Assembly: GCA_903846555.1 (NCBI GenBank)
Contig: CAINBI010000092.1
Location: forward strand, 1-47,743
Reading direction: 5' to 3'
DNA length: 47,743 nt
Source of the DNA: an uncultured Pseudomonadota bacterium
Lineage (GTDB): Bacteria > Pseudomonadota > Gammaproteobacteria > Burkholderiales > Methylophilaceae
Each line of letters opens with the position of its first letter. Position 1 is the first letter of the stretch. Made by a program: the position numbers and the translations under genes. Under the pieces are notes generated by a model. That model had not been told where the DNA came from, searched no databases, and was given only the letters and a program-made list of their open reading frames with translations. This document shows positions 1-47,743 of the stretch, piece by piece.

Positions 1-516
1 GCGTGCAATTCTGCTTGCTTTAATGCCACGAGCTCTTAACAGTTCGCTAATATAGTGTGCAGTCGCTTCGCCTTCAACGGTGTAATTGGTGGCAAGTATC
101 ACTTCTTGGACGATTCCATCTTGCGCACGTTTGATGAGTTTGTCTAAGTGAATTTCCTTTGGGCCTACACCATCTAATGGCGACAATCTACCCATCAGAA
201 CAAAATACAGACCAGTATAAGTATGCGTATTCTCTAGCATTAAAAGGTCTGTCGGCATTTCTACCACGCATAACAAGTTTCTGTCGCGATTGTCAGAGGC
301 GCACAAGGGGCAAATAGGCTGCTCGCTAAAGGTATTGCATAGTTTACAGTGGTCGACCACCTGTAACGCATTGTCGAGCGCTATGGCTAGTGCGTTAGCA
401 CCTTTTCTGTCGCGCTGCAATAAGTAATAAGCCATGCGCTGCGCAGATTTTGGACCAATGCCTGGTAAGCAACGCAAACTGTCAATCAACTGCTCTAGCG
501 CAGGCGGATTCTTCAT
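1..516 (-). CDS. recR: Recombination protein RecR (3' end outside window)
   Basis: RecR works with RecO/RecF to load RecA at single-strand gaps. The 172 visible residues begin [19 protein letters not shown], with the helix-hairpin-helix region ([15 protein letters not shown]), then a four-cysteine zinc finger (CKLC ... CPLC, about residues 57-72), then the Toprim domain starting near [10 protein letters not shown]. The family is about 200 residues, so roughly 25 C-terminal residues lie beyond position 1. It starts 24 nt downstream of ybaB and follows dnaX-ybaB, the usual proteobacterial order, so it is very probably co-transcribed. The frame is intact. Confidence 0.95.
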
Positions 517-540
517 CAACAATTAAGCTTTATCATTTTA

Positions 541-849
541 TTAAAATGGCAACTTCATACCAGCTGGCATGTAATTAGCCATGCGTGCCGATGATGTCGC
601 TTCAGCTTTTGCTGCGGCATCTTTTAATGCAATTACGAGTAAGTCTTCCAAGGTTTCTTTGTCATCCATCACGCTGTCATCTAGTGTGATGCGCTTGACT
701 TGATTATTACAAGACATTGTAACTTTGACCAAACCATTACTTGCAATACCTTCAACGTCAATATTGGCAAGCTCCGCTTGTGCTTTTTGCATATTTGCTT
801 GCATTTGCTGGGCTTGCTTCATCATATTACCCATGCCGCCTTTCATCAT
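541..849 (-). CDS. ybaB: YbaB/EbfC nucleoid-associated protein
   Basis: This is a small dimeric DNA-binding protein of the YbaB/EbfC family, 102 residues, a normal length. The N-terminal part is a methionine/glutamine-rich helix (MKQAQQMQANMQKAQAEL), followed by the beta-strand core (IDVEGIASNGLVKVTMSCN) and a C-terminal helix ending in MPAGMKLPF, as in homologues. It lies 20 nt after dnaX and 24 nt before recR. This conserved triple suggests a role near recombination and replication, but the exact function of the family is not settled. Confidence 0.95.
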   Translation of the reverse strand: MMKGGMGNMMKQAQQMQANMQKAQAELANIDVEGIASNGLVKVTMSCNNQVKRITLDDSVMDDKETLEDLLVIALKDAAAKAEATSSARMANYMPAGMKLPF

Positions 850-869
850 ATTACAGGTCCTTTATGTTT

Positions 870-2558
870 TTAAATCGGTTTAATGCTGTTTGGGATAATA
901 TGTGCGCCAAATTCACTTATCAGCGCCTGCACAAAACCATCATCCTCAATCGCACTTTCTGCGTTAGCTTGCGCATGAGCTTTTTCTTGCGAAATTTGTT
1001 TAGCTGGCGTGTTGCCAGTGCCGCCTATACTGAACTGTAATTTAATTTTCTTATCAAAATGTTGCGATATAGCGCTTCCTAATTTTTCTTGATAATTAGG
1101 TAATAATAAGTGTTTTTGTGATTCTGGCACGCTAAGCGACATGCTGTTTCCATCGTAGCTAATCAGCTCGCACTGCTGGGCTAGTGACCGCACTAAACCC
1201 AACTTCAGCTCACCTATTAATTCTCGCCAGTTACCATTGAATTGGCTACTACTTTGAATTTTTGGCGCATTTTTCTCTAAGGCGTTATCAGCGTCAAGTT
1301 GCGATACTGGAGTATGTGCCTGAGCGACACTGGGCTGTTCAACATCTTGCCTAGATGACGCTACATGTGCTGATGAATCATGAGCACTTGGCAGTAATGC
1401 AGCCTGTGGTTTAAACGTACTCGCTAGATGCTTGGGTGCTTTATGTGCCGTAGTATCATTTTTTGCATTAGCACCATTTGGGGTAAACGCTAACATACGC
1501 AGCAAGCTCATGGTGAAGCCTGCAAACTCATCTGGCGCAAGGCCAATATCACGGCGACCTAATAAAGCAATTTGATAGTATAACTGTAAGGTTTCTGGAT
1601 CAATTTTACATGCCAAAGCTAACAGTGCTTCGCGTTCTGGCAAATCGTCTGCAACACTATCGGGCACAGATTGTGCTACCGCCACTTGATGCAATAGTTG
1701 AGCTAAATCATTCAAAGCCGCCTCAAAGGATAAGCTGCGTTCCTCCATGGTTTTTGCCTGTGCAATAAGGCTTGCGCCATCATTGATTAGTAGAGCGTTT
1801 AGAAGTTGGTACAAATAGCTCTGATCGATTGCGCCTAACATCGCACGCACTTCTGACTCATTGACCGTTTGGCCACCGTAAGCAATCGCTTGATCTGTCA
1901 GTGACAATGCATCGCGCATACTCCCCGCTGCAGCACGCGCTATCAGGTGAAGTGCGGAAGGTTCATACGGGATGCCCTCTTGCATGAGTATGTTTTGCAA
2001 ATGTCCGATAATTGAAGTGCCAGCCATTTGGCGAAGATTAAACTGCAAGCAGCGCGACAGCACCGTCACAGGCACTTTTTGAGGGTCAGTAGTAGCTAAG
2101 ATAAACTTAACATGTGCTGGCGGTTCTTCCAGAGTTTTAAGCATTGCATTGAAGGCGCTTTTTGAGAGCATGTGAACTTCATCGATGATGTACACTTTAA
2201 ATCGCCCAGCGGTCGGCGCGTATTGGGCACCATCCAGTAAATCACGCATAGCATCCACTTGTGTATTGCTCGCAGCGTCCACCTCAATAAGGTCAATAAA
2301 ACGACCTTTATCAATCTCCATGCAAGTGGTGCAAATACCACAAGGGCTAGCGGTGATGCCAGTTTCGCAATTAAGAGATTTAGCTAAAATACGTGCAAGA
2401 GTGGTTTTTCCGACACCGCGAGTACCTGTAAACAAGTAAGCGTGATGTAAGCGATTTTGTTCAAGCGCATTAGTGAGCGCACGTACTACGTGGTCTTGTC
2501 CGACCAATGTTTCGAAAGATTTTGGGCGCCATTTACGGGCCAGTACCTGATAACTCAT
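870..2558 (-). CDS. dnaX: DNA polymerase III subunits gamma/tau
   Basis: This is the clamp-loader ATPase of the replicative polymerase. The 562 residues show the RarA/RFC-type AAA+ domain: LARKWRPKSFETLVGQDHV at the start, Walker A GTRGVGKTT (about residues 45-53), a zinc module with Cys near residue 64 and SPCGICTTC, Walker B VYIIDEVHML, sensor 1 ILATTDPQ and the SRC arginine finger. After about residue 370 comes a Pro/Ala/Gln-rich linker and then the tau-specific C-terminal domain (NGNWRELIGELKLG). The length is typical of a beta-proteobacterial tau. It starts the dnaX-ybaB-recR operon. An A6 run at 1459-1464 could allow a shorter gamma form (separate entry). Confidence 0.96.
   Translation of the reverse strand: MSYQVLARKWRPKSFETLVGQDHVVRALTNALEQNRLHHAYLFTGTRGVGKTTLARILAKSLNCETGITASPCGICTTCMEIDKGRFIDLIEVDAASNTQVDAMRDLLDGAQYAPTAGRFKVYIIDEVHMLSKSAFNAMLKTLEEPPAHVKFILATTDPQKVPVTVLSRCLQFNLRQMAGTSIIGHLQNILMQEGIPYEPSALHLIARAAAGSMRDALSLTDQAIAYGGQTVNESEVRAMLGAIDQSYLYQLLNALLINDGASLIAQAKTMEERSLSFEAALNDLAQLLHQVAVAQSVPDSVADDLPEREALLALACKIDPETLQLYYQIALLGRRDIGLAPDEFAGFTMSLLRMLAFTPNGANAKNDTTAHKAPKHLASTFKPQAALLPSAHDSSAHVASSRQDVEQPSVAQAHTPVSQLDADNALEKNAPKIQSSSQFNGNWRELIGELKLGLVRSLAQQCELISYDGNSMSLSVPESQKHLLLPNYQEKLGSAISQHFDKKIKLQFSIGGTGNTPAKQISQEKAHAQANAESAIEDDGFVQALISEFGAHIIPNSIKPI
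1456..1466 (-). promoter_or_regulatory. Possible -1 frameshift site in dnaX
   Basis: On the coding strand, codons 365-367 read GCA AAA AAT, so the heptamer A-AAA-AAT fits the X-XXY-YYZ slippery pattern. A -1 slip makes the next codon TGA (1458-1456), which would end translation at about 367 residues, just after the AAA+ core. That is the layout of gamma in E. coli, where the site is A-AAA-AAG. I see no convincing upstream Shine-Dalgarno stimulator and no strong downstream hairpin, so this is only a candidate. Confidence 0.25.
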
Positions 2559-2670
2559 AGGACCTTGTAACTCATATGGCTTGCATAGTTCATGAGATCA
2601 ATTCATCTACTTTCATAAAGTAACTTTAGTCGAATTTACCAACCAAATGTCACTGGTTGCACAAACGAAA

Positions 2671-2768
2671 GAGGCGAGCCCTTACCCCGGCACTTGCTTA
2701 ATAGTTGTGGCTGCTTGCTTCCGCATCTGACCAGGTTGGCTATTTCACAATGCGGGGAGGCCCGCCAG
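2671..2768 (-). ncRNA. ffs: Small bacterial signal recognition particle RNA (4.5S)
   Basis: The minus strand contains the SRP RNA apical domain: GGTCAGATGCGGAAGCAAGC followed by AGCC, matching the conserved GGTCAGG.CCGGAAGGAAGCAGCC core with its asymmetric loop and GGAA tetraloop. The ends pair as GGCGGGCCU with GGGCUCGCC (plus-strand arms 2758-2766 and 2673-2681), closing a single long hairpin of roughly 95-100 nt, the size of the Alu-less proteobacterial form. It lies upstream of dnaX on the same strand. Exact 5' and 3' ends are estimates from the helix. Confidence 0.92.
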
Positions 2769-2925
2769 AAGCAATTTTACAATACTTTAGCCATTTATCC
2801 ACAAAGCTTTAATACAAAATTTGTAATTATCGCTAAATTAGAGCTGGATTCAATAGAAGTGCTAGCTAGTCCGCTCAGAGTATTTGTAGCTATTAATGGG
2901 TGAATTCAATAAAAGGGATATTTGT

Positions 2926-2976
2926 AAAAAAAAGCACCTTAATCAGTTGGGCGCTTATGGCCAACCTTTGGGGTGC
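2926..2976 (-). terminator. Rho-independent terminator after rpoH
   Basis: On the minus strand, GCACC (2976-2972) pairs with GGTGC (2938-2934), and inside it GTTGG pairs with CCAAC. The hairpin runs straight into eight T residues. It lies about 60 nt past the rpoH stop codon and separates rpoH from ffs. Confidence 0.75.
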
Positions 2977-3033
2977 AGTACAAAATCAGATTTTCTTAAT
3001 CGGGCTGGTAAACTCTAGATTAAATTAATAAAG

Positions 3034-3891
3034 TTAGCGGCTAGACAACATGAGTACTTTCATTTTTTGCATGGCTTTTTGCTCAATTTGGCGAATTCGC
3101 TCAGCTGAAACACCAAACTCGTCTGCAAGTTCATGCAAGGTTTTGCCGCCAGATTCCTGTAGCCAACGCGATTCAACCACTCTGCGACTGCGATCATCCA
3201 AGTTTTGAAGCGCGTGCGTTAAGCCAGTTGTTTTGGCAATTTCAGTTTGCTTCGCTTGTATTGCCTCTAGGGGCTCTAGACCTTCGTCTTGCAAATAAGC
3301 GATAGGACTGTAATGCTCATCACTATCATCATCAATATTCGCTTCAAGTGAAATCTCATGACCATTTAGACGAGCTTCCATTTCTCGCACGTCTTCAGGC
3401 TTAACGTTTAGCGTATGCGCGATGTGTTCAACTTCACTGGGTTGCAAGCTGTTTAAGCCAGTTCTCATGCTACGTAGATTGAAAAATAATTTACGTTGCG
3501 CTTTAGTTGTGGCAATTTTAACCATACGCCAGTTACGCACAATGTATTCGTGCATTTCTGCCTTAATCCAGTGCATCGCAAAAGAAACCAAGCGAACACC
3601 GCGATCTGGGTCAAAGCGTTTTACCGCCTTCATCAAGCCGATATTACCCTCTTGAATCAAGTCTGACTGCGGTAAGCCATAACCATTGTAGCCACGCGCA
3701 ATACTAGCCACTAAACGTAAATGTGACACAATAAGTTGGCGAGCTGCCTCCAAATCATTATCTTGTTTAAATTTTATGGCAAGCGCATATTCAGCTTCGG
3801 CCGTTAAAATAGGGTAGGTCTTAATCACTTTAGAGTAATGCTCTAAGCTATCTACAGACGCTAATATAGGTAATGTTAATGCATTGGTCAT
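3034..3891 (-). CDS. rpoH: RNA polymerase sigma-32 (heat-shock sigma factor)
   Basis: This alternative sigma factor directs transcription of chaperone and protease genes. It has 285 residues, the usual length. Region 2 shows the core-binding and -10 helices (LIQEGNIGLMKAVKRFDP, then VSFAMHWIKAEMHEYIVRNW). The RpoH box, QRKLFFNLR, which separates sigma-32 from other sigma-70 family members, is present. Region 4 ends with an HTH (LHELADEFGVSAERIRQIE). The start has a strong GGAGG 11 nt upstream of ATG. A CIRCE operator lies 28-54 nt upstream of the start, implying HrcA control in addition to any protein-level control. Confidence 0.96.
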   Translation of the reverse strand: MTNALTLPILASVDSLEHYSKVIKTYPILTAEAEYALAIKFKQDNDLEAARQLIVSHLRLVASIARGYNGYGLPQSDLIQEGNIGLMKAVKRFDPDRGVRLVSFAMHWIKAEMHEYIVRNWRMVKIATTKAQRKLFFNLRSMRTGLNSLQPSEVEHIAHTLNVKPEDVREMEARLNGHEISLEANIDDDSDEHYSPIAYLQDEGLEPLEAIQAKQTEIAKTTGLTHALQNLDDRSRRVVESRWLQESGGKTLHELADEFGVSAERIRQIEQKAMQKMKVLMLSSR

Positions 3892-3918
3892 TGATTTTTT
3901 ATCCTCCGATAGCGCATT

Positions 3919-3945
3919 TTAGCACTCAGCGTTGGAGAGTGCTAG
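3919..3945. promoter_or_regulatory. CIRCE element (HrcA operator) in the rpoH leader
   Basis: The plus strand reads TTAGCACTC, nine spacer bases, then GAGTGCTAG. Eight of nine arm positions pair, matching the CIRCE consensus TTAGCACTC-N9-GAGTGCTAA except at the last base. It sits just upstream of the rpoH ribosome-binding site. In bacteria with HrcA, this repeat normally precedes groESL, dnaK or hrcA and is bound by the HrcA repressor at normal temperature. Repression of rpoH by HrcA is the inference. Confidence 0.85.
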
Positions 3946-4331
3946 TGGGTAAAAGTTTCAATTATTTTTTTGTTCTAAACAATTAAAGTTGTTAACTTGG
4001 GCTACCCAATTAGCAATTATAGTTGCTAACACAACACCTGATATTTTCAATCACTGAACTTACAACCCAAATTTCCGCGATTGAATTTCCAGAAGTATCA
4101 GCACCGCAATTTTTGCCGCATTTTACCGAGCTTGCAGAATGAATTTTTGATTTAATCCATTCAGAACAGATAGCCGTGTACTTGATGGATGATTTTGATG
4201 GGTTTTGGCAAATGGAGTGCGAGCTTAGCCTGCGACTGCACTCACACAGGGGTGGTTAATCTACAGCGAGAGCACTTGCGACTGCTGGAAACTTCTTTGG
4301 AGAATATCGCGGAACAGCGCAAGAAGCTCAT
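3946..4331. other. 386-bp gap with possible decayed coding fragments
   Basis: The part next to rpoH should hold its promoter. From about 4160 the plus strand has two short protein-like stretches in different frames: one ends LMDDFDGFWQMECELSLRL before a stop near 4240, the other runs from about 4260 to 4419 with REHLRLLETSLENIAEQRK. The second uses many G/C-ending codons (CGC AAG AAG CTC ATC TAC GAC), unlike most neighbours. I do not recognise either product. They may be remnants of a transferred gene next to the end of the DoxX gene. No RNA gene or terminator is evident. Confidence 0.3.
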
Positions 4332-4901
4332 CTACGACCTTGAGGACAATGGCGCCAGCATAATACACCTGCCATTATTTAGAGGAATAGTTATACAAAT
4401 CCAGCGAGAGAGTAAATGATCTAAACTAAGCTTACCCGCACCGCCAAACAGCAGTGGCATGAACATCACCAAATACATCAGCGGAAGTTTGTAGTTTCCA
4501 AACCCATCACCTTCTTCATCTACGATGCGGTAACCACGTAGTAACTCACCGATAGTGTTCCAGTGTTCTGGCCAGTGAACAGAAGCAATGGCGACCAAGG
4601 TCAGCGTCATCAAGGAAATGCTGAAGAAGCGTGTTGCTAACCCCAATACAAGAGCCGCTGCACCTATTAATTCAAACCAAATCGATATTTGCCAGCTGAT
4701 TTCAGCAGAAACCAGATTAAACGGGAATGGGAATGTTAAATCTGCAAACCAATTGGAGCCCGTGAGTTTTTCATATCCAGATTCGCCAAACTCCCAAGCT
4801 AATAACAAGCGTAATGCTAATGGCGGCAATATGGGTGCGATGCGTTCAAGCCAGTAAATCATGCGTGTGTAAAGGTTTATTAGTCTTGGCATAAGTATCA
4901 T
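4332..4901 (-). CDS. bufD: DoxX-family membrane protein of the bufferin operon (BufD-like)
   Basis: This is a DoxX-like integral membrane protein with about four hydrophobic segments: residues 20-35 (IAPILPPLALRLLLAWEF), about 68-90, about 92-108 and about 140-155 (LPLMYLVMFMPLLFGGAGK). It is the last gene of the bufA-bufB-bufC-bufD series, 39 nt after bufC. DoxX proteins accompany DUF2282/DUF692/DUF2063 genes in many proteobacteria. Their role in the bufferin system is not firmly known. The last ~25 residues after LSLDHLLSRW do not look like a DoxX tail and run into the possibly decayed DNA at 4.2-4.4 kb, so the natural C-terminus may have been replaced. Start chosen at MILMPRL; the next Met is also possible. 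Confidence 0.8.
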   Translation of the reverse strand: MILMPRLINLYTRMIYWLERIAPILPPLALRLLLAWEFGESGYEKLTGSNWFADLTFPFPFNLVSAEISWQISIWFELIGAAALVLGLATRFFSISLMTLTLVAIASVHWPEHWNTIGELLRGYRIVDEEGDGFGNYKLPLMYLVMFMPLLFGGAGKLSLDHLLSRWICITIPLNNGRCIMLAPLSSRS

Positions 4902-4940
4902 TCTAAGTAGGTTAAGTGGTTTGGATTGAACCGCGTTTAT

Positions 4941-5696
4941 TTAGGCAATAGCACCTAAAATTGCCCCTCTTTGCTGAAGGCTACTCAGTAACTCAGCGCC
5001 AAATTTCACCATGACAGATAAATCATGGAATTGAATTTCAGTGGCGATTGCTTCAATCGCTTGCCGGCCTGTAATTTTAGTTTCTTGCAGCAGCTCGATT
5101 AAACGTGCGCTGACTGGATTCAATTCCATAAACTGCACGGTATCATCAACATCACGAAATACCAGTAAATGGACTGCTTGCGCTAAAGGCTGGGTAGGTT
5201 TGAATCTGGGTGAAATACGGTGTACAGGGTAATCGTATTTCAAGCACACAAGCGCTGGGGCTAAAGCAGGCAACCCTGTAAGTAGGTCGCCATCTGCATC
5301 TGGAGTGGTATCTAAAGTAGCATCAGAAACAGCAATCGAAAGCTCTACCCATTCGTAATGCGCAAGGCTTAATAGGAATGGGGGCAAATCATGTGCAGCT
5401 TGTGGTGAAGTTTCCAGCCAGCGTAGCAGCTCTTCAGGTATTTTCCGGAACCATGGTGTAGTACATCGGTGATCCGTCATGAAAGCGCGTACTAGACGCT
5501 TCCAGCGACGTGCACCGATTATTTTCTTGCATACTGGGAAGCAGGCTGAGAGTGTTTCATCCATATTGTTAAACACAATAGCCGTATAGATACTCATGCC
5601 ACGGGCTTGGACACCTTTTGGCCGCAGCGACAGTTTAGGATCGCGTATGTGGTCGGTAAACTGGGTTTGATATTGCTGGAAGGTTGGTTGCATCAT
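4941..5696 (-). CDS. bufC: DUF2063 protein, partner of the DUF692 enzyme (BufC/MbnC-like)
   Basis: This 251-residue protein has the DUF2063 (putative DNA-binding) N-terminal domain: MMQPTFQQYQTQFTDHIRDP and RGMSIYTAIVFNNMDETLSACFP, then the all-alpha core and a C-terminal beta-rich part (YPVHRISPRFKPTQPLAQ). In methanobactin and bufferin systems, the equivalent protein (MbnC/BufC) forms a complex with the DUF692 enzyme and helps present the precursor peptide. The ATG lies 4 bp inside the end of bufB (ATGA overlap), pointing to translational coupling and a stoichiometric complex. The length is normal for the family. Confidence 0.88.
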   Translation of the reverse strand: MMQPTFQQYQTQFTDHIRDPKLSLRPKGVQARGMSIYTAIVFNNMDETLSACFPVCKKIIGARRWKRLVRAFMTDHRCTTPWFRKIPEELLRWLETSPQAAHDLPPFLLSLAHYEWVELSIAVSDATLDTTPDADGDLLTGLPALAPALVCLKYDYPVHRISPRFKPTQPLAQAVHLLVFRDVDDTVQFMELNPVSARLIELLQETKITGRQAIEAIATEIQFHDLSVMVKFGAELLSSLQQRGAILGAIA

Positions 5697-6547
5697 GCAA
5701 GCAAGCGTCGTGGTGTGCTTGCAAGGTATTTGCGTTGCAAGGCGGCAATATGTTCAACTTCTACAACCAAGTCAGCTAACGGTGGAATATTGATATCGCG
5801 CTCTAATAGTGTTGGAGATACGCCGAATAGTTTATAAGCTTCGTCCAGCAAGTCCCACACTGGGTCAATCACCGCGTCTCCATGGTTGTCGATGATGAGG
5901 TCGGGCGCCTCCTGCAGGTGGCCTGCAGTGTGGACATAGGCGATGCTTTCACCTGGCAACTGCCGTAAAAATTCTAACGCATCGAAACCGAAGTTGATGC
6001 TGTTGACGTAGATGTTGTTTACGTCCAGATGCAGGTCGCAATCTGCTTCTTCCAGAACAGCACGAATGAAGTCAATTTCACTCATATCAGAAACGGGTGA
6101 CGCGACATAATAAGAGGCATTCTCTATGGCGATACGGCGCTCTAAGATTTCTTGGGTACGGTGAATACGCTTGGCAACGTGTTTAACAGCTTCTTCTGTC
6201 GCTGGAATTGGCAGCAGATCATACAAGTGACCACCGACACTGGAGTAGGCAAGATGTTCGGTATATAACGGAATGTTGAATTGATCCAGAAACCCCTTGA
6301 TACGATGCAGCAGGACTTCATCTAGTGCATCAGGCCCACCTAAAGAGAGTGAAAGCCCGTGCGCAACGATGGGATAACGTTCGGCAAACCAAGCGAACTG
6401 TTTGGCGCGTGCGCCACCGATGCCAATCCAATTTTCAGGGGCAACTTCAAAAAAGTCGATGGCGGAAGGTTGTTCGGTCTGAAGCTGCGACATAAGCTCG
6501 CGCTTCAGACCGAGGCCTGCACCAGAGAGTGGCAATCTGGTTTGCAT
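5693..6547 (-). CDS. bufB: DUF692 multinuclear iron RiPP-modifying enzyme (BufB/MbnB-like)
   Basis: This DUF692 (UPF0276) TIM-barrel protein has 284 residues. MbnB and BufB homologues use a multi-iron centre to oxidise cysteines in a precursor peptide. Visible family motifs in order are LPLSGAGLGLKRELM, VAHGLSLSLGG, YTEHLAYSS, ERRIAIENASYYV, LLDVNNIYVNS (here HLDVNNIYVNS), VHTAGHLQE, DNHGDAVIDPVWDL and LLERDINIPP. These carry the His/Asp/Glu residues that bind iron in the family. The start codon is 5 nt after the bufA stop and the end overlaps bufC by 4 bp. The immediately upstream Cys-rich secreted peptide is the likely substrate. Confidence 0.9.
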   Translation of the reverse strand: MQTRLPLSGAGLGLKRELMSQLQTEQPSAIDFFEVAPENWIGIGGARAKQFAWFAERYPIVAHGLSLSLGGPDALDEVLLHRIKGFLDQFNIPLYTEHLAYSSVGGHLYDLLPIPATEEAVKHVAKRIHRTQEILERRIAIENASYYVASPVSDMSEIDFIRAVLEEADCDLHLDVNNIYVNSINFGFDALEFLRQLPGESIAYVHTAGHLQEAPDLIIDNHGDAVIDPVWDLLDEAYKLFGVSPTLLERDINIPPLADLVVEVEHIAALQRKYLASTPRRLLA

Positions 6548-6552
6548 AGTGT

Positions 6553-6909
6553 TTATTTCTTATTAGCGCTGCAATTGCCTTCTTTGGCTTTATCTTCTGA
6601 CATCGCTTTCTTTTCAGCGCTGCAATTACCTTCTTTAGCCTTCATTTCAGCTTTTCCTTTCATGGCTTTCTTTTTGCTTGCGCTACATTTACCAGTAGAG
6701 CATTTACCGTCTTTCATTTTTCCTTCCATTGCTTTTCCATCGGCAGGCATATCTGCCGCTTTGGTGTCCGCTTCTGCAACCATATAACCGCTAGACAGTG
6801 CTTGCATCGCAAATGGATTTTGTGTTGCATGCACAACTGGAGCCAATGCTAAAGATGAAACAAAGGCTGCGCCGATGATGGCTGATAGAGTTTTATTTGG
6901 TGTTTTCAT
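6553..6909 (-). CDS. bufA: Bufferin-type RiPP precursor, DUF2282-like Cys/Lys-rich secreted peptide
   Basis: This 118-residue protein has a clear Sec signal peptide (MKTPNKTLSAIIGAAFVSSL..., cleavage near VHA-28). The mature part is rich in Lys, Ala, Met and Glu and holds exactly four cysteines, at 70, 75, 96 and 113. They sit in DGKCS, TGKCS and two EGNCS motifs; the last two are in a 17-residue imperfect repeat (AKEGNCSAxKK). Known bufferins carry EGKCG motifs whose Cys are converted to copper-binding thiooxazoles by BufB/BufC. The motifs here differ (Asn and Ser in place of Lys and Gly), so modification is inferred from the operon, not from an exact motif match. An ECF promoter lies 82-111 nt upstream of the start. 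Confidence 0.85.
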   Translation of the reverse strand: MKTPNKTLSAIIGAAFVSSLALAPVVHATQNPFAMQALSSGYMVAEADTKAADMPADGKAMEGKMKDGKCSTGKCSASKKKAMKGKAEMKAKEGNCSAEKKAMSEDKAKEGNCSANKK

Positions 6910-6990
6910 TAGATATTCCTTGAATAATAATTAAGTGAAACTTAGGTTGAGATCCGGCAATGTTAAATGACGTTACTGAATCGCATGTAT

Positions 6991-7020
6991 ATTAGACGAA
7001 TGAACTGACGATTCCTTACA
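6991..7020 (-). promoter_or_regulatory. ECF-sigma promoter P1 for the buf operon
   Basis: The minus strand has -35 TGTAAGGAAT (7020-7011), a 12-nt spacer, and -10 CGTCTAAT (6998-6991). The same -35 decamer with identical spacing occurs before the thioredoxin-ccdA pair and before the peptide-sigma-antisigma unit. The GGAA-type -35 and CGTC-type -10 are typical of ECF sigma factors. The resident sigma factor is the obvious candidate. Confidence 0.85.
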
Positions 7021-7159
7021 AATTATTTTTAACATTCATCAAAATAAATATCTAACACTCTCCAGAATTAATTTGTTAAGTAGGCTCCAAGTCTTTCTGA
7101 TTACCTCGATGCTCTGTTGACTTTAAAGACTCACTAAATTTAGATGTGAATGCCATTAT

Positions 7160-7888
7160 TTATATAGATGTTGTAAGCCGAACGAGCCAATCAGGCGCAA
7201 GCTTTAGAGCTGCTGTTTCAAATTTCTTGTCTGCACCAGTCACAATCATCAAGCCTAGCGCCAGTAATAGAGTCCCAAGTATTTTCTTGCCTGCGGAGCC
7301 TGCGGTCAGCATCTTGTCACGAAACTTCATCACAGCCTGACGCGAGAGCATGCCAAAGATAATCAAAGGGGTACTGGCACCTATACCAAAGAGTGCCATG
7401 ACTAGCGTCGCATGCGCAAGGCTCTGACCTTGACTAGCGAGGGTTATCGTGGCCCCCAAAGTCGGCCCTACGCAAGGGCTCCAGACGATGCCAAGCAGTA
7501 GGCCAAGTGCAAATTGACCTAACAAACCATCTGTTGAAATGCGACTTAGCAGGGATTGCCCTGAACCGCTCAAACCAGAAGTGGCAACGGCAAACTTCGC
7601 CTGCAATGTACTGGAAAGCAAAGTGATACCAAATAAAATGAGTAAAACTGCTGCAATATTACGAAAAACTTCTTGGTCTAAACCAATTGCAACCCCCACG
7701 CTGGCAATAAATACGCCAACAATGGTGAATGAAGATGCCAAACCAGCGGCCAATGCTATTGCACCAAAGCGATGTGCCAACACGGCGGATCCGACCAGTA
7801 TTGGCAACAATGGCAACACGCAGGGTGATAGCGTGGACAATACTCCAGCCAGATAACTGAGACCATAAGTTCCAAATGCAGTAAACAT
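7160..7888 (-). CDS. CcdA/DsbD-like thiol-reductant transporter
   Basis: This 242-residue polytopic membrane protein has about six hydrophobic segments. It carries the two conserved cysteines of the CcdA/DsbD transmembrane domain, in STLSPCVLPLLPIL (first helix) and WSPCVGPTLGATI (fourth helix). Such proteins move electrons from cytoplasmic thioredoxin to periplasmic thiol proteins. It begins 10 nt after the thioredoxin-like gene, which would be its partner, and both are downstream of ECF promoter P2. In this island it would keep cysteines of a secreted metal-binding peptide or its handlers reduced (inference). It is a CcdA-type, not full-length DsbD. Confidence 0.88.
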   Translation of the reverse strand: MFTAFGTYGLSYLAGVLSTLSPCVLPLLPILVGSAVLAHRFGAIALAAGLASSFTIVGVFIASVGVAIGLDQEVFRNIAAVLLILFGITLLSSTLQAKFAVATSGLSGSGQSLLSRISTDGLLGQFALGLLLGIVWSPCVGPTLGATITLASQGQSLAHATLVMALFGIGASTPLIIFGMLSRQAVMKFRDKMLTAGSAGKKILGTLLLALGLMIVTGADKKFETAALKLAPDWLVRLTTSI

Positions 7889-7898
7889 GCTAAACCCT

Positions 7899-8279
7899 TT
7901 ACAAAGCCTTACGTAACAGGTTTTCGATGCTTTCAGGTGAAGTATCCCCTAAACTGCGGCCAACTTCTTTACCACCCTTAAATACAATTAGAGTACTTTG
8001 CTGAATGACGTGAAAAGATCGAACAACATCCTTTTGGTTATCGAAGTCAACGCGAAGTAAAGTGATTCCCTGATAGTCCTTTTGCTTGAGCAAGGACGCG
8101 ATTATGGGTGCTTGTGCTCTACAGGTCGGACACCAGTCCGCATGAATGCCGACAAGAACGGGTTTGCCTTCATGTTGCAGCCTGTCGAAAGCTGCTTGGG
8201 TAAATGGTATCGTATCAGCCATAGCGGTGCTTACGACCATGAATGACAATATGAGGATGTGACGCAATAACGATTTCAT
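7899..8279 (-). CDS. Periplasmic thioredoxin-family protein
   Basis: This 126-residue protein starts with a Sec signal peptide (MKSLLRHILILSFMVVSTAMA). The mature domain is a thioredoxin fold with active site WCPTC (in GIHADWCPTCRAQAP) and the downstream GGKEVGRSLG strand. The cis-Pro position is not clearly conserved (QSTLIVFKGG has Thr-Leu), which may alter redox behaviour. GGGAG lies 6 nt before the ATG. It is followed at once by the CcdA-like gene. ECF promoter P2 lies about 30-59 nt upstream, so the pair is probably induced with the bufferin genes. Confidence 0.88.
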   Translation of the reverse strand: MKSLLRHILILSFMVVSTAMADTIPFTQAAFDRLQHEGKPVLVGIHADWCPTCRAQAPIIASLLKQKDYQGITLLRVDFDNQKDVVRSFHVIQQSTLIVFKGGKEVGRSLGDTSPESIENLLRKAL

Positions 8280-8308
8280 GATGAACTCCCTTAAAAATGG
8301 AAATGCTA

Positions 8309-8338
8309 GTTGGTCGTATTCGGAGATGATTCCTTACA
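8309..8338 (-). promoter_or_regulatory. ECF-sigma promoter P2 for thioredoxin-ccdA
   Basis: The minus strand has TGTAAGGAAT (8338-8329), a 12-nt spacer, then CGACCAAC (8316-8309). The -35 and spacing are identical to P1 and P3, while the -10 is the most divergent of the three (CGACCAA against CGTCTAA). It is therefore perhaps the weakest promoter of the regulon. Confidence 0.8.
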
Positions 8339-8374
8339 ACCAAATATCAGGCAGTCATGGAATATTAGATTAGA

Positions 8375-8632
8375 TCAGACTACCTTATCTTGTTGTTTGA
8401 GTAAAGTTTCCTGAATGCGTTTTTTAGCCTCATCAGAAAGATGCATAGATTCACAATGACCACATGTGTCAAAATGACTTACAACCTTGTGCAGAAATGA
8501 AATCTGGCTTAAGAAATTCGTACAGCCGTGGCACATCATGAGATGAAATTTGAGTGATATCTTCTTACCGAAAGGTAATGGAGCATCCATCGACTGAGAC
8601 ATCAATTCACTTGCTTGTTTGCAGTTCACCAT
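8375..8632 (-). CDS. Zinc-finger anti-sigma factor
   Basis: This 85-residue protein starts at MVNCKQASELMSQSMDAPLP, the form seen in anti-sigma factors partnered with this ECF group. The ATG is preferred over an upstream TTG inside the sigma gene because GAGG lies 8 nt before it. It has the zinc motif HLMMCHGC (H-x3-C-x2-C) and a C-terminal CGHC pair, and no membrane segment. It starts 11 nt after the sigma factor stop. Binding of metal or oxidation of these Cys would release the sigma factor (inference from the ZAS family). Confidence 0.85.
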   Translation of the reverse strand: MVNCKQASELMSQSMDAPLPFGKKISLKFHLMMCHGCTNFLSQISFLHKVVSHFDTCGHCESMHLSDEAKKRIQETLLKQQDKVV

Positions 8633-8642
8633 ATATTCAGCC

Positions 8643-9209
8643 TCAATTAGCCCAATGAATTTCGAGGCACTTGCCAAGCGCTAGTCGGGCTCGATGCATT
8701 AGTACCCAAACGTTATTTGGACTTAAAGAATAGTTGTCACTAATCTCTTCGTTATCCATGCCATGGACTTCTTTGGCAAGAAAAATCTCCGCCTGTTGCG
8801 GCTTCAGTTTTGACATACAAATTTCGAAGATGCCCCAGAACTGTTTACTCTCCAAGGCTGAATCTGGATTAGGGTAAATGTTAGGCATGTCTGTCCAGCG
8901 CCCGGCTTTGTCAAAAAAATCATCTACGTTGCCATTGTCGGCATCATCCATTAAATCGGTAGCAGATATTTCACGTCCTTGCCGCCGCCAATAGTCCACC
9001 ATTTTATTTTTAAGGATAGAGGTAAGCCATGTTCGGATGGAGGCTTTAGGCTGAAAGTATTCCTTAGCTGTGATTGCTGAGATAAGGGTATCTTGCACCA
9101 TGTCCTCAGCTAAAGCCCTATCTTTCAGCCTCTGCAAGGCAAAGTGGAATAGGTAATCCCCATGTTCTTCAAGCCAAGTATTTGAGTTCAGAGCATTACC
9201 TTTTTCCAT
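8643..9209 (-). CDS. ECF RNA polymerase sigma factor
   Basis: This 188-residue protein has the two-domain ECF layout. Region 2 reads LQRLKDRALAEDMVQDTLIS and then SIRTWLTSILKNKMVDYWRR; region 4 reads LKPQQAEIFLAKEVHGMDNE followed by EISDNYSLSPNNVWVLMHRA. There is an acidic linker between them. It is followed by its zinc anti-sigma factor and preceded in the same unit by a Cys-rich 44-aa peptide. Promoter P3 upstream shares the P1/P2 motif, so autoregulation is likely. ECF factors next to DUF2282/DUF692 genes are common in proteobacteria and respond to copper or other metals in studied cases. The inducer here is unknown. Confidence 0.92.
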   Translation of the reverse strand: MEKGNALNSNTWLEEHGDYLFHFALQRLKDRALAEDMVQDTLISAITAKEYFQPKASIRTWLTSILKNKMVDYWRRQGREISATDLMDDADNGNVDDFFDKAGRWTDMPNIYPNPDSALESKQFWGIFEICMSKLKPQQAEIFLAKEVHGMDNEEISDNYSLSPNNVWVLMHRARLALGKCLEIHWAN

Positions 9210-9232
9210 AACTTACCGATAAATAGTTCCAA

Positions 9233-9367
9233 TTAAAACCAGTGTAGCACCCAGTGACCAACGGCACCTAAAACCATGACCATGACAACTACCATCATCA
9301 TTTTTTCGTGAATACACATTCCATTGGTGGCTGAGCATTGGCCATTCATATTGCACATTAAAGACAT
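9233..9367 (-). CDS. 44-aa cysteine-rich single-pass membrane peptide
   Basis: This short ORF reads MSLMCNMNGQCSATNGMCIH and then a methionine/valine-rich hydrophobic helix (about residues 23-43) ending in HWF. Cys at 5, 11 and 18, six or more Met and several His make the N-terminal part a plausible soft-metal ligand. GGGAG lies just before the start, the ORF lies between ECF promoter P3 and the sigma factor gene, and its stop is 23 nt before the sigma start. It is therefore the first gene of the autoregulated unit. I do not recognise a named family. It could be a metal-sensing or metal-binding accessory peptide (inference). Confidence 0.65.
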   Translation of the reverse strand: MSLMCNMNGQCSATNGMCIHEKMMMVVVMVMVLGAVGHWVLHWF

Positions 9368-9419
9368 TTTTTAACTCCCGTTTGATTAGTAGAACATCCT
9401 GTAAGTTGTGGATGTGTAT

Positions 9420-9449
9420 CTTAAACGAATGAGAACAAAATTCCTTACA
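9420..9449 (-). promoter_or_regulatory. ECF-sigma promoter P3 for the peptide-sigma-antisigma unit
   Basis: The minus strand has TGTAAGGAAT (9449-9440), a 12-nt spacer, and CGTTTAAG (9427-9420). It lies 53 nt upstream of the 44-aa peptide. It shares also a TCATT stretch just before the -10 with P1. Confidence 0.83.
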
Positions 9450-9455
9450 GTTATT

Positions 9456-10166
9456 TTATAAACTATCTTTTAGCTTATATTTTTGTAGCTTTTGCACAAA
9501 CCAGTGCGCTGAAATCTTGGCGACTTCTTCCAACTTGCCCGGTTCTTCAAACAGATGAGTGGCGGCGTGTACTATTTCCAGCTCTTTTTCACAGTGCAAT
9601 AGTGCAAATGCTTGTTGGTTAAGCTCGATCACCGCATTATCAAAACTGCCGACAATGAGTAGGGTAGGAGTTTTAACTTCAGTCAATGCATCACCAGCTA
9701 AATCTGGCCGACCGCCGCGCGAAACGATCGCTTCTATTTGCCTGCCAAGCACCGCCGCTGCTACCAAAGCGGCTGCCGCGCCTGTACTTGCGCCAAAGTA
9801 AGCTATCTTTAGTTGTGAGGTGCTGGGGTTTGCCTGCACCCAATGCGTTACATCAATAAGCCGTTCTGCCAGTAAGCCAATATCAAAGCGCAAGTGAGCC
9901 GTGCGATTGTCGATTAGCTCTTCATCCGCAGTGAGTAAATCAAATAACAACGTGCCAATACCCATCGATTGTAACACCGAGGCAACGTAAAGGTTGCGTG
10001 CGCTGTGGCGGCTGCTACCACTGCCATGCACAAACAGCACAATGCTGTCAGTCTCATTTGGTAACGCTAATACGCCCATTAACGTGACATTACCAGCATG
10101 GATATTCACTTCGGCCTTGAGGATATTGTCATTCACCAGATGAAAAGTACTTTGTGGGATCATCAT
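9456..10166 (-). CDS. Alpha/beta hydrolase (dienelactone-hydrolase-like)
   Basis: This 236-residue cytoplasmic protein has an alpha/beta-hydrolase core: oxyanion region LFVHGSGSSRHSARNLYVAS, the nucleophile-elbow region AYFGASTGAAAALVAA (Ser in GAST), the acid strand TPTLLIVGSFDN and a C-terminal His in AATHLFEEPG. There is no signal peptide. The substrate cannot be inferred. It diverges from the MgtA-like gene across 175 bp that hold a possible FNR box. The same hydrolase type is often found with cation ATPases in low-oxygen gene clusters of beta-proteobacteria (recollection, not checked). Confidence 0.85.
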   Translation of the reverse strand: MMIPQSTFHLVNDNILKAEVNIHAGNVTLMGVLALPNETDSIVLFVHGSGSSRHSARNLYVASVLQSMGIGTLLFDLLTADEELIDNRTAHLRFDIGLLAERLIDVTHWVQANPSTSQLKIAYFGASTGAAAALVAAAVLGRQIEAIVSRGGRPDLAGDALTEVKTPTLLIVGSFDNAVIELNQQAFALLHCEKELEIVHAATHLFEEPGKLEEVAKISAHWFVQKLQKYKLKDSL

Positions 10167-10240
10167 TTTTCTACCTAATATGCACCTTCAATACCTACTA
10201 ATAGTAAATCAATATTATTAGTTTGGAAATCCATTATTTT

Positions 10241-10254
10241 TTGACGTATATCAA
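10241..10254. promoter_or_regulatory. Possible FNR/ANR-type box
   Basis: TTGACGTATATCAA is one base from the FNR consensus TTGAT-N4-ATCAA. It lies in the divergent region, 86 nt upstream of the P-ATPase start and 74 nt upstream of the hydrolase start, and could serve either. It is a single short match, so confidence is limited. Confidence 0.4.
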
Positions 10255-10340
10255 GTGCTTGGCATATATCAGCAGTTAAATTCTAGGCGAGAATTTTTAC
10301 GTTAAATAACACTTCCTTAGGGCAAAGGTTTTTATTATCA

Positions 10341-12908
10341 ATGCTTGATATGAATGAAAAATGGTGGCTAAAAGCCATTGCCGACCTCAACTTAACTTTA
10401 GAGTCTGGCGCATCTGGACTGACCACAGCCGAGGCTGAAGCTCGCCTAGCGCAGTTTGGCCCCAACATCGTCAGCGCCATCAAAAAACGTAACTTGCTCT
10501 TACAGTTCTTTTCACGATTTCGTAATCCTCTGGTAATTTTGCTGTTGGTCGCAAGCCTGCTCTCGGCGTTTACCGCAGAGCTCACCAGCTTTATCATCAT
10601 CGTTACGATGGTGGTATTAAGTGTAACGCTAGATTTTATGCAAGAGTACCGTGCAGAGCGGACGGCAGAGGCTTTACGAAAATCCGTTGCGGTTAAAGCA
10701 ACTGTGCTTAGACGTGAAGATTTTAATGGAAATGGTAAGCCTATTGAGCTGGATGTTGAGCACATTGTCGCTGGCGATGTGGTCATTCTCAGTGCTGGCG
10801 ATCTGATTCCAGCCGATGGTCGCGTGATTGAAGCGGATGATTTTTTTGTGAATCAGGCATTGTTAACTGGCGAGCCTTATCCTGTAGAAAAACATGTCAA
10901 CGTGGCGCTGCAAGACGATACTGAGTTAATGAATGCGCTAACTGCCGTTTTTGCTGGAACTCATGTGGTAAGCGGTTCGGCGCGTATGTTGGTTTGTATG
11001 ACAGGTGCCAAAACTGCGCTAGGCAATATTTCAGGTTCACTCAATGTTACAGCGCCAGCTACCGCATTTGAGCATAGTACTTATCGTTTCGGCATGCTGA
11101 TTTTGCGCCTGACGTTTTTTCTGGTCATGTTTGTGCTGCTGGTTAACTTATTGCAACATCGGCCTTGGTTAGAGTCGTTTATGTTCGCACTGGCACTGGC
11201 TGTTGGGCTTACGCCAGAACTACTGCCGATGGTGATTACCGTCACGCTTTCGCGCGGGGCAATGCGCATGAGTCGGCAGCATGTCATCGTTAAGCGATTA
11301 TCGGCAATCCATAATCTTGGCAGTATGGATGTACTTTGCACAGATAAAACCGGCACGCTGACTGAGGCCAAAATCCGTCTGGAAAGGCATCTCAATTGTG
11401 AAGGGCAGGAGAGTGAAAAAGTGTTGTTATGGGCTTATCTCAACAGCTTTTTTGAAACTGGTCTAAAAAGCCCGCTAGACGAAGCGATTTTGCGCCACGA
11501 AACGCTAAATGTGAGCCACTGGCAAAAGATAGATGAAGTGCCCTTCGATTTTGAGCGCAGACGTATTTCAGTATTACTTAAACAAGTGCTGGCGCAAGAA
11601 CAAGCTAATTTTTTAGTGGTAAAAGGCGCATGCGAGGATGTGCTAGGCTTGTGTAACCGTTATGAAAACAGCTCAGGCGCACCGCAAACGCTGGATGCTG
11701 ATAAGCTAGCCGAGCTGAATCAACAAGCAGCAAAATTGGCGCAACAAGGCTTTCGCGTACTAGGTATCGCTTGGCGTCAGGTTGAAGCTGAGCGTCAACA
11801 TGCCAATATCAGCGATGAGTCCGCGTTGGTCTTCGCTGGCTTTGCCGCTTTTCTTGATCCGCCAAAAATTAGCGCCAGTCATGCGCTTACGCAACTGCAA
11901 AAAAGTGGCATCGCCATTAAAGTGGTCACGGGCGATAACGAGTTGGTCACACAGCATGTGTGTGATGAACTGGGGCTAGCCGTCACAGGCATATTAACTG
12001 GTAGTGAAATTGCCCTGATGACTGACGATGCATTACAGGCGCGGGTGGAAAACGTTAATCTGTTTTGCCGAGTGACGCCTGCGCTTAAAAGTCGTGTACT
12101 GATGGCTTTAAAACGGCGCGGCCATATTGTGGGTTATTTAGGTGATGGCATTAACGACGCGCCAGCGCTACATTTGGCAGACGTGAGTATTTCGGTAGAT
12201 AGCGCGGTAGATGTCGCCAAAGATGCGGCCGATTTAATCCTACTAGAGCATGACTTAAACGTACTGCAACAAGGCGTAATGGAAGGGAGGCGCACTTTTG
12301 GCAATATTATGAAATATGTGATGATGGGCACCAGCTCCAACTTCGGCAATATGTTCAGCATGGCGGGTGCTTCATTATTTTTGCCATTTTTACCCATGTT
12401 GCCGATACAGATTTTACTTAACAACCTGCTGTATGACGTTTCCGAAATCACCATACCGTTCGATAATGTAGATCAGGAATACCTTAAAAAACCACGGCAG
12501 TGGGATATGCGTTTTATCCGTAATTTCATGCTGATAGTGGGGCCAGTCAGCTCCATCTTCGACTTTTTGACGTTTTACGTTATGTTAAAAGTGTTAAATG
12601 CCAATGAAGCGCTGTTTCGCACTGGCTGGTTTGTTGAATCCATTATCACGCAAGTGCTGGTGATTTTTATTATCCGTACTCGCCGAAGCCCATTCCAAAG
12701 CCGTCCAAATATCGGGCTTGTCAGCACGTCGTTGCTCATTGTCAGCGTTGCCGCTATTTTGCCTTACACGCCAGTTGGTGCATATTTCGGCTTTGTGCCG
12801 CTTCCATCCTTATTTTTTAGTATTTTACTAGCGATGGGCATCGTTTATTTAGTGATGGTTGAACTGGTTAAACGCTGGTTTTATCGCAGATATTCAACAT
12901 CAATATAG
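10341..12908 (+). CDS. mgtA: MgtA-type magnesium-translocating P-type ATPase
   Basis: This P-type (IIIB) ATPase has 855 residues. It shows the N-terminal cation-ATPase segment (LTTAEAEARLAQFGPNIV), the actuator TGE (NQALLTGEPYPVEK), the phosphorylation site DKTGTLT (in MDVLCTDKTGTLTEAK), the nucleotide domain (VVKGACEDVL), the TGD and GDGINDAPAL hinge motifs and a C-terminal helix block. The GLTPELLPMVITVTLSRGA stretch before the D site is the MgtA/MgtB signature. It would import Mg2+ across the inner membrane. It is slightly shorter than enteric MgtA (about 900), mainly at the N-terminus. No mgtC or long leader is present. Confidence 0.92.
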   Translation: MLDMNEKWWLKAIADLNLTLESGASGLTTAEAEARLAQFGPNIVSAIKKRNLLLQFFSRFRNPLVILLLVASLLSAFTAELTSFIIIVTMVVLSVTLDFMQEYRAERTAEALRKSVAVKATVLRREDFNGNGKPIELDVEHIVAGDVVILSAGDLIPADGRVIEADDFFVNQALLTGEPYPVEKHVNVALQDDTELMNALTAVFAGTHVVSGSARMLVCMTGAKTALGNISGSLNVTAPATAFEHSTYRFGMLILRLTFFLVMFVLLVNLLQHRPWLESFMFALALAVGLTPELLPMVITVTLSRGAMRMSRQHVIVKRLSAIHNLGSMDVLCTDKTGTLTEAKIRLERHLNCEGQESEKVLLWAYLNSFFETGLKSPLDEAILRHETLNVSHWQKIDEVPFDFERRRISVLLKQVLAQEQANFLVVKGACEDVLGLCNRYENSSGAPQTLDADKLAELNQQAAKLAQQGFRVLGIAWRQVEAERQHANISDESALVFAGFAAFLDPPKISASHALTQLQKSGIAIKVVTGDNELVTQHVCDELGLAVTGILTGSEIALMTDDALQARVENVNLFCRVTPALKSRVLMALKRRGHIVGYLGDGINDAPALHLADVSISVDSAVDVAKDAADLILLEHDLNVLQQGVMEGRRTFGNIMKYVMMGTSSNFGNMFSMAGASLFLPFLPMLPIQILLNNLLYDVSEITIPFDNVDQEYLKKPRQWDMRFIRNFMLIVGPVSSIFDFLTFYVMLKVLNANEALFRTGWFVESIITQVLVIFIIRTRRSPFQSRPNIGLVSTSLLIVSVAAILPYTPVGAYFGFVPLPSLFFSILLAMGIVYLVMVELVKRWFYRRYSTSI

Positions 12909-12975
12909 CGCAAAGTTTTTAATCCCTCGCGTGGTTTTAGTGCCCATTCATTGCAGGCAGAAACCCTACAGAGGC

Positions 12976-13051
12976 GGCTCTGCGAAGCCCGTCCCTATTG
13001 CCTCTCAGAGCATACTCTGCGAAGCCCGTCCCTATTGCCTATCAGGGCAGG
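12976..13051. repeat. Two tandem copies of the GCCCGTCCCTATTG hairpin repeat
   Basis: CTCTGCGAAGCCCGTCCC followed by TATTGCCT occurs twice with a 37-nt period. In the first copy the arms GCTCTG (12976-12981) and CAGAGC (13005-13010) pair; the second ends TATCAGGGCAGGTGTTTTT. Related copies are at 31662-31703 and, with the core reversed, at 45744-45788. It lies between the P-ATPase and RIO kinase genes in a 212-bp gap that otherwise holds only the promoter region. Confidence 0.8.
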
Positions 13052-13120
13052 TGTTTTTAATGTTTTTTATGAGCAATGAGCCAAGCGACACAATGACAAT
13101 GAAAGTGCTAAAATGCCGCT

Positions 13121-13975
13121 ATGAAAACGCCTAAAAGACTTGAGCCACTTCTCGAAGATGGTTTGATAGATGAAGTTGTCCGCCAGTTAATGAGCGGCAA
13201 AGAAGCGACTGTGTACGTGGTGCGTTGTGGAGATGACGTGCGCTGCGCTAAAGTTTACAAAGAGGCCAATAACCGTAGCTTTCGCCAAAGCGTGGATTAC
13301 ACCGAGGGTCGTAAAGTTAAAAACAGCCGCCAGAGTCGCGCAATGGCTAAAGGCTCTAAATTCGGTAGAGAATCGCAAGAAGCCGCTTGGCAAAGCGCAG
13401 AGGTTGATGCCTTGTACCGCTTGGCTAACGCTGGCGTGCGCGTGCCAGAACCGTATAATTTTTACGAAGGCGTGTTGCTCATGGAGCTGGTTAGCGATGC
13501 TAACGGCAATGCCGCACCCAGATTAAATGATGTTGAATTTAGCGCAGAACAAGCGAAAATTTACCACGGTATGCTAATTAAAGAAGTCGTGCGTATGTTG
13601 TGTGCAGGCATTGTGCATGGCGATTTATCTGAATTTAATATTCTAATGAGTAGCGATGGCCCAGTGATTATCGACCTGCCTCAAGCCGTGGATGCTGCAG
13701 GCAACAATAATGCGAGCGAAATGCTAGCGCGCGATGTCAGGAATTTAAGTGATTATTTTGGGCGTTTTGCACCTGAGTTGCTTAATACGCAATACGGCAA
13801 AGAGATTTGGGCGCTATATGCCCACGGCGATTTAACGCTAGAAACTGAGTTAACTGGTCGGTTTAGACAAAGCACCAAAGCAGTTGACCTGAAAGGCGTA
13901 ATGCGTGAAATCGATGACACTCGGGCAGCAGAAGAAGCCCGCTTAGTGCGCATGGCAGAAGCAAAAACGAGTTGA
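13121..13975 (+). CDS. RIO-type atypical serine protein kinase
   Basis: This 284-residue protein has the RIO kinase fold: a glycine-poor nucleotide loop (LMSGKEATVYVV), the lysine strand CAKVYKEANNRSFRQ, hinge VLLMELVSD, the catalytic loop HGDLSEFNIL and the metal-binding IDLPQAVD. These are the RIO1/RIO3-family forms of HxDxxxxN and DFG. The protein is cytoplasmic. RIO proteins are universal in archaea and eukaryotes (ribosome maturation) and sporadic in bacteria, where the role is mostly unknown. The stop codon is 43 bp before uvrC, so read-through into the DNA-repair operon is possible. Confidence 0.9.
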   Translation: MKTPKRLEPLLEDGLIDEVVRQLMSGKEATVYVVRCGDDVRCAKVYKEANNRSFRQSVDYTEGRKVKNSRQSRAMAKGSKFGRESQEAAWQSAEVDALYRLANAGVRVPEPYNFYEGVLLMELVSDANGNAAPRLNDVEFSAEQAKIYHGMLIKEVVRMLCAGIVHGDLSEFNILMSSDGPVIIDLPQAVDAAGNNNASEMLARDVRNLSDYFGRFAPELLNTQYGKEIWALYAHGDLTLETELTGRFRQSTKAVDLKGVMREIDDTRAAEEARLVRMAEAKTS

Positions 13976-13981
13976 GTTTTA

Positions 13982-13995
13982 AGACCTTTGCACGA
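13982..13995 (+). repeat. Solo AGACCTTTGCACGA repeat before uvrC
   Basis: This 14-base sequence is identical to most of the 16-bp terminal repeat of the MITE-like element at 31388-31563. It also occurs as 13 bases at 25305. It is immediately downstream of the RIO kinase stop and may be a leftover end of an excised or decayed element. The bases that follow make a small GCAC-GACA-GTGC hairpin. Confidence 0.6.
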
Positions 13996-14018
13996 CAGTG
14001 CGGTGTTAAAATAGCCTC

Positions 14019-15818
14019 ATGTTTGATCCTAAACCCATCTTAAAAAACCTGCCTAATCTGCCTGGCGTATATCGCATGATAAACGCCGCGGACGAGGTGA
14101 TTTATGTGGGTAAAGCCAAAGACCTGAAAAAGCGCGTTTCATCGTACTTTAATAAAAACTTACCTAGCCCGCGTACGCGCATGATGGTGAGCAATGTCGT
14201 TAGAATAGAAACCACAGTTACCCACAACGAAGCTGAAGCTTTGCTGCTAGAAAACAACATGATTAAGGGCTTAATGCCTCGCTATAACGTGTTGTTTCGT
14301 GATGATAAATCTTATCCCTACATTACGCTTACAGGCGACGATTTTCCTCGATTGGCATTTCACCGTGGGACGCAGCGTAAAGGAAGTCAGTATTTTGGAC
14401 CTTTCCCTAATTCGGTGGCAGTGCGCGATAGTATTCATCTTTTACAAAAAGTATTTAAGTTGCGTACTTGTGAAAATACGGTGTTCGCCAATCGTAGCCG
14501 CCCCTGTTTGCAGCACCAGATTGAGCGCTGTACAGCGCCATGCGTGGGCTTGATTTCAGATGCAGATTATCGGACAGATGTGCATCAGGCCGCTTTATTT
14601 TTGCAGGGCAAAACCAATGAGGTGATAGACGCGCTAGGCGATGAAATGAATGCGGCAGCGGCTAACCAAGAGTATGAGTTGGCGGTGGTTTATCGCAATC
14701 GTATGCAAGCCTTACGCCAAGTGCAAGCCAAGCAATTTGTGAGCGACTTTAATGTATCTGATGCCGACATCATTGCCTGTGCCGAACTGCAAGGTCAGCA
14801 CTGTATTAATCTGGTGATGATACGCGGTGGGCGACATTTGGGTGATAGAAGTTATATGCCTAAAAATTCAGATGGCGAAACCTTAGAAGCCAGCATGGAA
14901 GCTTTTTTAGCGCAACATTATGTAGCGCAAAATACGCCGCCGTTCATTGTCGTTGGCATTAAAATAGACGCAACGGTGCTTGAAGAAGTGTTAAGTGAGC
15001 AAGCCGGGCGCAAGGTTAAAATAAATACCAATGCCATTGGCGATAAGCGCGTATGGCTAAAAATGGCGCAAACCAATGCCGAGCTTGCCTTAGGTCAGCG
15101 TGCCGCCACTTCAGCTAATCAAAATGCTAAGTTATTGGCCTTGCGCGAGGCGCTTCACTTGCCTGACAGCACAGAGCGGATTGAATGTTTTGATATTAGC
15201 CACACGATGGGCGAGGCGACGGTAGGTAGTTGCGTGGTGTTTGATCGTGGTGATATGCAAAATAGTGAGTATCGCCGCTATAACATCACAGGGATTACGC
15301 CTGGCGATGATTATGCGGCCATGAGAGACGTGCTGACCCGCCGATATAGAAAAGTAGCGGCAGGCGAGGGTGTGCGGCCCGATTTAGTGTTTATTGATGG
15401 CGGAAAAGGTCAGTTGGGGGTCGCCGTTGAGGTGATGCTGGAAGTCGGTTTGGAAGATATTTTGTTGGTAGGCATTGCCAAAGGCGAAGAGCGAAGACCC
15501 GGCTTAGAAACCATGATTTTTTCTGACACAGGTGAAATGCTCAATTTGGAAAAAGACAATAAAGGTTTACACCTATTGCAACAAATCCGCGACGAGGCGC
15601 ATCGGTTCGCCATAACAGGCCATAGAGCCAAGCGTGCCAAGGCAAGAATGCACTCAAGTCTGGAAGATATTGAAGGGATAGGTGCAAAGCGCCGTAAAGC
15701 CCTGCTAACGCGCTTTGGTGGCTTAGACGGCGTAAAGAGTGCTAGTATTGATGAAATTGCCAAGGTTGAAGGCATCAGCCAGGGTTTGGCAGAAAAGATT
15801 TATGGGGAATTACATTGA
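14019..15818 (+). CDS. uvrC: Excinuclease ABC subunit C
   Basis: UvrC makes both incisions in nucleotide-excision repair after UvrAB damage recognition. The 599 residues show the GIY-YIG nuclease at the N-terminus (GVYRMINAADEVIYVGKAKD), the Cys motif (SRPCLQHQIERCTAPCVG), the UVR segment, the RNase H-like second nuclease (IECFDISHTMGEATVGSCVV; LVFIDGGKGQLG) and the C-terminal helix-hairpin-helix pair (LEDIEGIGAKRRKALLTRFG; IAKVEGISQGLAEKIY). Length is normal. It is followed 31 bp later by pgsA and then by tRNA-Gly and tRNA-Cys, an order also found in E. coli. Confidence 0.96.
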   Translation: MFDPKPILKNLPNLPGVYRMINAADEVIYVGKAKDLKKRVSSYFNKNLPSPRTRMMVSNVVRIETTVTHNEAEALLLENNMIKGLMPRYNVLFRDDKSYPYITLTGDDFPRLAFHRGTQRKGSQYFGPFPNSVAVRDSIHLLQKVFKLRTCENTVFANRSRPCLQHQIERCTAPCVGLISDADYRTDVHQAALFLQGKTNEVIDALGDEMNAAAANQEYELAVVYRNRMQALRQVQAKQFVSDFNVSDADIIACAELQGQHCINLVMIRGGRHLGDRSYMPKNSDGETLEASMEAFLAQHYVAQNTPPFIVVGIKIDATVLEEVLSEQAGRKVKINTNAIGDKRVWLKMAQTNAELALGQRAATSANQNAKLLALREALHLPDSTERIECFDISHTMGEATVGSCVVFDRGDMQNSEYRRYNITGITPGDDYAAMRDVLTRRYRKVAAGEGVRPDLVFIDGGKGQLGVAVEVMLEVGLEDILLVGIAKGEERRPGLETMIFSDTGEMLNLEKDNKGLHLLQQIRDEAHRFAITGHRAKRAKARMHSSLEDIEGIGAKRRKALLTRFGGLDGVKSASIDEIAKVEGISQGLAEKIYGELH

Positions 15819-15849
15819 CGAAGCATCACACTAAAAGCGAGCAACTTAA

Positions 15850-16446
15850 ATGACCTGCAATATACCCACCATGCTGACATGGTTACGCATTTTACTCATA
15901 CCAGTATTCGTCGGCGTTTTTTATCTGCCCAATAATCTTCATATGTTAGGTGTCATGCCTTCACATTCGGTCAATATTATTGCAACGCTGGTTTTTACCA
16001 TTGCGGCCTTTACTGATTGGCTGGATGGTTATTTGGCGCGACTGTTAAATCAAACGTCGTCATTCGGCGCATTTTTAGACCCCGTAGCGGATAAGTTGAT
16101 GGTAGCTGCAGCTTTAATCGTGCTGGTTGAGTTTGAGCGCGTAGGCGCGATTGTTGCCTTGGTGATTATTGGTCGTGAAATTGCCGTTAGTGCGTTACGC
16201 GAATGGATGGCAGGCGAAGGCCAAAGCAGTAGTGTAGGCGTTGCTATGATAGGAAAAGTGAAAACTGCAGTGCAAATGCTCGCAATTTTATTCTTGTTGT
16301 TTTGGGATGATGTTGATTTGGGTCGCATGGGAATATTCCAAACAAAATTAATTGGACACGGTTTAATTGTGATTGCGGCATTTTTAACATTACTATCAAT
16401 GGCTTATTATCTGAAGGCCGCTTGGCCGAAAATGAAGGCTAAATAA
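15850..16446 (+). CDS. pgsA: CDP-diacylglycerol-glycerol-3-phosphate 3-phosphatidyltransferase
   Basis: This inner-membrane enzyme makes phosphatidylglycerol phosphate. The 198 residues have the CDP-alcohol phosphatidyltransferase signature D-G-x2-A-R-x8-G-x3-D-x3-D, here DWLDGYLARLLNQTSSFGAF followed by LDPVADK. N-terminal PTMLTWLRILLIPVFVG is also typical, and about five membrane helices are visible. It lies directly downstream of uvrC and upstream of two tRNA genes, the conserved uvrC-pgsA-glyW-cysT arrangement. Confidence 0.95.
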   Translation: MTCNIPTMLTWLRILLIPVFVGVFYLPNNLHMLGVMPSHSVNIIATLVFTIAAFTDWLDGYLARLLNQTSSFGAFLDPVADKLMVAAALIVLVEFERVGAIVALVIIGREIAVSALREWMAGEGQSSSVGVAMIGKVKTAVQMLAILFLLFWDDVDLGRMGIFQTKLIGHGLIVIAAFLTLLSMAYYLKAAWPKMKAK

Positions 16447-16515
16447 TATAATAAAAACTGTGTGAATTAGTCTTGACGACATCTCGAAACCCGCTATAAT
16501 GGCGCCTGTCTTAAC

Positions 16516-16591
<76 letters not shown>

Positions 16592-16645
16592 CAAATTTAA
16601 TAGGCATGATTAGTTGTAAAAATCATGCTTTAGTTAAAATGGCAT

Positions 16646-16679
16646 AAAACGGCGAAAGCATATATGCTTTCGCCGTTTT
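16646..16679. terminator. Perfect 34-bp palindrome between two tRNA genes
   Basis: AAAACGGCGAAAGCATA (16646-16662) is followed directly by its exact reverse complement ending in TTTT. With about three loop bases it forms a GC-rich stem ending in a T run on both strands, the shape of a bidirectional intrinsic terminator. Its place 54 nt after tRNA-Gly and 51 nt before tRNA-Cys implies the two tRNAs may not share one transcript. Confidence 0.75.
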
Positions 16680-16730
16680 AGTTTCAACTCATACTTTGAA
16701 TGGTTTGATTCATAGTATTTCTTAATAGAT

Positions 16731-16804
16731 GGCGCGATAGCAAAGCGGTTATGCCGCGGCCTGCAAAGCCGTTTAGACCAGTTCGACTCTGGTTCGCGCC
16801 TCCA
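16731..16804 (+). tRNA. tRNA-Cys (GCA)
   Basis: A 74-nt cloverleaf with encoded CCA: acceptor GGCGCGA pairs with TCGCGCC, discriminator T, anticodon loop CTGCAAA with GCA at 16763-16765, and T-arm GTTCGACTC. It follows tRNA-Gly as cysT follows glyW in E. coli. folA starts 47 nt later. Confidence 0.96.
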
Positions 16805-16851
16805 GTACCTTGTTTCAACAAGTTTTATACGTTGCTCAGGTAAAATACCCT

Positions 16852-17334
16852 ATGACCATACTTTCCATAATCGTTGCCGTTGCACATAATCGTGTGATTG
16901 GTGTCAATAATACTTTGCCTTGGCATTTGCCAGAGGATCTAAAACATTTCCGCGCGCTGACTACGGGACACCATATTATTATGGGTCGTAAAACCTATGA
17001 GTCGCTTGGACGCTTGTTACCGGGGCGTACCACGGTGATTGTTACACGCAATGCGAATTACACGCTAGAAGGTGCGCTGGTCGCACACTCACTAGAAGCG
17101 GCCATAGCGCTATGCCAAAATGATGCTGAGGCCTTTGTAATCGGTGGTGCGGAGTTGTATCAAGATGGACTTAAGCTTGCTAACAAACTTTATATGACTG
17201 AGGTTGATTTAGAGGTGGCTGGCGATGCGTTTTTTCCAGCAATTGATATGCACCAATGGCAAGAAACCTCGCGTGAAGCACATGCTTCAACGCAAGGTTT
17301 ACCTTTTGCTTATATTACTTATGCGCGTAAATAG
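16852..17334 (+). CDS. folA: Dihydrofolate reductase
   Basis: This enzyme reduces dihydrofolate to tetrahydrofolate with NADPH. From ATG at 16852 it has 160 residues, the normal length, starting MTILSIIVAVAHNRVIGVNN. The motifs LPWHLPEDLKHFRALT, IIMGRKTYESLG, RTTVIVTRN and VIGGAELYQ are all present. The acidic active-site residue is in LPEDLKHF. An upstream TTG extension (from 16810) would run to the end of tRNA-Cys and is unlikely. It converges with the decarboxylase gene, with stops 9 bp apart. Confidence 0.95.
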   Translation: MTILSIIVAVAHNRVIGVNNTLPWHLPEDLKHFRALTTGHHIIMGRKTYESLGRLLPGRTTVIVTRNANYTLEGALVAHSLEAAIALCQNDAEAFVIGGAELYQDGLKLANKLYMTEVDLEVAGDAFFPAIDMHQWQETSREAHASTQGLPFAYITYARK

Positions 17335-17343
17335 TAGTTTTAA

Positions 17344-19584
17344 TTATTGCTCTACACAATCCACGTAATAAATCGCTTTACCATCCACAATTTGTTTCAC
17401 TAAGCCGTGATTGTCGGTTTCAAAACCTGGGAATTTTTCGTTAAATTCACGGGCAAATTTTAGATAATTCACAATAATTTTGTTGAACTGTTCGCCTGGA
17501 ATTAGTAATGGAATACCTGGCGGGTAGGGCGTGAGCAATACTGCTGTAATACGGCCTTCTAAATCGTCAATTGGCACACGGTCTATTTTCCGATGCGCCA
17601 TTTTAGCAAACGCGTCGGTTGGTTTCATGGCTGGTATCATGTCAGACAAGTACATTTCAGTCGTCAAGCGGGCAACATCGTTAGCTTTGTATACTTCATG
17701 AATCTGTTTGCATAAATCACGTAAGCCTACTTTTTCATAGCGTGGCAGTTTTTGCACGAATTCAGGCAAAACTTTCCATAGCGGTTGGTTCTTATCGTAA
17801 TCATCTTTAAATTGCTGTAGCGCAGCTACCATTGTGTTCCAGCGGCCTTTGGTGATGCCAATGGTGAACATGATAAAGAATGAGTACAGTCCAGTTTTTT
17901 CTACAATCACGCCATGTTCAGCTAAATACTTAGTCACGATGGCCGCTGGAATGCCAAGCTCATCAGAGAAGTCGCCCTTAATGTCCAAGCCCGGCGTAAT
18001 AATAGTCGCCTTTATCGGGTCTAGCATATTAAAGTTTTCGGCTAAGTTACCAAACCCATGCCAAGCTTCGTTCGCTTTAAGCATCCAAGCATCACGTTCT
18101 TCTAAGCCTTCTTCGCTTAAATCATCTGGGCCCCAAACTTTAAACCACCAGTCTGAACCCCATTCTTCATCCACTTTACGCATCGCACGGCGAAAGTCTA
18201 AAGCTTCCATTAAGCTTTCTTCAACCAATGCAGTGCCCCCTGGCGCCTCCATCATGGCTGCGGCTACATCAATACTCGCAACAATTGAATATTGCGGGCT
18301 AGTGGAGGTGTGCATCAAATAAGCTTCGTTAAATATATCGCGGTCTAGTTGATGGTTTTCGGCATTTTGTACCAAAATCTGGCTCGCTTGGCTTAAGCCA
18401 GCAAGTAGTTTATGCGTTGATTGGGTTGAAAATACCATACTCTCTTTACAGCGCGGACGGTCTTCGCCAATCGCGTGGTAATCACCATAAAAATCATGAA
18501 AAGTAGCATGTGGTAACCAAGCTTCATCAAAATGTAGCGTATCGATTTTGCCATCGAGCATTTCTTTGATTTCTTCAACGTTATACAGCACGCCATCATA
18601 AGTGGATTGCGTGATGGTTAATACACGCGGCTTCACATTTTTATCAGTAGCAAACGGGTTGCGGTCGATTTTCTTTTGAATATTTTTCCATTCGAATTCT
18701 GATTTCGGTATTGGCCCGATAATGCCGAAATGATTGCGTGTCGGCATTAAAAATACCGGAATAGCACCCGTCATAATAATGGCATGCAATACAGATTTAT
18801 GGCAGTTTCGATCAACCACCACTACATCGCCAGGAGCAACGGTTGAGTTCCACACGATTTTATTGCTGGTAGATGTACCGTTAGTTACAAAGTACAGATG
18901 ATCGCAGTTGTAAATACGGGCTGCATTGCGCTCAGAAGCGGCTACTGGGCCAGTGTGGTCCAATAGTTGACCTAACTCATCCACCGCATTGCAAACGTCC
19001 GCACGTAGCATGTTTTCACCAAAGAATTGGTGAAACATTTGCCCGACTGGTGATTTTAAAAAAGCTACCCCGCCTGAGTGACCAGGACAATGCCATGAGT
19101 AAGAGCCATCTGCAGCATATTCTGTTAAGGCTTTGAAAAATGGCGGAGGTAAGCTATCTAAATAAGTACGTGCTTCACGCAGAATATAGCGCGCTACAAA
19201 CTCAGGGGTATCTTCATACATGTGAATGAAGCCGCTGAGTTCGCGCAAAATTTCATTTGGAATGTGGCGCGAAGTGCGAGTTTCACCATGTAAGAAAATT
19301 GGAATTTCTTCATTACGATAGCGAATTTCATCGACGAATTTACGCAAGCTGTCTAAAGCATCTTGGTTTCCATCAATAAACTCATTGTCATCAATAGACA
19401 AAATAAACGCTGAAGCGCGGCTTTGCTGCTGCGCAAACGAGGTGAGGTCACCATAACTGGTCACGCCCAGCACTTCAACACCTTCAGCTTCAATGGCTTT
19501 AGCCAGTACGCGTATGCCTAGACCTGAAGAGTTTTCAGAGCGGAAGTCTTCGTCAATGATCACAACGGGGAAACGGAATTTCAT
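17344..19584 (-). CDS. Orn/Lys/Arg decarboxylase, fold-type I PLP enzyme
   Basis: A large basic amino-acid decarboxylase of the AdiA/LdcC/SpeC family, 746 residues. It has the response-regulator-like wing domain first (VVIIDEDFRSENSSGLG), then the PLP core (WHCPGHSGGVAFLKSPVG; HFDEAWLPHATFHDFY), with the PLP lysine in STHKLLAGLSQ (about Lys392), and the C-terminal domain (LLTPYPPGIPLLIPGEQF). ATG at 19584 is chosen because upstream codons overlap the neighbouring gene and MKFRFPVVIID is the usual start. Whether it acts on arginine, lysine or ornithine cannot be told by eye; in beta-proteobacteria it may start polyamine synthesis. Confidence 0.9.
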   Translation of the reverse strand: MKFRFPVVIIDEDFRSENSSGLGIRVLAKAIEAEGVEVLGVTSYGDLTSFAQQQSRASAFILSIDDNEFIDGNQDALDSLRKFVDEIRYRNEEIPIFLHGETRTSRHIPNEILRELSGFIHMYEDTPEFVARYILREARTYLDSLPPPFFKALTEYAADGSYSWHCPGHSGGVAFLKSPVGQMFHQFFGENMLRADVCNAVDELGQLLDHTGPVAASERNAARIYNCDHLYFVTNGTSTSNKIVWNSTVAPGDVVVVDRNCHKSVLHAIIMTGAIPVFLMPTRNHFGIIGPIPKSEFEWKNIQKKIDRNPFATDKNVKPRVLTITQSTYDGVLYNVEEIKEMLDGKIDTLHFDEAWLPHATFHDFYGDYHAIGEDRPRCKESMVFSTQSTHKLLAGLSQASQILVQNAENHQLDRDIFNEAYLMHTSTSPQYSIVASIDVAAAMMEAPGGTALVEESLMEALDFRRAMRKVDEEWGSDWWFKVWGPDDLSEEGLEERDAWMLKANEAWHGFGNLAENFNMLDPIKATIITPGLDIKGDFSDELGIPAAIVTKYLAEHGVIVEKTGLYSFFIMFTIGITKGRWNTMVAALQQFKDDYDKNQPLWKVLPEFVQKLPRYEKVGLRDLCKQIHEVYKANDVARLTTEMYLSDMIPAMKPTDAFAKMAHRKIDRVPIDDLEGRITAVLLTPYPPGIPLLIPGEQFNKIIVNYLKFAREFNEKFPGFETDNHGLVKQIVDGKAIYYVDCVEQ

Positions 19585-19615
19585 GAATTTATTTCTCTCA
19601 AAAGTATTGTGCTGC

Positions 19616-20641
19616 TTACCAGCGATCAACAAGTTGTGGCAATAACTTTTTACGCATATTGCCAAATATTTTCTCTTCGTTTTTTTGCCACCAAATGCCT
19701 AATGCAATGATTCCAAAGCCAATTATGGTAAGTGCTAATGGGAAAATCGCACTGTCTTGAAATGTATGCCATGCCAGATAACCTAAGTAGCCTGCAACGC
19801 CCAATGCACCAAAAATTACAAAAACGCGGCGGTCTAACAAGCTACCAACAATAATCATCCCAATATTAATTAGACAATAGATGAGTTTTCCATACTCACT
19901 ACCAGAATTCATGCTACTTAGACCACCCCAAAATGCCATCGTGCCAAAAATATAAAGCCAGAAAGCGTAGTCTTTGTGTCTGTTTTTATTACGAAAATCA
20001 ATCAAAATAGCAAAAGCAATAATCAATATTCCTACACAAAGGGACACCAGTTGGCGTTCAGTCCAAGATACATATTCGCGATAAAAATAAGGGGCTAAAT
20101 CCATGCTCATGTACCAAAGCGTAACAGCGATTGGCATCATCATAAAGGGCAGGCGGTAATATGCGCACAGCGCCGCGCCCGCCACTAGCGTGGCGATTTC
20201 CATCGTAATCCAGCGCCAGTCAATATAAACGTGGTAGTCCTGATAATGCATGCTATCACCAGACCATAGCCCCAAGGCCGTTTGGATGCCAAAAACTAAT
20301 AATGGAATCAGGGTGACGGCAAGTGCTGCGGTAATGCCTGCTGGTATGGGTAAATGCTTTGTGTGAAGAAAGTAATGGGTAAGTGCTAGGCTAAGTAGTA
20401 AATAAAAGAGCGTAATGGTGATTAACCCAGATGCGCCAAAACTCTCCCATCCTAGGGTCATGAACAAGCTTAAGGCACCTATTGTAATTAAGCCGCCAAA
20501 GTAATAAAGCACATTAGTAAAGTTAAAATTTGCCTGATGTTGCGTGTGTTGTTGCAACATCTGCAAGAGCTTGTCGCATTGCGCCTGACTAATGATGTTT
20601 TGTGCTACCGCTTTTTCTAGGTCAGACGGGAGAATCTTCAT
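19616..20641 (-). CDS. Polytopic membrane protein, DUF2157-like N-terminus
   Basis: This 341-residue protein has a short cytoplasmic N-terminal helix pair (LEKAVAQNIISQAQCDKLLQ), resembling the DUF2157 start, then about ten hydrophobic segments (for example YYFGGLITIGALSLFMTLGW) and a basic C-terminus. No catalytic motif is visible. It ends 31 nt before the decarboxylase start and may be co-transcribed with it. The function is unknown. Confidence 0.75.
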   Translation of the reverse strand: MKILPSDLEKAVAQNIISQAQCDKLLQMLQQHTQHQANFNFTNVLYYFGGLITIGALSLFMTLGWESFGASGLITITLFYLLLSLALTHYFLHTKHLPIPAGITAALAVTLIPLLVFGIQTALGLWSGDSMHYQDYHVYIDWRWITMEIATLVAGAALCAYYRLPFMMMPIAVTLWYMSMDLAPYFYREYVSWTERQLVSLCVGILIIAFAILIDFRNKNRHKDYAFWLYIFGTMAFWGGLSSMNSGSEYGKLIYCLINIGMIIVGSLLDRRVFVIFGALGVAGYLGYLAWHTFQDSAIFPLALTIIGFGIIALGIWWQKNEEKIFGNMRKKLLPQLVDRW

Positions 20642-20721
20642 ATATTATCCATAGCTATTTAGTAGAGAGGCAGTTTAATGTAACTGGACTTTAGAATCTA
20701 ATTGTAGCAATCCGCTAGACA

Positions 20722-21297
20722 TCAAATTTTCGGCAATGTAACGCCAACTTGGCCTTGATATTTTCCGCCACGGTCTTTGTAGCTGGTTTCGCAGACATCA
20801 TCTTCATCAGCTTCAAAAAACAGTACTTGCGCGCAGCCTTCATTGGCATAAATTTTGGCTGGTAGCGGTGTGGTATTGCTGAATTCCAATGTGACATGAC
20901 CTTCCCACTCTGGCTCGAACGGCGTGACATTCACAATGATGCCGCAACGCGCATAAGTGGATTTACCTAAGCATATGGTTAACACATTGCGCGGAATTCT
21001 AAAATATTCAACCGTGCGTGCTAAGGCAAATGAGTTTGGTGGAATGATGCAGTAATCTGCATTCACTTCGACAAATGAGTTGGGGTCGAAATTCTTAGGA
21101 TCAACGATGGTGCTATTAATATTGGTAAATAGCTTAAATTCGGTAGAGCAGCGAATGTCGTAACCGTAACTCGATGTGCCGTAAGATACCATGCGCTCAC
21201 CCTTGGCATTCTGCTTGACCTGATTCGGTTCAAACGGCTCTATCATGCCGTGTTGTTCGGCCATTTTACGTATCCACTTGTCTGATTTTATGCTCAT
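20722..21297 (-). CDS. dcd: dCTP deaminase
   Basis: This enzyme converts dCTP to dUTP for thymidylate synthesis. The 191 residues begin [19 protein letters not shown] and contain the trimeric dUTPase-fold motifs: [28 protein letters not shown] (with the catalytic Glu in the [10 protein letters not shown] strand) and [11 protein letters not shown], ending [13 protein letters not shown]. The length is normal. It is a mono-functional deaminase rather than a deaminase/dUTPase, judged by length and the GXXXARXG-like region. Confidence 0.95.
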
Positions 21298-21328
21298 AAT
21301 TCGATGCTTTTTATGGTTTAAAAAGATA

Positions 21329-21358
21329 AAAAAGCGGAGTGAATCACTCCGCTTTTAG
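21329..21358 (-). terminator. Intrinsic terminator downstream of zwf
   Basis: AAAGCGGAG, seven loop bases TGAATCA, then CTCCGCTTT form a strong hairpin; on the minus strand it is followed by TTTATCTTTTT. It lies about 115 nt after the zwf stop and 32 nt before the dcd start, so it separates the two genes. Confidence 0.8.
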
Positions 21359-21473
21359 CTTGCTTTTAATAAGTGCAAATAATAGCAATAAATTCAATAT
21401 TTTAGCTAAAGTTTTTAAGTAAAATTGCTTAGAAATAAAAACTTAATATTCACACATTACTTTGATGGTCTTA

Positions 21474-22976
21474 TTAGTGTTTATCGCCACCCAGCGCTAT
21501 GCTGTAACGCCAGAACTGATCTTCAGATTCAAAAATCACACCAGATTCTTTAGGATCGCGGCTACCAGCAATATATTGATGGACGGATGATTTGTCTTCT
21601 GTCCAGGCTTTTACGATCGGGTCAATCAGCCGCCATTGTGCTTCAACCTCGCTAATGTGTAGGTAGAGCGATGGGTCGCCTTCCATTAAATTAAGCAAAA
21701 GTGATTCGTAAGAGTCTATGCTTTCATCGCCTGTTTGGCGTTGTGGGCCGTCAATACTCAATGTGCGGGTGGCAATATCTAGCCCTGGAATCTTCGATTC
21801 AATTTCCATTTTGAGGCATTCGCGTGGCTGGATATTGAGAATGAGCCAGTTTTGATGCTGTTCATCATTCAGTTGCATAGGTGCTTTTTTAAAGCGTATC
21901 GAAACCGCCGTATTACCTTCGTGTAAACGTTTTGCCGTGCGTACGTAAAACGGCACGCCTTTCCAGCGAGGGTTGTTAATAAATAATTTAAGCGCGGCAT
22001 AAGTTTCCGTCACACTTTCTGTGATGCCATCTCTGGCAAGCTCATCTAAATAGCCGACAACGTTTTCACCATGGCCATCAGCTGCACAGACCCGACCTGC
22101 CGCATATTGCGCACGGAATGCATGTTTATTCAGCGCATCGACAGGAATCGGCTCGATAGATTGTAATAGTTTGATTTTTTCAGCGCGGATGCTATCTGGG
22201 CTTAAATCGTTAGGTTTTTCCATGGCCACTAAGGCTAAGGTTTGTAGTAAATGACTTTGCACCATGTCGCGCAGTGCACCAGTGCCATCATAAAACTGAG
22301 TACGGTCACCCACGCCCAAGGTTTCATTATTGGTAATTTGCACATGGTCAATATACTGATTGTTCCAAATCGGCTCAAACATGGTATTAGCAAAGCGCGT
22401 GAGCATAATGTTTTGCAACGCTGATTTACCCAAGTAATGGTCAATACGATAGATTTGACTTTCTTTTAAGTGTTTAGTGATTGATGCTTGCAGGGCTTGC
22501 GCTGAAGGTAAATCGGTACCAAACGGCTTTTCAATCAACACACGGCGCCAGTGCTTACTTTCATCCAACAAGCCTACGCCTGCTAGCTGTTCTACGATAG
22601 GTGCAAAGTCTGTTGGACGCACTGATAAAAAGTACGCCAAATTTTGCGGAAATACATTCTCATCTGACAACTTAGCCTGCATTTTTTTGAATGCATCAGG
22701 GTCAGTCGGCGGATTTGAGTGGTAATGATTTCGCGCAATAAAACGTTCAAATACGGCATTGTCATAGCCATTTTTAAACTTTATATCCAGCATCGATTTG
22801 ATGTCAGCTTGCCATGCTTCGCGCGAAACTTCGCCACGACCTACGGATAGAATTGCCATGTGTTCTGGCAGGCGACCTGCGGCATCTAGGCTAAATAGCC
22901 CCGGCATCAATTTAACGCGAGATAAGTTGCCGCTAGCGCCAAATAATACCAGAGTGCATGGATCAATTTTTTTCAT
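21474..22976 (-). CDS. zwf: Glucose-6-phosphate 1-dehydrogenase
   Basis: This enzyme oxidises glucose-6-phosphate to 6-phosphogluconolactone. It has 500 residues, the normal length. The Rossmann start reads LVLFGASGNLSRVKLMPGLF; most homologues have GASGDLAxRKL, so Asp-to-Asn and Lys changes are noted. The active site RIDHYLGK is intact, as are VLIEKPFGTDL and VPFYVRTAKRL. Together with pgl about 1 kb away it supplies NADPH and feeds the oxidative pentose-phosphate route, which in RuMP-cycle methylotrophs oxidises formaldehyde-derived sugar phosphates (inference). Confidence 0.95.
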   Translation of the reverse strand: MKKIDPCTLVLFGASGNLSRVKLMPGLFSLDAAGRLPEHMAILSVGRGEVSREAWQADIKSMLDIKFKNGYDNAVFERFIARNHYHSNPPTDPDAFKKMQAKLSDENVFPQNLAYFLSVRPTDFAPIVEQLAGVGLLDESKHWRRVLIEKPFGTDLPSAQALQASITKHLKESQIYRIDHYLGKSALQNIMLTRFANTMFEPIWNNQYIDHVQITNNETLGVGDRTQFYDGTGALRDMVQSHLLQTLALVAMEKPNDLSPDSIRAEKIKLLQSIEPIPVDALNKHAFRAQYAAGRVCAADGHGENVVGYLDELARDGITESVTETYAALKLFINNPRWKGVPFYVRTAKRLHEGNTAVSIRFKKAPMQLNDEQHQNWLILNIQPRECLKMEIESKIPGLDIATRTLSIDGPQRQTGDESIDSYESLLLNLMEGDPSLYLHISEVEAQWRLIDPIVKAWTEDKSSVHQYIAGSRDPKESGVIFESEDQFWRYSIALGGDKH

Positions 22977-22999
22977 ATTTGAAAAGCCTTTAAGATTTC

Positions 23000-23025
23000 G
23001 TCATTCCCGTTTTCACAGGAATGAT
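23000..23025. repeat. Solo GTCATTCC...GGAATGA palindrome
   Basis: TCATTCC, ten loop bases, then GGAATGA form a hairpin about 25 bp upstream of zwf. It begins GTCATTCCCG like the paired elements elsewhere in the window but has no facing inverted copy. It is likely a single half or a decayed copy, and may sit in the zwf leader. Confidence 0.6.
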
Positions 23026-23093
23026 GGGATTGTTAAGCTAATATTTAATGCTAGAGAATGAGCCTGAGCGCATTCAATTTCGAAGTGCAATGG

Positions 23094-23885
23094 TTAATGG
23101 CGACTTTCAGCGACAGTGCCATCAGCAACAACATCTAGATCACCCCAACCTAATCGGCGATTAAATAGTTCTAGCAATAAGCCCCAACTTTGTAGTGCTA
23201 ATGCTGGATCATAGCGCGGACCTTCATCGCGCATAAATGCGTGTTGGCCATTAACTTCATGCCAAGTGAATCTGGTGCCAACCTCTTCAAGTCGAGCTTT
23301 AAGCAAGTTACGACCCTCTAGCGGTACGTGCGGATCTTGGCGACCCCAAATGTGTAGAAGTTCGCCCTTAATTTCATCAGCACGGTCCATAGAGTTATCA
23401 TTTTTGCCTAACCCTAGGCCTTTTTTGTGAATGTCTGTGGCATAGAAGCAAGTTGTAGCTAGTACATCAGGGTTCATCGAGGCGCGGAACGCAAGGTGGC
23501 CACCAATACAAATGCCCATAACGCCTAAACGGCCAGTGCAATCATCGCGTGATTTTAAATAATCTAATACGGCGCGCGCATCGCTATCGTAAGCTGAAAG
23601 TTCTTTAGTGATTTTGTGCGAATTGCCGCGTGTAGTGCCTTCTTCATCATAAGCAAGCACAGTGCCTGGCGCTTCTAACTCATGATAGATTTCTGGACAA
23701 GCCACAATAAAGCCATGTCCAGCCAACATGGCAGCAGTACGGCGAATAGGAGCAGTCACTTGAAAAATTTCTGAAAACATCAAAATGCCAGGATATTTAC
23801 CAGGAGCAGCAGGGCGAAAAATATGTGCGCGCATATCACCTGTCGGGGTAGAAATATCGGCAATTTCACTGTCGTTAATTAGCAT
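23094..23885 (-). CDS. Dienelactone hydrolase family protein
   Basis: This 263-residue cytoplasmic alpha/beta hydrolase has the DLH fold: FRPAAPGKYPGILMFSEIFQ, then MLAGHGFIVACPEIYHE, the nucleophile elbow GVMGICIGGHLAF (catalytic Cys as in dienelactone hydrolases), the acid strand LLHIWGRQDPHVP and the His in EVNGQHAFMRDEGPRY. These give an apparent Cys-Asp-His triad. The natural substrate is unknown. It lies between zwf and pgl, oriented with zwf. Confidence 0.88.
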   Translation of the reverse strand: MLINDSEIADISTPTGDMRAHIFRPAAPGKYPGILMFSEIFQVTAPIRRTAAMLAGHGFIVACPEIYHELEAPGTVLAYDEEGTTRGNSHKITKELSAYDSDARAVLDYLKSRDDCTGRLGVMGICIGGHLAFRASMNPDVLATTCFYATDIHKKGLGLGKNDNSMDRADEIKGELLHIWGRQDPHVPLEGRNLLKARLEEVGTRFTWHEVNGQHAFMRDEGPRYDPALALQSWGLLLELFNRRLGWGDLDVVADGTVAESRH

Positions 23886-24032
23886 GTTGTTGTCCTTTTA
23901 AGTAACCCGATATAATAATGCAAGGCGGCGATTACACACAATGATATAGCGTAAATAAACTATAAAAAGCATGACAAACTTAGTTATTTCGTGTCAAATT
24001 CGGCCTAATTTTTTTTGACGTGAGAATGATAG

Positions 24033-24731
24033 ATGACGCAGGCCCAAAACACCTACAACCATACTCGATGGAAGCACTTTGGTAGTATTGAATCTTTAAG
24101 GCATGTTGTTTGCGATGTGATTGTGCAACGCGCCAACGAGGCGATAGCCCAGCGCGGTCAATTTTCAATAGTATTGGCCGGAGGGAATACGCCGCGTGCA
24201 ATTTACCGATTATTACGCGATGTGAAAATGGATTGGTCTAAGTGGCATATTTATCATGGTGATGAACGCTGTTTGCCTAGCGATCATGTCGACCGTAATA
24301 GTCTGATGGCAAAGCAGGTATGGTTGCAATATGTGGCTATTCCAGCAAATCAGATTTACGACATTCCAGCAGAATTAGGCCCAGTGGCTGGCGCAAAAGC
24401 TTATGCAGCAACCTTAAAAAATGCAGGTATCTTTGATTTGGTGATTTTAGGGTTGGGTGAAGATGGTCACACAGCCTCGCTTTTTCCAAATCATGTCGTG
24501 GATAATAGTGCGGATGCCGTGCCAGTATTTAACTCGCCCAAGCCACCTGCAGAGCGCATTACCATTAGTCAAAATCGCCTAAACAATACCCGTGAAGTGA
24601 TATTTTTAGTCACAGGTGAGGGTAAACAAGAAGCGGTAAATAATTGGCGCAATGGTGTGGCGATACCAGCAACTTTAATTACCACAGAAAATGGTGTAGA
24701 TGTTTATTGTTATGAGATAGAGCTAAATTAG
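24033..24731 (+). CDS. pgl: 6-phosphogluconolactonase (DevB type)
   Basis: This enzyme hydrolyses 6-phosphogluconolactone, the product of zwf. The 232 residues show the family motifs: FSIVLAGGNTPRAIYRLL, WHIYHGDERCLPSDHVDRNS, VILGLGEDGHTASLFP and VIFLVTGEGKQEAV. It is divergent from the DLH-zwf side and its stop overlaps the DUF1003 stop on the opposite strand by 4 bp. Length is normal. Confidence 0.93.
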   Translation: MTQAQNTYNHTRWKHFGSIESLRHVVCDVIVQRANEAIAQRGQFSIVLAGGNTPRAIYRLLRDVKMDWSKWHIYHGDERCLPSDHVDRNSLMAKQVWLQYVAIPANQIYDIPAELGPVAGAKAYAATLKNAGIFDLVILGLGEDGHTASLFPNHVVDNSADAVPVFNSPKPPAERITISQNRLNNTREVIFLVTGEGKQEAVNNWRNGVAIPATLITTENGVDVYCYEIELN

Positions 24732-25282
24732 CCTTGATTCTTATCTAACAAATTGTTCAGCAACCTTAATTGTTCTTTTTGAATGGCGATTAGGTCGCTC
24801 CATTGGCCCTCACGCAATAAGTCTATTTTTTCGTGCAGCAGCATAATTTCAAGTTCGGCTTTGAGGTTCACTTCGTAATCATGATTAGCGTTTAAGCGGT
24901 CTCTTTCGCCCTGTCTATTTTGCGACATTAAAATGATGGGGGCTTGAATAGAAGCCAGCATTGATAAAAATAAATTCAAGAGAATATACGGATAAGGGTC
25001 AAAGGTTTTGTGATAACTGGCCAAAATATAAGAGTTTAAAATGACCCAAAAAATCAGGGTGGCAGCAAACAGCATAATAAATGACCAAGAACCGCCAAAC
25101 CTCGCCACGGCATCCGCAGCGCGCTGCCCAAAGGTAATGGCATTTTCAAGCTCTATTGAGGTGTCTCTTGAGATGTATTTGTGCTCGTTAATGTGACGCA
25201 CAACTTTTTTGGTGCGCTCATCCATAGCCTCATAAGATGAGCCCATTAAATTTTCTGCCGTACTATGTTTTTTGTGCGTCAA
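24728..25282 (-). CDS. DUF1003 membrane protein
   Basis: Read from TTG at 25282 it has 184 residues starting with the codons for LTHKKHSTAENLMG (initiator Met). This start is preferred because GGAGG lies 8 nt upstream; a further upstream ATG would place the start inside a repeat at 25305-25317. The DUF1003 domain has two membrane helices (about residues 68-90, SWSFIMLFAATLIFWVILNS, and about 100-122, PYPYILLNLFLSMLASIQAP) flanked by IMSQNRQ-like ILMSQNRQGERDRLNANHDY and a C-terminal coiled coil (ELEIMLLHEKIDLL). Function unknown. Confidence 0.85.
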   Translation of the reverse strand: MTHKKHSTAENLMGSSYEAMDERTKKVVRHINEHKYISRDTSIELENAITFGQRAADAVARFGGSWSFIMLFAATLIFWVILNSYILASYHKTFDPYPYILLNLFLSMLASIQAPIILMSQNRQGERDRLNANHDYEVNLKAELEIMLLHEKIDLLREGQWSDLIAIQKEQLRLLNNLLDKNQG

Positions 25283-25304
25283 TTCAGCTACCTCCTTACG
25301 TATT

Positions 25305-25317
25305 GAGACCTTTGCAC
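25305..25317 (+). repeat. Solo GAGACCTTTGCAC repeat
   Basis: These 13 bases match the terminal inverted repeat of the 31388-31563 element. They sit about 45 bp from the paired palindrome at 25361-25431, as the two repeat types also occur together at 31.4 kb. Confidence 0.55.
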
Positions 25318-25360
25318 AAAGCATATTAACGGTCAATTTATAACAAAAGCATCAAGTTAC

Positions 25361-25431
25361 GTCATTCCCGCGTAGGCGGGAATCCAGTTAAGCTTTTGAT
25401 TTTCCTAGATTCCCGCCTACGCGGGAATGAC
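25361..25431. repeat. Paired inverted palindromes (dRS3-like), copy 1
   Basis: The left arm GTCATTCCC-GCGTAGGC-GGGAATCCAG (25361-25387) faces an inverted copy (25405-25431) with one difference (CTAG for CCAG), separated by 17 bp. Each arm is itself a hairpin fitting ATTCCC-N8-GGGAAT, the form of the neisserial dRS3 repeat. It lies between apbC and the DUF1003 gene and may also terminate apbC transcripts. Confidence 0.85.
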
Positions 25432-25483
25432 AGGTTAGGCATTAAGCTGCACGAGTGTATAGATCTAGTACTCAATCAAAAAT

Positions 25484-26575
25484 TTAGGTATTCTGAATCA
25501 CAATATTTGGAAATTTGCTGCTGTGGTCCAAGCCAGCATTTGCAATTTTAATAGCAGCAGCGCGGGCAATTTGTTTGTAAATAGCCGCAATTTGACCATC
25601 AGGCTCGGAGATGACGGTCGGATTTCCGCCGTCCGACTGCTCGCGGATTTTAATATCCAATGGCAAGCTGCCTAACAAATCTACGTTAAAGTCTTTACAC
25701 ATTAGCGCGCCGCCACCTGCGCCAAAAATATGTTCTTCATGACCACAGTTGCTACAAATATGCGTGCTCATGTTTTCTACTATGCCTAAAATTGGGATGC
25801 CTACTTTTTCCAACATTTTTAAGCCCTTGCGCGCATCCAGCAAAGCAATATCTTGCGGTGTCGTGACAATAATTGCACCTGTGACGGGAATCTTTTGTGC
25901 GAGTGTTAGTTGAATATCGCCAGTGCCTGGTGGCAAATCGATGATTAAATAATCTAAATCGCGCCATTTGGTTTCGCGTAGCAATTGCTCTAGTGCCCCC
26001 GTGACCATTGGCCCACGCCAAACCATAGGCGTATCGTTATCGATTAAAAATCCAATAGACATGGCTTGAATGCCATGCGCCATCATCGGCTCCATGCTTT
26101 TGCCATCGCTACTTTCTGGGCGGCCACCGCTAATGCCTAACATTTGTGGTTGGCTAGGACCGTAAATGTCTGCGTCTAACAAACCTACGCTTGCGCCTTC
26201 AGCCGCCAAAGCCAAAGCCAAGTTAACTGAAGTGGTCGATTTACCTACGCCGCCTTTGCCAGAAGCAATTGCGATAATATTTTTTACGTTAGGCAGCAAA
26301 GTCACGCCCTGTTGCGCTTTATGCGCGGCGATGCGGCTACCGATGTTAACGCTAACATTATCAACACCGTCTAGTTTTTTAAGATGTTGAATGACTAAAG
26401 CTTGCACGCTAGACATCACGCTTTTGGCTGGGTAGCCCAAAACAATATCCAAGCTAATATTGTTGCCGCTCATTTGTATGTTTTTGGCAGATTTGCTGGT
26501 AATAAAATCACGGCCAGTGTTAGGGTCTAGCAGTGTTTTTAGGCTATTTTGAATGTCGTTTTCATTGATGGTCAT
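25484..26575 (-). CDS. apbC: Iron-sulfur cluster carrier ATPase ApbC/Mrp
   Basis: This P-loop NTPase carries and transfers Fe-S clusters. The 363 residues have an N-terminal DUF59/MIP18-like domain (about 1-90), the deviant Walker A IASGKGGVGKSTTSVNLALA (near 110), Walker B-like DYLIIDLPPGTGDIQLTL and a CxxC cluster-binding pair in HICSNCGHEEHIFG. Length and order are normal. It is monocistronic as far as visible; the 3' side has the paired palindrome. Confidence 0.95.
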   Translation of the reverse strand: MTINENDIQNSLKTLLDPNTGRDFITSKSAKNIQMSGNNISLDIVLGYPAKSVMSSVQALVIQHLKKLDGVDNVSVNIGSRIAAHKAQQGVTLLPNVKNIIAIASGKGGVGKSTTSVNLALALAAEGASVGLLDADIYGPSQPQMLGISGGRPESSDGKSMEPMMAHGIQAMSIGFLIDNDTPMVWRGPMVTGALEQLLRETKWRDLDYLIIDLPPGTGDIQLTLAQKIPVTGAIIVTTPQDIALLDARKGLKMLEKVGIPILGIVENMSTHICSNCGHEEHIFGAGGGALMCKDFNVDLLGSLPLDIKIREQSDGGNPTVISEPDGQIAAIYKQIARAAAIKIANAGLDHSSKFPNIVIQNT

Positions 26576-26880
26576 GGTATGGGCGCTATATTAAATGAGG
26601 GATAAATCTAGTAGACGGAATTATAGCGACAAATTCAACTGGTGCGTAAAGCACACAGTTTTTCTACTCAGTAGAACGGCAAAATATTCACCATAACCAT
26701 CATTAAACATGCCCCTAGACTAATGTTTGGCTTAGCCAATCTGGTGCAGTTTTTACACAATAGCAAAGCTTTTGTGCCTAAAAAATATTCACAGTCTAGC
26801 GAGGCTAGTCTCTTTTAGGTTAAATCAATCACGTAGTGTTTGATGGTTGAATTTTAGATTAACCAAGCTTATACTTCATT
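26576..26880. other. 305-bp intergenic region upstream of apbC
   Basis: This gap must hold the apbC promoter and that of the small ORF at 26881. I see one weak hairpin, CTAGC-GAG-GCTAG near 26796-26810 followed by TCTCTTTT, which could be a plus-strand terminator but has no gene before it. No other RNA or protein gene is evident. Confidence 0.4.
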
Positions 26881-27045
26881 ATGCTTAAAAATTCATTACT
26901 TTCACAAAATCCGTATCTTGCCAATGCAAAAATGTATGAGCAAGCTTTGCGTGTTAATGTACTTTCATCGATGGCAATTGAAGGGGTTAAAAAGTCTGCT
27001 GAAAAAGCGCTTGCGGTGCCTAGCGTTAAATCGGCAAAACGTTAA
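26881..27045 (+). CDS. Small VbhA-like Fic antitoxin candidate (54 aa)
   Basis: This ORF starts MLKNSLLSQNPYLANAKMYE and contains VLSSMAIEGVKK at residues 28-38. S30-x3-E34-G35 fits the Fic inhibitory motif (S/T)xxxE(G/N), which in VbhA and related antitoxins puts a Glu into the Fic active site; VbhA has SQRLEG at the equivalent place. The ORF converges on fic and their 3' ends overlap by 4 bp. That is unusual, because such antitoxins normally precede their toxin in one operon. Its ribosome-binding site is weak. The role is inferred from motif plus location. Confidence 0.7.
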   Translation: MLKNSLLSQNPYLANAKMYEQALRVNVLSSMAIEGVKKSAEKALAVPSVKSAKR

Positions 27046-27683
27046 ATTCTTCGCTCGCTTCTGGCGACAACTTTTCTGAAAATGTTTATCATCGGTTCGT
27101 AATCTCTACCTAAACCTGCCTGCACTGCTTGAAAATAAGCTTGTTTTTGTTTGCCAGTAATTCCAGAAAAATCTAGCAATGGTAACCCCGCTTGTAAGGC
27201 CATTAAGGTTGTTAATAAGCGTGATGCTCGACCATTACCTTCTCTAAACGGATGAATCAGCACTAGCTCGCAATGCGTGACAGCTAAAGCTTCGATTATT
27301 TTTTCACGGTGATTAAAATTACAAGGTGTGTATTTAGCTAAAATATCGCGTTCAAATTCAGCCACTAAGCGCGGTATGTGCGCTGCCATTGCAAAGGGAA
27401 AGCCGCCTTTTGAAATATTCACTGCCCTATATTCACCAGCCCACGGGTAAACTTCACCTAACCATTGTTGATGCAATTGTTGAATGTCTTGCGTGGTGAA
27501 TGGATGCTCAGCAGAATAATGACCAATTGCCCACATGGTTGCTCTATAAAGGTTGCTTGCTTCAAGCGCATCCATTTCACGCTTGCGTTTAATGCCCAAT
27601 AGGTTTTTAAGCACACGCCCGTGAGAGCCGCTTTGAAGCTGAGTTTCAATTAAATCATCTGTGTTGTAGCGTGCGCTGTTCAT
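27042..27683 (-). CDS. Fic/DOC-family protein (probable AMP-transferase)
   Basis: This 213-residue protein has a complete Fic core: HPFREGNGRASR (His144 to Arg155) matches HxFx(D/E)GNGRxxR, with the flap PWAGEYRAVNISKGGFPFA at residues 80-98. Active Fic proteins transfer AMP from ATP to hydroxyl groups of targets such as topoisomerases. No inhibitory helix motif is obvious within this protein, so inhibition should come in trans; the convergent 54-aa ORF carries such a motif. Its ATG overlaps the hsdS stop by 4 bp, so it is the third gene of the restriction-modification operon. Confidence 0.92.
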   Translation of the reverse strand: MNSARYNTDDLIETQLQSGSHGRVLKNLLGIKRKREMDALEASNLYRATMWAIGHYSAEHPFTTQDIQQLHQQWLGEVYPWAGEYRAVNISKGGFPFAMAAHIPRLVAEFERDILAKYTPCNFNHREKIIEALAVTHCELVLIHPFREGNGRASRLLTTLMALQAGLPLLDFSGITGKQKQAYFQAVQAGLGRDYEPMINIFRKVVARSERRI

Positions 27684-29113
27684 GTTTGCTTAACTTCCCC
27701 CAAAATCATGCGCTCAATCTCGGCTTTTGCGGCGGCGAGTAGCTTGGCGGCTTCGGCTTGTAGTTGCTTGGCTTGGGCGCGGATTTGCGTGATGTGGGTG
27801 GCGATTTCGGTTTGTTTTGATAAGGGAGGCAAGGGAATTTTGATTGATTTAATATCTTTGCCATATACATGCGATGTTTGACCTGTCTTTTCTCGGTTAA
27901 TTAAAACCTTGAACATATCCAGTATTAGCAATGAAAATAGAAACATTGAATTACAATGTTCATTAGTTCGGACACAAATTAATTCACCAACATAGGAAGT
28001 GTCTACCTCTGGTTCATTATCTAGGTATTTGATATGACGACCTACATACTCAGGTTGGTGTGCGGCTGACAATATAAAAATATCACCTTTATGAGCAACT
28101 AGCCTTTGCGGCTCAATCGTGAAATCTGTTTTCTCTAAATTTATAAAATTTTGCGTATAACTACCTACTTTAATAATTGGGTAATCTGTTGGAATTTCAG
28201 AATACTCAAAGCTTGCTGGGGTTTTACCACTTGCTAGTAGATTAGCGACTTCACCTAAAGTAATGAGGCTAAACTTTGATTTTTCTACCTGCGAAATAAT
28301 TTCTTGATAGCTTAGTTTATAGTAGTCTGGATCTACTCGCTGTCCTGTTACCTCACTAAACGGCACAGTAAACATGCGCTTTTCAAGGCGGTTATCTTGT
28401 TCGGGTAGGGTTATGCCTAGTTCGTTTAATAAATAGCCATCAATGCTATCTAGCAAGGCCTGCGCTTGTTGTTCTTTTTGTTTTTTTTCTAAAATTGCGA
28501 AGTTCTGCTTATCTACAATTTTATTTTGCACTTCAATCGTAGGAAGTGGAATTTTCAGATTTTTGATAAAATCAACAGCAACGCGCTGTTGTCCTGCTGA
28601 CCCACCAAAAAAATTCTGGGCAACATCTAAAATTCGCGCGTCTCTTAATAAAAAGTGTAAATAATCAACAAGGCAACTCTCGTTTTTAGGTCTAATTATA
28701 AAAAATTCCGTTGACCCACAGCCTTTACCATTTTTTAATTTACGTACTACAGCAGATTTTCCATTTTGCATACATGGAGTAATTTTTGCCCAAAGTAAAT
28801 CGTTTTCTTCAAAGCGAGTGAAGCCTTTTGTTTCAGCGATTTTTTTGGTTCTTTGCTCTTTGATATGTCCATTTATTTCATCAACTACTTCCATTGGAAC
28901 AAAAGATATTTCGTCATTGTCATCAAGTTTATTGAAATTTACGCTTGGGTTTATATGGGCAATTTCAGATAACTTGAATGAAGCGTATTTATTGGAAGTA
29001 AATTTAAAAGCTGTGCGATAAGCGGTAGCGTCCCACCTCTGTATTAGGTTTTGAAAGCTTACCAAAAACACATTATCTGCGTTCACTCCCGCACTCAATT
29101 CAAACCCCGCCAT
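27680..29113 (-). CDS. Type I-like restriction specificity subunit (HsdS)
   Basis: This 477-residue DNA-recognition subunit has two target-recognition domains. The first ends at about residue 205 with LKIPLPTIEVQNKIVDKQN, followed by a conserved coiled-coil (about 205-235). The second starts near FSLITLGEVANLLASGKTPA, ends with IKIPLPPLSKQTEIATHITQ and is followed by a second coiled-coil (about 440-470). Two half-site domains imply a bipartite target. The start overlaps the nuclease-methylase gene by 14 bp and the end overlaps fic by 4 bp. The first domain begins without the usual lead-in, but the reading frame is intact. Confidence 0.9.
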   Translation of the reverse strand: MAGFELSAGVNADNVFLVSFQNLIQRWDATAYRTAFKFTSNKYASFKLSEIAHINPSVNFNKLDDNDEISFVPMEVVDEINGHIKEQRTKKIAETKGFTRFEENDLLWAKITPCMQNGKSAVVRKLKNGKGCGSTEFFIIRPKNESCLVDYLHFLLRDARILDVAQNFFGGSAGQQRVAVDFIKNLKIPLPTIEVQNKIVDKQNFAILEKKQKEQQAQALLDSIDGYLLNELGITLPEQDNRLEKRMFTVPFSEVTGQRVDPDYYKLSYQEIISQVEKSKFSLITLGEVANLLASGKTPASFEYSEIPTDYPIIKVGSYTQNFINLEKTDFTIEPQRLVAHKGDIFILSAAHQPEYVGRHIKYLDNEPEVDTSYVGELICVRTNEHCNSMFLFSLLILDMFKVLINREKTGQTSHVYGKDIKSIKIPLPPLSKQTEIATHITQIRAQAKQLQAEAAKLLAAAKAEIERMILGEVKQT

Positions 29114-31256
29114 TATTCACCTCTACAATAAATCTGGCGAGTTCTGCACCGATTACATCTAACTCATTGGTGCCTGTTGGTTTGCCTGTGGCGTCGTAGC
29201 CTATGTCTTCGGCGATGGCCATAAATATTGGGTAGTCGGGCAATTGGCTTTGTTTGGCTTGAGTGTAGGCTTCTTCTAATTGTTCTTTTAGCACGTTAAG
29301 TTGCTCGGTGTATTGGCTGCTTATTTCCGCTTTCCAAATTTTATAGTCTTCAGTGGTTTTGTATTGGGCTAATGTGCCGCTATAGGCTGCGCCTGTGGCA
29401 TTTTTAATAAGGGCTAATTTTTCGCGCTCTAGCTTTTCTGCGGTGGCGCGGTAGTCATGTTCATTAAGCAAGTTATTTTGCAGGCTGAGTTTTTGTTGTT
29501 TGTGTTGTTCAGTGTGTTGCTCGCTATATTTACGCAAAAATAACACGCTGCTTTTTACCCCTGCGCCTGTGGCGGTAAAGGCGGTTTGCGGCAGGCTTAC
29601 TACGGCAATAATGCGATACCAGTCTTCAATTTGGTCGCGTACATATTGCAGGCTGCTATTGGTGAGTACGCCATCGGGTAGCACGATAGCCAAATAGCCG
29701 TTTTCAGTTAAAAATTGGTGGCATTGCTCAATAAACAATACTTCGGTGCTTTGGCTATCGCGGTTTTTAACGCCGCTGTTTTTAAGGTCTAACCAAGAAA
29801 CGTCTTTATTGCCTAAACCATATTGTTGCAGATAGGCTTTTTCGGTGAGTTTTACCGCGCTGCCAAATGGCGGGTTAGTGATAATAAAATCAAAACGCCC
29901 GTATTTAAAGCCTTGATTTTTAGTCATATCTTGTAGTTTGTCAGCTTTAAGCAGGCCGTCTGCGGTAATCACATTAGTGTGGCCATCGTCATGAATAATC
30001 ATATTCATTTTTGCGGTGCGGCTAATTTGCTCGTTAATCTCAATGCCGTACAGGTTTTTTTCTGCGAAGTCATGCCAATGCTGCCAATGGTCTTTGCTGT
30101 CTTTATCAAAGTATTTATCAGCTTGACGACGCACTTTTTCCAGCGCGTGCAGTAAAAAACCACCACTGCCGCACGAGGTATCCAGCACCAGAGAATCATG
30201 CTTGATGGGCAGCACATTCACAATAAATTGCACAATCGGGCGCGGCGTGAAGTATTGCCCAAACTCCCCACGAAAAAATGAACCCATAAAGGTTTCAAAC
30301 GCACGGCCTTTGCTATCAAGGTCGGTTTTGCTTAAATTGATGTCTTGCAGATATTCCACAATAGTACGCACGCGCTCTGGCGTAAGGCGGATGTTATCGC
30401 GGAATACTTCAGGGTCTTTTTTACGGCCTTCTTCATATAGCGCGTTTACACGGTTAAATAAGGCTTCGTTAGTTTTTTTAAGCGCGGCTTCTGGTGTGCT
30501 GGCTTCTTCTTGAATGATTTGGAAGTCGTAAGGCTTACCATCATTTCTTACTTTACGCTCATCCCATATTTTACAAAAAATGAGTTTATCCAGCTCATCA
30601 AACGCCTCTGAAGGGTTAAGCTGTCCGCCAGCCCATAACGCATTATGCGCAAGCTTAAAGCGGCGCGTGAGTTCGTCTTCAGACACCACGCGAATATCAA
30701 AAAACTTTTGGTCGTGTTCTTTGTAAGCGAGTTTGTCGGCATTTTTTACAAATTTATAAGGCGCAAGTTTATCGACACCGTAAGCGGGAATGTCAGATTC
30801 TGCGATGCGTAAATTTTTAGCTTTATCAACCTGAAAAAATACATTTTTGATTTTTGAGGTTACCCAAGCATATTTAACTTGGTTGGGTAAAGCGAAGGCG
30901 TAAGAATAAGCTTGCTCAACGGCTTGGGTGAATTCTTGCTCTGAAACTTCCTGCTTTTTGCACTCCACTAAAATGTGCGGTTGTAGGCAATCATCGTCGT
31001 TATAAACAACGATGTCCGCTTCTTTTTTGTCCGCGCCCATCGTGACACTGACAAAGTTTCGCACCCGTTGGGCAGGGTAGCCGTATTCTAAAATCAAACG
31101 ACAATAAACTTCCGCTTGCACCTGTTCTTCAGGATTGCCGTAGTTGCGGCTTTTCTTTTGGTGGACGTATTCAATACGTTTTTCATCATCGTAAAAACGA
31201 ATAAGACCTTGTTTTACGCCGTCTTGAATGTAGTTTGTGATTGTTTCTTGATTCAT
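29100..31256 (-). CDS. Fused nuclease-N6-adenine DNA methyltransferase (BcgI-like RM subunit)
   Basis: This 718-residue protein joins an N-terminal HSDR_N-like PD-(D/E)xK nuclease domain (Asp81 in EADIVVYND, Glu98 and Lys100 in ILVECKKQ) to an N6-MTase domain with motif I LDTSCGSGGF (about 358-367) and the catalytic NPPF (461-464), preceded by GEFGQYFTPRPIVQ. It has no DEAD helicase/translocase motor, and no hsdR gene is next to it. With a separate two-domain S subunit this matches the BcgI plan (type IIB, cutting on both sides of the site) more than classic type I. Specificity is unknown. It is the first gene of the RM-S-fic operon. Confidence 0.85.
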   Translation of the reverse strand: MNQETITNYIQDGVKQGLIRFYDDEKRIEYVHQKKSRNYGNPEEQVQAEVYCRLILEYGYPAQRVRNFVSVTMGADKKEADIVVYNDDDCLQPHILVECKKQEVSEQEFTQAVEQAYSYAFALPNQVKYAWVTSKIKNVFFQVDKAKNLRIAESDIPAYGVDKLAPYKFVKNADKLAYKEHDQKFFDIRVVSEDELTRRFKLAHNALWAGGQLNPSEAFDELDKLIFCKIWDERKVRNDGKPYDFQIIQEEASTPEAALKKTNEALFNRVNALYEEGRKKDPEVFRDNIRLTPERVRTIVEYLQDINLSKTDLDSKGRAFETFMGSFFRGEFGQYFTPRPIVQFIVNVLPIKHDSLVLDTSCGSGGFLLHALEKVRRQADKYFDKDSKDHWQHWHDFAEKNLYGIEINEQISRTAKMNMIIHDDGHTNVITADGLLKADKLQDMTKNQGFKYGRFDFIITNPPFGSAVKLTEKAYLQQYGLGNKDVSWLDLKNSGVKNRDSQSTEVLFIEQCHQFLTENGYLAIVLPDGVLTNSSLQYVRDQIEDWYRIIAVVSLPQTAFTATGAGVKSSVLFLRKYSEQHTEQHKQQKLSLQNNLLNEHDYRATAEKLEREKLALIKNATGAAYSGTLAQYKTTEDYKIWKAEISSQYTEQLNVLKEQLEEAYTQAKQSQLPDYPIFMAIAEDIGYDATGKPTGTNELDVIGAELARFIVEVNNGGV

Positions 31257-31387
31257 GAAATGGCCTTGATTTTTTTAGTCGTGCAAATGCGTGCGCTAGG
31301 TTGGTGTTTGCCGTTACTGGGCTTGGCGATAGGTTCTTAAAATACCACAGAATGCTTTTAGTTGAATATTTATAGAGACCTTTTTAT

Positions 31388-31563
31388 AGAGACCTTTGCA
31401 CGAGCGCCAAAATAGTTCAATTTTTAACTAAAACACCAAACTCCGTCATTCTGAGCGTAGCGAAGAATCCATCATTTTCAACAAGTTGCATGGATTCTTC
31501 GCTACGCTCAGAATGACAAATTGAACGTTTTTAGTATAAAAGTAGCTTCGTGCAAAGGTCTCT
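31388..31563. mobile_element. 176-bp MITE-like element with 16-bp terminal inverted repeats
   Basis: AGAGACCTTTGCACGA (31388-31403) is repeated exactly in reverse at 31548-31563. No coding sequence lies between. TTTAT occurs just before the left end and 1 bp after the right end and may be a target duplication. TATAGAGACCTTTT is also duplicated directly at 31372, suggesting a second insertion or slippage. Solo ends occur at 13982 and 25305. The inside carries a paired palindrome (next entry). The repeat looks like an IS end, but the transposase family is not known from this window. Confidence 0.75.
31445..31517. repeat. Paired inverted palindromes, copy 2, nested in the MITE-like element
   Basis: A 28-bp arm, GTCATTCTGAGCGTAGCGAA then GAATCCAT (31445-31472), faces an exact inverted copy at 31490-31517 across 17 bp. 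Each arm holds an ATTCT...AGAAT hairpin. The frame (GTCAT...ATCCA) is that of the other pairs, but the interior sequence differs. Confidence 0.85.
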
Positions 31564-31661
31564 CTTTATGGTTTTCTTAATAGTTTTCTTTATTTATTCG
31601 TTGTGCGAATGTGTGTGTTTATTTTTAAAAAAGTGAAAAAGCTGATTTTAAAGTCTAAAAC

Positions 31662-31703
31662 AGATGCTCTGGGAGCCCCGTCCCTATTGCCTCGCAGGGC
31701 ATC
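31662..31703. repeat. GCCCGTCCCTATTG hairpin repeat, third copy
   Basis: AGATGCTCTGGGAGCCCCGT, CCCTATTGCCTCG, then CAGGGCATCT. The outer arms AGATGCTCTG and CAGGGCATCT pair with one G-T. It shares the core with copies near 13.0 kb and 45.75 kb. It lies 76 bp upstream of the peptide-binding lipoprotein gene. The remaining DNA of this 522-bp gap (31257-31778) is repeat or AT-rich flank without a gene. Confidence 0.75.
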
Positions 31704-31778
31704 TATTTTTAGAGTTTTTAGTGATAATCTAGCCAGTCAGGCATTCAGCTAGTTAATAATCTAGTAAAATCGAATGCT

Positions 31779-33242
31779 ATGAAAGTATTTGATAATTTAG
31801 CGCGCCTTAGTTTAGCGTTGTTGTGTATGCTGGCCTGCGCCTGCACGCAACAACAGTCAAGCATAAGCCATCAGCACGAAATCGTTTTTGCTACAGCACA
31901 AGCGCCGCTGAATTTAGATCCCCGTTACGCTACCGATGCCGCCTCAGAGCGTGTGAATCGGCTGATTTATCAAAGTTTGGTTGATTTTGATAGCCAGTCA
32001 AAGCCAGCCGCCAGCTTGGCTTCTTGGGTACAGGTGAATCCTACCGAGTATCGATTTACGCTTAATCAGCCGCGTGCGCTTTTCCACAACCAAACACCGC
32101 TAAAAGCGGGTGATGTAAAAGCCACTTATGACTCTTTCGCCACATTAAAAGATTCGCCGCATACGGCCGAGTTTGCTAATGTTAAATCTATCAAAGTGCT
32201 TAATGATGACACGCTGATTTTTCAGCTAAAACAAGCCGATGGGCATTTTCCTGCTAAATTGATTATTGGTATTTTGCCAGCCGATTTGATTGCTAGGCAT
32301 CAGGACTTTTCTCATCAACCACTTGGTAGCGGCCCGCTAAAATTTGTAACATGGCAAAATAAACTAACCCTGCAACGTGTTAAAGATGGCCAAAAATTCA
32401 GCTTGTTAGAAGTGAAAGACCCAACCGTGCGTGTGCTTAAATTGTTGCATGGTGAAGTGGATTTGTTGCAAGGCGAATTGCCGCCAGAGCTAGTGAAGCA
32501 CCTGCAAAGCAAGCCAGACATAAACGTCAAAACCAGCATAGGTGCTAACTTTTCATATCTTGGCTTGAATATGCAAGACCCAGTTTTGAAAAATTTAAAA
32601 GTAAGGCAGGCGATTGCACATGCCATAGACCGCAATGCCATCATCAGCAAAGTGATGGTGACCAATACGCGAGTCGCTAGTGCAATATTGCCGCCAGAAC
32701 ACTATACCAATAGCACCAATCTACCTCTGTATAACTACAATCCCTTATTGGCTAAGCAGTTACTGATTGCGGCTGGCGTCAAACTGCCGCTCAAACTCGT
32801 CTACAAAACCTCTACCGATGCGCAGCGCGTGCGTTTTGCCACCATTATGCAAGCGCAAATGCAGCCTGCTGGCATCGATTTGGAAATTCGCAGCTTGGAC
32901 TGGGGCACGTTCTTTGCAGACGTAAAACAAGGAAACTTTCAACTATACGGCCTGACTTGGGTGGGCATTAAAACGCCTGAAATCTATCAGAAAGCCTTTG
33001 CTTCAAATAGCATTCCGCCCAATGGTTTTAATCGCGGCAGATATACCGATGCAACGCTGGACACACTGCTCGCCCATGAAAACTGGCAGGCCATTACTAT
33101 ACGCATTCACCAGCAATTGCCCTATATTCCGCTCTGGTACGAAGGGCAGTTTGCCGCCATGCGGAAGGGCATCAATAATTATTCGCCTAAACCTGATGGT
33201 AATTGGGACGATTTGGCTACAATAAGCAATTATGCGCATTGA
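31779..33242 (+). CDS. ABC transporter peptide-binding lipoprotein (family 5)
   Basis: This 487-residue solute-binding protein of the OppA/DppA family has a lipoprotein signal (MKVFDNLARLSLALLCMLAC, lipobox Cys in LACAC). The mature part shows ATAQAPLNLDPRYATDAASE, the family signature, then SLASWVQVNPTEYRFTLNQ, and a C-terminal lobe with VRQAIAHAIDRNAII. It would sit in the periplasm, anchored to a membrane, and deliver peptides to the two permeases encoded downstream. Its 3' end overlaps the L,D-transpeptidase gene by 11 bp. No ATPase subunit is encoded nearby. Confidence 0.92.
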   Translation: MKVFDNLARLSLALLCMLACACTQQQSSISHQHEIVFATAQAPLNLDPRYATDAASERVNRLIYQSLVDFDSQSKPAASLASWVQVNPTEYRFTLNQPRALFHNQTPLKAGDVKATYDSFATLKDSPHTAEFANVKSIKVLNDDTLIFQLKQADGHFPAKLIIGILPADLIARHQDFSHQPLGSGPLKFVTWQNKLTLQRVKDGQKFSLLEVKDPTVRVLKLLHGEVDLLQGELPPELVKHLQSKPDINVKTSIGANFSYLGLNMQDPVLKNLKVRQAIAHAIDRNAIISKVMVTNTRVASAILPPEHYTNSTNLPLYNYNPLLAKQLLIAAGVKLPLKLVYKTSTDAQRVRFATIMQAQMQPAGIDLEIRSLDWGTFFADVKQGNFQLYGLTWVGIKTPEIYQKAFASNSIPPNGFNRGRYTDATLDTLLAHENWQAITIRIHQQLPYIPLWYEGQFAAMRKGINNYSPKPDGNWDDLATISNYAH

Positions 33243-33714
33243 AATCTCCATTCAACAGCAAACCTTAACGCTATTCGACGCATTAGGCGCGGTGCAGGCT
33301 AATTACAGTATCTCTACGGCCGCTAACGGCGCGGGCTGCGAGAAAAATAGTGCTTGTACGCCGATTGGTTATCACATCATTCGCGCTAAGATAGGCGCGG
33401 ATGCTGCACTGAATAGTGTTTTTGTCGGGCGTCGTGCGACAGGTGAGATTTGCACACCTGAATTAATGGCGCAGTTTCCAAATCGCGATTGGATTTTAAC
33501 GCGTATTTTGTGGCTTTCAGGGACTGAAGTCGGCGTGAATCGTTTAGGCAATGTGGATACCATGCAACGTTACATTTATATACACGGCTCGCCAGACGAC
33601 ACCGAAATGGGCAAAAGTGGCTCGCATGGCTGCGTGCGTATGCGTAACGAAGATATGCTTGAGTTGTTTGATTTGGTTGAGGCAGGCACGCCAGTTAATA
33701 TTGTTAATGAATAG
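33232..33714 (+). CDS. L,D-transpeptidase (YkuD) catalytic domain protein
   Basis: This 160-residue protein is a YkuD domain with the catalytic motif HGSPDDTEMGKSGSHGCVRM (His...SHGCVRM, Cys nucleophile). It starts IEISIQQQTLTLFDALG, the usual first strands of the domain, without a signal peptide, so either it stays in the cytoplasm or is exported in a non-standard way. Such enzymes make 3-3 peptidoglycan cross-links or exchange terminal amino acids; cytoplasmic relatives act on muropeptides. Its overlap with a peptide-binding protein gene and nearby nagZ favour a role in murein peptide metabolism (inference). Confidence 0.88.
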   Translation: MRIEISIQQQTLTLFDALGAVQANYSISTAANGAGCEKNSACTPIGYHIIRAKIGADAALNSVFVGRRATGEICTPELMAQFPNRDWILTRILWLSGTEVGVNRLGNVDTMQRYIYIHGSPDDTEMGKSGSHGCVRMRNEDMLELFDLVEAGTPVNIVNE

Positions 33715-33755
33715 CTTAATTTACCCAATCCGCTATCCTGGACTTTACCTAGTCC

Positions 33756-33844
33756 GTCATTCCGATGAAAATCGGAATCCAGCGTCTTTAGCCATATTAA
33801 TTGACATCGTCACGCCACTAGATTCCGACCTGCGTCGGAATGAC
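33756..33844. repeat. Paired inverted palindromes, copy 3
   Basis: Left arm GTCATTCCGA-TGAAAA-TCGGAATCCAG (33756-33782) and inverted right arm with hairpin ATTCCGA-CCTGCG-TCGGAAT (33818-33844), 35 bp apart. The stems agree between arms while the loops differ, which indicates the hairpin rather than the primary sequence is kept. It lies between the transpeptidase and the first permease gene. Confidence 0.85.
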
Positions 33845-33874
33845 GGTATTTAACGATAATATTTCAGAAAAGCT

Positions 33875-34792
33875 ATGAATATTTTTAAACGTATCGCCAG
33901 CTTTTGCACCGTCATTTTTGGCGTGCTAATACTCACGTTTTTGCTGATACATTTGGTGCCTGGCGACCCTGTTGAAGTGATGTTAGGCGAATCGGCCAGC
34001 ACGGCAGATCGTGTCCAGTTGCGCGAAGATTTAGGCTTAAATCAGCCCTTGATTCGGCAGTTTGGCAATTACTTAAGTAAGCTGAGTGCAGCTGATTTTG
34101 GGCAATCTATTCACACCAAAACGCCGATTATCGAGCTGATTAAATCGCGTTACCCTGCCACACTTAAACTAGCTTTTTTATCGCTGATTATTGGTTTAAG
34201 CATCGGCATTCCGCTGGGTATTTACGCCGCGCTCAAAGCGGGCAAGTGGCAAGATTTAATTGTGACTCTTGTTTCAGTGCGCTTATCTGCCATGCCAGCT
34301 TTTTGGCTAGGGCCTATGCTTATGCTGATATTTGCCGTGTGGCTAGGCTGGTTGCCTGTGAGTGGTATGGAATCTAATACTTCAATTGTGCTGCCTGCCC
34401 TCACATTGGGCTTTGGTTTAAGCGCGATACTCACGCGCATGACGCGTACCAGTTTGTTAGAGGTGTTGAATGATGATTACATTCGAACCGCCCGTGCCAA
34501 AGGTTTAACCGAGCCCAATGTGATTATTCGCCATGCCTTACGCGCCGCACTTTTGCCGATTATCACCATAGTCGGTTTACAAATGGGCAGCTTATTAGCC
34601 GGCACCGTGATTACCGAAACGATTTTTAGTTGGGATGGCATCGGCCGATTATTGGTAGAAAGCATAGAAAAACGCGATTATCCTGTCACGCAAGCTTGTG
34701 TTTTGGTGGTTGCGCTCAGTTATGTATTGGTGAATTTATTCACGGATATACTCTACCGTTTTGCCGACCCGCGCGTGAAGTTTGCGAGTTAA
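33875..34792 (+). CDS. Peptide ABC transporter permease (DppB/OppB family)
   Basis: This 305-residue inner-membrane permease begins FKRIASFCTVIFGVLILTFL with the conserved LIHLVPGDPVEVMLGESAS. It has about six membrane helices and the EAA cytoplasmic loop DDYIRTARAKGLTEPNVIIR, then the C-terminal helix block. It pairs with the next gene to form the channel for the lipoprotein-bound peptide. The gene starts 30 bp after the paired palindrome, which separates it from the upstream genes. Confidence 0.93.
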   Translation: MNIFKRIASFCTVIFGVLILTFLLIHLVPGDPVEVMLGESASTADRVQLREDLGLNQPLIRQFGNYLSKLSAADFGQSIHTKTPIIELIKSRYPATLKLAFLSLIIGLSIGIPLGIYAALKAGKWQDLIVTLVSVRLSAMPAFWLGPMLMLIFAVWLGWLPVSGMESNTSIVLPALTLGFGLSAILTRMTRTSLLEVLNDDYIRTARAKGLTEPNVIIRHALRAALLPIITIVGLQMGSLLAGTVITETIFSWDGIGRLLVESIEKRDYPVTQACVLVVALSYVLVNLFTDILYRFADPRVKFAS

Positions 34793-34794
34793 GC

Positions 34795-35589
34795 ATGATT
34801 AAAAAACTATCGTTTTTGATATTAGGTTTTTGGATGGTTGCCGTGTTGGCAGGGCGGTTATTGCAGCTTAGCCCCAATCAAATTGATTTGAATGCTATTT
34901 TGAGTTTGCCCAACGCGCATTACTTACTGGGCGCAGATGACCTAGGCCGCAGCATTTTAGCTAGATTATTGCGCGGCGTGGAAGTGTCATTTACGGTGGC
35001 AATTGTTGTTACGCTGGTGACCATGACTATTGGCGTTTTTGTTGGCCTTATTGCGGGGTTTTTTGGTGGAAAAGTTGATCGCTTATTGATGCAAATCACC
35101 GATATTTTTTTAGCATTTCCGGGTATTTTATTAGCGATTGCCTTTGCAGCAGTCTTAGGCCCGGGGCTGGTCAATTTGATGATTGCGCTTTGTATCACTG
35201 GTTGGGTGAGCTACGCAAGACTAACGCGCGGCCAAACCCTAAGTTTGCGAAATCGCCAACATGTGCAAGCGGCAGAATCACTTGGTGCTAGCGTGCCGCG
35301 ACTAATTATTAAACATATTTTGCCATTGTTAGCCTCAATTTTAGTGGTAGAAGCGACTTATAGTTTAGCCAGCGTGATGATCGCCGAGGCGAGTTTGTCA
35401 TTTTTAGGCTTGGGCATACAAAGCCCAAATGCCTCGTGGGGGGCAATGCTGCGTGATGGTGTACGATACATGCTGGTGGCGCCGCATTATGTGTTAATTG
35501 TTGGTTTAAGCTTGATGAGTTTGATTTTAGCGATTAACCTAGGCGGCGATTATCTGCGTGATAAGTTCGATGTTAGAACGGAAAAGTAA
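34795..35589 (+). CDS. Peptide ABC transporter permease (DppC/OppC family)
   Basis: From ATG at 34795, two bases after the previous stop codon, it has 264 residues; a longer in-frame extension inside the DppB gene is out of keeping with the family. It has an N-terminal helix, then LGADDLGRSILARLLRGVE (the OppC signature), five further helices and the EAA loop VQAAESLGASVPRLIIKHIL. It is the partner of the DppB-like permease. No dppD/dppF-type ATPase gene follows, so the ATPase must be shared with another locus. Confidence 0.93.
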   Translation: MIKKLSFLILGFWMVAVLAGRLLQLSPNQIDLNAILSLPNAHYLLGADDLGRSILARLLRGVEVSFTVAIVVTLVTMTIGVFVGLIAGFFGGKVDRLLMQITDIFLAFPGILLAIAFAAVLGPGLVNLMIALCITGWVSYARLTRGQTLSLRNRQHVQAAESLGASVPRLIIKHILPLLASILVVEATYSLASVMIAEASLSFLGLGIQSPNASWGAMLRDGVRYMLVAPHYVLIVGLSLMSLILAINLGGDYLRDKFDVRTEK

Positions 35590-35649
35590 GGTTTTAATTA
35601 GTAAGTTGTTAAGCATAATTTGTTAAATATAAGCGGTTAAAGGTAAAGC

Positions 35650-36696
35650 ATGTCATTAGGTCCCATTATGTTAGATGTTGTCGGCACAGAACTTAACGCC
35701 GATGACGTCCGTCGTTTACAGCACCCGCTAGTGGGTGGCGTTATTTTATTTAAACGCAACTTCATTAATAACGCCCAATTAGATGCTCTGACAGCCAGTA
35801 TCCATGCGGTTCGCAGCCCACCTTTATTGATTGCAGTAGACCATGAAGGCGGCCGTGTACAACGTTTTAGAGAAGGCTTTACTAAAATCCCAGCCATGCG
35901 CGAATTTGGTAAAATTTGGGACACTAATCCAAAAAAAGCCAAAGAACTGGTCACCGAAGCTGGCTGGATTTTAGCCGCAGAACTGCGCGCCCACGGTGTT
36001 GATTTTAGTTTTACACCCGTATTAGATATGGATTATGGCGAAAGCTTGGTGATAGGTGATAGAGCCTTTCATTTGAACCCGCAAGCCATTAGCGATTTAG
36101 CTTTTGCCCTGATGCAAGGTCTTAAAAAAGGCGGCATGCCAGCGGTTGGCAAGCATTTTCCTGGACATGGTTTTGTCGTCGCCGATTCTCATGTGAGCAT
36201 GCCAGTCGATGATAGGGAATTCGATCAAATCGCCCAGCACGACATGCAACCTTTTAGAATGCTGATTGATGATGGCATACAAGCCATTATGCCAGCGCAT
36301 GTGATTTACCCTAAAGTAGACGATAAGCCTGCGGGATTTTCTCCGCGATGGCTGCAAAAAATATTACGCGAGCGCTTAGGCTTTAATGGCGTCATTTTTA
36401 GCGATGATTTAAGTATGGAAGCCGCAACCGCCGGCGGAGATGTGACCACGCGTGCCTTGGCTGCACTGAACGCAGGTTGTGACATGGTCTTATTATGTAA
36501 TCAACCCGCCATGTTAGATGAACTGCTTGCCAACCTGAAATGGACGATTTCGGCGCAAAGCATTAGCCGTTTAGCACGCATGCATGGGCAAAAGCACCCG
36601 CTTAGCTTAGATACTTTGCATGAAAGCGCAGAGTTTGTGCGCGCGGTGCATAGGGTAGCGCAGGTGGGGTTAGTGGAAGGCGAATTGTTTGTTTAA
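35650..36696 (+). CDS. nagZ: Beta-N-acetylhexosaminidase NagZ
   Basis: This family-3 glycosidase removes GlcNAc from 1,6-anhydro-muropeptides in the cytoplasm during cell-wall recycling. The 348 residues contain DHEGGRVQRFREGFTKIP, then AVGKHFPGHGFVVADSH (the catalytic-loop His of bacterial NagZ) and the nucleophile Asp in GVIFSDDLSMEAA. There is no signal peptide. It lies 60 bp after the peptide permease pair, giving a set of murein-peptide-related genes. Confidence 0.95.
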   Translation: MSLGPIMLDVVGTELNADDVRRLQHPLVGGVILFKRNFINNAQLDALTASIHAVRSPPLLIAVDHEGGRVQRFREGFTKIPAMREFGKIWDTNPKKAKELVTEAGWILAAELRAHGVDFSFTPVLDMDYGESLVIGDRAFHLNPQAISDLAFALMQGLKKGGMPAVGKHFPGHGFVVADSHVSMPVDDREFDQIAQHDMQPFRMLIDDGIQAIMPAHVIYPKVDDKPAGFSPRWLQKILRERLGFNGVIFSDDLSMEAATAGGDVTTRALAALNAGCDMVLLCNQPAMLDELLANLKWTISAQSISRLARMHGQKHPLSLDTLHESAEFVRAVHRVAQVGLVEGELFV

Positions 36697-36812
36697 TGAA
36701 AATTAAGCCAAGAATATGCAGATTTTAACTATTTATTACTTGAAACTTATTTGCTTAGTCGCTATCTTAATGAATGTTATACAAAGTATTTTTACTAAAA
36801 AAGGAATTAACA

Positions 36813-37502
36813 ATGTTTGATAATGATCAAGTATTAGGCCGTTCAGAATCGGCTCAACAGGTGACGAATAAAGTCTTGCGTAATACCTATGCGCTGTTAG
36901 GTTTAACTCTTATTCCAACGGTTATCGGCGCGTTAATGGGTATGAGTATGAACTTTGTGTTTGCACAACAACACCCGTTTATTTTCGCAATTGGTGCAAT
37001 GGCCGTGATCTACGGAATGTTTGCGGCAATTACCGCTAATCGTAATAGTAGTATTGGCGTGGTTTTACTTTTAGGCTTAACCTTTTTATTAGGCTTATTG
37101 CTAGGCCCAATTTTGCAACATGCTTTGCATTTACGTAATGGTGCTCAAATCGTTGGCTTAGCGGCAGGTGGCACAGGCATTATCTTTTTAACACTTGCTG
37201 GCATTGCAACAACTACCAAAAAAGACTTTAGCTTTATGGGTAAATTCTTATTAGTGGGTATTATTTTGCTGATTGTGGCTTTATTTGCCAATATGTTTTT
37301 GCAAATTCCAGCATTTGCACTGGCTTTATCAGCAATCGGTGTGCTACTTTTTTCAGGCTTCATTTTGTATGACGTGAGCCGCATTGTGAATGGTGGCGAA
37401 ACCAATTATGTGATGGCGACACTTGGTCTTTACATGAGTATTTACAACTTGTTTACTAGCTTGCTTCAGTTGTTGATGGGCTTAATGGGCGGTAATGATT
37501 AA
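36813..37502 (+). CDS. Bax inhibitor-1/YccA family membrane protein
   Basis: Start ATG at 36813 (MFDNDQVLGRSESAQQ) is chosen because GGA lies 7-10 nt upstream and this is the usual beta-proteobacterial start. The 229 residues carry seven hydrophobic segments with short loops, including GTGIIFLTLAGIATTTKKDF, the conserved region of BI-1 proteins, and the acidic FILYDVSRIVNGGETNY. Members act as pH-sensitive Ca2+ leak channels in some bacteria or inhibit FtsH (YccA). The function here is not determined. An intrinsic terminator follows. Confidence 0.9.
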   Translation: MFDNDQVLGRSESAQQVTNKVLRNTYALLGLTLIPTVIGALMGMSMNFVFAQQHPFIFAIGAMAVIYGMFAAITANRNSSIGVVLLLGLTFLLGLLLGPILQHALHLRNGAQIVGLAAGGTGIIFLTLAGIATTTKKDFSFMGKFLLVGIILLIVALFANMFLQIPAFALALSAIGVLLFSGFILYDVSRIVNGGETNYVMATLGLYMSIYNLFTSLLQLLMGLMGGND

Positions 37503-37526
37503 GTTTATTTAGCAAGACTGTAGTTT

Positions 37527-37557
37527 TAAAAAGCCGACTTAAAGTCGGCTTTTTTAT
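37527..37557 (+). terminator. Intrinsic terminator after the BI-1 gene
   Basis: AAAAAGCCGACTT, AA, then AGTCGGCTTTTTT gives a 9-11-bp stem with a T run on the plus strand, about 25 nt after the stop. The A run makes it usable from the minus strand too, where tadA ends nearby. A short TTGTTTTAGGCTAG tandem duplication follows at about 37568-37595. Confidence 0.85.
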
Positions 37558-37608
37558 GGCTACTGATTATTTTAGGCTAGTTGTTTTAGGCTAGTTGTTT
37601 TAGATTAA

Positions 37609-38133
<525 letters not shown>

Positions 38134-38247
38134 TTATTATTTTTGAGTTGAATTCTTCACTGATTATTTTAAATTTAAAAGGGTTGAAGCTATCTAAACA
38201 TGCGATTCTGCAGCCTGTAATATTAATCAATAACTGATTAAAACCAT

Positions 38248-38703
38248 TTAGTCCTGCGGCTGTTTTTCACTCCAGCGGATAAGCACATACAGCAAGCCCA
38301 TCATAAACGCACCGCCCACCCACATGCCAATTTCTTCAAATGTAGGTGAGGCGTCTTGCACTGGCATGACGATTAGTTTGCGTAGAAATAAGACCAACAC
38401 CACTTCAATAAAGGTTTCGACCACTAATTTGCTACCATTTAAGTAGCGAATTTCTGCGGATATTAATGCGGAAATTGACCACAGTAACATCAGCGTACCC
38501 AAAGCATGCAAAAAGCCATGCACAAGATTATGGGCGTAAGCGGCTTCTTGTACATCTTTAAAGAACAGCCAAGTAAACATAATAACTGCGGTGGCAAGCG
38601 CCAGCCCGATGACAATGTGTGCAATGCCATTGAGCCAGAGCATGGCTCTAATTGCAATTTTGTTAAGTGCCGCAAATTCATCTGGTAATTGGTCTTGGGA
38701 CAT
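38248..38703 (-). CDS. psiE: PsiE-family (phosphate-starvation-inducible) membrane protein
   Basis: This 151-residue protein has four hydrophobic helices (about 27-48, 64-84, 95-112 and 129-145) with the PsiE-type LVHGFLHALGTLMLLWSISA and a VVETFIEVVLVLFLRKLIVM stretch. The family name comes from E. coli psiE, whose biochemical role is unknown. It could be transcribed with tadA (123-bp gap, no terminator seen). Confidence 0.8.
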   Translation of the reverse strand: MSQDQLPDEFAALNKIAIRAMLWLNGIAHIVIGLALATAVIMFTWLFFKDVQEAAYAHNLVHGFLHALGTLMLLWSISALISAEIRYLNGSKLVVETFIEVVLVLFLRKLIVMPVQDASPTFEEIGMWVGGAFMMGLLYVLIRWSEKQPQD

Positions 38704-38761
38704 AATTGAGTGCCTTAAGTATGTGAAATGTAAAAAAATAATAGTGAAGTGCTAAACATTA

Positions 38762-39052
38762 TCACCCTAATAAATCCTCTAAGGTGAGTGGCGCTATTTT
38801 TTCTGGCAGCCATTTTTGTGCTTTACCACCTTTGCTACGCCAAGCTAAATAGCTGATCACTTCAGGTTTAGGTTTGGCCTCGCGTTTAATCACTAATTCG
38901 CCTGTAGTAGCAAATCTCGGCCAGTTTTTTTTGGGTAGGGAGCCGACACCCAATCTGGCAATATGCGCTTGTAATTTAGCGTGCATATCTGGCACGGTAA
39001 GCACATCTTGCCCAGATAAAATGCCCGAAGTACGAGGTGCTAAGTTAAGCAA
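38762..39052 (-). CDS. Hypothetical 96-aa protein
   Basis: The ORF starts with TTG (LNLAPRTSGILSGQDVLTVP as read, initiator Met) and ends PEKIAPLTLEDLLG. It is basic, with the distinct stretch FATTGELVIKREAKPKPEVI. I do not recognise the family. An in-frame ATG 54 nt further in is an alternative start, and an in-frame stop lies just upstream, so it could be the 3' part of a decayed longer gene. It is followed by psiE after 58 bp on the same strand. Confidence 0.5.
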   Translation of the reverse strand: MLNLAPRTSGILSGQDVLTVPDMHAKLQAHIARLGVGSLPKKNWPRFATTGELVIKREAKPKPEVISYLAWRSKGGKAQKWLPEKIAPLTLEDLLG

Positions 39053-39202
39053 GTTGGCTTAGTGCTGTAGCCATCCACGGGCGACCCATCGCCATGTGCG
39101 CCGATAGAAATGTCTGCTCAGGCCATCCGTGGCGGCATAAGCTGGAGAAGTTTAAAGGTAAAGACGTAGCACAGCAGCTTGGCGTAATTCATCAAGTGGG
39201 TG

Positions 39203-39982
39203 TTAAAGCTTTAAAACTTGCTGCCTTTTAAGAGCTAGCAATGGCAAGGTTGAATAATTCTCCGCTATTTCTTGCATGATAACCTCACCTTCGCATGGCT
39301 TTAAGTGGGTCACTAAAACGTTAGTAAGATCTGGTAGCTTCGATAGGTCTAGCTTACCAAGCTCAGTCGCCAGCATAGACGGGCATAGATGCTTAGATAA
39401 CTTAGCAAGCTCAAATTCACTATTGCTAAACGCTGTTTCGATGATAAGGAATTTCAGATTAGTTATTTTGTTTACTTCAACCCATAGCGCATCGCAAACC
39501 GTGGTGTCACCTGTAAATACAAAGCTATTTTTACCGCTATCTACATGATAACCAACGGCGGGTACCACATGATTAGCTGGTAATGGTGTAATTTTACGGC
39601 CATTAAGCTCCACAAATTCACCCAACTTCACTTCGTTATAGCGCAAAATTGGCTGGACTGCGTCTGGAATGCAATTGAAATCTGGCCATACTTTCCAATT
39701 AAAAATATGTGTGCGTAATGTTTCTAAAGTCTCTTTAGTGGCATATACGGTGACAGGCTTTTCGCGAAACCCTATGACAGTATCAAGCAATAGTGGTAGG
39801 CAGGCAATATGGTCTAAATGCGAGTGGGTAATGAAGATATGGTCGACCGCTAGAAGTTCATCCATCTCTAAATCGCCAACGCCTGTACCTGCGTCAATTA
39901 AAATATCATGGTCCACAAGCATCGATGTGGTGCGGAAATCTCCGCCTATACCACCGCTACATCCGAGTATTTTTATTTGCAT
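39203..39982 (-). CDS. MBL-fold metallohydrolase (class II cyclic-nucleotide phosphodiesterase-like)
   Basis: This 259-residue cytoplasmic protein has the metallo-beta-lactamase fold. The metal site HSHLDHIACLPLLLD fits HxHxDH as in class II cAMP phosphodiesterases; it also has the N-terminal LGCSGGIGGDFRTTSMLVD, NHVVPAVGYHVD, FVFTGDTTVCDALW and a C-terminal VLVTHLKPCEGE with the last His. The substrate may be a cyclic nucleotide or another phosphodiester; this cannot be told by eye. Confidence 0.85.
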   Translation of the reverse strand: MQIKILGCSGGIGGDFRTTSMLVDHDILIDAGTGVGDLEMDELLAVDHIFITHSHLDHIACLPLLLDTVIGFREKPVTVYATKETLETLRTHIFNWKVWPDFNCIPDAVQPILRYNEVKLGEFVELNGRKITPLPANHVVPAVGYHVDSGKNSFVFTGDTTVCDALWVEVNKITNLKFLIIETAFSNSEFELAKLSKHLCPSMLATELGKLDLSKLPDLTNVLVTHLKPCEGEVIMQEIAENYSTLPLLALKRQQVLKL

Positions 39983-40447
39983 ACTGATTTATTTCGTCTC
40001 AAAAGTATAGACATCATCCCAGTCGTTGCTAGGTGGATTTTGTCTAAAATGGGTAATACGTTTTATATAGAGATCATACACATAACGCTGTGTTTCAAGT
40101 TTTTGTAAATTGACCAATTGCATTTCAGCAACATCCTAGTTTTGTTCACGTTAGAGTGTGAGCGCTTCATGATAGAGTTTCAAGCTGTTTGACAGCTTTG
40201 ATTGTAAGGTCGTCTAGCAAGTCAGCGTTTAGTTTCCGTACAAAAACCTACAAATGATTATTTAGTTCTGCTTTTTTACGCTTCTTTGTACGTATTGTAA
40301 AGCGACCAAATGACACTCTATGCGCTTGCAATACGCTTAATTCAACCTTCTAGGCTTTTTACGCCTATTGTTGGCGCATACTGTCCAATAACATGTTATA
40401 AGCTTAGCTTATTGCACTTCAACCTTAAAACGATCTAGCTCATTAAA
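39983..40447. other. 465-bp intergenic region before mutS
   Basis: This divergent gap should hold promoters for the MBL gene and mutS. I see a small inverted repeat AAGCTGT-TTG-ACAGCTT at 40182-40198, possibly an operator or a weak hairpin, and scattered AT-rich tracts. No gene, tRNA or terminator is visible. Confidence 0.4.
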
Positions 40448-43051
40448 TTGATTTCAAAAGAAAAAGACATTAAACCAACAGCGTCAGACAATCACACGCC
40501 GATGATGAAGCAGTATCATGGCCTTAAAGCACAGCATCCTGATATGTTGTTGTTTTATCGAATGGGCGATTTTTACGAGCTGTTTTTTGAGGATGCAGAA
40601 AAGGCTTCGCGCTTACTTGGCATCACCTTAACGCATCGCGGTAGTAGTAATGGTCAGCCGATTAAAATGGCGGGTGTGCCTTATCATGCGGCTGAAGGAT
40701 ATTTAGCTAAGTTAGCTAAACTGGGCGAAGCCGTGGCCATTTGTGAGCAGGTGGGTGACCCATCCACCAGTAAAGGCCCGGTTGATAGGCAGGTTACGCG
40801 TATTTTAACGCCAGGCACTTTAACTGATACTGCGCTGCTAGATGAGTCGCGCGATAATCAGTTACTGAGTATTTATCAGGCTGATGGTGTGATTGGTTTG
40901 GCACGTTTGAATTTAGCCTCTGGCGCGTTTATTTTAAGCGAAATTGCTATTGGACTCTTGGCGCAAGAAATTGAGCGTATTGCGCCTAGCGAAATCTTGC
41001 TGGCTGACGATTTTCAGCATTCGGCAATGAGTGCCAGTAAAATTACAAAAAAACGTTTAAGCCCGTGGCAATTTGATTTTGATAGTGCCTTTAATACGCT
41101 GACCAAACAACTCAATACTTACGACCTGAATGGGTTCGGTTGCGCTGATTTGAAGCCAGCAATCAGTGCAGCAGGCGCATTGCTCGATTACGTGAAGCAT
41201 ACGCAACGCACGGCATTACCGCACATCAACGCAATGAGCGTTGAAGCGACCAGCGCTTACCTTCAGTTAGACGCCGCCACACGCCGTAACTTAGAAATTG
41301 ACATGACCTTGCGTGGTGAGGCATCGCCCACCTTGTATTCCTTACTCAACACCACACAAACTGCAATGGGCGCACGCTTGTTGCGGCATTGGCTGCATCA
41401 TCCTTTGCAAGACCGTAATTTGGTGATTAAACGGCATGAAGCCATCGCCGAATTGATTCAGGCCGATCGTATTTCATCGCTCAACCAAGCACTGAAAGCA
41501 ATTGGCGATATAGAGCGGATTACCGCAAGAATTGCTTTAAAAACTGCGAGGCCACGCGATTTGTCTGGCTTGGCGATGAGCTTGCAGCAATTGCCATTAT
41601 TGCAAATGCAGTTGCAAGACCTGCAAATGAGTTTATTGCAAACGCTAGGATCTAGCTTAACTTCACCTAATGCCGTTGTTAGCCTACTCACCACGGCTAT
41701 TCAGCCCGAACCAAGTACGGTGTTACGTGAAGGCGGCGTGATTGCGGATGGCTATGATGCGGAATTAGATGAATTGCGCGCATTGCAAAATAATCATGGT
41801 GAATTTTTACTGCAATATGAAGCGGCTGAAAAAGAGCGCACTGGCATTAGTCATTTAAAAGTCGAGTACAACAGCGTACATGGTTTTTATATTGAAATGA
41901 GCCGCAGCCAAGCAGAGAGCGCCCCGGCAGAATATAGGCGCCGACAAACGCTGAAAAATGTAGAGCGTTTTATTACGCCAGAATTAAAAGCCTTTGAAGA
42001 TAAAGTGCTCAGTGCTAATGACCGTGCATTGGCGCGTGAAAAGATGCTTTATGCAGCGGTGTTGGAATTATTATTGCCGTTTATAGCCGCACTGCAAACC
42101 AATGCTGGCGCGGTTGCTAGCCTAGATGTGCTGTGTTGTTTTGCTGAACGTGCGCTTGCTTTAAATTATGTCGCGCCAGATTTCACCACAGAAGCAGGTA
42201 TTCAAATTTTGAATGGCCGACACCCTGTTGTTGAACGGATCTCGGTAGCCGCATCAGGCCAGCCGTTTATTGCTAACGACGTGGTGCTTAATCCTTATCG
42301 CCAATTACTGCTGATTACCGGGCCTAATATGGGTGGTAAATCGACCTTTATGCGGCAAACTGCGTTGATTGTTTTGTTGGCGCATTGCGGCTGCTATGTG
42401 CCAGCAGCATCAGCTAAAATCGGTGAAATAGATCGTATTATGACGCGAATAGGTGCGTCGGATGATTTGGCTGGCGGCAGATCTACCTTTATGGTGGAGA
42501 TGACCGAGACAGCCAATATTCTACATAACGCGACTGATAAAAGCTTAGTGCTGCTCGATGAGATAGGGCGCGGCACATCCACTTTTGATGGTCTGAGTTT
42601 GGCTTGGGCGGTGGCTAAACAGCTATTGGAAAAAAATAAAGCTTATACGCTATTCGCCACACATTATTTTGAACTCACACGCATCGTCGATGAGTTTAAA
42701 TATGCCGCTAATGTGCATTTAGATGCAGTGGAGCATGGCAATAATATCGTGTTTATGCACAAGGTAGAAGAGGGGGCGGCAAACCAAAGTTATGGCCTGC
42801 AAGTAGCGCAGTTGGCGGGTATTCCTAAAAGTGTGGTGGCCGCAGCTAAACGCAAACTGGTTCAGCTTGAGAATAATCAAGTAGCGAATAATGCCGCGCA
42901 ACCAGATATGTTTATGGTGAGTGAGTCTACGGAGGATTTACCCGTACACCCAGCCATTAGCGAATTAGAAGCGATACAAGCCGATGATTTAACGCCCAAA
43001 CAAGCCTTGGATTTATTGTATAAACTTAAAGCATTAGTTGATCAGCATTGA
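40448..43051 (+). CDS. mutS: DNA mismatch repair protein MutS
   Basis: MutS recognises mismatches and small loops and recruits MutL. It has 867 residues. The mismatch-contact motif lies in [20 protein letters not shown], the connector and lever domains follow, and the ATPase has Walker [16 protein letters not shown], signature [17 protein letters not shown] and Walker [15 protein letters not shown]. Its C-terminus is the dimerisation tail. The most N-terminal start is TTG at 40448; translation of [10 protein letters not shown] then [12 protein letters not shown] aligns with E. coli MutS (MSAIENFDAHTPMMQQY), which supports this start. The ribosome-binding site is weak. Confidence 0.95.
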
Positions 43052-43074
43052 GTTTAATGTAGGATTTCGACATT

Positions 43075-43105
43075 AAAAAAGCACTCAAATACGAGTGCTC
43101 TTTTT
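43075..43105. terminator. Bidirectional intrinsic terminator between mutS and slyD
   Basis: AAAAAAGCACTC, six loop bases, then GAGTGCTCTTTTT: a short GC stem with A and T runs on both sides. It ends mutS on the plus strand and slyD on the minus strand. Confidence 0.8.
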
Positions 43106-43141
43106 AGACCTACTATTACTTAAAACTAATACTTATAAATC

Positions 43142-43621
43142 CTAGTGGTGATGACCACCAGCGCCATGCACATGTTCATGCGTCACTTCTTCAGCGAGCG
43201 CCACACGCACATCTTTAACCGTAGCGGTAAATACAACACGCTCACCAGCCCATTCGTGGTTACCATCAACTACAACTTTGCCGTCAGCGATTTCTGTCAC
43301 TGTGTATAAAATGACATCGCCAGTTTCGTCTTCACCTTCAAACTGCATGCCCACTTTAAGTTCGTCTGCTGGAAAAGCACTTTCTGGTTCGATTTGTACT
43401 AACTCTTCGTCATATTCACCAAACGCATCCACGGGTTGCAAATCAACGATGACTACATCACCGATATTTTTACCGTGCATGGCTTCTTCCACTAATGGAA
43501 AAATATTGTCGTAGCCGCCGTGTAGGTAAGATACTGGTTCTGCGCTTGATTCAAGCACGTTGCCATCTACATCTTTAAGTTCATAAGTCATTGTTACTAC
43601 TGTGTTCATTGCAATTTGCAT
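43142..43621 (-). CDS. slyD: FKBP-type peptidyl-prolyl isomerase SlyD
   Basis: This 159-residue cytoplasmic chaperone/isomerase begins MQIAMNTVVTMTYELKDVDG, has the SlyD-type YLHGGYDNIFPLVEEAMHGK then the IF-domain insertion, and ends in a His-rich tail (HEHVHGAGGHHH) that in SlyD binds nickel. The tail is shorter than in E. coli SlyD. It converges with mutS. Confidence 0.93.
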   Translation of the reverse strand: MQIAMNTVVTMTYELKDVDGNVLESSAEPVSYLHGGYDNIFPLVEEAMHGKNIGDVVIVDLQPVDAFGEYDEELVQIEPESAFPADELKVGMQFEGEDETGDVILYTVTEIADGKVVVDGNHEWAGERVVFTATVKDVRVALAEEVTHEHVHGAGGHHH

Positions 43622-43808
43622 GTTGTAATCCTAAAGTGTAAATCTAGAGTGAAATTCTCTAAAGTTAAAAGCTAAATTAATTTTATAAAATTTTATGGGT
43701 AGAATTTTAATCTATTTTTCTATCCATCTCAATCAATGCAATAAGCATTAATTATGATGAATATCATCAGTAAGATTTAAGTTGTTAGTAGTTTCTAGTT
43801 TCTAGTTC

Positions 43809-45488
43809 TTAGCGGCCTCTACCACCGCTACGATGTTGGCTGCCAGTGCTAGGATTTGTGCGCCCAGCACCGCCATTGTTTGCACCACCACGATTGAAAT
43901 TGCCATTCGGGCTTTTCGGTGAAAATAACGCTGGCTGCGGCATCGCTTGATGGCGCGCCGCTTCTGACATATTTTTCGTGTTGGCATGTTGTGAATCACC
44001 ACGCGAAGCGTTGCCTTGAGCGTCTCTAGGCTGGCTATTTGCAGGTCTAGAAGTGCGCGTGTTGTCTCGCGCTGGTCTGCCTTCTGCGTTTGGTGTAGAT
44101 TGGTTTCTAGCTTGAGTTTGACCACGCGGTTGAGTGCTATTTCGTCCTGCATTTTGACCAGTACCAGCGCCTTGTGCGCTACGAGGTTGCGCACCACGAG
44201 CGGGTCTACCGTGTGGTTGACGTGGTTGGCGCGGCGCTTCAGGCTCGGGGTTTGCATTTGGCGTAAAGCCTTCTACATGCACTTTTGGAATCTCGCGTTT
44301 AATTAGCTTTTCAATATCTTTTAGTAGTTTTAGCTCTTCGCGATCGACTAAAGAAACTGCCGCGCCGCTACTGCCTGCGCGACCAGTACGGCCGATACGA
44401 TGCACGTAATCTTCTGGTACGTTGGGCAATTCAAAATTGACCACTTGCGGCAATTGATCAATATCTAAACCACGGGCAGCAATATCTGTTGCCACCAGCA
44501 CGCGCATAGAGCCATCTTTAAACTGCGCCAACGCTTTAGTACGCGCGCCTTGACTCTTGTTACCATGAATCGCAGCGGCTTGAATATCATCTTTAATCAG
44601 TTTTTCAGCTAAACGGTTCGCACCATGTTTAGTGCGCGTAAAAATCAATACTTGATTCCAATCGTGGTGCTTAATCAGGTAGCTCATTAATTCACGTTTA
44701 TGCGTTTGCGCAACCATGTGTACCGTTTGTTCCACCAGCTCAGAAGCCGTGTTACGGCGCGCTACTTCAACAAAGCCAGGATTGTGTAGCAAACCATCTG
44801 CCAAGCCTTTGATTTCATCAGAGAATGTGGCAGAAAATAATAGGTTTTGACGTTGCTTAGGCAACATGGCCAGAATTTTTTTGATGTCGCGGATAAAGCC
44901 CATATCTAACATACGGTCAGCTTCATCCAGCACTAAAATCTCAACGCCAGATAGATCGACGTTTCTTTGATTAGCATGGTCCAGCAAGCGGCCAGGGGTG
45001 GCGACTAGAATATCCAGCGGTTTTTTCAAACGTGCGATTTGTGGATTAGCATTCACACCACCAAAAATCACGGTAGAAGTCAGTGGTAAATATTTACCAT
45101 AGGTTTTTACAGATTCTTCAATCTGCGCCGCAAGCTCACGCGTAGGGGTCAGCATTAAACAGCGTGGGCGGCCTTTAGCCACTTCAGCCAAAGGTTTCTG
45201 GCTAAGTAAATGTAAAATCGGCAGTGTAAAGCCAGCGGTTTTACCTGTGCCAGTTTGCGCGCCAGCCAATAAATCGCCACCACTTAAAACCAGTGGAATG
45301 GCCTTGGCCTGAATCGGGGTTGGTGAGGTATAACCCGCATCGTTAATCGCGCGTAATATCGGTTCAGCTAATCCTAACTCGTTAAAAGCAATGCTGCTAA
45401 CAGTGCTGATGCTAGCTGTGCCGATGTTCGGTGTGTTTGTTTCAACAGACAAGGTTTGTTCTGTCGATAGGTTTGTTTCAATGGTCAA
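43809..45488 (-). CDS. rhlE: DEAD-box ATP-dependent RNA helicase (RhlE-like)
   Basis: This 559-residue protein has all motifs in order: Q-motif ([26 protein letters not shown]), I AQTGTGKT, Ia PTRELA, GG, TPGRLLD, II DEAD ([13 protein letters not shown]), [23 protein letters not shown] and [12 protein letters not shown]. The last ~170 residues are low-complexity and rich in Arg, Gln, Asn, Pro and Gly, an RNA-binding tail. Start TTG at 45488 is chosen: GGAG lies 7 nt before it and no ATG precedes the core. The helicase core matches RhlE closely; the role is RNA remodelling, ribosome assembly or mRNA decay. Confidence 0.93.
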
Positions 45489-45743
45489 AGTAAAGCTCCA
45501 GCTTGGAAATGTAAGCCTACCTATTACTTATGAAGCAACACCAATCGAGGAAGGCAAATGTAATAATCATTTAAGTGATTTGAAAATCAAGATGATTAAG
45601 GGTAAAGACCGCTACGCTGATTGGTTGGCATAGGGACATGATATTTGTGCATGGCATTATACGTAAAATTATGATTAAAGCTAGTTTTGTATTTTTAGCG
45701 CGTTGAGATTTATGCAAAGATTGCATTTACAACCTTAAAACAT

Positions 45744-45788
45744 ATGCCCTGCGAGCCAATAGGGACGGGCGTTGCAGGGCAGGTGTTT
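45744..45788. repeat. GCCCGTCCCTATTG hairpin repeat, core inverted
   Basis: TGCCCTGC and GCAGGGCA pair as outer arms around GAGCCAATAGGGACGGGCGTT. The core is on the opposite strand compared with the copies at 13.0 and 31.7 kb, while the right flank CAGGGCAGGTGTTTT matches the 13.0-kb copy on the same strand. Confidence 0.75.
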
Positions 45789-45805
45789 TAAGGCCTAAAA
45801 TGATC

Positions 45806-45905
45806 GTCATGCCCGCGCAGGCGGGTATCCAGTCAGGCTCCAAATTGGTATGACTTAATTTATTGCATTGTACGTTGCCTAGATACCCGCCTGCGCGGGT
45901 ATGAC
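45806..45905. repeat. Paired inverted palindromes, copy 4, next to the RAYT gene
   Basis: Left arm GTCATGCCC-GCGCAGGC-GGGTATCCAG (45806-45832) faces an inverted copy (45879-45905) across 46 bp. The third base of each half is changed in both arms (ATGCCC/GGGTAT for ATTCCC/GGGAAT). It is 71 bp from the end of the RAYT coding region. Confidence 0.85.
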
Positions 45906-45976
45906 GGGTTTTTTAACTCGCGTAGGGCGCACTCGCTAGCAAGTGCCGCATGTTTCTTTGTTAGGTTTGTGCCTAT

Positions 45977-46498
45977 TTAGTCTGCATAGCTTAATGCCTC
46001 CTCAACGCTGCCAGCCCAGTCAAGTGGGTAAATACCTGTTTTTACCAAATGATGAAAGGTTGAATACTCCCAATCTTTCACTTGTGACACTAAACCATGC
46101 TTGACTGGATTGATGTGCACGTAATCCATGTGTGTTGCAAAGTCTTGTTCATTTTTAATTAAATGCTCCCAATATCTGTGTTGCCATAGTCCCCGCTCAC
46201 GTCGCTTTTCTCTTACAGCCGAACGATACTCTGTCTTTGGTATGGCTTTAGAAAACAGCATTTTTATCAACATCCAACGCATATTAAAATCTGCATCACC
46301 TTCTGGAAGCTCAATCACACAATGGTCTGGTAATACCACCCAAGCATGTATGGTAAAAGGATGCGTCTTTCTAACTTTAGCAATGGCATGGCGTAGCATG
46401 TCAATATGCGTCATTAACTGACGATTGTTTTGACGTTGCAGCAAATTAACCGTAAAAAATAAGTACCTCCCTAAACGCCATGCATGCCTGTAATCCAT
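45977..46498 (-). CDS. REP-associated tyrosine transposase (RAYT), HUH motif damaged
   Basis: This 173-residue Y1/IS200-like transposase has [20 protein letters not shown], the conserved [12 protein letters not shown] stretch, [37 protein letters not shown] and [20 protein letters not shown] with the candidate catalytic Tyr. RAYTs act on REP-type hairpins as single-stranded DNA. The usual PDHLHC (HUH) is here PDHC, as if two codons (Leu-His) were lost; the second metal-binding His is therefore missing. The codons CAT-TGT fit a 6-bp slippage deletion between CAT triplets. The rest of the frame is open. It is probably inactive or a trans-acting DNA-binding relic. Confidence 0.85.
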
Positions 46499-46578
46499 TG
46501 TTTATTATCGATGCTTTTGTAGAGCGCATTAACATGCGGCGCACTGGAAGTGAGTACACCCTACGCGGGATGCTGTGA

Positions 46579-47253
46579 TTACTGCGTGTGAATATGTTGC
46601 ATAGCTAATTCAACTACTTTTTTTGCTAAGTTTTCAAATTCCTGCTCAGCCTCGTCGTTATCTCTAAAACTTTCACTACTAATCGTCACCATCGTTCCCT
46701 TTAATAGCTCGCCTGTTTGACTATTAGTCACTTTACTTTCTATCAAAAGTACTGCTGTTTTATTATCTTTGTTAGCCGCTTTTGAAGCAAGCTTTAATAC
46801 CGCAGAAATCGGCAAAAGGTTTCTTACCTTAAAGCCTTCGGTTGCTAATTCTGCTCCAGAGATGGAAACATTCACTTTTAAAGTCTCAGCGCTGGCGGTT
46901 TGCGTAAGTGCTAAAAACTGGATTACATTTTGTTTGATGTTTTCTTCAAGCGTTAATCTTGTTTTTTCAATAATGTCGGTTGTGATTTTATCGTCAACCG
47001 AGGACTGGTTGATCACCACGCTGTCAATAATGACGGATTTGTAATTGCTTGGATCAAACTTCGTGCTGGTGTAGCGAAATACTTTAGTGCCCTTTGACCC
47101 ATTGACTGGTTTTAATAAGCTGTAATCACTGAAAAACCCTGACTCTGGTTTGTCTGTCTGCATTAAAGCGGTATCTGCATGGGCATTCAAATTCATTAAT
47201 GAGCATATAACAACTGAAGCAATAAGCGCGGTCTTTTTAATTGGCAATTGCAT
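46579..47253 (-). CDS. DUF3313 family exported protein
   Basis: This 224-residue protein has a signal peptide (MQLPIKKTALIASVVICSLM; cleavage near AHA-26). The mature part starts with SGFFSDYSLLKPVNGSKGTK, the DUF3313 signature, followed by YKSVIIDSVVI and a C-terminal alpha/beta domain. Unlike many relatives it has no lipobox Cys at the cleavage site, so it is probably periplasmic. Function unknown. It diverges from the EF-hand gene across 73 bp. Confidence 0.8.
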   Translation of the reverse strand: MQLPIKKTALIASVVICSLMNLNAHADTALMQTDKPESGFFSDYSLLKPVNGSKGTKVFRYTSTKFDPSNYKSVIIDSVVINQSSVDDKITTDIIEKTRLTLEENIKQNVIQFLALTQTASAETLKVNVSISGAELATEGFKVRNLLPISAVLKLASKAANKDNKTAVLLIESKVTNSQTGELLKGTMVTISSESFRDNDEAEQEFENLAKKVVELAMQHIHTQ

Positions 47254-47326
47254 GAATTTATCCCTTTATAATTTATACGGATGATACAATTAAATCACGA
47301 AACTATTAATCTAAGGAAGTACGGAA

Positions 47327-47572
47327 ATGTTAACTAAATTACTCATCTTACTGGCTTGTATTCTAACGATAAGCGTGGCGCATGCTGATGATAGTGCAAA
47401 ATCTAAACAAATTGAAGAAAAATTTAAATCAGCGGATAAAAATGGGGATGGTCAATTAACTTTAGAGGAAGCTAAGGCAGGTATGCCTAAGGTTGCTAGA
47501 GGATTTGATAAGATAGATGTGGATAAAAAAGGTTACGTGACAGTAGATCAAATTAAAGCGATGGCTAACTAA
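47327..47572 (+). CDS. Small exported EF-hand calcium-binding protein
   Basis: This 81-residue protein has a signal peptide (MLTKLLILLACILTISVAHA) and a mature part of about 60 residues with two EF-hands: DKNGDGQLTLEE is a canonical loop, while DVDKKGYVTVDQ lacks the final Glu at position 12 and may bind calcium poorly. AAGGAAG lies upstream of the ATG. Such small periplasmic proteins are poorly studied. The divergent DUF3313 gene may share control. Confidence 0.85.
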   Translation: MLTKLLILLACILTISVAHADDSAKSKQIEEKFKSADKNGDGQLTLEEAKAGMPKVARGFDKIDVDKKGYVTVDQIKAMAN

Positions 47573-47603
47573 GCATTTATTTGGAATCAATGGGGTCATA
47601 CCC

Positions 47604-47743
47604 TCATGGCACTCGGTTAAGCAATCTTTGAGCAACAATCATGTCGCGTGCGACTTGGCGCGGCACGGTTAACAACGGTAGGTTTTTGGGTCGCCGTTTC
47701 TTTGCGCGAGGCTCGATTCTATCTGGGCGATTTGGCAATCGCA
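47604..47743 (-). CDS. IS4-like transposase, C-terminal fragment (cut by window edge)
   Basis: The last 45 codons are visible, containing RLPNRPDRIEPRAKKRRPKN and LPLLTVPRQVARDMIVAQRL. The Arg/Lys-rich RIEPRAKKRRP...LL..PR tail resembles the C-terminus of IS4-family DDE transposases. The catalytic part lies beyond the window. The DNA between the EF-hand stop and this stop (31 bp) may hold one IS end. Confidence 0.7.
   Translation of the reverse strand, partial: RLPNRPDRIEPRAKKRRPKNLPLLTVPRQVARDMIVAQRLLNRVP

Follow-up and report, generated by a model that had tools for sequence, protein, structure and literature searches.

A probable ECF-sigma stress circuit linking a captophorin-like RiPP operon and a thioredoxin–CcdA unit, with a candidate promoter class found inside related sigma genes

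The locus considered here lies in the window, i.e., the whole stretch of 47,743 nucleotides that was analysed, and consists of three minus-strand units: a 44-residue peptide (pep44) followed by an ECF sigma factor and an anti-sigma factor, a thioredoxin–CcdA pair (Trx-CcdA), and a RiPP operon, each behind a candidate ECF promoter (Table 1). The sigma, anti-sigma, thioredoxin, CcdA-like, MNIO, DUF2063 and DoxX genes called in the first-pass annotation were upheld by Pfam, and neither pep44 nor the RiPP precursor matched a Pfam family. By eye, pep44 shows a Cys/Met/His-rich N-terminus (MSLMC..GMCIHEKMM) and one membrane helix. The anti-sigma factor carries putative zinc-thiol residues at Cys4, His30, Cys34 and Cys37, and its start codon is probably the ATG at 8632, which corrects the earlier gene call.

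Table 1. Candidate promoters and genes of the locus (positions in the window; G, our handle for a genome)
Feature	Position	Strand	Remarks
P1, ECF promoter candidate, TGTAAGGAAT-N12-CGTTTAA	9421..9449	(-)	upstream of pep44-sigma-antisigma
P2, ECF promoter candidate, TGTAAGGAAT-N12-CGACCAA	8310..8338	(-)	upstream of thioredoxin-CcdA
P3, ECF promoter candidate, TGTAAGGAAT-N12-CGTCTAA	6992..7020	(-)	upstream of RiPP operon
pep44, 44-aa peptide	9233..9367	(-)	homologs in G436, G073, G160, G293
ECF sigma factor, TIGR02943	8643..9209	(-)	Sigma70_r2/r4 (Pfam); NCBIfam 185.8 bits, cut-off 162.2
ZAS-type anti-sigma factor	8375..8632	(-)	zf-HC2; NF052368 antisigmaE 66.3 bits, cut-off 50
Thioredoxin (WCPTC), predicted exported	7899..8279	(-)	PF00085; signal-peptide-like N-terminus by eye
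CcdA/DsbD-type membrane thiol reductase	7160..7888	(-)	PF02683 (DsbD_TM)
RiPP precursor	6553..6909	(-)	signal peptide by eye; repeated DGKC/EGNCSA motifs, oxazolin/captophorin-like
MNIO maturase, HvfB family	5693..6547	(-)	PF05114; NF003818 above cut-off
MNIO partner (DUF2063 / NGO1945 C-terminal domain)	4941..5696	(-)	Pfam
DoxX-family membrane protein	4332..4901	(-)	PF07681

The RiPP operon had been described as bufferin-type, an assignment that we revise. The maturase scores 403.1 bits against the HvfB model (cut-off 360) vs. 271 bits against the BufB model (cut-off 310), and no DUF2282 domain was found by Pfam in the precursor, so that membership of the bufferins (Buf1/Buf2) is rejected. 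In the available part of the published account, the captophorins (oxazolin, HvfABC) share with this operon an HvfB-family maturase, a DUF2063 partner and a Cys-repeat precursor; however, the present precursor bears DGKC/EGNCSA repeats in place of EGKCG and matches the HvfA model only weakly (23.3 bits, under the cut-off of 95). Precursor homologs with 40-51% identity adjoin MNIO genes at loci of the same genus.

Three minus-strand promoters with a common motif and a 12-nt spacer, found nowhere else in the window, had been proposed from the sequence, and both points hold. A pattern search of the window with TGTAAGGAAT-N12-CGWYYAA found P1, P2 and P3 with 0 mismatches and no fourth match at up to 3 mismatches, whereas shuffled controls, with 3 mismatches allowed, gave a mean of 0.77 and at least three matches in 6 of 100 cases. 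A genome-wide search had also been suggested. In the assembly (2,579,565 bases, 170 contigs), TGTAAGGAAT-N12-CGNNNAA occurs exactly three times, every time at this locus, and allowing up to 2 mismatches gives 18 matches vs. 30 for the reversed pattern, i.e., background, revealing no further targets. The shorter TGTAAGGAAT-N12-CG has four exact matches, the fourth being on contig C69, and GTAAGGNNT-N12-CGNNNAA has five (three at the locus) vs. 2 for the reversed control. One-mismatch matches are present on contigs C69 and C82. The sites lie 53 nt (P1, pep44), 30 nt (P2, thioredoxin) and 82 nt (P3, precursor) from the start codons.

Among 399 genomes of the same order, a related pattern was found in 71-72 places vs. 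20 for the reversed control. Outside sigma genes, 35 of the 57 sites precede a gene of the regulon families (MsrPQ, MNIO operons, Trx-CcdA) vs. 5.7% of random positions, and 22 precede no recognised family gene; the seeds used for it were taken in part from loci that are themselves counted. Trx-CcdA pairs elsewhere show an ECF-type promoter within 160 nt in 10 of 19 cases (shuffle mean 0.027), these being the best-scoring 19 of 34 matches and the promoter patterns being chosen post hoc, and the fixed patterns appeared in only 2 of 10 held-out Trx loci. In a search of nine genomes, 12 true matches were obtained vs. 7 with the reversed pattern, with three genomes having none; one of the two matches in G437 lies opposite a long gene and is likely a chance hit, and in G218 no recognised gene follows one of the two sites.

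The closest relatives retain parts of this arrangement. In G436 (locus L058), TGTAAGGATT-N12-CGTTTAA stands ahead of pep44 in the same place as P1, and the peptide keeps 35 of 44 residues along with its promoter; the sole other TGTAAGGNNT-N12-CGNNNAA site of that genome is ahead of MsrPQ. The promoter region of the RiPP operon of G436 falls past a contig end. G435 has two sites, ahead of an MNIO operon and of a DUF2064/methyltransferase/radical-SAM cluster, and no such promoter upstream of its sigma gene. These two genomes, which hold the closest relatives of the sigma factor, have no close Trx-CcdA: no match was found in G435, and just a 26% DsbD-like match in G436.

The regulon had been called self-contained, which is now doubtful. 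Contig C154 of the same assembly carries a resident sigma–anti-sigma–precursor locus with a broken MNIO gene, and its sigma gene, whose product is 46% identical to the window sigma, contains TGTAAGGAAC-N12-CGACCAA. Since this is nearly the same site, cross-talk between the two systems is likely. One could go further and propose that P1 to P3 are served mainly by the C154 sigma, or by both sigmas interchangeably, as arms of a merged two-sigma regulon. This is the best-placed alternative and a real possibility, though we lean against it: the residues of region 4.2 differ (SDNYSLSPNN in the window sigma, CKELNISTTN in the C154 sigma), and the window sigma comes with an anti-sigma partner and an upstream site of its own.

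The site within the C154 sigma gene is one of many. In numerous related sigma genes, the codons for the region-4.2 helix themselves contain a site of this promoter class, ahead of the anti-sigma gene. Such matches had been treated as coding coincidences, which a codon test overturned, showing the bases to be fixed in the DNA itself: all 44 genes selected independently of the motif, and all 14 held-out genes, use an NCG codon across Ala, Pro, Thr and Ser, whereas only 5 of 17 sigma genes without the Cys have it. This test was redone without 27 rows fetched by the motif, including the window's own, that of G436 and the C154 sigma. The embedded site is complete in 40 of 80 genes (9 of 29 held-out), with TGT as the Cys codon in 12 of 17 held-out genes. 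A constraint scan, repeated with 29 thinned genes, gave z = 13.2 at the third motif column vs. 12.1 at a column outside the motif. This last value, together with the modest held-out figures and the position of the site within a coding region, could suggest that the codons are fixed by mRNA structure or translation needs. However, the fixed bases spell a -35, a spacing and a -10 identical to those of the intergenic sites, and NCG is kept across four amino acids yet is uncommon in sigma genes lacking that Cys; we regard a purely mRNA-level cause as unlikely.

We favour, with good confidence, the existence of a large group of ECF sigma genes in which the promoter is written in the gene's own region-4.2 helix codons (TGT AAG/TGT CAG ... 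NCG ACY AAY) and would drive the anti-sigma gene and often the metallophore operon. With its promoter inside its own gene, such a sigma would switch on its anti-sigma from within that gene. The window sigma gene has discrete promoters and no embedded site; its lineage appears to have lost the embedded copy and gained the discrete promoters, pep44 and Trx-CcdA. If real, the embedded promoter means that one stretch of DNA both encodes the DNA-reading helix and is its target, and it predicts a feedback in which the anti-sigma is raised and the sigma is not. It would also explain why no convincing promoter (TGTAA-N15-19-CG) was found upstream of the sigma or precursor genes at 30 loci (L018-L047; 28 from the window's genus, L047 being the organism's own resident locus), where the matches were TGTAAAC 124 nt ahead of the L018 sigma and TGTAACC 202 nt (L039) and 178 nt (L044) ahead of the precursor.

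A further question is whether Trx-CcdA and the RiPP operon belong together, or are separate stress modules, neighbours by chance, the thioredoxin having come from plasmid-spread arsenosugar/ECF clusters. Trx-CcdA does have an ECF sigma and a gene annotated as arsS for neighbours on two plasmids, one from Acinetobacter and one from Burkholderia, with identity below 60% in all 379 records of the plasmid collection search, and G047 has a promoter–Trx-CcdA unit and no MNIO that was found. However, one locus of G151 has a DUF2282/MNIO operon, Trx-CcdA and an ArsM-like gene each behind a site of a looser pattern, and in G073 and G218 the sigma–anti-sigma pair adjoins Trx-CcdA, making chance adjacency improbable. 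The role first suggested for the thioredoxin, keeping Cys reduced for modification, is itself unlikely, because G047 has the unit without a detected MNIO and because, in the available part of its description, a related maturase favours the full-length precursor with its signal peptide, and export comes after modification; parallel envelope repair by Trx-CcdA fits better. By eye, the similarity of P1 and P3 extends to further bases around the -10, so that one may have been copied from the other, and the two-mismatch count is at background, but a motif that in its exact form is unique to the locus, correctly placed and oriented, near a published sigma consensus and recurrent before the same kinds of gene in other families of the order is very hard to attribute to chance or duplication.

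The sites, the gene families and the repeated occurrence of such promoters before like genes elsewhere can be read directly from the DNA, and they lead us to propose that the locus is probably a stress circuit, autoregulated through its ECF sigma and of the neisserial sigmaE-MseR/Haemophilus RpoE2-HrsE type, which was gained as a second copy and then rewired. The cytoplasmic ZAS anti-sigma would hold the sigma through its zinc-thiol site until a thiol-reactive agent, presumably an oxidant (e.g., HOCl) or a soft metal (e.g., copper), oxidises or captures that site. The freed sigma would then transcribe the three units from the TGTAAGGAAT-N12-CG(T/A)YYAA promoters, with the pep44 unit providing feedback, Trx-CcdA passing electrons to periplasmic thiols, and the RiPP operon yielding an exported, modified, metal-binding peptide, with copper as the putative ligand. 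The earlier idea of one ECF-sigma circuit linking RiPP synthesis to periplasmic thiol reduction gains from the related promoters before the same kinds of gene in other genera of the order, and from the published control of homologous metallophore operons by its neisserial and Haemophilus relatives. Such a circuit would put the copper-binding modified peptides, still a young class, under the same type of sigma as the repair of thiols and methionine in the envelope, and gives a concrete candidate regulon (MNIO peptides, Trx-CcdA, MsrPQ and others) for environmental bacteria.

Four known systems, each compared through the available part of its literature, resemble the locus to different degrees. 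Brucella BcrS-AbcS (ECF16) is likewise an HOCl-induced ECF system, over MsrQP-like genes, but uses a TGTAAC/CGAA promoter, and the main text of its paper does not mention DUF2063. Caulobacter SigF-NrsF also controls DUF2063-containing (MNIO) operons, under metal stress, but does so with a GTAACC-N16-CGAA promoter and NrsF; the locus has a different promoter and a ZAS anti-sigma, so that membership of this system is rejected. Closer are the neisserial and Haemophilus relatives of the sigma, which are described as controlling a homologous metallophore operon, and the window sigma passes TIGR02943, the marker that we chose for this type. Haemophilus influenzae RpoE2-HrsE pairs an ECF sigma with a small zinc anti-sigma, is induced by HOCl and controls a homologous doxX/MNIO operon and MsrAB, whereas rpoE2 is barely autoregulated and Trx-CcdA and pep44 are not among the parts described in that account. 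In Neisseria, sigmaE (NMB2144) is followed by MseR, a ZAS anti-sigma with the same Cys4 and Cys37 found in the window protein, and the neisserial anti-sigma read from locus L304 has all four zinc-thiol residues at the same positions. The published neisserial promoter, GTMAGBWTT-12/13 nt-CGTCTAAH, agrees with the window -35 GTAAGGAAT at 8 of 9 positions and with its spacer of 12, and the -10 CGTCTAA is exact in P3, with one mismatch in P1 and two in P2. At L304, one such site precedes DoxX-like, EGKCG-repeat precursor, MNIO-like, DUF2063-like, sigma and anti-sigma genes (ORFs by eye). The neisserial sigma ends a single metallophore operon, with MsrAB as its second target, whereas the window sigma stands among three separate units, with a Trx-CcdA arm and pep44.

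The three shared promoter-like sites that the first-pass annotation placed before the three units of this locus, and before nothing else in the window, are real. Each matches TGTAAGGAAT-N12-CGWYYAA exactly, and no fourth match was found in the whole window with three mismatches allowed, a setting at which shuffled sequences gave a mean of 0.77 matches and reached three in 6 of 100 cases. The genome-wide search proposed at the same time gave a consistent result: TGTAAGGAAT-N12-CGNNNAA occurs exactly three times in the 2,579,565-base assembly, always at this locus, whereas with up to two mismatches 18 matches stand against 30 for the reversed pattern, and the weaker matches are therefore noise. 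Shortening the pattern to TGTAAGGAAT-N12-CG adds one exact match, the fourth, on contig C69 of the same assembly, and GTAAGGNNT-N12-CGNNNAA gives 5 matches versus 2 reversed in this genome.

Promoter sites in the window and the resident paralogous locus
Feature	Position	Strand	Details
Site before pep44-sigma-antisigma	9421-9449	minus	exact TGTAAGGAAT-N12-CGWYYAA; 53 nt to start codon
Site before thioredoxin-CcdA	8310-8338	minus	exact TGTAAGGAAT-N12-CGWYYAA; 30 nt to start codon
Site before precursor-MNIO-DUF2063-DoxX	6992-7020	minus	exact TGTAAGGAAT-N12-CGWYYAA; 82 nt to start codon
Resident sigma-antisigma-precursor-MNIO	G000:C154, L047:4400-6017		MNIO in pieces, precursor frame open

The window sigma factor passes TIGR02943 (185.8 bits, cut-off 162.2) and its anti-sigma passes NF052368 (66.3 bits, cut-off 50). 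The label "bufferin-type" did not hold: the MNIO maturase passes the HvfB family (403.1 bits, cut-off 360) but falls below the BufB cut-off (271 vs. 310 bits), and the precursor matches HvfA weakly (23.3 bits, cut-off 95), which places the predicted RiPP with the captophorin/oxazolin kind (compared with PMC12668002) rather than the bufferin kind.

The three units very probably form a single regulon, a rewired and extended version of one governed by a known type of sigma. In the related genome G436, TGTAAGGNNT-N12-CGNNNAA was found twice genome-wide, once ahead of pep44-sigma-antisigma, spaced as in the window, and once ahead of MsrPQ, a methionine sulfoxide reductase; its RiPP operon (MNIO 83%) keeps the window's gene order, and the contig stops short of the promoter region. 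A near-consensus site in G436 (L181:4971-5000), at the end of DUF2063 and directly before DoxX, suggests a separate DoxX promoter; no corresponding site was found at the window's DUF2063/DoxX junction. One of two sites in G435 precedes a DUF2282-precursor/MNIO operon, and the other precedes a cluster of DUF2064-like, glycosyltransferase, methyltransferase and radical-SAM genes, which is arsenosugar-cluster-like, yet below every ArsS cut-off. A pattern search of nine genomes gave 12 matches in six, against 7 in four for the reversed pattern, and G435, G436, G047, G073 and G218 combined gave 10 versus 1. One G073 match falls within the sigma gene, one G218 match has no recognised gene downstream, and of two in G437 the one whose surroundings were fetched looks like chance.

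Homologs of pep44, the 44-aa peptide gene ahead of sigma, occur beyond the window in G436, G073 and G160, within the locus of a window-type regulon, and in G293, at a contig end; the order sample has it in 4 of 399 genomes, our own included. Between the window and G436, 35 of 44 residues are kept; of the codons that differ, 10 are synonymous and 9 change the residue. The N-terminus MSLMC-M-G-C-GMCIHEKMM is nearly fixed among homologs. A role as sensor or in metal handling is a guess.

Scanning the 399 genomes of the order with TGTAAGRNNT-N12-CGACYAA gave 72 places in 50 genomes (reversed control, 20), all of which were fetched with their surroundings; two had identical flanks, leaving 71. Fourteen lie within a sigma gene, 35 just upstream of a regulon-family gene (MsrP 12, DUF2282-type precursor 7, thioredoxin 4, among them the window's own, and nine further kinds represented once or twice each), and 22 have no recognised family gene downstream. 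Outside sigma genes, this makes 35/57, compared with 1096 of 19,200 positions drawn at random from these regions, a count favoured by some seed proteins having been taken from the same loci; the cleanest case is MsrP, for which the seed was a G436 protein and G436 is not part of the sample.

The most surprising part is a putative promoter embedded in sister sigma genes, suggested by sequence constraint alone. The site, TGTAAG-N16-CG(A/T)C.AA, has the spacing of the intergenic sites and coincides with the region 4.2 codons for CK(E/x)LxI(T/S)xTN; it is seen upstream of the anti-sigma gene in L014, in 27 of loci L019-L046 and in others (L063, L065, L066, L068). An alignment of 107 distinct sigma genes, less 27 rows of motif-fetched loci, left 80, of which 45 encode Cys-Lys. 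In these 45, Cys is TGT in 44 (other Cys codons of the same genes, 49/103), Lys is AAG in 44 (139/459 elsewhere), and 44 have Ala, Pro, Thr or Ser as eighth residue, always encoded by NCG (44/44, versus 297/1491 such codons elsewhere; p = 1.8e-30, uncorrected for kinship). Thinning to below 60% identity left TGT in 12/12, AAG in 11/12 and NCG in 11/11, and a gene-wide codon constraint scan of 29 thinned genes ranked the three motif columns 1, 2 and 3 of 169 (z = 18.6, 15.6 and 13.2; the next column, outside the motif, 12.1). A held-out set of 29 sigma genes, which a profile search later drew from a class sample, contained 17 with Cys-Lys: TGT in 12/17 (p = 0.01), AAG in 16/17 (p = 0.001), and NCG in all 14 that have Ala, Pro, Thr or Ser at the eighth residue (p = 4e-8); in the remaining three it is Glu, Arg or Gln. 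Nine of the 29 contain the full site, and five further genes carry TGT-CAG plus NCG, also compatible with the GTMAG of the neisserial sigmaE -35 element (PMC2893595). Sigma genes without that Cys have NCG in 5/17.

Among the 80 genes, 40 carry the embedded site (27/28 from the window's genus, 13/52 others). Anti-sigma lies downstream in 39/40 with the site versus 16/40 without, and an MNIO gene within 2.5 kb in 32/40 versus 2/40, a contrast weakened by kinship and short contigs, many genes without the site being distant homologs. No promoter of this class was found in the 400 nt upstream of sigma in either group. In the sigma factors of the window, G435 and G436, region 4.2 residues are changed and the embedded site is lost.

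The window circuit is probably a second, acquired copy beside a resident paralog on contig C154. The resident sigma, 46% identical to the window's, is followed by anti-sigma, precursor and a fragmented MNIO gene, the sigma-antisigma-precursor-MNIO order of 26/28 loci fetched from the genus, and its gene carries TGTAAGGAAC-N12-CGACCAA. In the tree it falls among genus members, while the window sigma forms a cluster with the G435 and G436 sigmas (support 100/97), adjoining Nitrosomonas. The best listed matches to the window sigma in 36 other genus genomes reach at most 49% identity; a close sigma is absent from several small genomes of the genus, and the nearest named relative of the window sigma is from a Methylophilaceae bacterium. 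GC content shows no contrast between the locus and its surroundings. With the resident MNIO in pieces and the resident precursor frame open, one maturase, that of the window, might act on both precursors.

For the thioredoxin-CcdA arm, 19 other loci (the best 19 of 34 matches in the 399 genomes) were compared. An ECF-type promoter lies within 160 nt upstream in 10 (7 GTAAG..CG, 3 GTAACC-N16-CGAA; shuffle mean 0.027, maximum 2 in 1000), the patterns having been set after viewing those same sequences; the opposite strand matches at 4/19, and the fixed patterns fit 2 of 10 other thioredoxin loci of the class sample. At L139, L140 and L155, the site upstream of thioredoxin differs from the GTAAG class and is of the form GTAACC-N16-CGAA, like the published promoter of Caulobacter SigF (PMC3511200); the thioredoxin-CcdA pair may therefore have come under two kinds of sigma. 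A loose GTAAG pattern matches nine times in one G151 locus, and four of these matches fall before a gene resembling ArsM (178 bits against a cut-off of 263), the DUF2282/MNIO operon, thioredoxin-CcdA and, divergently, a Cys-rich NPCA-repeat gene. In L183, L185, L199, L200 and L303, such NPCA-repeat proteins neighbour thioredoxin-CcdA or MNIO units, in many cases accompanied by a site of this class; that of L199 has cytochrome c matches barely above the Pfam cut-off. Back-to-back sites on the strand opposite thioredoxin (L199:7098, L200:6783) suggest divergent thioredoxin-CcdA/NPCA promoters. Acinetobacter and Burkholderia plasmids (L305, L306) carry ECF sigma, thioredoxin, CcdA and an annotated arsS together.

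This arm had been proposed to assist RiPP modification, which is disfavoured: in the oxazolin pathway, modification prefers the full-length precursor and comes before export (PMC13419390), and G047 has thioredoxin-CcdA with a promoter of this class, with no MNIO found when looked for. Because of G047, and because no close thioredoxin-CcdA was found in G435 and G436, the nearest sigma relatives, the arm would be better seen as a parallel output.

In the titles and abstract openings of the open-licence literature, we found no report of thioredoxin-CcdA combined with MNIO and an ECF sigma, nor of a sigma gene that contains a promoter driving its own anti-sigma; the main text of an MNIO-cluster landscape paper does not mention thioredoxin or CcdA (PMC12452194). 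Among published systems, Brucella BcrS-AbcS was compared (PMC8315932), and H. influenzae RpoE2 controls a doxX/MNIO operon and MsrAB under HOCl (PMC7907618). In the Neisseria locus of the sigmaE-MseR type (L304), a promoter precedes the operon, sigma lies near its end and the embedded site is absent. The anti-sigma beside this sigma has Cys/His positions identical to Cys4, His30, Cys34 and Cys37 of the window anti-sigma, read from an internal ATG; in Neisseria, Cys4 and Cys37 are important for activity and are equivalent to the RsrA disulphide pair (PMC2893595).
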